Assembly: GCA_016930875.1 (NCBI GenBank) | Contig: JAFGFW010000085.1 | Span: 1 to 38,020, forward strand | DNA from: Deltaproteobacteria bacterium | GTDB taxonomy: Bacteria; Desulfobacterota; Desulfobacteria; Desulfobacterales; C00003060 | Length of the DNA stretch: 38,020 nucleotides | Direction: 5' to 3' | In this document: positions 1 to 38,020 of the stretch, in pieces | Position numbering within the stretch: the stretch's first letter is position 1 | Layout: the number at the start of each line of letters is the position of its first letter | Position numbers and translations under genes: made by a program | The notes under the pieces: model-generated | What the model saw: the letters and a program-made list of their open reading frames with translations, nothing else | Databases searched by the model: none | What the model was told of the DNA's origin: nothing

Positions 1-189
1 AGCATTGCTTCAATGTCGCCAAATACACCCTTCCCATCCGCTAGAGCACAACCATCTGTCACTCATCCCAGAAGTGCCGATTGCTATAGATCTGTGCCGG
101 AGCCTACCAACAAAGCGTTTCCTTTTGCAATCTTTACTCCGAATTGCCCATCAGACATCAGCATAACCGACCCTTCAACAAGGCTAATG

Positions 190-1563
190 TCAGTGTAATT
201 CATGGGGCCAAATGACTGACTGTTGGTCAAAATCCTGTCCAGAATGGCTGCTGGGCTTTGGTATTTTCCTTTCTGTTGCTTCTTTGGCGCGGGCCATGGC
301 GTCTAAATAACGAATTCGCTCCAAGAGCGCCGGGTGGGAGTAGTAGAAACAGGCGTACAGGGGGTGGGGATATAGGTTCGAAAGGTTTTCCCTGGCCATC
401 CCTTTCAAGGCGTTCGCGAGGTCACTGGTCCCCTGCAACAGCCCGGCAGCATAGGAATCCGCTTCCCTTTCAAACCTCCTGGAAACCGCATTGCCTAACG
501 GACCGAGAAATTGATCCGCGACCGCCCACAAAACCCCGACAAGAAGAAGTCCCACAAAGGAGACCACGTGATCAAAACCGAATGTCACAAAGAGAGTGGG
601 CCACTCTATGAGTATTGAAGCCAGATAGAACATAAACAAAGAGAAAAGGCCAAGGAGCAGGATGGTCTTCAATATATGCTTTTTTTTCCAGTGCCCGATT
701 TCATGGGCCAGGATGGCGACAATCTCCTGGTGGCTGTGCGAGGTGAGGAGCGTGTCAAAGAACACAATGCGTTTGGTCTTTGCCAATCCCGTAAAGTAGG
801 CATTAGTGTGACGGCTTCGTTTTCCGGCGTCCATTTCAAACACACCTCCTACGGACAGGCCTCCCCGGACCATGATGTCTTTGACCTTTGCTTCAAGCGC
901 CTCATCTTCTAAAGGATAAAACTTATTGAACCAGGGAGCGATTACAGTCGGATATATTATGAGCAACAGGAGTTGAAAAGCAAAGAATATGAACCATGCC
1001 CACAGCCACCAGAGGGCCCCGCCGTGTTCGATCAACAACAGAACCGCAAAAAGCAAGATGCCGCCGATTATTGAGCCAACCACCAAACCTTTTACAATAT
1101 CGGCAACCCATATCTTAAGTGTCGATGTGTTAAAACCATACCGTTGTTCAATGATAAAGGTCCGGTAGTAATTGAAGGGGAGAGAAACGAACGTCTGAAC
1201 CACGGCAAGTGCGGCAAAAAAGACCATCCCCGAAGCAATAATGCCGACCCCAAGGCCTTCAATAAGGCTGAGAAACCAGGGTAGCAAGCCGGACAAAATG
1301 ACAAAGAGAAAAAAAGCGTTGCTGATGCATGAGGCGAAGATACCAAAATTCTGATTCTCAACCGTGTAATCTGTGATTTTGGATAATTTTTCATGGTCGA
1401 TGTAGCCTTTGAACGGATCAGGGACTGTGTGGCCATACTTCTTGAGGTGACGCACATTCATCCTGGTCAATGCCAGCTCAAGGACCACGCCTGCCATGAA
1501 GATGGCAAGATACAAAGCAAGAAGCGGGCTTATCGGGATCATTTGTTGTTGGATATGGCTCAT
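190..1563 (-). CDS. M48 family (Ste24/CAAX prenyl protease 1-like) membrane zinc metallopeptidase
   Basis: This is a multi-span membrane protein of 457 residues with the zinc protease motif HEIGH at residues 287-291 and the downstream third ligand in EADSY near residue 367. That is the arrangement of M48A Ste24-type endopeptidases. At least four hydrophobic segments precede the motif and two follow it. The N-terminal half carries the family's 'NYYRTFIIEQRYGFN' region. In eukaryotes Ste24 cleaves CAAX proteins; bacterial members are thought to act in membrane protein quality control, and the substrate here is unknown. The ATG has no strong Shine-Dalgarno sequence, and a second ATG lies at residue 8, so the exact start is uncertain. 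A palindromic repeat lies about 25 bases upstream of the start. A second, different M48 protease lies at 4928-6781. Confidence 0.9.
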   Translation of the reverse strand: MSHIQQQMIPISPLLALYLAIFMAGVVLELALTRMNVRHLKKYGHTVPDPFKGYIDHEKLSKITDYTVENQNFGIFASCISNAFFLFVILSGLLPWFLSLIEGLGVGIIASGMVFFAALAVVQTFVSLPFNYYRTFIIEQRYGFNTSTLKIWVADIVKGLVVGSIIGGILLFAVLLLIEHGGALWWLWAWFIFFAFQLLLLIIYPTVIAPWFNKFYPLEDEALEAKVKDIMVRGGLSVGGVFEMDAGKRSRHTNAYFTGLAKTKRIVFFDTLLTSHSHQEIVAILAHEIGHWKKKHILKTILLLGLFSLFMFYLASILIEWPTLFVTFGFDHVVSFVGLLLVGVLWAVADQFLGPLGNAVSRRFEREADSYAAGLLQGTSDLANALKGMARENLSNLYPHPLYACFYYSHPALLERIRYLDAMARAKEATERKIPKPSSHSGQDFDQQSVIWPHELH

Positions 1564-1585
1564 TTCAGTTCAGTTAACAGTAGAC

Positions 1586-1642
1586 GTTCACAGGTTCAGG
1601 GTTTCGGTGAACCCTGAATCTCTGATCCAGTGAACAGTTACC
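1586..1642. repeat. Imperfect palindromic repeat, short form
   Basis: The left arm GTTCACAGGTTCAGGGTT is followed directly by a right arm CGGTGAACCCTGAAT and then GTGAACAGTTACC. The arms pair (GGTTCAGGGTT with AACCCTGAA), so the element could fold into a hairpin. The same two arms occur about 30 kb away, at 31409-31426 and 31582-31619, where roughly 155 bases separate them. It lies between the 5' end of the M48 gene and a larger composite repeat. Confidence 0.6.
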
Positions 1643-1691
1643 TTTAACACAAATCCATTGGCAATTTAACTTATAATCCTATAAGAATTTC

Positions 1692-2092
1692 GTAACCGTT
1701 CACAGGTTACATTTACGCCGTATGGAATTGTTTTGAAAGATGAACATCGAACATCCAACGTCGAATGAAAAACGAATATCCAATACCGAACATTCAACGG
1801 CTATTTCTGATGAAGTCGCAAAAAGTCGTCACTCCGGTGAAAACCGGAGTTCAGAGCCTTTGTAACTACCTGCCGCGACGGGCGCGAGCACGGCGGGGCT
1901 GAATAAACTGGATTCCGGCTTTCGCCCGCCTGCGGGCCAAAGCCTATGGCGGAGAGCCCGGAATGACAGAAAGAGGTGTTTTTCGACTTTTTACGAGACC
2001 GTCATTTCTGTTTCTTCATCTTTTCCCATTCAACATTCGATGTTGGACGTTCGATGTTCGATGTTCATTTTTTTCTAACCGTGAACGGTTAC
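1692..2092. repeat. Composite nested inverted-repeat element (about 400 bp), non-coding
   Basis: The outer ends are GTAACCGTTCACAGGTTAC (1692-1710) and TAACCGTGAACGGTTAC (2076-2092), inverted relative to one another. Inside them is a second pair of inverted arms: AACATCGAACATCCAACG on the left (1743 onward) and its near complement on the right (2026-2067). A third pair follows: GTCGCAAAAAGTCG (1815 onward) against CGACTTTTTACGAGAC (1984 onward). The centre (about 1830-1967) contains CCGGTGAAAACCGG and a GGATTCCGG...CCGGAATGAC pair. I see no transposase and no convincing reading frame. Together with the repeat at 1586-1642 it accounts for most of the 745-base gap between the M48 gene and the next gene. 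Confidence 0.65.
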
Positions 2093-2308
2093 AAAATTTC
2101 CAAAAAATCACCAAATTGGGCTCTCACCCTAAAGGTTTTGCGTAAAAAGCCCGAAAACATAGAAGACATCTGTTCGATTGCATCCGGGGTGTTTGAAGGC
2201 GATCTACAAGTCCGTAAAGATTGACATTGATGTCTGTCTATCGTAGACTGAATTTGTTTATGAGAGGCAGAAGTCATATTGTCCCCTTGCCAGACAGGTA
2301 TCCTCATC

Positions 2309-2536
2309 ATGGCCCTTGACCAGCGCAGTGCGGTTCAGACTGTCTGGGCCGTCCTTTTGACGGCAATGGGCGTACTTCTTTGCCTTAAGATGCCTTACGC
2401 CCTTCGCCAGGCGCCTGCGTCTGGCTTTTTGAGTTTTGTCCGGTATTTCATCGGCGCATTTCTAATTGTGGGAGGGATCAAGAAACTATATCGACTCTAT
2501 CTGTCCAAGCCAAAGGAGTCTCCCCCTGAGAAGTAG
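2309..2536 (+). CDS. Small hypothetical membrane protein (75 aa)
   Basis: The ATG at 2309 gives a 75-residue protein beginning MALDQRSAVQTVW. Two hydrophobic stretches (about residues 9-28 and 43-60) are separated by a short polar loop with Arg residues, and the tail is basic and Pro/Glu-rich (KPKESPPEK). It would be a two-helix inner membrane protein. It ends 40 bases before the GAF-PilB gene on the same strand, so the two may be cotranscribed. A longer version could start ten codons earlier, but that adds only a polar stub. I do not recognise a family. Confidence 0.6.
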   Translation: MALDQRSAVQTVWAVLLTAMGVLLCLKMPYALRQAPASGFLSFVRYFIGAFLIVGGIKKLYRLYLSKPKESPPEK

Positions 2537-2576
2537 GTTCCACCATGTGCGGTTTTTCACGGAGGTCTAGGTTTCC

Positions 2577-4892
2577 ATGGTTGTGTTGAAAATGTCCAAA
2601 AAACAGGGCTCTGCCAACGGGACTGAGCATGGGTCCGGCCTGAAGCAGGAAGTAGAATACCGTGAAAGGCTTTTGGAAATCACCAACCGTGTCCATGCCG
2701 CAAGCAACATTGATGAAATCCTCATAGATCTGAAGGAAGATGTAACCGAACTGTTTGATGCCGAGCGACTCACCGTATATGTCGTGGACGGAATCAAAAA
2801 AGAACTGGTTTCCAGGGTAAAATCCGGAGACGAGATCAGCGATATCCGGATACCTATATCCACCACCAGTCTTGCGGGGTACGTGGCTCATAAAGGTGAG
2901 TTGGTAAACATCAAAAACGCGCACAATAGGAGCGAACTCTCGTCTATTGACCCAAACCTTTCCTTTGATGAAAGCTGGGACGAAAAGAGCGGATTTCAAA
3001 CCCGACAGGTCCTGGCCGCCCCCATCAGCTTTCAAAAATACCTCCTCGGAGCCATTCAGATCATCAACCACAAAGACGGTATGGCCTTTACCGAACGCGA
3101 CGAAGCAACGGTCCAGGAGTTAGCCAAAATACTTGGCATCGCCATCTACAATCAAAAAAGGATGGCAAAAGCGCGCCCGGGCAAGTTCGATTATCTCGTG
3201 GAAAATGGGCTGTTGGCTCAAAAAGAACTGGACAAGTCGATTTCAGATGCTCGCCAGACCAGGAAGGATGTTGAGTCCATTCTGTTACAGACCTATAAGA
3301 TCTCCAAGAAGGAGATCGGCAAAGCCCTGAGCCAGTACTACAGGACACCGTTTGTGGAGTACAGCGAGACACTGCCCATTCCTGGCGAGCTTCTAACAGG
3401 ACTCAAAGTCTCGTTTATGAAAAGAAACTACTGGGTGCCCATTGGAAAAGATGATGACAAGGTCATCGTCGCTATTGACAATCCTTTTCACCTGCAAAAA
3501 ATCGACATGATAAAGCCCCTGTTTGCAGGCCAGCCGCTGGCATTTCACGTGGCTCTTAGAGAAGACATCCTCAGTTTCATCAACCTTTTTTTTCAACAGG
3601 AAGGTGAACAAAGAGACATTGACGAGATACTCGGCCAGTTAGCGGTTGAGGAAGAAGAGATTGATGAAGCCGAAAAGGGAGTAACTGATGAGGATAGCGC
3701 CGTAGTCCAGTTGGTCAACAAGATCATCCTGGATGCATATGCTCGAAATGTCTCTGACATTCATGTAGAACCCTATCATGGAAAAAAGAATACCGAGATT
3801 CGATTCAGGACCGACGGTGTTTGCCAGCTTTACCAGACCGTGCCCTACAGCTACCGAAATGCCCTTGTTTCCCGCATCAAGATCATGTCGGATCTGGATA
3901 TTGCCGAACGCCGCAAGCCCCAGGACGGCAAGATAAAATTCAAGAAGTACGGGGGAAAAAACATCGAGCTTCGCGTGGCCACTGTGCCAACGGCAGGCGG
4001 CCTGGAAGACGTGGTGATGCGTATTCTCCATAGTGGCGACCCCCTGCCCCTAAACAAAATAGGGTTTTCCAAGAAGAACTACGAGGATTTCATAAGCTTA
4101 ATTGTTCAACCTTACGGTCTTGTCTTTGTGTGCGGCCCGACAGGCTCCGGCAAAACGACAACGCTTCATTCTGCCCTTGGATACATCAACAAGCCGGACA
4201 TCAAGATATGGACTGCAGAAGACCCCGTGGAGATCACCCAGGTGGGTCTGCGCCAGGTTCAGACCCACCACAAGATAGGTTTTGATTTTGCCGCAGCCAT
4301 GCGCGCATTCCTGAGGGCCGACCCGGATGTGATCATGGTAGGAGAGATGCGGGACAAAGAAACTACGCACATCGGTATTGAGGCGTCCCTTACCGGGCAC
4401 CTTGTCTTTTCCACCCTCCATACGAACAGCGCCCCCGAAAGCATCACGCGGCTGCTGGACATGGGAATGGATCCCTTTAATTTTGCTGATGCCATACTGG
4501 GGATCATGGCCCAGCGACTCGTTCGCACCCTTTGCAAAAAGTGCAAGAAGCCGTATAATCCTTCCCGAGAAGAATATGACGAACTGGTACGCGAGTATGG
4601 GCCTGAAGCATTTGAGGCACTGAACATACCCTATTCCAATGATCTGTCTCTCCACAAGCCCACAGGCTGCCCAGAGTGTAACAATTCAGGATATCGGGGC
4701 CGCATGGGTATTCATGAGCTCTTGATGGGAACTGACGAGATGAAAAAACTGATTCAGGAAAAAGCAACCATGGAAACGATCCGGGGTCAGGCCATCAAGG
4801 ACGGAATGACCACCCTGAAACAGGACGGCATTGAGAAGATCTTTGCCGGACACACGGATTTGTTGCAGGTGAGGAAGGTCTGTATTAAGTAG
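2577..4892 (+). CDS. GAF domain-fused type II secretion/type IV pilus assembly ATPase (GspE/PilB family)
   Basis: The protein has 771 residues. A GAF-like sensor domain covers about residues 20-190 and is followed by an MshEN/GspE N-terminal domain (about 205-340). The hexameric secretion ATPase follows, with Walker A GPTGSGKT at 520-527, an Asp box and Walker B 'RADPDVIMVGEMRD', and a zinc-binding tetracysteine site (C653/C656 and C698/C701). GspE/PilB proteins power pilus extension or type II secretion from the cytoplasmic side of the inner membrane. The GAF domain makes the protein about 200 residues longer than a usual PilB and suggests control by a small ligand. GGAGG lies about 11 bases before ATG 2577; a second ATG five codons in is the alternative start. 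No other pilus or secretion gene is adjacent; the prepilin peptidase is at 26091. Confidence 0.93.
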   Translation: MVVLKMSKKQGSANGTEHGSGLKQEVEYRERLLEITNRVHAASNIDEILIDLKEDVTELFDAERLTVYVVDGIKKELVSRVKSGDEISDIRIPISTTSLAGYVAHKGELVNIKNAHNRSELSSIDPNLSFDESWDEKSGFQTRQVLAAPISFQKYLLGAIQIINHKDGMAFTERDEATVQELAKILGIAIYNQKRMAKARPGKFDYLVENGLLAQKELDKSISDARQTRKDVESILLQTYKISKKEIGKALSQYYRTPFVEYSETLPIPGELLTGLKVSFMKRNYWVPIGKDDDKVIVAIDNPFHLQKIDMIKPLFAGQPLAFHVALREDILSFINLFFQQEGEQRDIDEILGQLAVEEEEIDEAEKGVTDEDSAVVQLVNKIILDAYARNVSDIHVEPYHGKKNTEIRFRTDGVCQLYQTVPYSYRNALVSRIKIMSDLDIAERRKPQDGKIKFKKYGGKNIELRVATVPTAGGLEDVVMRILHSGDPLPLNKIGFSKKNYEDFISLIVQPYGLVFVCGPTGSGKTTTLHSALGYINKPDIKIWTAEDPVEITQVGLRQVQTHHKIGFDFAAAMRAFLRADPDVIMVGEMRDKETTHIGIEASLTGHLVFSTLHTNSAPESITRLLDMGMDPFNFADAILGIMAQRLVRTLCKKCKKPYNPSREEYDELVREYGPEAFEALNIPYSNDLSLHKPTGCPECNNSGYRGRMGIHELLMGTDEMKKLIQEKATMETIRGQAIKDGMTTLKQDGIEKIFAGHTDLLQVRKVCIK

Positions 4893-4958
4893 GATTACGA
4901 ATTCCGAATTTAGGAATTACGAATTGCTCAATTTCCCAATTCCTCAACCCCCCAATCC
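4893..4958. repeat. AATT-rich dispersed repeat between convergent genes
   Basis: The run has the shape ATTACGAATTCCGAATT-TAGGAATTACGAATT-GCTCAATTTCCCAATTCC, a string of near-copies of GAATT/AATTCC typical of short dispersed repeats in Desulfobacterota and related genomes. It starts directly after the stop of the ATPase gene and runs into the 3' end of the M48-TPR gene, supplying that protein's last residues and stop codon. Confidence 0.5.
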
Positions 4959-6781
4959 TCGATGCTTGCTTTCTCAAACTTTCTGAGCTGGCCCTCATAA
5001 TAGTCCCTCTCTTTGGGGGCGCTGGCCAGGGCCCGCTTGATAGTCCCAATCGCTTTTTGATGCAGTCCGTTGACATGATAGCTTTCGGCCAGGGTATCCA
5101 GGATATGCGGCGCTGGATCAAGGGCCGCGGCTTGTTCTGCATAGTCAAGGGCCTTTGTGGGATCTCGGTACTGGCTCCGGTCACACGTTGCGTAGATCCA
5201 GGCCAGGTTGTTTAGGGCTTCCGCGTGCTGGGGCGCCAGCTCAATTGATTTTTCATAGGCCATTATGGCCTGACCATAGGCCTTTTCTTGGTAATAAATG
5301 GAAGCAAGCATGTAGTGGAGATCGGAATTCGTCGGATTTCGCCTGATTTCCTTGACCAGGACTTTTTCAAGGAAGTGGCTGTTCAAGGTTTTACCCATCT
5401 CACCAAAGTTGATAGCATACCCGAAGTGACCCGTGAACAAAAGCCCGGCCACGAATACCGCGATACTCCTTCGCAGTTTCCGGTCGTGGCGGAGTATCCA
5501 GCGCCTGTCCATCTCGCATTTGTTCAAAAAATCGATCCGCTGGCGAATACTGAAATGATGCCAGCTTGGTCTGTCGTGAGCTTGGCCGCTATAGGCAGCG
5601 ATCTTTTCGAGGGACGAAACAAGCCCCCGGCCTGTCCCCAGAAGAGTAAATGCGTGAAGATCTGCCTGTCGTTCACAATTACGCATGAAATAGCCAAAAA
5701 CATAGCGGAAGTAGATCAGAAGCGTGGCGGCCATGGCCACTGTGAAAAGAATTGATGTGAGAGTGGATAGTTCGCCCCCCTGGCCGCGCATAATGGGAAA
5801 TGCCAGATTGCCGTACAGGATGGCATAAAGAATAAGGTCAAACACAGCGTATGAAAGAACGATAAAACCCAGAAAAAATACGACATAAAGGACGAGATGC
5901 CTTTTCTTGACGTGCCCGATCTCGTGGGCCATGACGGCGTTGATTTCATCATCATCTAGGATTTGCAGAAGGCCTTCGGTCACAAGGATATAACGAAATC
6001 TCTTCACGAGCCCCATGACTCCGGCTGTCAGAAGCCTTCCCTGGAAGATAGGCCACCTTAGAATATTGTTGTATCCCAGCTTGGCCCTCTCGCACATGGC
6101 TTCGATCAGTTTGCGTTTCGGACCCGGCGGGAGTGGACGACATTGCCAGAAAAACTTAATCAAAGAAGGCGCCACAATGATGAGTGCCGCCAGGAAACAT
6201 GAAAAGAAAATGAGCTGTCCCTCTGGTTTGGCCAGCAGCCGCCTTGGGGTGTCAAAAGGAAGGAGATTGATGATATCTACGCCTGCTGAGATCAGGAGCC
6301 AGGGCAAGATCACGGGAAAGTGAAACCAAATGTTGGAGAGCACATAGGATCGCCTTGAGACATTGGTTCCAAACAGGCGTTGATAGGGCCTGTGGGCAAT
6401 AGCCCAGATGATCGCGAGGTAGGCGACAAAAAGCACAATAAAAAAAAGGGCTGTCAGGGCTGGCGAAGCCGAAAGGACCGGTATGGCCATGGCGAAGTGT
6501 TTGAGGTTTAACACGTAGATATTTACGGAAAAAATCACAATGGCCATGATGGCCTGTCGATTAAACAGCCGGTCGAACCGGCCGTGCAGGCCAGAGGAAC
6601 CCAGGAGATCGATCTTTCTTGAAAGGGTGCCAAAGGCAGCCCGCGTGGCCGCTACAAATAAGGCCAGGAGAGCCAAAAAGGCAATCAGGGTTTCAAACGG
6701 TCCGAAATAAGGCTCCTCAGGGGGGTAATAGGTAGTGTAAATGAGGAGGACTAGAATGAAGTAGATGAAATTGCCAAACAT
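4928..6781 (-). CDS. M48 family metallopeptidase with C-terminal TPR repeats
   Basis: The protein has 617 residues. Its N-terminal half is hydrophobic, with about six to eight membrane segments. The zinc motif HEIGHVKKRH is at 286-295 and the third ligand in NCERQAD at about 370. After another membrane segment (about 430-455) come roughly three tetratricopeptide repeats (about 490-605), seen as 'AIMAYEKSIELAPQHAEALNNLAWIY' spacing. Soluble M48-TPR proteins such as BepA act in outer membrane protein quality control; this one is a polytopic membrane version, so a role in envelope proteostasis is inference. The last residues (DWGVEELGN) are read from a dispersed AATT-rich repeat, so the natural C-terminus may have been altered. 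No clear Shine-Dalgarno precedes the ATG. Confidence 0.88.
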   Translation of the reverse strand: MFGNFIYFILVLLIYTTYYPPEEPYFGPFETLIAFLALLALFVAATRAAFGTLSRKIDLLGSSGLHGRFDRLFNRQAIMAIVIFSVNIYVLNLKHFAMAIPVLSASPALTALFFIVLFVAYLAIIWAIAHRPYQRLFGTNVSRRSYVLSNIWFHFPVILPWLLISAGVDIINLLPFDTPRRLLAKPEGQLIFFSCFLAALIIVAPSLIKFFWQCRPLPPGPKRKLIEAMCERAKLGYNNILRWPIFQGRLLTAGVMGLVKRFRYILVTEGLLQILDDDEINAVMAHEIGHVKKRHLVLYVVFFLGFIVLSYAVFDLILYAILYGNLAFPIMRGQGGELSTLTSILFTVAMAATLLIYFRYVFGYFMRNCERQADLHAFTLLGTGRGLVSSLEKIAAYSGQAHDRPSWHHFSIRQRIDFLNKCEMDRRWILRHDRKLRRSIAVFVAGLLFTGHFGYAINFGEMGKTLNSHFLEKVLVKEIRRNPTNSDLHYMLASIYYQEKAYGQAIMAYEKSIELAPQHAEALNNLAWIYATCDRSQYRDPTKALDYAEQAAALDPAPHILDTLAESYHVNGLHQKAIGTIKRALASAPKERDYYEGQLRKFEKASIEDWGVEELGN

Positions 6782-6808
6782 GTGAAGGAATGGTCTCGCA
6801 AAACAGAA

Positions 6809-7234
6809 CTAATCCTCAAGATAAGAAACGGGCCGTCGCGTACGCTTGGCCTCACTGCGGCGACGTTTTTCATCCAACCGGCGCCTCTTTGATGCCGGCG
6901 TCAGCCTCGTTTTGCGGCGGCTTTTGGGCTTTTCAGCCGCCTTTCGGATCAAAAGGACCAGACGGTCGATCGCGTCCTGACGGTTCCTTTCCTGTTTACG
7001 AAACCGCCGGGCATCGATAATCAGCACGCCTCCTTCGGTAATCCGCCTGCCGGCGAGACGCATAAGGCGATTGCGAACGTCATCCGGCAAGGACCGCGAG
7101 TTGCCCACGTCGAAGCGGAGCTGCACGGCAGTGGCCACCTTATTGACATTCTGCCCACCCGGTCCGGAGGCGCGGATGAAATCCTCTTGGATTTCGCTCT
7201 CGTCAATTGCTATGGTACGTGTGATGTGAATCAT
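6809..7234 (-). CDS. arfB: Alternative ribosome-rescue factor / peptidyl-tRNA hydrolase ArfB
   Basis: The 141-residue protein matches the length of E. coli ArfB (YaeJ). The catalytic GGQ loop is at residues 26-28 inside RASGPGGQNVNKVATAVQLR. The very basic C-terminal tail (RLDEKRRRSEAKRTRRP region) is the part that enters the empty mRNA channel of a stalled ribosome. ArfB hydrolyses peptidyl-tRNA on non-stop ribosomes, independently of tmRNA. The short length and missing codon-recognition domain exclude RF1/RF2. The start codon overlaps the stop of the upstream TraB-family gene by four bases, which suggests translational coupling. Confidence 0.93.
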   Translation of the reverse strand: MIHITRTIAIDESEIQEDFIRASGPGGQNVNKVATAVQLRFDVGNSRSLPDDVRNRLMRLAGRRITEGGVLIIDARRFRKQERNRQDAIDRLVLLIRKAAEKPKSRRKTRLTPASKRRRLDEKRRRSEAKRTRRPVSYLED

Positions 7235-8394
7235 GCAAAGGCCTTTACCATCAAAGGTATGGCCACGAATGTCCCCAGGGCGCTGCCCATATTCGTAAAT
7301 ACCACGACGAGCAAAACCCGTGTAATCTTATTTTTCCAAAATCCCTTCACGGACAAGATGTCTTCTGTAAGGCCCTCGAAATCCCTGACTTTTGGTTTTC
7401 CCAACACGACCTCTACCAGTCCGGCAACCCAGCCGGCGGCAATCATGGGATTAAGCGATGTCAGGGGAGCGGCGACAATCGCTGACAGGACGGTCAGTGG
7501 ATGGGCCAATGCCATCCCTGCGCCGAGACCTGCCAGCACACCATTGGCCATGACCCAGGACTTTATCATATGGGTTCCGGCGACAGTTCCTGCGGCAAAA
7601 AAGCCCCACATAATCAACCCAAGTATGCCCGCGGGGATGCCCCACTTCAAAAAAGCGGTCAGCTTGGGTTTTGGTGGCATTTCGTCCAGGACGTCCATAT
7701 CTATTTGCTTTTCCCAACACCTTTTCATGCCAGGAACGTGTCCGGCGCCCACCACGGAGACTATCTTTTTCCCTGGTGCGGTTCTGGTTTTATAGGCAAG
7801 GTACTGATCCCGCTCGTCTATCAAGATGCGCCGCAGTTCAGGAAGCGCTTCCCCGATTTCAGAAAGTAGCGTCTCCAGGACGTCCATGTTCTTCATCTTC
7901 TCGACGTCCTCCTCTTTGATCTTGTCCACTTCCCCCGCGGAAATAACAAGGTGACCCAACAACTTGATCTTCGTCCAAACGCCCATGAGACGCCACGTTC
8001 TCGACAGTGTGGTGCGTATGTCCCTGTCTGCCAAGTGTATTCGGGCGCCAGCTTTTTCGGCAGCTTCAATGGCCTTCATCATCTCCTCACCAGGCTTGAT
8101 TCCCAGCTTCCGACCGATCCTTTTCTGAAACGATGCGAGCATGAGATTTGACAGGAGAAGAAAGGCCTTTTTCTCTTTAATCACCTTGAGAAGATCCATG
8201 TTTTGCCATCGGTCTTTTTGTGTGATGGACTGGTATCTTGACTCGCAGAGTTCAATACAGACCGTTTCCGGCTTTTCCGCCTCGATCACTCTGGTAACCA
8301 ACTCTGCGCTTTGCCTTGATACGTGGGCCGTGCCTACGAGGATGATTTCCTTTTCTTCAAAGCTCAGTTGGTGTATGTTCTTGTTATTCCACAT
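7231..8394 (-). CDS. TraB/GumN (PrgY-like) family membrane protein
   Basis: The protein has 387 residues. An N-terminal TraB domain carries GTAHVS at 21-26, the conserved 'ETVCIELCESRYQS' segment and a second GxGHV-type motif (VGAGHVPGM, near 217). The last third contains three or four hydrophobic helices, including a Gly/Ala-rich span. TraB proteins include PrgY of Enterococcus plasmids, which reduces pheromone activity, and the TIKI-type proteases; both histidine motifs resemble metal-dependent hydrolase sites. The role in this organism is unknown. The gene overlaps arfB by four bases. The ATG has no strong ribosome site. Confidence 0.85.
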   Translation of the reverse strand: MWNNKNIHQLSFEEKEIILVGTAHVSRQSAELVTRVIEAEKPETVCIELCESRYQSITQKDRWQNMDLLKVIKEKKAFLLLSNLMLASFQKRIGRKLGIKPGEEMMKAIEAAEKAGARIHLADRDIRTTLSRTWRLMGVWTKIKLLGHLVISAGEVDKIKEEDVEKMKNMDVLETLLSEIGEALPELRRILIDERDQYLAYKTRTAPGKKIVSVVGAGHVPGMKRCWEKQIDMDVLDEMPPKPKLTAFLKWGIPAGILGLIMWGFFAAGTVAGTHMIKSWVMANGVLAGLGAGMALAHPLTVLSAIVAAPLTSLNPMIAAGWVAGLVEVVLGKPKVRDFEGLTEDILSVKGFWKNKITRVLLVVVFTNMGSALGTFVAIPLMVKAFA

Positions 8395-8452
8395 GATAAA
8401 GGCTTTAGGGTAATATAGTTTTTCAGAAAAACAATATTCAGTGATAGCACTC

Positions 8453-9163
8453 CTAGTAGTACTTCTTCTTCCTTGATAGCTTGCCTACGATCAGTCCAAC
8501 GAAAAACACACCGCCCCCAGCGAGGAACCACGCTAGTATTCGTCTGCGTATAAGACTCTCATTATCCTGCGTTAGGTCTTCTATCTCTGCTTTCAACTCA
8601 TCGTTTGCAGTCCGCAGGGCGTCGTTTGCCGTTTTGACTCTATCGCGTTCCGCTACCAACTCAACCACGTTTTTTGATTGACTGACCAACTTGTCATACT
8701 TCCCAGCAAGCTGTTTGATCTCATTTTTGGCGCTGAAGGCCTCTTCCCTGCTCTTGCTCGTGCTCTCCCCGGTGGCCTTGAGTTTTTCCAGCAGCACAGT
8801 CCGGCCTTTTTCGAGTTCCTCAACCCTTGATTCCAACTGGCCTACCTCTTTTCTCAAACCTGCTATGATTACGGGCTTAGGTGTGTTGGAACTTATGTAC
8901 TGCTTAGCCACCCACCCTTCTTCGCCCTCTTCTGTTCGCACCCTGAGGTAAGTTTCGTTTTCTTCAAGGATTTCGACAGGGGCGTCCGACTGAAGCATTC
9001 TTATCACATTATATTCGCTTCCAGGACCTTCACGTAGAGAAAGTATAAGCATATCCGTTACATATCGTGTGTCAGCATGGGCAGATCGAACAGTGGCAGG
9101 CGACAGTGTCAGTAGTGCGAATGGGAGTATGAATATTGCATCCCTGATTCTTGCGTGTTTCAT
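8453..9163 (-). CDS. SH3-like domain, coiled-coil, single-TM envelope protein (TIGR04211/YgiM-like)
   Basis: The protein has 236 residues: a cleavable signal peptide (1-30, ending SAHA), a bacterial SH3 domain (about 33-95, with 'LSLREGPGSEYNVI' and 'GEEGWVAKQYI'), a long charged coiled coil (about 100-205), and one C-terminal transmembrane helix (about 208-228) followed by KLSRKKKYY. This order is that of the YgiM/TIGR04211 family. SH3 domains of this kind often bind peptidoglycan or envelope proteins, and the topology puts the SH3 and coiled coil in the periplasm. GGGAGG lies just before the ATG. The 249-base gap on the upstream side holds no supported gene. Confidence 0.85.
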   Translation of the reverse strand: MKHARIRDAIFILPFALLTLSPATVRSAHADTRYVTDMLILSLREGPGSEYNVIRMLQSDAPVEILEENETYLRVRTEEGEEGWVAKQYISSNTPKPVIIAGLRKEVGQLESRVEELEKGRTVLLEKLKATGESTSKSREEAFSAKNEIKQLAGKYDKLVSQSKNVVELVAERDRVKTANDALRTANDELKAEIEDLTQDNESLIRRRILAWFLAGGGVFFVGLIVGKLSRKKKYY

Positions 9164-9412
9164 GTCAACTCCCTCCCAACCCGGATAAACCGGAAATCCG
9201 CACGGATTTAATCGTCTTGAAAATACATCTAGTTGGCAAAGTTACATTCTACTTTGACGTTGCCGTGCATTATGGTTGATGTGCGCCCCAAAAACAATAA
9301 AAATTGCAAGAATTATACCCATGAAAAGGCGTCATTGAAACCCAGTGGCTGCGTAACTCTTGGAGTAGCCAAGCCAATGCCTGCCCGGCGGGTGGTGAAC
9401 TTCACTTGATGT

Positions 9413-9766
9413 TCAGCCGGCACCACTTCCTGGCGCCGAAGTGCATTTGCCATCAAAAACCACACCTTCATCGATAAGCACCACCGGGGCACTGAGGTCA
9501 CCAAAAACTCGGGCTGGCGGATGTAACTCAATCCGATCTGAGGCTCGGATATTGCCCCTTACCTCCCCGCTCACAGTTGCAGTGTGGACAGAAATGTTGG
9601 CATTGATCACCGCCTTTTCCCCCACGATCATCGTGCCTCCTTCGCTTTCAATATTGCCGGTGAAATGCCCGTCTAGTCGTACAGTTCCGTTGAATGTCAG
9701 AGTCCCTTCCAGTGTCGTTTGCGGGCCTAAAAACGTCTGTATCCCCTTATCTGCCCTTTTTTCCAT
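9413..9766 (-). CDS. Bactofilin (polymer-forming cytoskeletal protein)
   Basis: The 117-residue protein has the bactofilin beta-helix, visible as repeating short strands 'TTLEGTLTFNGTVRLDGHFTGNI', 'GTMIVGEKAVINANI' and 'GEVRGNIRASDRIEL', with flexible ends. Bactofilins polymerise without nucleotide into filaments at the membrane and scaffold cell-wall enzymes, stalks or chromosome segregation factors. A good GGGAGGG site precedes the ATG. It starts 23 bases after the DUF5131 gene on the same strand. The C-terminus (GKCTSAPGSGAG) is short and low in complexity. Confidence 0.92.
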   Translation of the reverse strand: MEKRADKGIQTFLGPQTTLEGTLTFNGTVRLDGHFTGNIESEGGTMIVGEKAVINANISVHTATVSGEVRGNIRASDRIELHPPARVFGDLSAPVVLIDEGVVFDGKCTSAPGSGAG

Positions 9767-9789
9767 TTCAGCCCTCCCTTCTGCGAATC

Positions 9790-10503
9790 CTAAAACCCGT
9801 CGCTGCCTGGATACTCTTTGTAACCCGGGTCTTTGAGATGTTTCACAAATACCTTGCAGCCAGATGTCCGTGCTTGCTTTACCAGACTTGAAATCCAGAT
9901 CTTGGGCGGATAAAAAATCGGTTTGCTCTTTGTCTTTGGCCTTGGGCCTATCATTATCCAGTCAAAACACTCAAGTGTTTGGAAAAGCAACCATTCAAGC
10001 AATGGGTCACACGATAGAAATCTAACTGACGTCTCAATGCGAGAAAAACATTCCAGTGCTGGTTCGACCTCTTTCTGTGTATCAACTTTAACCCCAACCC
10101 AACAGTTGAGAGGGAATTCAAGCTCCAAATATCGTCTTGGATTCTTGGTCTGCAAGATATAGTTCCATTGTGGCGTATCCCTCACTATATCCAAAACAGC
10201 CTCGATATGCTCTTTTTCCACCCAATCACCAAACATGTCCCCCATGGTGCCCAGAAATACGTTCCTGTTTCCCGAAACGTTGCTTTCCGGGATCGGCGTG
10301 TTGTGCGGCGCATCAAATCTGTCAGGCCATAAGTGGGGTTTAAAGGAACTGTAGCCCTCCTCACGGGTACGCGAGTATAGCTTCCGTGCCTTTTCTATGC
10401 CATGACAATAGCTGCAATCGTGCTCACAACCGGTAATGGGATCCCATGACCATTTGCACCATTGGCGAATGCTCTTATCCTCTTGTCGATCAAATACGGT
10501 CAT
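9790..10503 (-). CDS. DUF5131 (phage Gp37/Gp68-like) iron-sulfur/radical SAM-like protein
   Basis: The protein has about 237 residues from the ATG at 10503; a TTG at 10554 would add 17 residues and overlap the upstream gene by four bases. The N-terminus has 'WCKWSWDPITGCEHDCSYC', a CxxxCxxC set like the 4Fe-4S site of radical SAM enzymes. It is followed by family features 'FKPHLWPDRFDAP', 'NVFLGTMGDMFGDWV', 'LQTKNPRRYLE' and 'RFLSCDPLLEWL'. These match the Gp37/Gp68 (DUF5131) family, found in phages and bacterial islands and sometimes paired with a three-Cys-motif partner (TcmP). No TcmP is present here. Its chemistry is not established to my knowledge. I am confident of the family, less so of the start. 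Confidence 0.82.
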   Translation of the reverse strand: MTVFDRQEDKSIRQWCKWSWDPITGCEHDCSYCHGIEKARKLYSRTREEGYSSFKPHLWPDRFDAPHNTPIPESNVSGNRNVFLGTMGDMFGDWVEKEHIEAVLDIVRDTPQWNYILQTKNPRRYLELEFPLNCWVGVKVDTQKEVEPALECFSRIETSVRFLSCDPLLEWLLFQTLECFDWIMIGPRPKTKSKPIFYPPKIWISSLVKQARTSGCKVFVKHLKDPGYKEYPGSDGF

Positions 10504-10550
10504 TAACCTCAGGCCCGTGCTCCCCTGTTCAATGTCAATCACGCCCAATA

Positions 10551-11309
10551 TCAAAATGTCATTAGGCGCTTTTCATAAATGATAACCTCTTCATATCCAA
10601 AGATGGCATTTAGGTGGTGTAGCAAGGCATGCCCGCCCTCTTTCTGCCATAACTTTTCAACAGACTCATTTACTTCGCCATAAAAGGCCAGAATTCCTCT
10701 GAGAAATTGAGGCCTTTCCCCACTGGAAGCCTGCTGATCTGAAATGTCCGTGATCAGAGTTAGCCACATTCGACTTACGCCCATGATAAAATAAGGCCAT
10801 GATTTCCTGATCGGTGATGACCACTTCGGATCACAAGTATCCTCGATATCGGCCTTACTAACCCAGTCTGTGTCATCGTATCTATCTTCGATGATCACAC
10901 CAGCGCTTTTCATCTCTTTCAAGCATACATCAGACTTGATTGAATCGTAAATTCGGTTTGCCGTCTCGGCAGAAGAATAGAAAATAAAACTGAACTGATG
11001 TCCGGACTGGTCTCTGATTGCCCTTCGGTGAAATCGCCAGAGAATGATACTATCTTTGTACTGATACAATACGGGTGACAGGACCTTGTGAGCCAGCAAC
11101 AGGTCCACGTGCCAGGATGGCTCCGCATCCTGGGGCCATTTCACGAGAAAGCGAACATTCCACCAACCGTTCCGGGTGCCTTCCACTCTGTCTTCTGTTG
11201 GCCTCAAGTTCGACAAATTGGCGGGACGAACAGATGCACAACCTGCCATCACTAACGTTATGAACACTGCAGCCGCCAGCAAATAGGCTGACTCTTTTAT
11301 CTGAGGCAC
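10551..11309 (-). CDS. Hypothetical lipoprotein
   Basis: The 252-residue protein begins at a GTG preceded by AGGAGG at ideal spacing. A signal sequence ends in a lipobox (LVMAGC, Cys about residue 24), so it should be lipid-anchored. The mature part is mixed alpha/beta with many Trp residues (WWNVRFLVKWPQDAEPSW, 'IILWRFHRRAI'); I recognise no domain. It lies between an alcohol dehydrogenase (54 bases upstream) and DUF5131, all on the minus strand. The only functional hints are the lipid anchor and the neighbours. Confidence 0.75.
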   Translation of the reverse strand: MPQIKESAYLLAAAVFITLVMAGCASVRPANLSNLRPTEDRVEGTRNGWWNVRFLVKWPQDAEPSWHVDLLLAHKVLSPVLYQYKDSIILWRFHRRAIRDQSGHQFSFIFYSSAETANRIYDSIKSDVCLKEMKSAGVIIEDRYDDTDWVSKADIEDTCDPKWSSPIRKSWPYFIMGVSRMWLTLITDISDQQASSGERPQFLRGILAFYGEVNESVEKLWQKEGGHALLHHLNAIFGYEEVIIYEKRLMTF

Positions 11310-11363
11310 AAGCGCCCTCCTGCCGATGTATCACTCTGTTGCAGGCATACTCTTTTCTCGACT

Positions 11364-12392
11364 TCAATTAATTCTCAGAACCTTCGCTCCCCGGATTTTT
11401 CTCTCTCTGAGCTCCAGCAACGCCTTGTTTGCATCTTCAAGCGCAAATTCCTGAACCTCAGGTTTAATTGGAATTTCTGCCGCCAATTCCAAGAATTCGC
11501 TGACATCTCTCCTGGCCACATTGGCTACACTCTTTATCTCCTTCTCAAGCCAGAGATGAGCAGGGTAATCCATCTTCAAAAGATACTCCTTGTCCCGCTC
11601 TTCTTTACGAATCGCATTTATAACCAACCTACCCCCGCTTTTCAAATTTTTCAAGGCTTCGACAATCGGTTTCCACGCTGGTGTAGTGTCAATCACACAA
11701 TCTAGTTTTTCTGGAGGGACGTCTGCCGTGTCACCCGACCAGACGGCGCCGAGTTCCTTGGCAAAATCCCTTTCCTTTTCACTTCTGGCAAAAACGAAGA
11801 CCTTGGAGCTCGGATACCTGTGGCTTGCCATTTTAAGCACAAGGTGAGCCGAAGCCCCAAATCCGGTGAGCCCAAGGCTCTGTCCATCTTTGATACCGGT
11901 CAATCTCAGAGACCGGTAGCCAATCGCCCCTGCACACAGGAGGGGAGCCGCTTCCGAATCAGAGAATACGTCCGGGATCTTGTAGGCGAAATCCTCCAAA
12001 ACGGTCATGCACTGTGCATATCCACCGTTGGCATCCCTGCCGGTCGCCTTGAAATCTTCGCATAGGTTCTCGCTGCCTTGCAGGCAAAACTTGCATTTTC
12101 CGCAGGCTGAATAAATCCAGCCAATCCCCACCCTGTCTCCAATCTTGAACTTGCTTGTTTCGGCGCCGGTCTTATCCACTGTGCCAACAACCTGATGGCC
12201 CAGAACAACTGGAAAGCGCGGCGGGGGCGTCCGGCCTTCAATTTCATCCAACTCCGTATGACAGACGCCGCAGACTGAGACTCGTACCAGGACTTTCTTG
12301 CCTTGTGGAACCGGAGCCGGCAGATCTACGAGCGCCAGCGGGCTCCTGTTCTCTTTGAGGCTACAAATCTTATTCAAGACCATTGCCTTCAT
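11364..12392 (-). CDS. Zinc-dependent alcohol dehydrogenase (MDR family)
   Basis: The 342-residue protein is a medium-chain zinc alcohol dehydrogenase. Catalytic zinc ligands are C44 (in CGVCHTE) and H66 (GHQ). The structural zinc site is C97/C100/C103/C111 (CGKCKFC...C). A Rossmann-type 'LGLTGFGASAHLVLKMA' binds NAD(P). The third catalytic ligand is probably the Cys of 'LLCAGAIGYRSL'. The start is set by GAGGAGG just upstream of ATG 12392; a reading frame 13 codons longer lacks such a site. It would oxidise primary alcohols or reduce aldehydes; the substrate is undetermined. The start is separated from the divergent penicillin-binding protein gene by 67 bases. Confidence 0.9.
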   Translation of the reverse strand: MKAMVLNKICSLKENRSPLALVDLPAPVPQGKKVLVRVSVCGVCHTELDEIEGRTPPPRFPVVLGHQVVGTVDKTGAETSKFKIGDRVGIGWIYSACGKCKFCLQGSENLCEDFKATGRDANGGYAQCMTVLEDFAYKIPDVFSDSEAAPLLCAGAIGYRSLRLTGIKDGQSLGLTGFGASAHLVLKMASHRYPSSKVFVFARSEKERDFAKELGAVWSGDTADVPPEKLDCVIDTTPAWKPIVEALKNLKSGGRLVINAIRKEERDKEYLLKMDYPAHLWLEKEIKSVANVARRDVSEFLELAAEIPIKPEVQEFALEDANKALLELRERKIRGAKVLRIN

Positions 12393-12425
12393 TCCGTTTG
12401 ACCTCCTCTTCTGAGCATCATAGTA

Positions 12426-12453
12426 TTGCAACAGTTGAAAAAAATATTATAAA
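12426..12453 (+). promoter_or_regulatory. Possible sigma-70 promoter for the PBP gene
   Basis: TTGCAA (12426-12431) and TATAAA (12448-12453) are separated by 16 bases. Transcription would begin close to the ATG at 12460, giving a near-leaderless transcript, or the second ATG (12475) is the true start. The call is weak because the region is AT-rich. Confidence 0.3.
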
Positions 12454-12459
12454 TACTGT

Positions 12460-14463
12460 ATGGTTGTCAAGAATATGAAATTGCGTCATATCGTCTTTAT
12501 CATCCTTGGGCTGGGAGCAACGATAATAACCGGGGCCTCCGTGGGCTTTTTTTTCGCCCTCACACGGGATTTGCCCCAAATTCAAAGCCTGGGGACTTTT
12601 AAGCCAGCGGCTATCACTCGCATCTATTCAGCCGACAAGGAGTTGCTGGCCGAACGTTTCATCGAAAAGCGTGACCCCGTATCGCTCCGCGTGATACCGG
12701 ATTATCTTAAGCAGGCGGTTATTGCCACAGAAGACCGCCAATTTTATGACCATCCCGGCTTCGATTTAAAAGGCGTCCTCCGTGCCCTCATCAAGAATAT
12801 CAGGGCCGGAGACTATGTGGAAGGCGCCAGCACTATTACCCAGCAGCTCGCCAAAACCCTCTTTCTCACCTCGCGAAAAACCATCATGCGAAAACTCAAA
12901 GAGGCCTTTCTGGCTTTTCAAATTGAGCGCCGTTATACCAAAAACGAAATTCTGGAACTTTATTTGAATCAGGTCTATTTTGGGAGCGGGGCCTATGGTG
13001 TTGAAGCCGCATCGCAGGTCTTTTTCGGAAAATCGGTGCGGGAGTTGACGCTTGCTGAATGCGCATTGATTGCAGGCATGCCCAAATCACCCACCCGTTA
13101 CTCACCTCTGATCAATCAGCCCCTCGCTCTCAAACGGCGGGCCGTAGTGCTGCAGCAAATGGCTCGGAACGGCCTCATCACGGAAGAACAGCTCAAGACA
13201 GCCAGAGCGTCACCTCTTAAGCTGCCTGACCGAGAAGCCAATTTGCTCAAGGCTCCTTATTTTGTGGCTTTCGTGACTGGTTTTCTGGAAAAAGAGCTGG
13301 GCGAGGCAGCATTGCGTAGGACAGGGCTCACGGTATACACGACCCTCAATTACGCTACGCAGAAGGCTGCAGAAAAGGCTGTAAGCCTGGGACTGGAACG
13401 ACTTTCGGCCCGCATGGAAAAACGTGGTTTACTCGATGGGCGCTGCCCACAGGCGGGCCTGATCTGTCTGGATGTAAGCCGTGGGGCGATTCTTGCCATG
13501 GTCGGAGGCCGCAGCTTCAGGGAGAATCGCTTCAACCGCGCCACCATGGCCAGAAGACAGGCGGGTTCTGCATTCAAGCCACTGGTTTATGCCCTTGCGG
13601 TTGAAAAGGGTTTTGGCCAAAACGGGATGCTCTGGGATGGGCCGGTGGTGTTTAAGGGAGCCAGAGAAGGTCAGGATTGGACGCCAAGAAATTTTTCTGG
13701 AAAATACATGGGTGAAATAACCCTTCGGAAAGCCTTGGCTTTGTCCAAGAATATTCCGGCAGTGAAACTCCTTAACAAACTCGGACCAACGACTGCTGTG
13801 CAATTTGCTCACAGAATGGGAATAGCCCCCCCCCTTGATCCGAACCTCTCGCTGGTCCTTGGAACCTCAGAGGTGACACTCCTTGATTTGACCGCCGCCT
13901 ACGCCGTGTTTCCAAATGGGGGAGTCTGGACCCGACCCTTTGGAATTGTTGAGATCCTGGACAGGGAAGGACGATCCCTGTGGAGGGAAAAGCCGCAGAT
14001 GCGACCTGCCGTAAGCCCCGAGACCGCAGCCGTCACATTGGATATGTTAAGGGCCGTGGTAGAGGAGGGAACTGGCAAAGCGGCCAAGCGTATTGGACGG
14101 CCGTTGGGCGGCAAGACCGGCACCACGGATTGTTACAAGGATGCGCTCTTTATAGGGTTTTCTCCCACTATCGCAACGGGAGTCTGGGTGGGTCTGGACC
14201 ATCACACCACCCTGGGAGACAAGGAAACAGGGGCTAAGGCCGCCCTGCCAATATGGATTCATTTCATGGAACAAGTTCTCAAGGGGCGGCCGTATCATGA
14301 TTTTGACTTGCCTGAAGGCGTGTTAAGGGTTCGTATGGATGCTGAATCCGGCCTTCTTGCCTCCGAAGACTGCCCAAATGCAGTTACCGCTGTGTTTAAG
14401 AAGGGAACAGAACCGAAACAATATTGCAAGCATGCCGCAAGCACCGGCCTTGGTGGACTCTGA
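12460..14463 (+). CDS. Class A penicillin-binding protein 1A (bifunctional transglycosylase/transpeptidase)
   Basis: The protein has 667 residues: a short cytoplasmic tail and one membrane anchor (about 8-32), then a GT51 glycosyltransferase domain with catalytic Glu91 in 'ATEDRQFYDHPGFD' and the motifs 'GASTITQQLAKTLFL' and 'KLKEAFLAFQIERRYTKNEILELYLN'. The penicillin-binding domain has active-site S370 (SAFK), SKN near 430, and KTGTT from K552. It polymerises lipid II glycan strands and crosslinks the peptides in the periplasm. The length is a little shorter than E. coli PBP1a because the OB-fold insertion is absent. The ATG at 12475 (MKLRHIVF) is an equally likely start. Confidence 0.95.
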   Translation: MVVKNMKLRHIVFIILGLGATIITGASVGFFFALTRDLPQIQSLGTFKPAAITRIYSADKELLAERFIEKRDPVSLRVIPDYLKQAVIATEDRQFYDHPGFDLKGVLRALIKNIRAGDYVEGASTITQQLAKTLFLTSRKTIMRKLKEAFLAFQIERRYTKNEILELYLNQVYFGSGAYGVEAASQVFFGKSVRELTLAECALIAGMPKSPTRYSPLINQPLALKRRAVVLQQMARNGLITEEQLKTARASPLKLPDREANLLKAPYFVAFVTGFLEKELGEAALRRTGLTVYTTLNYATQKAAEKAVSLGLERLSARMEKRGLLDGRCPQAGLICLDVSRGAILAMVGGRSFRENRFNRATMARRQAGSAFKPLVYALAVEKGFGQNGMLWDGPVVFKGAREGQDWTPRNFSGKYMGEITLRKALALSKNIPAVKLLNKLGPTTAVQFAHRMGIAPPLDPNLSLVLGTSEVTLLDLTAAYAVFPNGGVWTRPFGIVEILDREGRSLWREKPQMRPAVSPETAAVTLDMLRAVVEEGTGKAAKRIGRPLGGKTGTTDCYKDALFIGFSPTIATGVWVGLDHHTTLGDKETGAKAALPIWIHFMEQVLKGRPYHDFDLPEGVLRVRMDAESGLLASEDCPNAVTAVFKKGTEPKQYCKHAASTGLGGL

Positions 14464-14496
14464 TGGAAAAAACGTGAGGGGGGCCGTTGATGGGTG

Positions 14497-15261
14497 CTAG
14501 CCTGGGCCTTGCTCCTGAGACTCGGCGCGAGACGCAGGCTTCAGAAGATAGTCGGGCTTGATGTGACTCATGGATCGAAAGATGTTTCCCTTTATTTTCT
14601 TGTTCGTCAGGTACAATCGGCCGAGCATGTTCTTGATCTCCAGGCGCTTTGACGTCTTTGCCGTGGGACACGGATTGGGAAACTCGGGAAACCGGTGATC
14701 CTCTGCGAAGCGACTGATCGCCTGCTCATCCAAGTGAGCCAGCGGCCTGATCACCGCCAGTTTTCCTTTAAAGAAGGACTGGTACGGAATCATGGTGCTT
14801 ATCTGTCCGCCGTAACAGATGTTCAAGAACAGGGTTTCTATGATGTCATCCATATTGTGACCGAGGGCAAGTTTATTACAACCAAGTTGGTCGGCAAGTT
14901 CAAAGAGTCTTTTTCTTCGAAGACGGGCGCAGAGAAAGCAAGGGTTTTCGCGATTTTCGTCGCTGTGTCCCTGTCTTCCATAGTCGGTATACTCAACCCG
15001 CAAGGGATAGCCCATTTTCTTGCAGTAATCTTCAATAAGGCAGGCTGGACTTTCTTCAAAGCCCAGATCTATGTGGACAGCGACCAGTGAATAATTGATA
15101 GGAATGCGGGACAACCGCTCCTGGAGAACCCACAAAAGCGTAAAGCTGTCTTTTCCGCCGGATAGACCCACTGCAATCCCGTCCCCGTCAGCTATCATAT
15201 CATAGTGATGTATGGCCTGGCCAACAGCCCGCCGCATGGCCCTGTCCCTGAAGCGAGACAT
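14497..15261 (-). CDS. TtcA-family tRNA thiolation (2-thiocytidine) enzyme
   Basis: The protein has 254 residues from ATG 15261, which has GAGGG upstream; a TTG one codon earlier is less likely. It is a PP-loop ATPase with SGGKDS (about 34-39) and a CxxC pair in 'PCFLCARLRRKRLFE', followed by 'LGHNMDDIIETLFLN'. This is the TtcA signature: ATP activates C32 of tRNA and a 4Fe-4S enzyme installs sulfur. The ending 'NMLGRLYLTNKKIKGNIFRSMSHI' also fits. It is nine bases downstream of rpoZ, so the two are probably cotranscribed. The specific tRNA position is inferred from the family. Confidence 0.88.
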   Translation of the reverse strand: MSRFRDRAMRRAVGQAIHHYDMIADGDGIAVGLSGGKDSFTLLWVLQERLSRIPINYSLVAVHIDLGFEESPACLIEDYCKKMGYPLRVEYTDYGRQGHSDENRENPCFLCARLRRKRLFELADQLGCNKLALGHNMDDIIETLFLNICYGGQISTMIPYQSFFKGKLAVIRPLAHLDEQAISRFAEDHRFPEFPNPCPTAKTSKRLEIKNMLGRLYLTNKKIKGNIFRSMSHIKPDYLLKPASRAESQEQGPG

Positions 15262-15270
15262 CAAGCCCTC

Positions 15271-15486
15271 TTATGTCTCCTCTTCGTCTTGTGTTTTTTC
15301 CAGTTCAACGCGAACCTTTCCTGCGGCGATTTCACGCAAAGAGATGACGACGTCTTCGTTTTTGGGCGAGTGTACCAAATATTGGGCACCTTCGCGCATT
15401 TGCCGAACGCGCTTGGCGGCGGCATGAACCAGCATGAAGCGGTTGTGACCCCGCCTCAAGCAGTCTTCGACGGTTACGCGAGCCAT
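15271..15486 (-). CDS. rpoZ: DNA-directed RNA polymerase omega subunit
   Basis: The 71-residue protein '[20 protein letters not shown]' followed by AAKRVRQ is a standard omega subunit: the N-terminal VED segment, then RF.LV..AAKRVRQ. Omega helps beta-prime fold and assemble into core polymerase and contributes to ppGpp binding in proteobacteria. AAGGAGG is well placed before the ATG. The acidic tail ends TQDEEET. Confidence 0.95.
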
Positions 15487-15592
15487 TATAAAACCTCCTT
15501 GAAAAGTAAAAGCTTACAAGTCCTGAGCCTAATACTATAAAATAACCATGAGGCGATCCATGTCAACCCCACAAAGGGGATAGTGCTGTTCC

Positions 15593-16324
15593 CTAGAGGG
15601 CAAGTCGAACCGTGTAGATGTCACCGGTCTCCACCACGCGCAGTTGGAGTCTCAACTCTCCCGCTCCCCGGGCTTCGCCGGGAAAGAAAATGAATCCATG
15701 GGCAATTGAGTGGGGCTCAATAGGCTTGTTTTCCATGGATTTGCCCATGAGATCATCGGAGATCTCGGCCCGTGCCTCCCCTTCCGAGCTGGCGGCTTTT
15801 GCCCCGCCCATCGTTGCGCCGATGGCTGCACCTAAGGCCGCGCCTTTCCCGGCCGCGCTCCCGACATTTGAACCGCCGATAATGCCGATGGCAGCCCCCA
15901 ACAAGGCCCCTCCCACAGCAGATAAAATGCCAGGTTTAACTCCTGCCTTTGCGATGCGCGTCATGTCTGATTTCTTGCTCACCCGGTCATATGCAAGGCT
16001 GGAGTCCAAGATCGACCACAGATTGTTCTCTCCGTCAATCAAAAACGTCTGTGAAGGTTCAATCTCCATGGAATAGTCGCCCAAATTATCAAGGATTACC
16101 TGCACAGGATATAGACCTGCTCCTCTAATATCCCACCCAAAGGCCTTCTTGGCCTCCCGGGTATCGTCATAAGCCCTTGCAGCAACGGTGGCTCCAGCCA
16201 CTTTCGTGGCATTTGGAAAAGCCGCCGGCATTTTGAACGGCACAACCTGTCTCTTGTGGCTCGTGCAACCTCCAATCAGAAAAAAAATCACTATGCAGTA
16301 AGAAAAAACCGTGCGACCTGTCAT
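15593..16324 (-). CDS. Hypothetical lipoprotein with glycine-zipper segment
   Basis: The protein has 243 residues from ATG 16324, set by AGGAGGG six bases upstream; a GTG directly before it is the alternative. The signal peptide ends with the lipobox LIGGC (about residue 20). The middle (about 135-185) is a Gly/Ala zipper, 'GGALLGAAIGIIGGSNVGSAAGKGAALGAAIG', which in other lipoproteins inserts into or spans a membrane. The flanks have a beta character. I do not recognise a named family or function. Confidence 0.75.
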   Translation of the reverse strand: MTGRTVFSYCIVIFFLIGGCTSHKRQVVPFKMPAAFPNATKVAGATVAARAYDDTREAKKAFGWDIRGAGLYPVQVILDNLGDYSMEIEPSQTFLIDGENNLWSILDSSLAYDRVSKKSDMTRIAKAGVKPGILSAVGGALLGAAIGIIGGSNVGSAAGKGAALGAAIGATMGGAKAASSEGEARAEISDDLMGKSMENKPIEPHSIAHGFIFFPGEARGAGELRLQLRVVETGDIYTVRLAL

Positions 16325-16402
16325 CACAACCCTCCTTTAATTTCCAGCAAGGCAAACAGCATAGAGCGGACCATAGATTAATTATACGCCCTGGAATTTT
16401 TA

Positions 16403-16422
16403 CTTGGGGCGAAGCCCCTAAG
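16403..16422 (-). terminator. Short GC hairpin after greA
   Basis: On the minus strand CTT-A-GGGGC-TTC-GCCCC-AAG forms a compact stem-loop eight bases beyond the greA stop. It lacks a run of T after the stem, so it may be a weak terminator or a transcript-end stabiliser. Confidence 0.35.
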
Positions 16423-16429
16423 GTCCTAC

Positions 16430-16903
16430 CTACGAGGTACGGATGTCAATCAATTCATATTGCCTTCTGCCACCAGGGGCCTGAACCACAATTTCATCCC
16501 CAATCGTCTTTCCGATCATGGCCCTGCCAACAGGAGAGGAAACAGATATCCTACGCTGACTCACATCTGACTCGTCAGTCCCCACAAGCTGATACTGAAC
16601 CTTTTCCTCAGTCTCCAAGTTTTCCAGCACAACCGTGCAACCAAAAACCACGCAATCCGTCCTCACGGTCTTCGGGTCAATCACATCAGCACTGGCAATC
16701 TTATGTTCAAGTTCGCTGATCTTACCCTCAACAAAGCCCTGCCGTTCCTTGGCAGCATCATATTCTGCGTTCTCAGAAAGATCGCCATGGGCCCGGGCCT
16801 CTGCGATGGCCCTTATAACCTCTGGCCTCTCAACGCTCTTCAGATGTCTAACCTGCTCCTTTAGAGCCTCATAGCCCACTTTTGTGATTGGTATGCGATT
16901 CAA
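16430..16903 (-). CDS. greA: Transcription elongation factor GreA
   Basis: The 157-residue protein matches GreA (158 aa in E. coli): an N-terminal coiled coil with 'LSENAEYDAAKERQGFVEGKISELE', whose acidic tip enters the polymerase secondary channel, then an FKBP-like C-terminal domain with 'ISVSSPVGRAMIGKTIGDEIVVQAPGG'. GreA stimulates cleavage of backtracked RNA. The start is a TTG with AAGGAG seven bases upstream. It lies 74 bases downstream of asd on the same strand and could be the last gene of that transcript. Confidence 0.95.
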   Translation of the reverse strand: MNRIPITKVGYEALKEQVRHLKSVERPEVIRAIAEARAHGDLSENAEYDAAKERQGFVEGKISELEHKIASADVIDPKTVRTDCVVFGCTVVLENLETEEKVQYQLVGTDESDVSQRRISVSSPVGRAMIGKTIGDEIVVQAPGGRRQYELIDIRTS

Positions 16904-16977
16904 GGCAATACTCCTTGTCTTCGTAAGTTCTCAATAACCCAGAGGCATGAAGGTTTTTTCTGGAAGGCGATATCCTT

Positions 16978-17997
16978 TCACAGATACTCTCGCGCGAGAA
17001 GCTCCGCTATCTGCACGGCATTGGTGGCTGCCCCCTTGCGTATGTTGTCCGACACGATCCACATGTTAATACCATTTGCAATAGACTCATCGGCCCTGAT
17101 TCGCCCCACAAAGGTGTCATCCTTTCCGGCAGCGTCAATAGCCATGGGGTAGAGATTCTGTGAAGGGTCGTCCACTACCGTCACACCCGGGGCATTCTCC
17201 AGCAGGTCCCGAACATCTTCTGGGGCAATGCGTTCGCGTGTTTCAATATTGACCGACTCGGAATGGCTGTAGAAAACAGGCACCCGGACCGCGGTGGCTG
17301 TGATTCCAATAGTATCGTCTTCCAGAATCTTCCTTGTCTCATGGACCATCTTCATCTCTTCCTTAGTATACCCGCCGTCAAGAAAGACATCAATGTGCGG
17401 TAGACAGTTGAAGGCAATTCTATGAGGATAGACCCTTTTCTCCGGCTCAGCAGAGTTGATAATCGCCTTGGTCTGGTCGTAGAGTTCGTCAATTGCTTTC
17501 TTGCCCGTGCCGGAAACGGCCTGATAAGTGGATACCACAATCCGTTTGATGCCCGCCTTTGCGTGAATGGGCGCCAGCGCCACTACCATCTGGATAGTGG
17601 AGCAGTTCGGATTGGCTATAATGCCCTTGTTCCCATAATTGGCTGTTGCCCCGGGATTCACCTCCGGAACGACCAGGGGCACACCAGGGTCCATGCGCCA
17701 TGCAGAAGAGTTATCAACAACCACACAGCCATCCCGGGCGGCAATTGGCGCAAACTGCTGACTGGTGGCGCCGCCGGCAGAAAAGATCCCGATGTCTACT
17801 CCCTTGAATGAGGTCTCTGTTAGTCCTTCCACCGGAATCTCCTCGCCTTTGAACCGGAGTGTGCGGCCGGCAGATTTGGCAGTAGCCAGCAGCTTAAGAT
17901 TATTGACAGGGAAATCCCTTTCTTCAAGGCAAGCCACCATCTGGTTTCCCACCGCACCGGTGGCCCCAGCCACGGCCACATTGAACAACTTGCCCAT
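16978..17997 (-). CDS. asd: Aspartate-semialdehyde dehydrogenase
   Basis: The 339-residue protein has the NADP-binding GATGAVG at 11-17 and catalytic Cys132 in IIANPNCSTIQ. Later it has 'FNCLPHIDVFLDGGYTKEEMKM' and 'VRVPVFYSHSESVNIE'. It reduces aspartyl phosphate to aspartate semialdehyde, the branch to lysine/diaminopimelate, threonine and methionine. It starts three bases after the leuB stop, which indicates one operon. This is the common bacterial Asd type. Confidence 0.96.
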   Translation of the reverse strand: MGKLFNVAVAGATGAVGNQMVACLEERDFPVNNLKLLATAKSAGRTLRFKGEEIPVEGLTETSFKGVDIGIFSAGGATSQQFAPIAARDGCVVVDNSSAWRMDPGVPLVVPEVNPGATANYGNKGIIANPNCSTIQMVVALAPIHAKAGIKRIVVSTYQAVSGTGKKAIDELYDQTKAIINSAEPEKRVYPHRIAFNCLPHIDVFLDGGYTKEEMKMVHETRKILEDDTIGITATAVRVPVFYSHSESVNIETRERIAPEDVRDLLENAPGVTVVDDPSQNLYPMAIDAAGKDDTFVGRIRADESIANGINMWIVSDNIRKGAATNAVQIAELLAREYL

Positions 17998-18000
17998 TCT

Positions 18001-19071
18001 TCACTCTCCCTCAATAGATTCCACAATCAAGTCTCCCACCTCTGACGTGGAATGCCCCATTTGGCCTGCTCCTGCGCCCTTGAGGTCATCTCGCAAGACC
18101 TTGATAACGGCCCTTTCGATCATCTGGGCGGCCTCCGGCTCACCAAGGGTTTCGAGCATAAGCTTGGCAGCCAGAATTGCTCCTATTGGATTAATGATAT
18201 TTTGGCCCGTGTATTTTGGCGCAGAACCCCCGATCGGCTCAAACATAGAAATCCCCTCCGGATTAATGTTTCCGCCGGCCGCAACGCCCATGCCACCCTG
18301 GAGCATTGCGCCCAGATCGGTAATAATGTCACCGAACATGTTCTCGGTCACAATGACGTCAAACCATTCCGGATTCTTGATCATCCACATACACAGAGCG
18401 TCCACATGAACATAGTCGGTTTCAATATCCGGGTAGGATTCTCCCACCTCGTTGAATGTGCGTTCCCACAGGTCAAAGGTATAGGTCAAAACATTGGTCT
18501 TTCCACACAGTGTCAGTTTCTTGGCCCGGCCCCGGCGCCTGCAGGCCTCAAAGGCATACCGAATACAGCGTTCAACTCCCATACGCGTGCTGATGGACTC
18601 CTGGATAGCCACTTCATGGGGCGTTCCCCGCCTCAGAATGCCGCCCGTGCCTGCATAGAGGCCTTCTGTATTTTCACGCACGACCACAAAGTCAATCTCA
18701 TCAGGTCCCTTGTGCTTTATGGGAGTCTCGACACCAGGATAGAGCCTTACGGGTCTCAGATTAATGTATTGATCCAACTCAAACCGGAGTCTTAAGAGGA
18801 CCCCCTTCTCCAGGATACCCGGCGTCACATCCGGATCACCGATGGCCCCTAGATACATGGCGTCACATCCTTTTATCGATTCAAGGACTCCGTCAGGCAG
18901 GGTTTCCCCTGTCTCCTTGTAATGTTTGCCACCCAGGCTGAAGTAACGAAAGGCAAGCTCAAAGCCTTTCTTGCCGGAAACAGCTTCAAGAACCTTCAAT
19001 CCCTCGGCAACCACCTCAGGGCCTGTGCCATCGCCTGGGATAACGGCTATGTCATAGTCTCTTGGCGTCAC
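18001..19071 (-). CDS. leuB: 3-isopropylmalate dehydrogenase
   Basis: The 356-residue protein belongs to the isocitrate/isopropylmalate dehydrogenase family: 'AVIPGDGTGPEVV' at the N-terminus, 'VVVRENTEGLYAGTGG' (near 130), the metal-binding Asp segment 'ENMFGDIITDLGAMLQGG' and the coenzyme loop 'FEPIGGSAPKYTGQNIINP'. It oxidatively decarboxylates 3-isopropylmalate using NAD. The family includes homoisocitrate and tartrate dehydrogenases, but its position beside leuC and leuD points to leucine synthesis. The start is GTG with AAGGAG about eleven bases upstream. Confidence 0.9.
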   Translation of the reverse strand: MTPRDYDIAVIPGDGTGPEVVAEGLKVLEAVSGKKGFELAFRYFSLGGKHYKETGETLPDGVLESIKGCDAMYLGAIGDPDVTPGILEKGVLLRLRFELDQYINLRPVRLYPGVETPIKHKGPDEIDFVVVRENTEGLYAGTGGILRRGTPHEVAIQESISTRMGVERCIRYAFEACRRRGRAKKLTLCGKTNVLTYTFDLWERTFNEVGESYPDIETDYVHVDALCMWMIKNPEWFDVIVTENMFGDIITDLGAMLQGGMGVAAGGNINPEGISMFEPIGGSAPKYTGQNIINPIGAILAAKLMLETLGEPEAAQMIERAVIKVLRDDLKGAGAGQMGHSTSEVGDLIVESIEGE

Positions 19072-19116
19072 GGTTACGAAATCTCCTTATCCATTGTGAG
19101 GGTTTTGTGCATATCT

Positions 19117-19623
19117 CTATGCTCGGTCTTGCTCCTGTTTCTGCTTCAGCACATACGGCATGAGTCCACCAGCCTTGATAAGCCCCTGCATAAAAGGAGG
19201 GATCGCCTTTGCAGAGAAGTGCCGCCCGTTTGTATGGTCGGTAATCTCGCCCGTATCCGGGTTGACGGATATCCGGTCGCCCGTCCTAATTCCCTCGGAT
19301 ACCCCCGGCGCTTCAAAGATCGCCAGTCCCATGTTAAATGCATTTCTATAGAAAATCCGGGCAAAGCTCTCTGCCACCACACACGAGATGCCGGCCCCTT
19401 TTATGGCCATGGGTGCATGCTCACGCGAGGAGCCGCAGCCAAAATTCTTGCCGGCCACAATGATATCCCCTGGCCCCACCTTTGCAGAAAAAGCGGGATC
19501 CACGCCTTCCATGCAGTGCTTGCCCAGTTCTTCACTGTCTGCCGTAACAAGGTACGGGGCCGGAATTATCACATCAGTATCAACATTGTCACCGAATTTC
19601 CAGACAGCGCCTTCAATTGTCAT
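19117..19623 (-). CDS. leuD: 3-isopropylmalate dehydratase small subunit
   Basis: The 168-residue protein is the short, archaeal-type swivel subunit: 'KFGDNVDTDVIIPAPYL' near the N-terminus and the substrate-binding GCGSSREHAP at 62-71. With LeuC it isomerises 2- to 3-isopropylmalate. It starts eleven bases after leuC. The length is about 30 residues below the E. coli LeuD, as usual for this subgroup. Confidence 0.94.
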   Translation of the reverse strand: MTIEGAVWKFGDNVDTDVIIPAPYLVTADSEELGKHCMEGVDPAFSAKVGPGDIIVAGKNFGCGSSREHAPMAIKGAGISCVVAESFARIFYRNAFNMGLAIFEAPGVSEGIRTGDRISVNPDTGEITDHTNGRHFSAKAIPPFMQGLIKAGGLMPYVLKQKQEQDRA

Positions 19624-19634
19624 CAGCGGTTTTC

Positions 19635-20894
19635 CTACAACTCCTCCGGGCTCGCAATTCGTCCAAGTATGGCCGAGGCTGCAGCCACTGCGGGGTTAGC
19701 AAGATAGACCTCACTTGTCGAATGTCCCATCCGGCCGACGAAGTTGCGGTTCGTCGTAGCGACAGCTCTCTCGCCAGGCCCCAGGATGCCCATAAAGCCT
19801 CCCAGGCAGGGTCCGCACGTGGGGGGGCTTATAACCCCCTTGGCATTCAAAAAAATCTCAAGAAGGCCTTCAGCCATGGCTTGCCGGTAAATGCTTGGTG
19901 TGGCCGGTATCATGATAAGGCGGACATTCTTGTTAATGGTGCGTCCCTTAAGGACCTGGGCCGCGATGCGCAGGTCCTCTATACGTCCATTTGTGCACGA
20001 TCCGATAACCGCTTGCTCAATAGGGATGGTTCCCACGTCTGAAATAGGCCGCGTGTTTTCGGGCAGATGGGGAAAGGCTACCTGGGGTTCAAGGGCAGAG
20101 ACATCGTAGGACTTTTCCTCCTCGTAAACGGCATCCTGGTCGCTGTGAAAGCACTCGAAGGGTCTCTTTGCCCGCTGTTCAATATAGTCAAGCGTCACCT
20201 GATCCGGTGCAATGATTCCGCTCTTGGCTCCGGCCTCTATAGCCATGTTGGCCATTGTCATTCGATCCGACATCGGCAAAGCCTCTATGACTTCTCCAAC
20301 GAATTCCATGGCCCTGTACGTGGCTCCGTCAACGCCGATATCGCCAATAGTGTGGAGGATCAGGTCCTTTCCGGTCACCCACTTTTTGAGCTCGCCCACA
20401 TAGCTGAGCCTGATCGATTCGGGAACTTTAAACCATATTTCACCTGTGATCATGGCAGCGGCAACGTCCGTGCTGCCAACACCTGTAGCAAAAGCGCCCA
20501 GGGCCCCGTAAGTACAGGTGTGGCTGTCTGCGCCAATGACTACATCCCCAGGCAGCGTCAGCCCCTGTTCCGGCAACAGGACGTGCTCAATACCCATCTC
20601 CCCCAGCTCAAAGAAATGCTTGATACCATACTTCTTGGCAAACCTGCGCATGGTCTGGACTTGCTCGGCAGAACGGATGTCTTTATTGGGTACGAAGTGA
20701 TCAGGGACCAAGGCAATTCTCTCGGGATCGAATACAGTGGGAATATGGGATTTCTCAAAGAGATCTATGGCAATCGGCGCCGTGATGTCGTTTGCCAGGA
20801 CGAGATCGATCCCAACGCTCAGCAATTCCCCGGGCGCCACACTCTCACGTCCTGCGTGAGCTGCCAGGATTTTCTCAGTAATGGTTTGGGGCAT
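19635..20894 (-). CDS. leuC: 3-isopropylmalate dehydratase large subunit
   Basis: The 419-residue aconitase-family protein has the three 4Fe-4S cysteines C300 (GSCTNGR) and C360/C363 (CGPCLGG), plus 'GADSHTCTYGALGAFATGVGSTD'. The 419-residue length marks the archaeal-type LeuC/HacA subgroup that pairs with the short LeuD next door. Homoaconitase is the alternative, but leuB and leuD favour isopropylmalate. It starts two bases after pssA, with AGGAG about ten bases before the ATG. Confidence 0.94.
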   Translation of the reverse strand: MPQTITEKILAAHAGRESVAPGELLSVGIDLVLANDITAPIAIDLFEKSHIPTVFDPERIALVPDHFVPNKDIRSAEQVQTMRRFAKKYGIKHFFELGEMGIEHVLLPEQGLTLPGDVVIGADSHTCTYGALGAFATGVGSTDVAAAMITGEIWFKVPESIRLSYVGELKKWVTGKDLILHTIGDIGVDGATYRAMEFVGEVIEALPMSDRMTMANMAIEAGAKSGIIAPDQVTLDYIEQRAKRPFECFHSDQDAVYEEEKSYDVSALEPQVAFPHLPENTRPISDVGTIPIEQAVIGSCTNGRIEDLRIAAQVLKGRTINKNVRLIMIPATPSIYRQAMAEGLLEIFLNAKGVISPPTCGPCLGGFMGILGPGERAVATTNRNFVGRMGHSTSEVYLANPAVAAASAILGRIASPEEL

Positions 20895-20896
20895 GT

Positions 20897-21685
20897 TTAC
20901 ACAGGCTCCTGAGAAGGGACGTCGACGCTGTCGTTGGGACCGCCTTCTTTCTTGTGGTTTTTCTTACGAAGCCACAGAGTCATAAAGGGGCCTGAAAGGA
21001 TATAGGCAAGCATAAAAAGAAAGAAAGTAACGCTTGGCTCTGCTGCAACCACTATTGAGAAAAGAATCACTAACACCAGCATGTTGAATCTCATTGTCTT
21101 GAAAAGTCCTGGACGCTTAAAACTGTAATACTTGATGGTACTGACCATCAAGAATGACAACACGTAGATCATGATGAGGATGGTCACATGTTTTGTGGTC
21201 CCGCCCCCACCTAAACGGTACAACAGGAGAACTGTAGAGGCTATCATGAAGGCCGCCGCCGGAATGGGCAGGCCCGTGAAATAGTCGCTGCTAACACGAT
21301 CGACCTGGATGTTAAACCGTGCCAGGCGTAAAGTGCCGCAGGCAACAAACAAAAGAGCAGCTAACCACCCTAGCCTGCCAAATGGTTGCAGTGCCCAAAG
21401 ATAGACCAAAATACCAGGCGCCACCCCAAAAGAGATGGCATCACATAGGGAATCATATTCAAGGCCGAACTTACTCACGGTACGGGTGACGCGAGCTATC
21501 TTTCCGTCAAGGGCATCAAAGAGGGCCGCAACCATGATGGCAATGGCGCTCTTTACAAAATGGCCCTGAATGGCGGCAATAAGAGCATAGAAGCCGCAGA
21601 AAAGGTTAGCAGAGGTCATCAAGTTAGGCAGGAGATAGATCCTGCGGTGCGAATCTTTGTTCTTGGACCGTTTTTTTCTCTTCAT
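20897..21685 (-). CDS. pssA: CDP-diacylglycerol-serine O-phosphatidyltransferase
   Basis: The 262-residue polytopic membrane protein has the CDP-alcohol phosphatidyltransferase motif D60-G61-x2-A64-R65, then G74, D78 and D82. The basic N-terminus (MKRKKRSKNK) is typical of type II PssA. It makes phosphatidylserine, which the neighbouring psd decarboxylates to phosphatidylethanolamine. Its start overlaps the psd stop (ATGA). Confidence 0.94.
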   Translation of the reverse strand: MKRKKRSKNKDSHRRIYLLPNLMTSANLFCGFYALIAAIQGHFVKSAIAIMVAALFDALDGKIARVTRTVSKFGLEYDSLCDAISFGVAPGILVYLWALQPFGRLGWLAALLFVACGTLRLARFNIQVDRVSSDYFTGLPIPAAAFMIASTVLLLYRLGGGGTTKHVTILIMIYVLSFLMVSTIKYYSFKRPGLFKTMRFNMLVLVILFSIVVAAEPSVTFFLFMLAYILSGPFMTLWLRKKNHKKEGGPNDSVDVPSQEPV

Positions 21686-22353
21686 GTCAAATGCCCCAAA
21701 ATCGAGGTTCCAGCCAATACCTTATCCCCCACAGATACGGCAGGTTTTGTATCCGATGGAAGATAGACATCCAGGCGAGATCCGAAACAGATAATGCCAA
21801 AGCGCTGCCCGCGCCTCAAGTGGTCTCCCTTCTGTATTCTGCAAACGATGCGTCTTGCAATCAGGCCCGCCACCTGAACCACTACGAGCCTGCGTCCGCT
21901 TCCAATGTCTAAGCTAACAGCATTGCGTTCATTGTCTTTGGAGGCCTTATCCAGATTAGCGGAAAAGAATCTTCCGGGATAATAGGATATATCAACCACC
22001 GTGCCATCCGTTGGTATGCGGTTGACATGGACATTAAACACGGACATGAAGACACTGACCTTAAGCATTTTCTCACGGGCAACATCACTCTCGCTGACAA
22101 CCCTGACCTCAACAACTTTGCCGTCAGCGGGAGAGACCACTGCCCTGTCTTCGCTAGGAATTACACGGTCCGGATCCCTGAAGAAGAAAACGATAAAACA
22201 AGTAACCGCCGCGAAAAACAGCGCCACCATGCTTAGGCCCAAGGCAGCCAGATAGACGGTTACAAAGGCCGACGAAACTATGAGCGGAAGCCCCTCAGAA
22301 GCCACTGGAAAGGCCCTTTTGTTTTCTGGTCTAAGATGCGAAAAAAAACTCAT
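21682..22353 (-). CDS. psd: Phosphatidylserine decarboxylase (short, archaeal-type)
   Basis: From the ATG at 22353 the protein has 223 residues. Two hydrophobic segments near the N-terminus anchor it. Conserved parts are 'DRVIPSEDRAVVSPADGKVVEV', 'VFMSVFNVHVNRIPTDG' and 'FGSRLDVYLP', where cleavage before Ser192 forms the pyruvoyl cofactor. A frame extending 30 codons upstream would overlap the DUF465 gene and adds no conserved residue, so I use the internal ATG. It converts phosphatidylserine to phosphatidylethanolamine. Confidence 0.92.
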   Translation of the reverse strand: MSFFSHLRPENKRAFPVASEGLPLIVSSAFVTVYLAALGLSMVALFFAAVTCFIVFFFRDPDRVIPSEDRAVVSPADGKVVEVRVVSESDVAREKMLKVSVFMSVFNVHVNRIPTDGTVVDISYYPGRFFSANLDKASKDNERNAVSLDIGSGRRLVVVQVAGLIARRIVCRIQKGDHLRRGQRFGIICFGSRLDVYLPSDTKPAVSVGDKVLAGTSILGHLT

Positions 22354-22378
22354 ATGGTTTGATCCGATCCCTAAAGGG

Positions 22379-22633
22379 TTAAGAAACGCTGCCCTGGGCC
22401 AGTTTCTCTTTCGTCCTCCGATGTTCGGCCAGGATTTGCTCAATCTTGTCCCGGCCTGCCAGCTTCAGCTTCTGGATTCTCTTACGTTCCACCCATTCTT
22501 CTGTAGACAAATAAGGATGCCTGTTATAATCTTCCAGTTGCTTTTCGTACTGTTGGTGCGCCTGCACATATTTTTCCAGGATCTCATTTTCCTTGATTAA
22601 CAGGTCGATCAGTTCCCGGTCTCTCTTCTCCAT
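22379..22633 (-). CDS. DUF465/YdcH-like small coiled-coil protein
   Basis: The 84-residue protein is almost entirely helical and charged: 'MEKRDRELIDLLIKENE', then a linker 'NRHPYLSTEEWVERKRIQKLKL' and a second helix. The 'LSTEEWVERKRIQKLKL' part resembles the conserved LK.KK.KL.DRI region of YdcH (DUF465). Function is unknown. AGGAGG precedes the ATG. It sits between tsaB and psd on the same strand. Confidence 0.8.
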   Translation of the reverse strand: MEKRDRELIDLLIKENEILEKYVQAHQQYEKQLEDYNRHPYLSTEEWVERKRIQKLKLAGRDKIEQILAEHRRTKEKLAQGSVS

Positions 22634-22709
22634 AGACGATCCTCCTGGAGGTTTTGTCCTGAGTGGCAGACGTAACAGGACTTTCTTAAAAAATTATACT
22701 GATTTTCAA

Positions 22710-23414
22710 TTATTTGTCAACCAACCGTCCTTTTTCCAGCTTTATCTCCGCATCCGACTTACGCAAGTAATTGGGAGCAAGCAAAGCAACGTCAGTAGTC
22801 TCACCCCGTTCAATTTGCTTCATTCCGATGTAAGCCACTACCGAAGCCTGCAGTGTATTAAGATAGGGCGGCGCAAATTGGGCACGGGATCCAAGGCACT
22901 CTTCAATCAGATCCCTGTATACGACAGCGCCATCACCGACAAAAAGACAGGGAGCTTTAATCTGCATAAGCCATTGCGTTGGCTCAACTGCGCAATCCGA
23001 AGCTATCTTCTCCAAGCCTGCATCACGACTGCACCTGTAAAGAGCTGTGTAGATCTCCTCCTTCCGGGCATCCAGCATAGGGCAGACGAGATCAGGAAAC
23101 CATGGAAACTGGTACGCCAGGACATCCAGTGTGGAAACACCGGCAACCGGTTTTCCCATAGCAAACCCGAGTCCTTTGACAGCACTGATCCCGATGCGCA
23201 GGCCGGTGAAACTTCCCGGACCAGTGGTAACAGCAAGCCCGTCGCATTCATCCACACCCATACCCGCCATGCGCAAGGCAGAATCTACAGCCAACATAAG
23301 TCGTTTTGCGTGTGTCCTTGTGCTGGTCGCCTGAACTTGAGCAAGAAGGCTGTCGCCTCTAAGAACTGCAACGCCTCCGGTCTGAGTCGACGTATCAATG
23401 GCGAGAACTATCAT
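22710..23414 (-). CDS. tsaB: tRNA threonylcarbamoyladenosine biosynthesis protein TsaB
   Basis: The 234-residue ASKHA-fold protein starts 'MIVLAIDTSTQTGGVAVL' and has the TsaB hallmark 'GLAVTTGPGSFTGLRIGISA'. TsaB is the inactive partner that stabilises TsaD for t6A37 modification of ANN-decoding tRNAs. It lacks TsaD's metal-binding His pair. It starts three bases after the lon stop, with AGGTGAGGG directly upstream. Confidence 0.93.
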   Translation of the reverse strand: MIVLAIDTSTQTGGVAVLRGDSLLAQVQATSTRTHAKRLMLAVDSALRMAGMGVDECDGLAVTTGPGSFTGLRIGISAVKGLGFAMGKPVAGVSTLDVLAYQFPWFPDLVCPMLDARKEEIYTALYRCSRDAGLEKIASDCAVEPTQWLMQIKAPCLFVGDGAVVYRDLIEECLGSRAQFAPPYLNTLQASVVAYIGMKQIERGETTDVALLAPNYLRKSDAEIKLEKGRLVDK

Positions 23415-23417
23415 CCC

Positions 23418-25820
23418 TCACCTTGCTCTCGGCCCTTTCTTTCGGGGCTTTCGATGAAGGGCAATCTCCAGGACCTTGTCCATGTGACTCACCGGGATAA
23501 AGGTGACTTTGCGCCTGATATTTGGGGGAATCTCGACCAAATCCTTTTTGTTTTTTTCCGGTATGATGATCTTCTGGACGTTCGCTCTGAGGGCAGCCAG
23601 CGCCTTTTCCTTCAGTCCCCCCACAAGCAGTACACGCCCCCGAAGAGTGATTTCGCCTGTCATAGCAATATCTCTGCTTACAGGCCTCCCGCTCAAGGCT
23701 GAGACGAGAGCCACGGCCATGGTGACCCCGGCTGAAGGTCCGTCCTTGGGAATGGCCCCTGCAGGAACATGGATATGAATGTCCGTGTCCTGGTAGAAAT
23801 TTGCCCTAAAGCCGAGACTCTTGGCATGAGATCGGGCAAAACTGAAGGCCGCCCTTGCCGACTCCTGCATGACCTCGCCCAATTGACCTGTCAGGGTCAA
23901 TTCCCCCTTGCCTTTCATCGTGGAGGCCTCTATATAGAGAACTTCCCCACCTGCTTGGGTCCAGGCAAGCCCGGTGGACACGCCAATCTCATGGCACTCC
24001 TGGTCCAATTCCGGGAGGTATTTCGGAACACCCAGGTAGCGATGGAGGTTGGCACAGGTCACTTTAAATATGCCTTTCTCCCCCTCTGCCACTTTCCGGG
24101 CCACCTTGCGGCAAATGTTGGCTATCTCGCGCTCCAGGTTCCTGAGGCCGGCCTCCAGGGTGTATTCTGATATGATCTTCCGCACCGCTTCGGAGCCCAT
24201 GCTTATATGTTTTCTTGTGATGCCATTCTCCTTAATTTGACGCGGGATCAAAAACTTTTGTGCAATAAAAAGCTTTTCCTCTTCCGTGTATCCGGACAGT
24301 TCAATGATCTCCATGCGATCCCTTAGGGCTGAGGGAATAGGATCGGCAAGATTTGCTGTGGTGATAAACATGACTTTTGACAAATCAAAGGGGACGTTCA
24401 AATAGTGGTCGCTAAAACTAACATTTTGTTCCGGGTCAAGGACTTCCAGTAGGGCCGCAGCGGGGTCCCCGCGAAAATCGGCGCCGATCTTGTCCACTTC
24501 ATCCATCATAAACACCGGATTGTTCTTGCCGCACTGCTTTAAGCCCTGCAGAATTCGACCCGGCAGGGCCCCGATGTAAGTGCGACGGTGGCCCCTGATT
24601 TCGGCCTCATCCCGAACACCACCCAAGGAGATACGGAAAAACTTCCTGTTCATGGCCCTTGCAATGGATCTTCCAAGTGAGGTCTTGCCCACACCGGGCG
24701 GCCCCACAAAGCAGAGTATTGGGCCTTTCATGGCCTTGTTCAGTTTTCGGACGCTTAAGTATTCAAGGATACGGTCCTTCACCTTTTCCAGATCAAAGTG
24801 GTCTTCATCGAGAACCCCCTGGGCCTTTTTCACATCCAGCACATCTTTGGTTGACTTGCTCCACGGGACTTCTACCAGCCAATCGAGATACGTCCGCACA
24901 ATGGAGGCCTCGGCCGCATCAGGGTGCATCTGATCGAGGCGCTTTAGCTGTTTACCAGCCTCCTTTTCCGCTTCCTTAGACATCTTCGCCTTTTTTATTT
25001 TCTTCCTGTACTCTGAAACCTCCTTGGCCCTTTCGTCCGTATCACCCAATTCTTTGTGGATGGCTCGCATCTCTTCCCTGAGAAAGTACTCCCGTTGGGT
25101 CTTTGATATCTCTTCCCTGGCATGCGACTGGATCTTGGCTTGCATAGCAGAAACCTCCAGTTCTTTGCTCAGGAGATCATTTACTCGATGAAGCTTCTGA
25201 ACGGGGTTGTTCATTTCCAGAAGGGCCTGGGCGTCTTCTGTCTTCAGCAGGAGGTTTGAGGCTACCAGGTCGGCCAAACGGATCGGATCATCAATACTGT
25301 GAAGAATAGCGCCCACATCACTGCTCAGCTCGCCTCGGAGCTCAAGAATCTTCACCCCTTGCTCGCACACATTTCGCATCAGGGCTTCGGTCTCAAGGCT
25401 CATCTCTTCGGCTTGCTCTTCCACGATCTTTTCGATCTTTACCTGATAGAAAGGTTTTTTCTCAGTGTATTCTGCGATCCGTGCTTTGGCCAGTCCCTGA
25501 ACCAACAACTTGGCTCTACCGTCGGGCAGTTTGAGCATACGCAGGATCACGGCGACCGTGCCAACCGCGAAGATCTCATCAGGTTTCGGGTTTTCGACCG
25601 AAGACTTTCGTTGTGTGGCAAGAAGGAGAAGGCGATCTTTGGCCATCGCTGTATCTACGGCCCGAACAGACCTGTCTCTGCCCACAAACAGGGGAAGAAC
25701 CATATGATTAAACACAACAATATCCCGAACGGGAAGGAGGGGAAGTTCCTCAGGGATGTCTATAGTCTCCCCATCTTCTTGAATAACGTCGATTGAGTCC
25801 TCGGTGTCTATTTGCCCCAT
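23418..25820 (-). CDS. lon: ATP-dependent protease Lon
   Basis: The 800-residue protein has the LonA layout: an N-terminal substrate domain beginning 'LPLLPVRDIVVFNHMVLPLFVGR', a coiled coil (about 210-300), an AAA+ domain with Walker A GPPGVGKT at 373-380 and Walker B 'PVFMMDEVDKIG', and a C-terminal protease with the Ser696 (PKDGPSAG) and Lys739 dyad, spaced 43 residues as in E. coli. It degrades misfolded and regulatory proteins. GAGGAG sits before the ATG. It is the first gene of the long minus-strand string. Confidence 0.96.
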   Translation of the reverse strand: MGQIDTEDSIDVIQEDGETIDIPEELPLLPVRDIVVFNHMVLPLFVGRDRSVRAVDTAMAKDRLLLLATQRKSSVENPKPDEIFAVGTVAVILRMLKLPDGRAKLLVQGLAKARIAEYTEKKPFYQVKIEKIVEEQAEEMSLETEALMRNVCEQGVKILELRGELSSDVGAILHSIDDPIRLADLVASNLLLKTEDAQALLEMNNPVQKLHRVNDLLSKELEVSAMQAKIQSHAREEISKTQREYFLREEMRAIHKELGDTDERAKEVSEYRKKIKKAKMSKEAEKEAGKQLKRLDQMHPDAAEASIVRTYLDWLVEVPWSKSTKDVLDVKKAQGVLDEDHFDLEKVKDRILEYLSVRKLNKAMKGPILCFVGPPGVGKTSLGRSIARAMNRKFFRISLGGVRDEAEIRGHRRTYIGALPGRILQGLKQCGKNNPVFMMDEVDKIGADFRGDPAAALLEVLDPEQNVSFSDHYLNVPFDLSKVMFITTANLADPIPSALRDRMEIIELSGYTEEEKLFIAQKFLIPRQIKENGITRKHISMGSEAVRKIISEYTLEAGLRNLEREIANICRKVARKVAEGEKGIFKVTCANLHRYLGVPKYLPELDQECHEIGVSTGLAWTQAGGEVLYIEASTMKGKGELTLTGQLGEVMQESARAAFSFARSHAKSLGFRANFYQDTDIHIHVPAGAIPKDGPSAGVTMAVALVSALSGRPVSRDIAMTGEITLRGRVLLVGGLKEKALAALRANVQKIIIPEKNKKDLVEIPPNIRRKVTFIPVSHMDKVLEIALHRKPRKKGPRAR

Positions 25821-25941
25821 GGGAATGCTCCTCTCAAAGATATACGTTTTCAGACATCTTTCATTTTCCAGTTAACAATCTGCAGCAGGCATACGTTAAT
25901 GATGCAGGTTGTATGAGGCTGGAATGAAGGATGCCATAAAT

Positions 25942-25969
25942 AGTATAGGATGACATGTCCTTATGACAA
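25942..25969 (-). promoter_or_regulatory. Probable sigma-70 promoter of lon
   Basis: On the minus strand TTGTCA (25964-25969) and TATACT (25942-25947) are separated by 16 bases, leaving a leader of about 115 bases to the lon ATG. I see no sigma-32 heat-shock promoter pattern in this gap. Confidence 0.5.
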
Positions 25970-26043
25970 CAAAAATCTTGATTCATTGGTCTGATTCATT
26001 GGCCCATGAACTATAGTTGTTTCTTATAACTACTTGTGATATC

Positions 26044-26071
26044 TTGACGTTAACGGTTATTCGGTTATAGT
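26044..26071 (+). promoter_or_regulatory. Probable sigma-70 promoter of the prepilin peptidase operon
   Basis: TTGACG (26044-26049) and TATAGT (26066-26071) are spaced by 16 bases. The transcript would start near 26078 and include the AGGAGG at 26081-26086. Confidence 0.5.
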
Positions 26072-26090
26072 ACCTTCATCAGGAGGCGTC

Positions 26091-26864
26091 TTGCAGCCGT
26101 TAGTCCTTAAGATTTTCGTCTTTTCCTTCGGCATGTGTGTCGGTAGTTTCCTCAACGTGTGCATTCACCGTCTTCCCCGATCACTCTCCCTGATCCACCC
26201 TCGATCCATGTGTCCTGTCTGCGGGGCCAGAATCGCCTTTTACGATAACATTCCGGTCTTGAGTTATCTTTGGCTTCGGGGACGGTGTCGCCACTGCCAA
26301 GCGGCAATATCCTCGAGATATCCCGTGGTTGAGCTTGCTGCGGGCCTGTTTGCAGTTGCGATCTTCATCAGATACGGCCTGGCCTGGGAAGCCTTTTGTT
26401 TGTATGTCCTGGTGGCTGCGCTGCTCGTCATTACGTTCATAGATATCGATCATCAAATCATTCCGGACGTAATTACTTATCCGGGCATTGTCCTCGGATT
26501 CCTTTCTTCCTTTGTGACAGGGCACATCACTTACAAAGATTCCCTTATGGGGATTTTCTTGGGTGGAGGCATCCTCTTGTTGGTTGCCTCAGCGTACTAT
26601 TATCTCACCAAAAAAGAGGGTATGGGCGGTGGGGATGTCAAGCTTCTTGCCATGATTGGGGCATTTTTGGGGTGGAAAGGGGCCGTTTTTACCATTTTTG
26701 TTGGCTCAGCCGTTGGAACCGTCCTGGGCATAGCCGTGGCTCTGCGCACGCAAAGCGGACGAAAAACGGTGGTCCCCTTTGGGCCATTTCTTAGCCTGGG
26801 AGCCTTGCTTTACTTGTTTCACGGGCCGGAAATAGTGGACTGGTACATGGCCTTAATGAGGTAG
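26091..26864 (+). CDS. Prepilin peptidase / N-methyltransferase (type IV leader peptidase, A24)
   Basis: The 257-residue membrane protein has the PilD layout: 'GSFLNVCIHRLPR' at the N-terminus, a zinc-binding double CxxC (CPVCGARIAFYDNIP...CRHC), the catalytic Asp in 'FIDIDHQIIPD' and the second Asp in 'GGGDVKLLAMIG'. It cleaves and N-methylates type IV prepilins and pseudopilins. The start is a TTG with AGGAGG four bases upstream; the next Met is too far inside the first helix. It is probably the processing partner of the GAF-PilB system at 2577, although the genes are 21 kb apart. Confidence 0.93.
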   Translation: MQPLVLKIFVFSFGMCVGSFLNVCIHRLPRSLSLIHPRSMCPVCGARIAFYDNIPVLSYLWLRGRCRHCQAAISSRYPVVELAAGLFAVAIFIRYGLAWEAFCLYVLVAALLVITFIDIDHQIIPDVITYPGIVLGFLSSFVTGHITYKDSLMGIFLGGGILLLVASAYYYLTKKEGMGGGDVKLLAMIGAFLGWKGAVFTIFVGSAVGTVLGIAVALRTQSGRKTVVPFGPFLSLGALLYLFHGPEIVDWYMALMR

Positions 26865-26870
26865 CAGCCT

Positions 26871-28388
26871 TTGAAAACCTTCAGGCCCGGACTCCGGACC
26901 CAAATCTTGCTGAGCTTGACCCTGCTTCTAGTCGCTGCCATGATCTCGACCAGCTTCGTTGTCACACGGATCAGGGAACGGGACCTGCTTCAGCACAAGG
27001 TGGCTGACGGAAAGGCAGTGGTTAAAAAGATGCAGTTGGCCATTAAAGAGCTATCAAGAGGCCAAGGGCCACCCCCTTTGGAACTTGTCAGGGAACGCCT
27101 TAGAAACGGCGCCACATGGATGGCCCCCTCCAGGCTATTCGGACAGATCATTGTGATGGGAAGAGACGGCACGCTGTGGGTGGGCAACCAAGGTCCGGAT
27201 CGGTCTGTAAAGCCTGGCGACCCTGAAATCGCCTCGGTCCTGCGCACGGGAAAAGGGACCACCCGGATATCCAGAAACCGCGGTATCCTCACCGTTACAG
27301 CGCCCCTTTTTGCCGGGGGGCGATCCATCGCGGCTATACAGGTACCTGTTCGTATTGACAGGGTTGTACACGGGTTGAGACGGGCGCAACAGCTCATCTG
27401 GTTTTACATAGGGCTAAATGTCTTTGTCCTCCTTGTCTTTGGAACCTTTCTCCTTTCGAGAATGGTAATACGCCCTATCAAACGTCTTGTTAAGACCGCC
27501 GATCACTTTGAAGACACGCAACGGTTCTCACATGAAACGGAGGCTAATCACAGCGAGATTGCCCACCTCGCCATATCTCTTAACCGGATGCTCAAACGCC
27601 TGGCTGAGAACAAGAAGCAGATGGAGGCGCAGATCCGTTCCCTGAAACAGGCAAACGAGGAAATTCTGCGCTCAGAAAAGCTCTCTTCCGTAGGCAGACT
27701 TGCCGCAGGTATGGCACACGAAGTTGGCAATCCCATTGGAGCAATCCTGGGGTACGCCAATCTCCTGAGAACTCACGTGGAAAAAAACCAAGAGGCAAGA
27801 GACTTTCTCGCACGGATCGAAAAAGAGATTGCCAGGATTGACACAATCGTCCGGGAACTTCTCGATTTCTCGAGACCATCGCCTGGCTCCTCCGTCCCTG
27901 TCGATGTCAATGCCCTGGTCTCAGAAAGCGCTGCTTTTTTTTCTCACCAAAAACTCACGAGTTCTGTTGAAATTGAAACCTGCCTGGAGGAAAATATAAG
28001 GATGGTGTGGGCCAACCCGGACCAACTTAAGCAGGTCTTGATTAACCTCATGTTAAACGCAAATGACGCAATGGAAAAAGGTGGCCGTATCACCATTGCC
28101 GCCAGTCAGACCCTTTGGCCTGGGGCAAGAGAGAAAAGTCCTGACAAGGGCTCGGCAGGGTTTGCCCAGATCGCTGTTTCTGACACAGGCAAGGGGATCC
28201 CCAAATCCAAACTCAACGACGTCTTTGACCCCTTTTACACCACAAAACCTCCGGGCAAAGGCACCGGCCTTGGGCTCGCCATCAGTCTTCGCATTGTTGA
28301 GGCTTTTGGCGGCGCCATCAGCGTGGAAAGCGTTGAGGGGAAGGGAAGCACCTTTAAAATCAGACTGCCCTTGGAGCGCAGAGTATGA
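26871..28388 (+). CDS. Membrane sensor histidine kinase (NtrB/ZraS-like)
   Basis: The protein has 505 residues: TM1 (about 11-31), a periplasmic sensor domain of about 140 residues, TM2 (about 175-195), HAMP (about 196-250), a HisKA domain with H283 in 'GMAHEVGNPIGAI', and a HATPase with the N box 'NLMLNANDAME', 'DTGKGIP' and 'GKGTGLGLAI'. This HisKA subtype usually partners NtrC-like sigma-54 regulators. No response regulator is adjacent. TTG start with GAGGT eight bases upstream, overlapping the end of the prepilin peptidase gene. The last codons overlap alr by four bases (ATGA). Confidence 0.9.
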   Translation: MKTFRPGLRTQILLSLTLLLVAAMISTSFVVTRIRERDLLQHKVADGKAVVKKMQLAIKELSRGQGPPPLELVRERLRNGATWMAPSRLFGQIIVMGRDGTLWVGNQGPDRSVKPGDPEIASVLRTGKGTTRISRNRGILTVTAPLFAGGRSIAAIQVPVRIDRVVHGLRRAQQLIWFYIGLNVFVLLVFGTFLLSRMVIRPIKRLVKTADHFEDTQRFSHETEANHSEIAHLAISLNRMLKRLAENKKQMEAQIRSLKQANEEILRSEKLSSVGRLAAGMAHEVGNPIGAILGYANLLRTHVEKNQEARDFLARIEKEIARIDTIVRELLDFSRPSPGSSVPVDVNALVSESAAFFSHQKLTSSVEIETCLEENIRMVWANPDQLKQVLINLMLNANDAMEKGGRITIAASQTLWPGAREKSPDKGSAGFAQIAVSDTGKGIPKSKLNDVFDPFYTTKPPGKGTGLGLAISLRIVEAFGGAISVESVEGKGSTFKIRLPLERRV

Positions 28389-29521
28389 TAGCAAACGAGG
28401 TAATCGTCGACCTGGGCGCCATCAGGAACAATTTCTTTGAGATCAAGCGATTGGCAGGCCCCGGGAGCCGCGTCATCGCCGTCATTAAGTCAGATGCCTA
28501 TGGGCACGGCATGATCCCAGTGGCCCAAATCCTTGAGTCATCAGGCGTTGATTCCTTTGGGGTATTTGAACTGGAAGAGGCCTTGGACCTGAGAAAGGCC
28601 CATTGCAACATCCCGATTTTACTTATGAAGGGCATCACTGCGGATGAAGTTTCAGCCGCTGTTGAAAAAAGGCTCACGGTGGCTCTTTTTCAACAGGACA
28701 TAGCGGAAAAACTCTCCGGGACGGCCCTTAAACAAGGCACGGTCACTCCGGTCCATGTGAAGATAGACACTGGCATGGGGCGCCTGGGCGTGCCATGGGA
28801 AGATGCGTCAGATTTCCTGCAAGGCCTTTTGTCCTTAAACGGTCTTTTGCTCGAAGGGATATTTTCGCACTGTGCTGTCGCCGATGTGCCCGATCACCCC
28901 TTCACGGATGAGCAGATTGGCAGATTCTTACAGGTAGTCAAAAAGAGCAAACAACTTGGGGTGTGCTCCCAGGCGGTTCATCTTGCAAACAGCGGCGCTC
29001 TTTTGGCAAAAAAGGGCATTGATCTCGGCATGGTGCGGCCCGGCATACTCCTCTACGGATCGCCGCCCGCTGAAGGCTTGGCTGGGGCAGATTCCTTCAA
29101 GCCGGCCATGACCTTCAAATCCAGGGTAACTCAGGTAAAAAAAGTCCCCGCCGGCGCCTCCATCAGTTACGGTTGTACCTACAGAACCCGCTCAACTTCT
29201 ACCATTGCCACTGTCCCTGTAGGCTACGATGACGGATACAGCCGAATGCTCTCAAACAAAGGAGAAGTGCTCATCCATGGGAAAAGAGTGCCCATCGTGG
29301 GTCGTGTTTGCATGAACCTGACCATGGTGGATGTGTCTTCACTGGACGGTGTCTCCGTGGGCGATGAGGTGGTTCTTTTGGGAGCCCAGGGAAAAGAGCG
29401 GATAACTGCCGAAGAGCTGGCAAGAAAAATCGGAACCATTAGCTACGAAGTCTACTGCATGATCGGAAAAAACAACCGTCGTGTCCATGTGGATTCACAG
29501 AAAAGACAACAAATCATATAA
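28385..29521 (+). CDS. alr: Alanine racemase
   Basis: The 378-residue fold-III PLP enzyme has the cofactor Lys35 in 'VIAVIKSDAYGHG' and the catalytic Tyr262 in 'ISYGCTYRT'. Also conserved are 'HVKIDTGMGRLG' and 'VGRVCMNLTMVDVS'. It makes D-alanine for peptidoglycan. The ATG overlaps the kinase stop codon, so translation is likely coupled. Confidence 0.95.
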   Translation: MIANEVIVDLGAIRNNFFEIKRLAGPGSRVIAVIKSDAYGHGMIPVAQILESSGVDSFGVFELEEALDLRKAHCNIPILLMKGITADEVSAAVEKRLTVALFQQDIAEKLSGTALKQGTVTPVHVKIDTGMGRLGVPWEDASDFLQGLLSLNGLLLEGIFSHCAVADVPDHPFTDEQIGRFLQVVKKSKQLGVCSQAVHLANSGALLAKKGIDLGMVRPGILLYGSPPAEGLAGADSFKPAMTFKSRVTQVKKVPAGASISYGCTYRTRSTSTIATVPVGYDDGYSRMLSNKGEVLIHGKRVPIVGRVCMNLTMVDVSSLDGVSVGDEVVLLGAQGKERITAEELARKIGTISYEVYCMIGKNNRRVHVDSQKRQQII

Positions 29522-29647
29522 TCGTTCCAAGATCTCGTACGTTGCCACTCTCGGCAGCACTATGATCTGGAAGAAGGTCCTGAATTTCAGCCAAGAATGA
29601 TACCCAAGAGACTTCAAGGCTAAAGGCAGGGGCCAAATGTCAATTTA

Positions 29648-31414
29648 TCACCATCGTCCCGGAAATGCGCCCAGAGGGAGGCGCAGGACAAAAGTTGTAC
29701 CTTTTTTCAACTCGCTGTGGCATTCAATGGTGCCGCGGTGAGCCTCCACGATCGTCTTGACCACTGACAACCCGAGGCCCGTACCTTTTTTGCCTTTGGT
29801 AGTAAAGAAGGGGTCGAACATCTGTTCCAAGATCTCTGGTGCCACGCCGAGCCCAGTATCTTCTATCATAACCACAAGGTTCTGCTCTTCAATCCTTCCT
29901 TCAATGCTTATCTTTCCGGGACCGCCTACGGCTTCTAAAGCGTTTTTGACCAGATTGTTCAAGGTCTGGTACATGAGACGGGTATCTATGTTGACAGGTG
30001 GCAGGTCGGAGGGCCAGTTGAGGTCAAGCTGGATTCCATTTTGTTTTGCATTGGCCTGATGGACAAACAGGACCTCACGAATAGTCTTGTCTATTGACAC
30101 CCTTTCCAGGTGTACGTCCGGTTTTTTGGCAAATTGTAAGAAATCATGAATGAAATGCCTGACCCGCTTTGAGTCTTTTTCCAATACATGCAGGGCATTT
30201 TCTCCTTTTTGGCTGAGGCCTTCACCCTTTAGAATGGCCAGAGTCAACCCTACGTTATTGAGAAGATTTCCCACCTCGTGGGTGACCTTGCTGGAGGTCG
30301 TGCCCAGGATGGCCAAATTCTTTGAATGTGCCAGTTCCCTGGCTGTCTCAACTTCACGCCTTATGAATGTCTTGAGCGAATCTGTCATCTCATTAAAAGC
30401 CAGGGCCAGATCGCCGATTTCGTCATGGGAGTCAACAGACGCCCTCTGATCAAGGTCTCCCTGACCGATTCTTTCAACCTGGCGGTGAAGGGTGTGAATA
30501 GGGGTAAGGAAATGCCTTACCCGATGCCACCCGAGGAGGATGGCCAAAAGGCAGATCAAACATGTTATGAGGATACCCCAGCGAATATTCTGGTATAAGT
30601 ATGCATAGATCTCCGGGTAGGCCTGGCTTAAGACAATCACCCAATCAAGATCCGGAATACGGTAGCCCAGGCAGTGGAGTTTGGTTTCGTCCTTTTCTTC
30701 AACCCAGACCACGGGCGTACTGGAAGTGCGGAGTTTTTTCAGGACGCCTGATGCTTCTTCCGGACGCCCCCTGACCACGCGGTCCATTTCCATGTGGCCG
30801 ATGAACTGTCCTGACAAATCCATGATAGCCACTTGGCCTGTGTCGCCTACTTTGACCCCCTCCAACACATCCCACACTGACTTCAGGTTAAATTCACCCC
30901 AGAGGACTTCCTTGACCTCGCCGAGGTGCAGTATTGGGGCGGCTACATGGATATAAGGGATATTTTCTTTTGTCCACATGACACCGGAAATGGCCCTTTT
31001 GCCTGTCAGTGCCTTTCTAAAGGTCCCGCTTTGGCTAAAGTTTACGTCTCCTTTTTCCCGGCCAACCGATATGACCTCCTTCCCTTGTGTGGAAATCAAA
31101 GACATAGACATGAATTCCGTTGCTGTATGACTAAAAGCTGCAATGGCCATCTCCTTTTGCCATCGATTCAGTTTAGTGGCAGCTATGACCCAGGCCAGGC
31201 CCTCTAAACCTTTTTGTGCATTTCTCATGAAAAGGCGGATCTCGCCTGCAGAGCTTTTGATGATATTTTCGTAATCCGTGTTTATGGTTTTCTGAAAGTG
31301 GGTATAAGTCGTCCAAGAAAGGATGATGCCGGTCATGGTGATGGATAGGACAAGAAAAGGCAGGACAAAGAGGAGAACCTTATAGATGAGTTTTGTCTTT
31401 TTGTAGGCGTTCAC
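29648..31414 (-). CDS. Membrane sensor histidine kinase with extracytoplasmic Cache-type sensor
   Basis: The protein has 588 residues: TM1 (about 12-32), a large periplasmic region of about 240 residues with Cache-like strand patterns ('GKEVISVGREKGDVNFSQSGTFRKAL', 'YIHVAAPIL', 'GDTGQVAIMDLSGQFIGH'), TM2 (about 275-295), HAMP, phospho-acceptor H379 in 'SKVTHEVGNLLNNVG', and a HATPase with 'NNLVKNALEAVGG' and 'GKKGTGLGLSVV'. No receiver-domain partner is in the window. The GTG start lies inside the left arm of a dispersed repeat (31409-31426), and no strong ribosome site is visible, so the 5' end may have been reshaped. It is the last gene of the peptide region. Confidence 0.88.
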   Translation of the reverse strand: MNAYKKTKLIYKVLLFVLPFLVLSITMTGIILSWTTYTHFQKTINTDYENIIKSSAGEIRLFMRNAQKGLEGLAWVIAATKLNRWQKEMAIAAFSHTATEFMSMSLISTQGKEVISVGREKGDVNFSQSGTFRKALTGKRAISGVMWTKENIPYIHVAAPILHLGEVKEVLWGEFNLKSVWDVLEGVKVGDTGQVAIMDLSGQFIGHMEMDRVVRGRPEEASGVLKKLRTSSTPVVWVEEKDETKLHCLGYRIPDLDWVIVLSQAYPEIYAYLYQNIRWGILITCLICLLAILLGWHRVRHFLTPIHTLHRQVERIGQGDLDQRASVDSHDEIGDLALAFNEMTDSLKTFIRREVETARELAHSKNLAILGTTSSKVTHEVGNLLNNVGLTLAILKGEGLSQKGENALHVLEKDSKRVRHFIHDFLQFAKKPDVHLERVSIDKTIREVLFVHQANAKQNGIQLDLNWPSDLPPVNIDTRLMYQTLNNLVKNALEAVGGPGKISIEGRIEEQNLVVMIEDTGLGVAPEILEQMFDPFFTTKGKKGTGLGLSVVKTIVEAHRGTIECHSELKKGTTFVLRLPLGAFPGRW

Positions 31415-31619
31415 AGGTTCAGGGTTACCTTATGTTTTGTTGGGTCAACGCTATATAAAGCTCACTTTGGACTTCTGTGCAAGACCATTTTGCATACCAA
31501 TTCAGCCGTCGCAGCCGCTTTGGCGAAGTCGGCAGAAAACAAACAAGCTCCCATCCCCCACGAATCAACGGTTTAGAGTATCGGTGAACTCTGAACCTCT
31601 GAACCCGTGAACGGTAACC
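31409..31619. repeat. Inverted-repeat element between the kinase and MFS genes
   Basis: The left arm GTTCACAGGTTCAGGGTT (31409-31426) and right arm CGGTGAACTCTGAACC...CCCGTGAACGGTAACC (31582-31619) form an inverted pair; TTCACAGGTTCAG matches the complement of CTGAACCCGTGAA with one mismatch. The same arms lie almost end to end at 1586-1642. The roughly 155 bases between the arms hold no gene. Most of the 230-base gap is therefore repeat. Confidence 0.6.
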
Positions 31620-31644
31620 GGGAAGCCTTGCGACGCTTTCTTGT

Positions 31645-32853
31645 CTAGCCTATGGACATCTTCTTGAAAGGCATAGCGCCTGTTGTCAGAAGGGATGCCC
31701 ACAGCAAGACCAAAGACGCAGCGAGCAGAAGGGGTTGGGGACCCCACAGGCTTAAGACAAGGGCGCTGATTAATGTGGCTCCCAAATAGCAGACCCCTCT
31801 GTATGCGGTTAAGATGGATATGGTTTTCCCCATGTGGGCCTTGGGGCTGGTTTGCTGGATAAGGCTTTCCAAAAAGATATGTGCCAGCGTTAGTCCGCAG
31901 CCAAATAGAATCATCAGCAAGGCAATCTGGATGTAAGTTGTGAGGTGACCGAGAATGGCCATGCCCCCTGCGAGGATCAAAAATGTAAGAGAAAGAATCG
32001 ATTTGGGCCTGAAAGTCGATGACCACCTGGGCAACAGGAAGGTCGCCAGACAGGAACCAGCCTGAAACCCCGAAAGGATCAACCCCCAATCAGCAATATT
32101 GCTGCCAAAGTTTGACTTGAACAAGATGGGTAGGCCAATATTCAATACACCTCCTCCCAGAAGCACAAACCCGAAGATAAGAAAATAGGCCCTGAGGTTA
32201 TGATTCTTTCTAAAAGGCTCCCTGTACTTAAAGAGCAAAGACTCCTCGCCCCCAGCTCCCTCTGCACTGCGGCCGGACCCATCATGGACATCAGCGAATT
32301 TCGGCAGCCCGCAGAGGGCGCAGGCCGAGAGCATAAGAAGGGCGCCGGCCAGCCCCAGAGCGACTCCCTGACCAGCTTTCAAAACCACCCAGCCGATAAG
32401 ACAGGGCCCGCAGATGCTGCCGGCGAGCGACACCCTTTCGTTCAGGGCATTAAAGGCGATGATTTGTTTCTTGGGTATCAACAGAGGGGTCACGGAAAGA
32501 CGTCCGATGTGGAAAAAAAGTGAACCCACCGTAAAAAGAAGGTAGGCAGGCAGGATGATCCAGGGAGATGATTGAAGGACAAGCAATCCCACCAGAGCGC
32601 ATTTTCCCACATTGACCATGGTGAGCCACTTTCTGACCCCCACCCGATCCATCCAAAGACCTGCCAGGGGGCTCATGAGGATAGAAGGGGTTTGCTGAAC
32701 CAGGCAAAGCACTACGAGATTCGACAAAGCATTCTCTCCCTTAAAGATCAGCACGTCAAGCAGGGTTAGGCCCACGAACTGGTTTGCCAGATCGGCCAGG
32801 AGATCGGCTGAGATGATGAGATACTTCGGGGCAATCCGGTCAGTGGGTCTCAC
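31645..32853 (-). CDS. MFS transporter, probable exporter of the modified peptide
   Basis: The 402-residue polytopic protein has an MFS pattern of about twelve helices, with the loop 2-3 signature 'GLWMDRVGVRKWLTMVNVGK'. It resembles EntS-like exporters of small secondary products. The GTG start overlaps the stop of the radical SAM gene (GTGA), a strong sign of coupled translation, so export of the maturase product is a reasonable inference. The real substrate is unknown. Confidence 0.82.
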   Translation of the reverse strand: MRPTDRIAPKYLIISADLLADLANQFVGLTLLDVLIFKGENALSNLVVLCLVQQTPSILMSPLAGLWMDRVGVRKWLTMVNVGKCALVGLLVLQSSPWIILPAYLLFTVGSLFFHIGRLSVTPLLIPKKQIIAFNALNERVSLAGSICGPCLIGWVVLKAGQGVALGLAGALLMLSACALCGLPKFADVHDGSGRSAEGAGGEESLLFKYREPFRKNHNLRAYFLIFGFVLLGGGVLNIGLPILFKSNFGSNIADWGLILSGFQAGSCLATFLLPRWSSTFRPKSILSLTFLILAGGMAILGHLTTYIQIALLMILFGCGLTLAHIFLESLIQQTSPKAHMGKTISILTAYRGVCYLGATLISALVLSLWGPQPLLLAASLVLLWASLLTTGAMPFKKMSIG

Positions 32854-34175
32854 GCTGCTATCTTCAAGGCCGCATTCTCTTGGCGTTCCTGAAAAGAGAC
32901 GGCTGAAGCCATTTCCCTGATGTATTCTTCCAGAAAAAGGCGCTGTATCTCTTCATGGCAATCGATGCCGTTGAAACCGTTCCCCTTTATCAGGGCCTGC
33001 AAGCGGCAGCCGCCCATGCATATGGGCAAGATGGGGCATTTGTTCAGGCATTTGTCGGGCAGCTTTCGTTTCAGAAGTTCTGATTCTGCCACAAAGTCGA
33101 TCCCTGTTGTGACATGTCCATAGGCCATTTCCCCGCCTTGCAGCGATGGGCAGGGGATGATGGAACCGTCTGCATCAAAGACAAATCTTGCCCGAAAATC
33201 GGCCATGCAGGCATTGGAAGGGACCTCATCATCCTGGGGGAAGCCTCGTTTTTGGGCCTCTTCTGTGAGATAGAGCAATATCCTGGGATCGCCTGTGCCG
33301 GATTGAAAGGGGCTTTTTCCCCTTCTGGGCAGGATCGGGTTAAAGGTGACGTCCTCAATTGCAATGCCACGTTCGACAAAATCGTCCAGCATCTCCGGAT
33401 AACCCAGGAAATCAAAGGCGCCACTGTCATACTGGCATTCAATGCTAATGGGAATCATCCCGGAGACAGCCTCAAGGTTTTGCAAAATCACTTCATAGGT
33501 CTTGCCATTGCTCTTTGAGGGCCTCAGAATATCGTGAACAGCAGCAGGCCCTGCCAGGCTGACCCGAAGACCTGTGAGTCCCACCTCCTTCATGTCTGCA
33601 ATGATAGACGGCCTGATGAGCGTGCCATTGGTGGTGATGACAAAGCCGTATTCAATCCCCCTTCCCAGGCAGTAATAAAATCGCCTGGCAGCGCTGTCCA
33701 GGATGATCTTGGAATTGAGTAGCGGCTCGCCACCGAGGTAGTCGTCCTCAACCTTTTGAGGGTTCTTTTCCTCAATGGTCTCAATGTAGAACCGGTCCAT
33801 GGCCCGCGCTGTCTCAGGGGACATCTCTTTGGCCTCAGGATCGAGGATACAGTATTGACACTGGTTGTTGCATTTGCGGGTCACCAGGACCTTTGATTTT
33901 AGTGTGCTGAAATCATGGACGTATTGCTGCATCCAGGTCTCGAACAACATGGTTTCGTCCGTGGTGTCCCTTACCAGGAATCCCTGGTCACAAAGGACGT
34001 CCATGGCAGCAGGATCAGCCGGCGCCACTGGATCGCTCAGGGCGTAGGACCACTGTCTTTCAGGGATAAGGACAAGGGCCCGGGTCATGGTGTGATAAAG
34101 GGCCAAGAACTCTTCGCCCCCTCTTTTTTCAACAGGCACCGCTATGGTGAATCTCGACTTGTTGAGCAAAGACAT
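32850..34175 (-). CDS. Radical SAM/SPASM peptide maturase
   Basis: The protein has 441 residues. The N-terminal 90 residues may form a winged-helix peptide-recognition element (RRE-like). The radical SAM core has C102/C106/C109 in 'TRKCNNQCQYC' and 'YLGGEPLL' near 147. The C-terminal SPASM domain has seven cysteines (C323, C342, C376, C380, C386, C390, C406; CLNKCPILPICMGGC), enough for two auxiliary 4Fe-4S clusters. Such enzymes install thioether, C-C or other crosslinks in ribosomal peptides. GGAG lies eight bases before the ATG. A 30-residue Cys-rich peptide gene lies 69 bases upstream on the same strand and is the likely substrate. The exact modification cannot be told. Confidence 0.9.
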   Translation of the reverse strand: MSLLNKSRFTIAVPVEKRGGEEFLALYHTMTRALVLIPERQWSYALSDPVAPADPAAMDVLCDQGFLVRDTTDETMLFETWMQQYVHDFSTLKSKVLVTRKCNNQCQYCILDPEAKEMSPETARAMDRFYIETIEEKNPQKVEDDYLGGEPLLNSKIILDSAARRFYYCLGRGIEYGFVITTNGTLIRPSIIADMKEVGLTGLRVSLAGPAAVHDILRPSKSNGKTYEVILQNLEAVSGMIPISIECQYDSGAFDFLGYPEMLDDFVERGIAIEDVTFNPILPRRGKSPFQSGTGDPRILLYLTEEAQKRGFPQDDEVPSNACMADFRARFVFDADGSIIPCPSLQGGEMAYGHVTTGIDFVAESELLKRKLPDKCLNKCPILPICMGGCRLQALIKGNGFNGIDCHEEIQRLFLEEYIREMASAVSFQERQENAALKIAA

Positions 34176-34201
34176 GTTGTCATCTCCTTACTAAGAAAGA
34201 G

Positions 34202-34226
34202 CCCCCAGGCACCCTGTGCCTGGGGG
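34202..34226 (-). terminator. Strong hairpin between peptide and maturase genes (attenuator or partial terminator)
   Basis: On the minus strand CCCCCAGGCAC, loop AGG, then GTGCCTGGGGG gives an eleven-pair GC-rich stem, followed by CTCTTTCTT, a weak T-rich tail. It would reduce read-through or protect the 3' end of a short peptide transcript, so that peptide exceeds enzyme. Arrangements like this are common after RiPP precursor genes. Confidence 0.65.
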
Positions 34227-34246
34227 AGTCCAATAGATGCTGGACT
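34227..34246 (-). terminator. Second hairpin overlapping the peptide stop codon
   Basis: AGTCCA and TGGACT pair across an eight-base loop on the minus strand, directly before the GC-rich hairpin; the stem overlaps the TAG stop (34245-34247). It is too weak to end transcription alone and may act with its neighbour. Confidence 0.4.
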
Positions 34247-34337
34247 AGTTCCGGGAAGTTGGGCACCATGACGCGCAGCAGCTCATTCCTGACTTTCCAG
34301 TCTTGTATGCCCCTTTCTTGACAATAATCAGTTTCAT
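34245..34337 (-). CDS. Cysteine-rich RiPP precursor peptide (30 aa)
   Basis: This short gene encodes a lysine-rich leader-like part (MKLIIVKKGAYKTGKSGM, residues 1-18) and a cysteine-rich tail (SCCASWCPTSRN, 19-30) with C20, C21 and C25. GGAAAGGGGG precedes the ATG at suitable spacing, and an in-frame stop lies 18-21 bases upstream, so no longer N-terminus is possible. The next gene on the strand is a radical SAM/SPASM maturase, followed by an exporter. The three cysteines, the Trp and the Ser/Thr are candidate crosslink sites. I cannot tie it to a named peptide family with certainty; it recalls the short Cys-rich targets of radical SAM enzymes reported in Geobacter-like bacteria. Confidence 0.75.
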   Translation of the reverse strand: MKLIIVKKGAYKTGKSGMSCCASWCPTSRN

Positions 34338-34681
34338 CTTCTCAACCCCCTTTCCTTATGAATTGAAATCCTCAGATGATCCAGCCATGGCCTGATCCGG
34401 GTGGAATCGCTATTGTCTTTATCAGGATCTGTGCCGGGATCTGAGATCAAGGAGGGAAATGATATATGTCTTTATGATCGCAGGGAAAAACTGTGCTGGC
34501 CAGAAGATCACATAGGCCTTTGACAGGGGTCTGAGTTGAAACTTTTGCGCATAAGTTTAAAGCCTATACGCAGAAGTGGGGACTTGGACTGTGCAAGCCG
34601 TCGCCGCGCAGTAATCACAGGCCAGGCCAGGATCGGACCGCAGGCACAACAACTCTACAAGGAGCTTTGAGACGAAGTTGA
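34338..34681. promoter_or_regulatory. Regulatory gap upstream of the peptide gene
   Basis: These 344 bases hold no supported gene. They contain the 20-bp palindrome at 34539-34558, two direct copies of TGTCTTTAT (34414-34422 and 34467-34475), and the inverted pair CCTGAT/ATCAGG near 34391-34426. I found no good sigma-70 promoter. A minimal GG-N10-GC at 34626-34639 (minus strand) is the only pattern compatible with sigma-54, and its flanks fit poorly. Confidence 0.4.
34539..34558. promoter_or_regulatory. 20-bp near-perfect palindrome, candidate operator
   Basis: On the minus strand AAACTTATGCGCAAAAGTTT; its complement differs only at the two symmetric A/T positions next to the central TGCGCA. 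It lies about 200 bases upstream of the peptide ATG, a distance typical of enhancer sites for sigma-54 activators, and such a regulator gene is 1.7 kb away. Site and regulator are linked by inference only. Confidence 0.5.
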
Positions 34682-34717
34682 CCAGAAAGAATAAGGGCCG
34701 AACGCTACTTGGGCCCT
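34682..34717 (-). terminator. Rho-independent terminator after the solute-binding protein gene
   Basis: On the minus strand AGGGCC and GGCCCT pair, with an inner AA/TT pair across C-C mismatches, and are followed by TATTCTTTCT. It lies about 30 bases beyond the stop of the binding protein gene, so the peptide transcript would begin separately downstream. Confidence 0.55.
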
Positions 34718-34748
34718 ACCCTGCATCAAGGGAGGCATGCCTGAGCCG

Positions 34749-36305
34749 CTAGATCCCTTCGTGGGTGAGGGAAAAGGGAAAGGGCACCCTAAACCGCTTG
34801 GACATAACGTCGATGGCTGTTTTGTGAAACAGAAACGTGCCGGGCTGAAGCAATGTAATCAGTGCGTCTATTTCATAGAAGAGTTGCTTTTGTCTCACTG
34901 GGTCTGTTTCATCAAGGGCCTGATGGACAAGCCGGGTTACATCGGGGTGCTCAAATGAACCGGCTTCAGACCTTTCGGAAAGATCAGGGGCCCATAGCGA
35001 TTTTAAGCGTTCCGGATTACGGTATGCCCCGTGAAACTCGGTTAGCACGGCCTGAAAAACATTGTTTCTGCCGTATTTTTTCTTGAGTTCCAAGAAAGGA
35101 AGGGATTGCAAGTGTGCCTTGATGCCCAGGTCGTTCAGGCAAAGTTGCAAGTACTGTGCAACCTTCTTTTCGATCTGGCTCTCTTTAAAGACAAGGAGGG
35201 TGAACTCAAAAGGCTTCCCGTCCTTCCTTAGATAGTGGCCTGCATTGCCATAAGACCAGCCCGCCTCTTTAAGGAGTCTCAATCCCTTTTTCGGTGCGTA
35301 CGCTGCGGCCTTGACAGCAGGGTTGTGAAAGAGCGAGTCCACGCCCATGGGACCAACAGCCGCTTTGCCAAAACCCCCCAGGATGTTTTTTATAATATAG
35401 GTCCTGTCAAAGACATGGGAAAGGGCACGTCGGGCTTTGGGGTCAGAAAAGAGAGGATCAGATGTATTGTAAAGAAGGATCGTGTACCAATGGAGCGGGT
35501 AGAGATCAAAGTAATATTTTTTTTTGTATTGCTGCATGATTTCAAAGTTTTTGGGGGAGATCTCTTGGGCAATATCGGTTTCTCCTGAAAGGAGTCTTGT
35601 CCATGACTTTTCCTTGTTATGCTGAAAATAGAAGACAACGCGGTCCAGAGAAGGACGCCCACCAAAATAGTCTTCATTGGCAACAAGCACGACCTCCTTG
35701 TTGCCTTTTCTGGCTTTGAATCTAAAAGGACCGGAGCCTATGGGATGATTGTAGTAATCGATCCTCCCGGTATCGGCCATGGGCACGATCTCCATATCCC
35801 ATATCTTTCGGAGGAATTCAGGGTCATCTTTCTTAAGACCTATACACAGGGCACTATCTGACTCAAGGGAAACACGGTCTATCAAAGCTGACAAATAGGG
35901 CCGAATGTTCTTAAGCCACACGTCAAGTGTATACGCTACATCCCTTGAAGCTACCGGCGCTTTGTTGTGGAACCGGGCGTCTTCCCTGAGATAGATGGTC
36001 CAGGTAAAGGTTTTGGGATCATAGGTCCATTTGCTGGCCAGGTCTGGTTCGAGTTCTCCTTTGCAGTTGGGGACAAAGAGATAGCCGTATAGCAAAGGAA
36101 AGATTATGTTTGAACCAGAGGATTCTACGCGGGTGGGATCCAGGGAGGTAAAGGGGGCGGCCACGTCATAGCGAAGGACCTTTTCGTTTTTCGGCTTTTG
36201 CTCAGCAGAAGGGCTATCAAGCCTTTCACAAGAGGGCAAAAACACGATGAGGAAAATCAATATAAAAACTGAAGGCAAAAACCTAGGCATGTGTGAAAAA
36301 GGCAT
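34749..36305 (-). CDS. Family 5 extracellular solute-binding lipoprotein (peptide/nickel/metallophore type)
   Basis: From ATG 36305 the protein has 518 residues. The signal sequence 'FLPSVFILIFLIVFLPSC' ends in a lipobox, so it should be a periplasmic lipid-anchored protein. The mature part is SBP_bac_5: 'VLRYDVAAPFTSLDPTRVES', 'LEPDLASKWTYDPKTFTWTIYLREDARFHN' and 'DPKARRALSHVFDR'. The family binds oligopeptides, nickel and chelates for ABC importers. No permease or ATPase genes are nearby, so it is an orphan. MbnE of methanobactin operons belongs to this family. Starts at GTG 36353 or ATG 36290 are possible; none has a good ribosome site, and the 5' end overlaps the upstream regulator gene. 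Confidence 0.87.
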   Translation of the reverse strand: MPFSHMPRFLPSVFILIFLIVFLPSCERLDSPSAEQKPKNEKVLRYDVAAPFTSLDPTRVESSGSNIIFPLLYGYLFVPNCKGELEPDLASKWTYDPKTFTWTIYLREDARFHNKAPVASRDVAYTLDVWLKNIRPYLSALIDRVSLESDSALCIGLKKDDPEFLRKIWDMEIVPMADTGRIDYYNHPIGSGPFRFKARKGNKEVVLVANEDYFGGRPSLDRVVFYFQHNKEKSWTRLLSGETDIAQEISPKNFEIMQQYKKKYYFDLYPLHWYTILLYNTSDPLFSDPKARRALSHVFDRTYIIKNILGGFGKAAVGPMGVDSLFHNPAVKAAAYAPKKGLRLLKEAGWSYGNAGHYLRKDGKPFEFTLLVFKESQIEKKVAQYLQLCLNDLGIKAHLQSLPFLELKKKYGRNNVFQAVLTEFHGAYRNPERLKSLWAPDLSERSEAGSFEHPDVTRLVHQALDETDPVRQKQLFYEIDALITLLQPGTFLFHKTAIDVMSKRFRVPFPFSLTHEGI

Positions 36306-37432
36306 CAGAGAGTCTGTATCGGGACTGATTTGCTTTTTTTTTGTTATGGACACAGATATGGTTCTTTTTCAATATAGAAAGATATTTCCCTGCTGTTCCG
36401 TACTTGTTTCTATCGGATTTAGCTTTGTAACTCAGGAACCTTGTGAACTCCGGCCGGGAAAATGGTCTTTTGTTCGCCCTTAAGAGAAATTCATGGATTC
36501 TTTCTATGGTGGCACACTTCAGGGTGCGGTGCCACAGTCGAGGTGGCCCGCCATAGTTAGATATGGTGGCTCTCTTTAGTGCCTCTAAGAGATCGTCTTT
36601 CTTAACGCCACAGTACGAATAACCTTGTCTCCCTGGCCCTGACCCATTTGATAACTCTTCGGGAAGGTCATGAATGGCAATCTCTGTTGCTTTAGTTAGG
36701 ACAACCGCTCTTTCTATGATGTTTTCCAGTTCCCTGATATTTCCCGGGAATGAATAGTTCATCAGAGCCTCAAGGGCCTCGTTTGATATTCTTGGAACAG
36801 GTTTTCCGTTTTCACGGGTATATTTTGCCACAAAATGATCAACCAGAGGCGGTATATCCTCTCTATGGTCTCTTAAGGGAGGGAGCTGTGTCTTGATAAC
36901 ATTCAGACGATAAAACAGATCCTCCCTGAACCAACCTTCCTGAACGCCTTCTTTCAAGTCCCTATTGGCAGCCGCAATGAAGCGCACGTCCACCTTGATG
37001 GTCCTGATCCCTCCAACCCTTTCAAATGCATTCTCCTGTAGTACCCTCAATAATTTGACCTGAAGAGCTGTAGGCATTTCAGAGACCTCATCTAAAAAAA
37101 AAGCTTCCCTTATCAGCTACCTCGAATCGGCCTTTTTTCATGGCCATAGCCCCGGTAAATGCCCCTTTCTCATGTCCAAACATCTCGCTTTCCCACAGGT
37201 TATGGGACATGGCCGAGCAGTTGACCGCAACAAAAGGCTTGTTTTTCCGGTTGCTGTGATAATGAATGGCCCTTGCGATCAACTCTTTTCCTGTTCCGGT
37301 TTCCCCGACAATCAGTAACGTCGCCTTGGTAGGGGCAACCATTTCGATCAGTTCATAGATTTTTAACATGGGTTCGCTTCTGCCCACAATATTATGAAAG
37401 TGGGGTAGCTTGATAACTTCTTGCGATAACAT
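36283..37432 (-). pseudogene. Sigma-54-dependent AAA+ activator, interrupted by a +1 base in a 9-T tract
   Basis: The first part (37088-37432, 114 aa) has AGGAGG before its ATG, 'IVGRSEPMLK', Walker A GETGTGKE (43-50) and GAFTGA (90-95), and stops after GSFFFR. The second part (36283 to about 37090) continues in another frame with DEVSEMPTALQVKLLRVLQE, the RFIAAANRDL and FREDLFYRLNV motifs and the 'FPGNIRELENIIERAVVL' segment. Removing one of nine T (37094-37102; A on the plus strand) restores GSFFLDEVSEMP and a protein of about 382 residues. No receiver or sensor domain precedes the AAA+ domain, and no Fis helix-turn-helix ends it; the last 90 residues may be a winged helix. It could be a real mutation, a sequencing error, or a slippage site. 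Confidence 0.8.
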
Positions 37433-37522
37433 ATGTACCTCCTTGATCGGTCGTACCGGATCAGTCAGACAAAGGGTTTACAAAAAAGACCATAGGGAAA
37501 CCAGGATTAATGAGGAGTCATC

Positions 37523-38020
37523 CTAATACTCAAGCCTCACCCCGGCCTCGATCCAGCGATCCGGCTGGGGATAGACTTCGCGGTAGATATAGGAGGTATT
37601 GGTGAGATTATGTCCTGCACCAAAGAGGCTTAGCTTTCCGTATCGGTCCGACTCTGGAAGTCGGATCTTGATAAGATAGTCAAAGACAAAGACCTCATCG
37701 CGGGTTTCGGGGTAGCTGGAATTGTGATAGACATATTTTCCCACAAGAGAATGTGTCATCCACTCCCCTGTGTACGAGGCCGAGACATTGTAGAGGCGCC
37801 TCGGGATATCCTGGATCACCTCATCGGTCTCTTCGTCTTTTACGTCGATGAAGCTCCCGCCGAATGCCAGTGTCAGCCCGAAGTCAAATGTTGCCCGGAT
37901 GTTTCCTTCCACACCCTGCCGGGTAACCTTGTCGATGTTTTCAGGCTTGGTCTTCCAATCTTTAGGCTCAGGGATGAGATCTTTGATTTCTGACCGAAAG
38001 AGGTTCAGTTCGAGCCTCAG
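37523..38020 (-). CDS. TonB-dependent outer membrane receptor, C-terminal part (continues past the window)
   Basis: The frame is open to the window end at 38020 and so is partial at its 5' side. The visible 165 residues are the last beta-strands of a TonB receptor barrel: 'LRLELNLFRSEIKDLIPE' and a following 'RQGVEGNIRATFDFG', 'LFGAGHNLTNTSYIYREVYPQPDRW' and the C-terminal EAGVRLEY with the terminal aromatic. Such receptors import siderophores, cobalamin or other chelates with energy from TonB. The gene ends 90 bases before the sigma-54 activator on the same strand. The ligand cannot be told from this part. Confidence 0.85.
   Translation of the reverse strand: MRLELNLFRSEIKDLIPEPKDWKTKPENIDKVTRQGVEGNIRATFDFGLTLAFGGSFIDVKDEETDEVIQDIPRRLYNVSASYTGEWMTHSLVGKYVYHNSSYPETRDEVFVFDYLIKIRLPESDRYGKLSLFGAGHNLTNTSYIYREVYPQPDRWIEAGVRLEY

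Follow-up and report, generated by a model that had tools for sequence, protein, structure and literature searches.

A conserved Cys-Cys peptide and its SPASM maturase beside a TonB receptor in Desulfobacterota: a putative sister family of the geopeptides

Introduction

What does a 30-residue peptide encoded directly upstream of a radical SAM/SPASM enzyme do for the sediment bacterium that makes it, and which of the surrounding genes belong with it? The gene for this peptide is small and had previously been overlooked. It lies in a stretch of 38,020 nucleotides (contig JAFGFW010000085.1 of assembly GCA_016930875.1, from a deltaproteobacterium of the Desulfobacterales), which is referred to here as the window. 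The original prediction described a RiPP cassette of precursor, maturase and coupled exporter. SPASM-matured RiPPs as a kind are already known. Here we compare the locus with its relatives and ask how far this description holds.

The features of the window that enter the argument are as follows.

29648-31414, (-) strand: dCache/HAMP sensor histidine kinase
31645-32853, (-) strand: MFS transporter, candidate exporter, 402 amino acids, found in 12 of 19 related loci
32850-34175, (-) strand: radical SAM/SPASM maturase, 441 amino acids, with an RRE-like N-terminus and seven auxiliary cysteines
34202-34226, (-) strand: hairpin between precursor and maturase, 11 bp stem, probable attenuator
34245-34337, (-) strand: precursor peptide gene, 93 bases, 30 amino acids, MKLIIVKKGAYKTGKSGMSCCASWCPTSRN, conserved in relatives
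34338-34357, (-) strand: ribosome binding region of the precursor gene, AAGGAAAGGGGGTTGAGAAG, conserved in position in relatives
34421-34437, (-) strand: weak sigma-54-like (-24/-12) site, CCGGCACAGATCCTGAT, to which better sites of relatives align
34749-36353, (-) strand: SBP_bac_5 solute-binding lipoprotein (AppA/NikA type), last ~10 codons lost
36283-37077, (-) strand: sigma-54 AAA+ activator, C-terminal piece
37088-37432, (-) strand: sigma-54 AAA+ activator, N-terminal piece, with a +1 shift at a T9 run
37523-38020, (-) strand: BtuB-like TonB-dependent receptor, C-terminal part, cut by the contig end

Results

The peptide gene is conserved with its maturase

On re-checking, the coordinates predicted for the 30-residue precursor proved exact, and the ribosome site claimed for it was found as AAGGAAAGGGGG ahead of the ATG, together with the in-frame stop just upstream. 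The original prediction had staked the RiPP reading on the frame recurring beside homologues of the maturase. A search upstream of these homologues found the short frame conserved there, which strongly supports that reading. Among the same-genus orthologues of the maturase (67-77% identity, five genomes) all five have a frame of 29-30 residues at the same place upstream, preceded by the same ribosome site. The five peptides, MKLIVISKGTYRVRKSGLLCCGNHGPTSRN, MKLIVINKGTYSARKSGMSCCKAGPASRN, MKLIVINKGTYRVKKSGLMCCGNAPSSRN, VKLIVVKKGTYKVTRSSQKCCKNAPTGRT and VKLIVVKKGTYKVTKSSQHCCKNAPTGRT, show 52-62% identity (n=5). More distant relatives of the maturase in the same order are preceded by 13 further frames.

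An alignment of 18 peptides of the window clade, the nineteenth frame (L108) being damaged downstream, gives the consensus xKxIVIxKGxYxVxKxGxxCCxxxPxSRN. Gly9, Cys20, Cys21 and Arg29 are invariant, Pro26 is nearly so and the conservation extends to the last residues at the C-terminus. Where a Cys-rich tail had been emphasised, only the CC pair is conserved; alignment of the leaders and cysteines bears out this pair along with Gly9, Pro26 and Arg29 but not the third cysteine. Cys25 and Trp24, which are present in the window peptide only, were rejected as functional residues. Over the first 21 codons the third position has changed twice as often as the first or second, and dN/dS is 0.1-0.6 in most pairs of peptides, with values of about 0.8 and 1.1 in two pairs of low divergence. 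The frame is mostly under purifying selection.

A short frame with the CC motif (hydrophobic-G...CC) was found upstream of 38 of 41 maturases, compared with 22 of 360 other large genes from the same loci; the pattern was derived from these same peptides and it is the contrast, rather than the absolute number, that counts as evidence. No clear CC peptide was seen upstream of the maturases of L120 and L122 in the geopeptide clade or of L127 and L128 in a sister group. At the level of sequence these comparisons establish the 30-residue frame as a real conserved gene that is tied to its SPASM maturase. In a separate locus, L041, the precursor is present as two near-identical tandem CC copies, MKKRIQVLKPGVDKDKFD[YD]DCCRTNQPRQ, about 520 and 150 nt upstream of the maturase.

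The maturase belongs beside the geopeptide family

The seven auxiliary cysteines predicted for the enzyme are Cys323, Cys342, Cys376, Cys380, Cys386, Cys390 and Cys406, and the radical SAM motif CxxxCxxC is formed by Cys102, Cys106 and Cys109. The motif and the seven further cysteines align across 13 relatives, the frame-damaged row of L035 being without the last two. With these cysteines and a TIGR04085 score of 41.6 bits (cut-off 27) the protein is a SPASM radical SAM enzyme. An AlphaFold2 model (mean pLDDT 76) places a winged-helix-like N-terminal part ahead of the barrel. Among PDB entries that match the model along almost its entire length, the CteB structures 5why and 5wgg come out best. 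CteB is a thioether-forming enzyme with a leader-binding domain (RRE). The locus therefore has a conserved short precursor adjoining a maturase with a predicted RRE, as expected of a RiPP. While the window enzyme shares with the SCIFF maturase CteB and with PapB the combination of leader-binding, radical SAM and SPASM domains, its precursor has a single CC pair and its clade mostly lacks acidic acceptors; its scores also fall below the cut-offs for both families (TIGR03974, the SCIFF maturase, 48.5 bits against 425; NF047865, PapB, 81.4 bits against 340).

The best curated match is TIGR04280, the NCBIfam model for the "geopeptide" maturase, at 220 bits, with the next family at 105; the cut-off of TIGR04280 is however 400. 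Its bona fide members L038, L042 and L043, which were distant matches of the window maturase, score 489-562 bits, and loci of true members likewise have a small CC peptide upstream. The model for the geopeptide precursor, TIGR04229 (22 residues, cut-off 30 bits), gave no match to the window peptide or two of its relatives; of the peptides of the other clade, L109 scored 29.6 bits and two others 15-16. A tree of 49 maturases sets the window clade (19 rows, support 100/100) apart from the geopeptide clade (27 rows, 99/97). Given the separate clade, the lack of a TIGR04229 match and the missed TIGR04280 cut-off, the window system is, as judged from the sequences, a sister family of the named geopeptide RiPP rather than a member of it. 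Whereas the original prediction had matched the peptide to no named family, the system can be placed as the sister of one, although it falls below both curated cut-offs. A third related group of maturases (L127, L128) has SBP5 and histidine kinase genes directly downstream.

In the window system as in the geopeptide system a small CC peptide, in which a hydrophobic stretch and a Gly precede the CC, is encoded directly upstream of the SPASM maturase, with a BtuB-like TonB receptor, a periplasmic binding protein and a histidine kinase nearby. The window peptide differs in having a Lys-rich KGxY segment and an end of the form ...P..RN, where geopeptides have an acidic LDxG; the binding protein is of the SBP_bac_5 type, often with a coupled MFS gene, as opposed to PF04392.

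Of 389 genomes sampled in the order, 18 carry the window-type enzyme, which hardly occurs elsewhere in the phylum. Matches of the TIGR04280 type at E <= 1e-60 occurred in 40 of 395 sampled genomes of the phylum (about 10%), 30 of them above the cut-off. A search of genome contigs for the maturase returned a single named locus, L047, a Desulfobacterales MAG that is the same contig as L033, and a scan of viral contigs gave nothing useful. In the open-licence PMC literature we found no papers on geopeptides or TIGR04280, and no description of the sister family or of its receptor and kinase context.

A receptor, a binding protein and a kinase accompany the pair

The MFS gene begins, as had been predicted, with a GTG that overlaps the stop of the maturase gene, by 4 bases. 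A cassette of precursor, maturase and exporter is nevertheless too small: a TonB receptor, an SBP5 lipoprotein, a histidine kinase and often sigma-54 regulators belong to it. The gene order in the genus is sigma-54 response regulator, BtuB-like TonB receptor, sigma-54 AAA+ activator and family-5 solute-binding lipoprotein, followed by peptide, maturase, MFS and Cache histidine kinase; the activator was not seen in L036, and the MFS gene is absent from L036 and L037. In the window the conserved unit covers 29648-38020 at least, and the contig stops before the unit does.

Around 42 peptide genes, within a 9-kb reach and at fixed score thresholds, a TonB receptor was found at 38, a periplasmic binding protein at 36 and a histidine kinase at 37, the last being the softest of the three counts because kinases are common genes. 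Three of the four loci without a receptor end within a few kilobases and the fourth is L108. The binding protein belongs to SBP_bac_5 at loci of the window clade, whereas the geopeptide clade has PF04392 instead. In the window clade the kinase is the most constant partner (19/19). The MFS gene, by contrast, was rejected as a constant part, and with 12 of 19 loci it is among the least constant. No further gene family is common to more than four loci, hence there is no conserved ABC permease or peptidase. The SPASM protein is the candidate modification enzyme at these loci, and in the comparison of gene families shared among them no other enzyme family recurs.

The closest profile of the binding protein is that of AppA (oligopeptide), followed by NikA (nickel/metallophore), and its nearest solved relative is the oligopeptide binder AppA. 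The receptor is nearest to BtuB. Rfam scans returned no hit for the window and did not detect a cobalamin riboswitch in any of seven relatives; vitamin B12 is hence not supported, despite the BtuB-like receptor.

Several of the neighbouring genes have features of their own. At 34715-34760 of the window, (-) strand, the SBP5 gene ends in ...THEGI, about ten codons early, with a stop codon where orthologues have Tyr and continue YRLRYASL. In three genomes a +1 shift breaks the sigma-54 AAA+ activator gene in two, each time at the same run of 8-9 T (window 37077-37088, (-) strand; L033, about 3980-3995; L034, about 1610-1625), while L035 has it intact, at 378 amino acids; the split is possibly programmed slippage or shared decay. 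A subgroup (L107 7710-9653, L106 2327-4273 and L104) has a protein of 647 amino acids, with no Pfam family, between SBP5 and the peptide; upstream in L107 are also an aldehyde ferredoxin oxidoreductase, a GMC oxidoreductase and a GntR regulator. L105 (11943-13370) and L108 (12535-14004) encode homologous proteins of about 480 amino acids, that of L105 with an NB-ARC (STAND) domain and adjoining the TonB receptor gene.

Control signals

Two hairpins had been described after the precursor gene. One is strong (34202-34226); a second strong one was rejected, being at most a 4-bp candidate. Hairpins with equivalent arms but different sequences are found between peptide and maturase at nearly all loci of the window clade and at many geopeptide loci. 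Such a hairpin fits an attenuator that would give more precursor than enzyme.

The sigma-54-like site of the window is weak, yet it is aligned with GGCAC..ATC.TGATAA in three relatives. Taking the best site in the 300 nt upstream of each peptide gene, 20 of 42 loci reach at least 8 bits, whereas 6.7% of windows drawn at random from these loci do so; at 10 bits or more the figures are 14 of 42 and 2.4%. The related loci are not independent and the matrix is an approximate consensus. The good sites lie mostly 74-117 nt from the start codon of the peptide.

Discussion

Related bacteria retain peptide and maturase next to an outer-membrane uptake receptor, a binding protein and a sensor kinase, so the cell probably releases the peptide, recovers it and senses it, in the manner of metal-scavenging peptides. 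We infer the modification of the peptide by the adjacent iron-sulfur enzyme, its cargo and its function. The reading we prefer, to which we would give about an even chance, is that of a thioether-type peptide which is exported, retrieved and sensed, and which would most likely serve as a scavenger of a scarce ligand such as a metal. By analogy, and from the model of the enzyme, the IVxxKG-type N-terminal part of the peptide may dock on the RRE-like domain of the maturase. SAM radical chemistry would then cross-link one or both cysteines of the invariant CC pair to residues before them, most likely as thioethers, and the MFS protein or another pump would export the product. The BtuB-like receptor would return the peptide, free or loaded, to the periplasm, where the AppA/NikA-type lipoprotein would bind it. 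Transcription of the peptide gene would be adjusted by the Cache histidine kinase and its sigma-54 regulator.

Thioether chemistry is supported by the maturase model being closest to thioether-forming CteB. The reading of the product as a metallophore comes from the types of receptor and binding protein and is circumstantial. A methanobactin locus likewise combines a small Cys peptide, an exporter, a TonB receptor and a binding protein related to OppA/AppA (PMC3621798, PMC7558416). It is this shared layout that favours a retrieved scavenger, although the likeness to MbnA, MbnT, MbnE and MbnM is in layout only and no sequence relation was shown. Methanobactin loci have MbnB/MbnC, a MATE exporter and MbnI/MbnR where the window system has the radical SAM/SPASM enzyme, the MFS protein and a histidine kinase with sigma-54 regulation; MbnB, of the DUF692/MNIO type, and MbnC are the modification enzymes of methanobactin. 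Metal scavenging also finds support in a distant geopeptide locus, L039 (845-4579), which lies beside genes for DUF4198, CbiM, CbiQ and an ABC ATPase, as in cobalt/nickel-type uptake, though this is one locus only. Against the preferred reading, most members of the clade have no Asp or Glu in the segment before the CC, residues which are the acceptors in PapB-type ranthipeptides. The absence of a conserved ABC permease near the binding protein is as compatible with sensing as with import. Several loci lack the exporter, no conserved peptidase is nearby and the sigma-54 site of the window is weak.

A pheromone is a serious rival, if on the whole an unlikely one, given that no partner in the window clade is as constant as the kinase and that there is no conserved permease. 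The released peptide would re-enter through the TonB receptor, be bound by the lipoprotein and switch the kinase and the sigma-54 regulator with no metal involved. Sigma-54 sites ahead of the peptide gene would suggest feedback control, the peptide is conserved to its last residues and an oligopeptide binder is the closest solved structure to the binding protein. TonB receptors, however, typically import scarce nutrients or their carriers, an energised outer-membrane receptor being unusual for a signal, and the kinase, which carries a Cache domain of its own, may respond to some other input.

It is improbable that the neighbours form separate systems, in which the receptor set would import an unrelated nutrient and the peptide would regulate or accompany it, or be the source of a peptide-derived redox cofactor such as PQQ or mycofactocin. 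The binding proteins do differ between the clades, as would be expected for differing nutrients, and the PQQ and mycofactocin pathways likewise combine a small precursor with a SPASM enzyme. Nevertheless, the receptor keeps its place beside the peptide in both maturase clades and in many families, and no peptidase or dehydrogenase recurs beside the peptide. Still less probable is a sactipeptide-like bacteriocin with the MFS protein as exporter and immunity: a Cys-containing SPASM RiPP with a coupled MFS gene would look like this, but the MFS gene is absent from 7 of 19 loci, the peptide is strongly conserved rather than diversified, and neither a dedicated uptake receptor nor a binding protein or kinase would be expected of such a product. 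The reading of the frame as a chance ORF, with another substrate for the maturase, short frames being common and CC-motif frames preceding some control genes too, is already contradicted by its presence in every same-genus orthologue, the purifying selection, the shared ribosome site and the invariant residues.

For the geopeptides there is a model name, and in the open-licence PMC literature neither paper nor function was found; the context of receptor, binding protein, kinase and sigma-54 regulation gives peptides of this type a concrete and testable role. We would tentatively propose, at somewhat short of even confidence, that SPASM-made Cys-Cys peptides are widespread in the Desulfobacterota, where they may be released and recovered through dedicated TonB receptors as a new ribosomal metallophore or retrievable signal, under the control of a periplasmic binding protein, a histidine kinase and sigma-54. 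If this is true, radical SAM chemistry would extend the small number of ribosomal pathways by which metal-scavenging or retrievable peptides are made.
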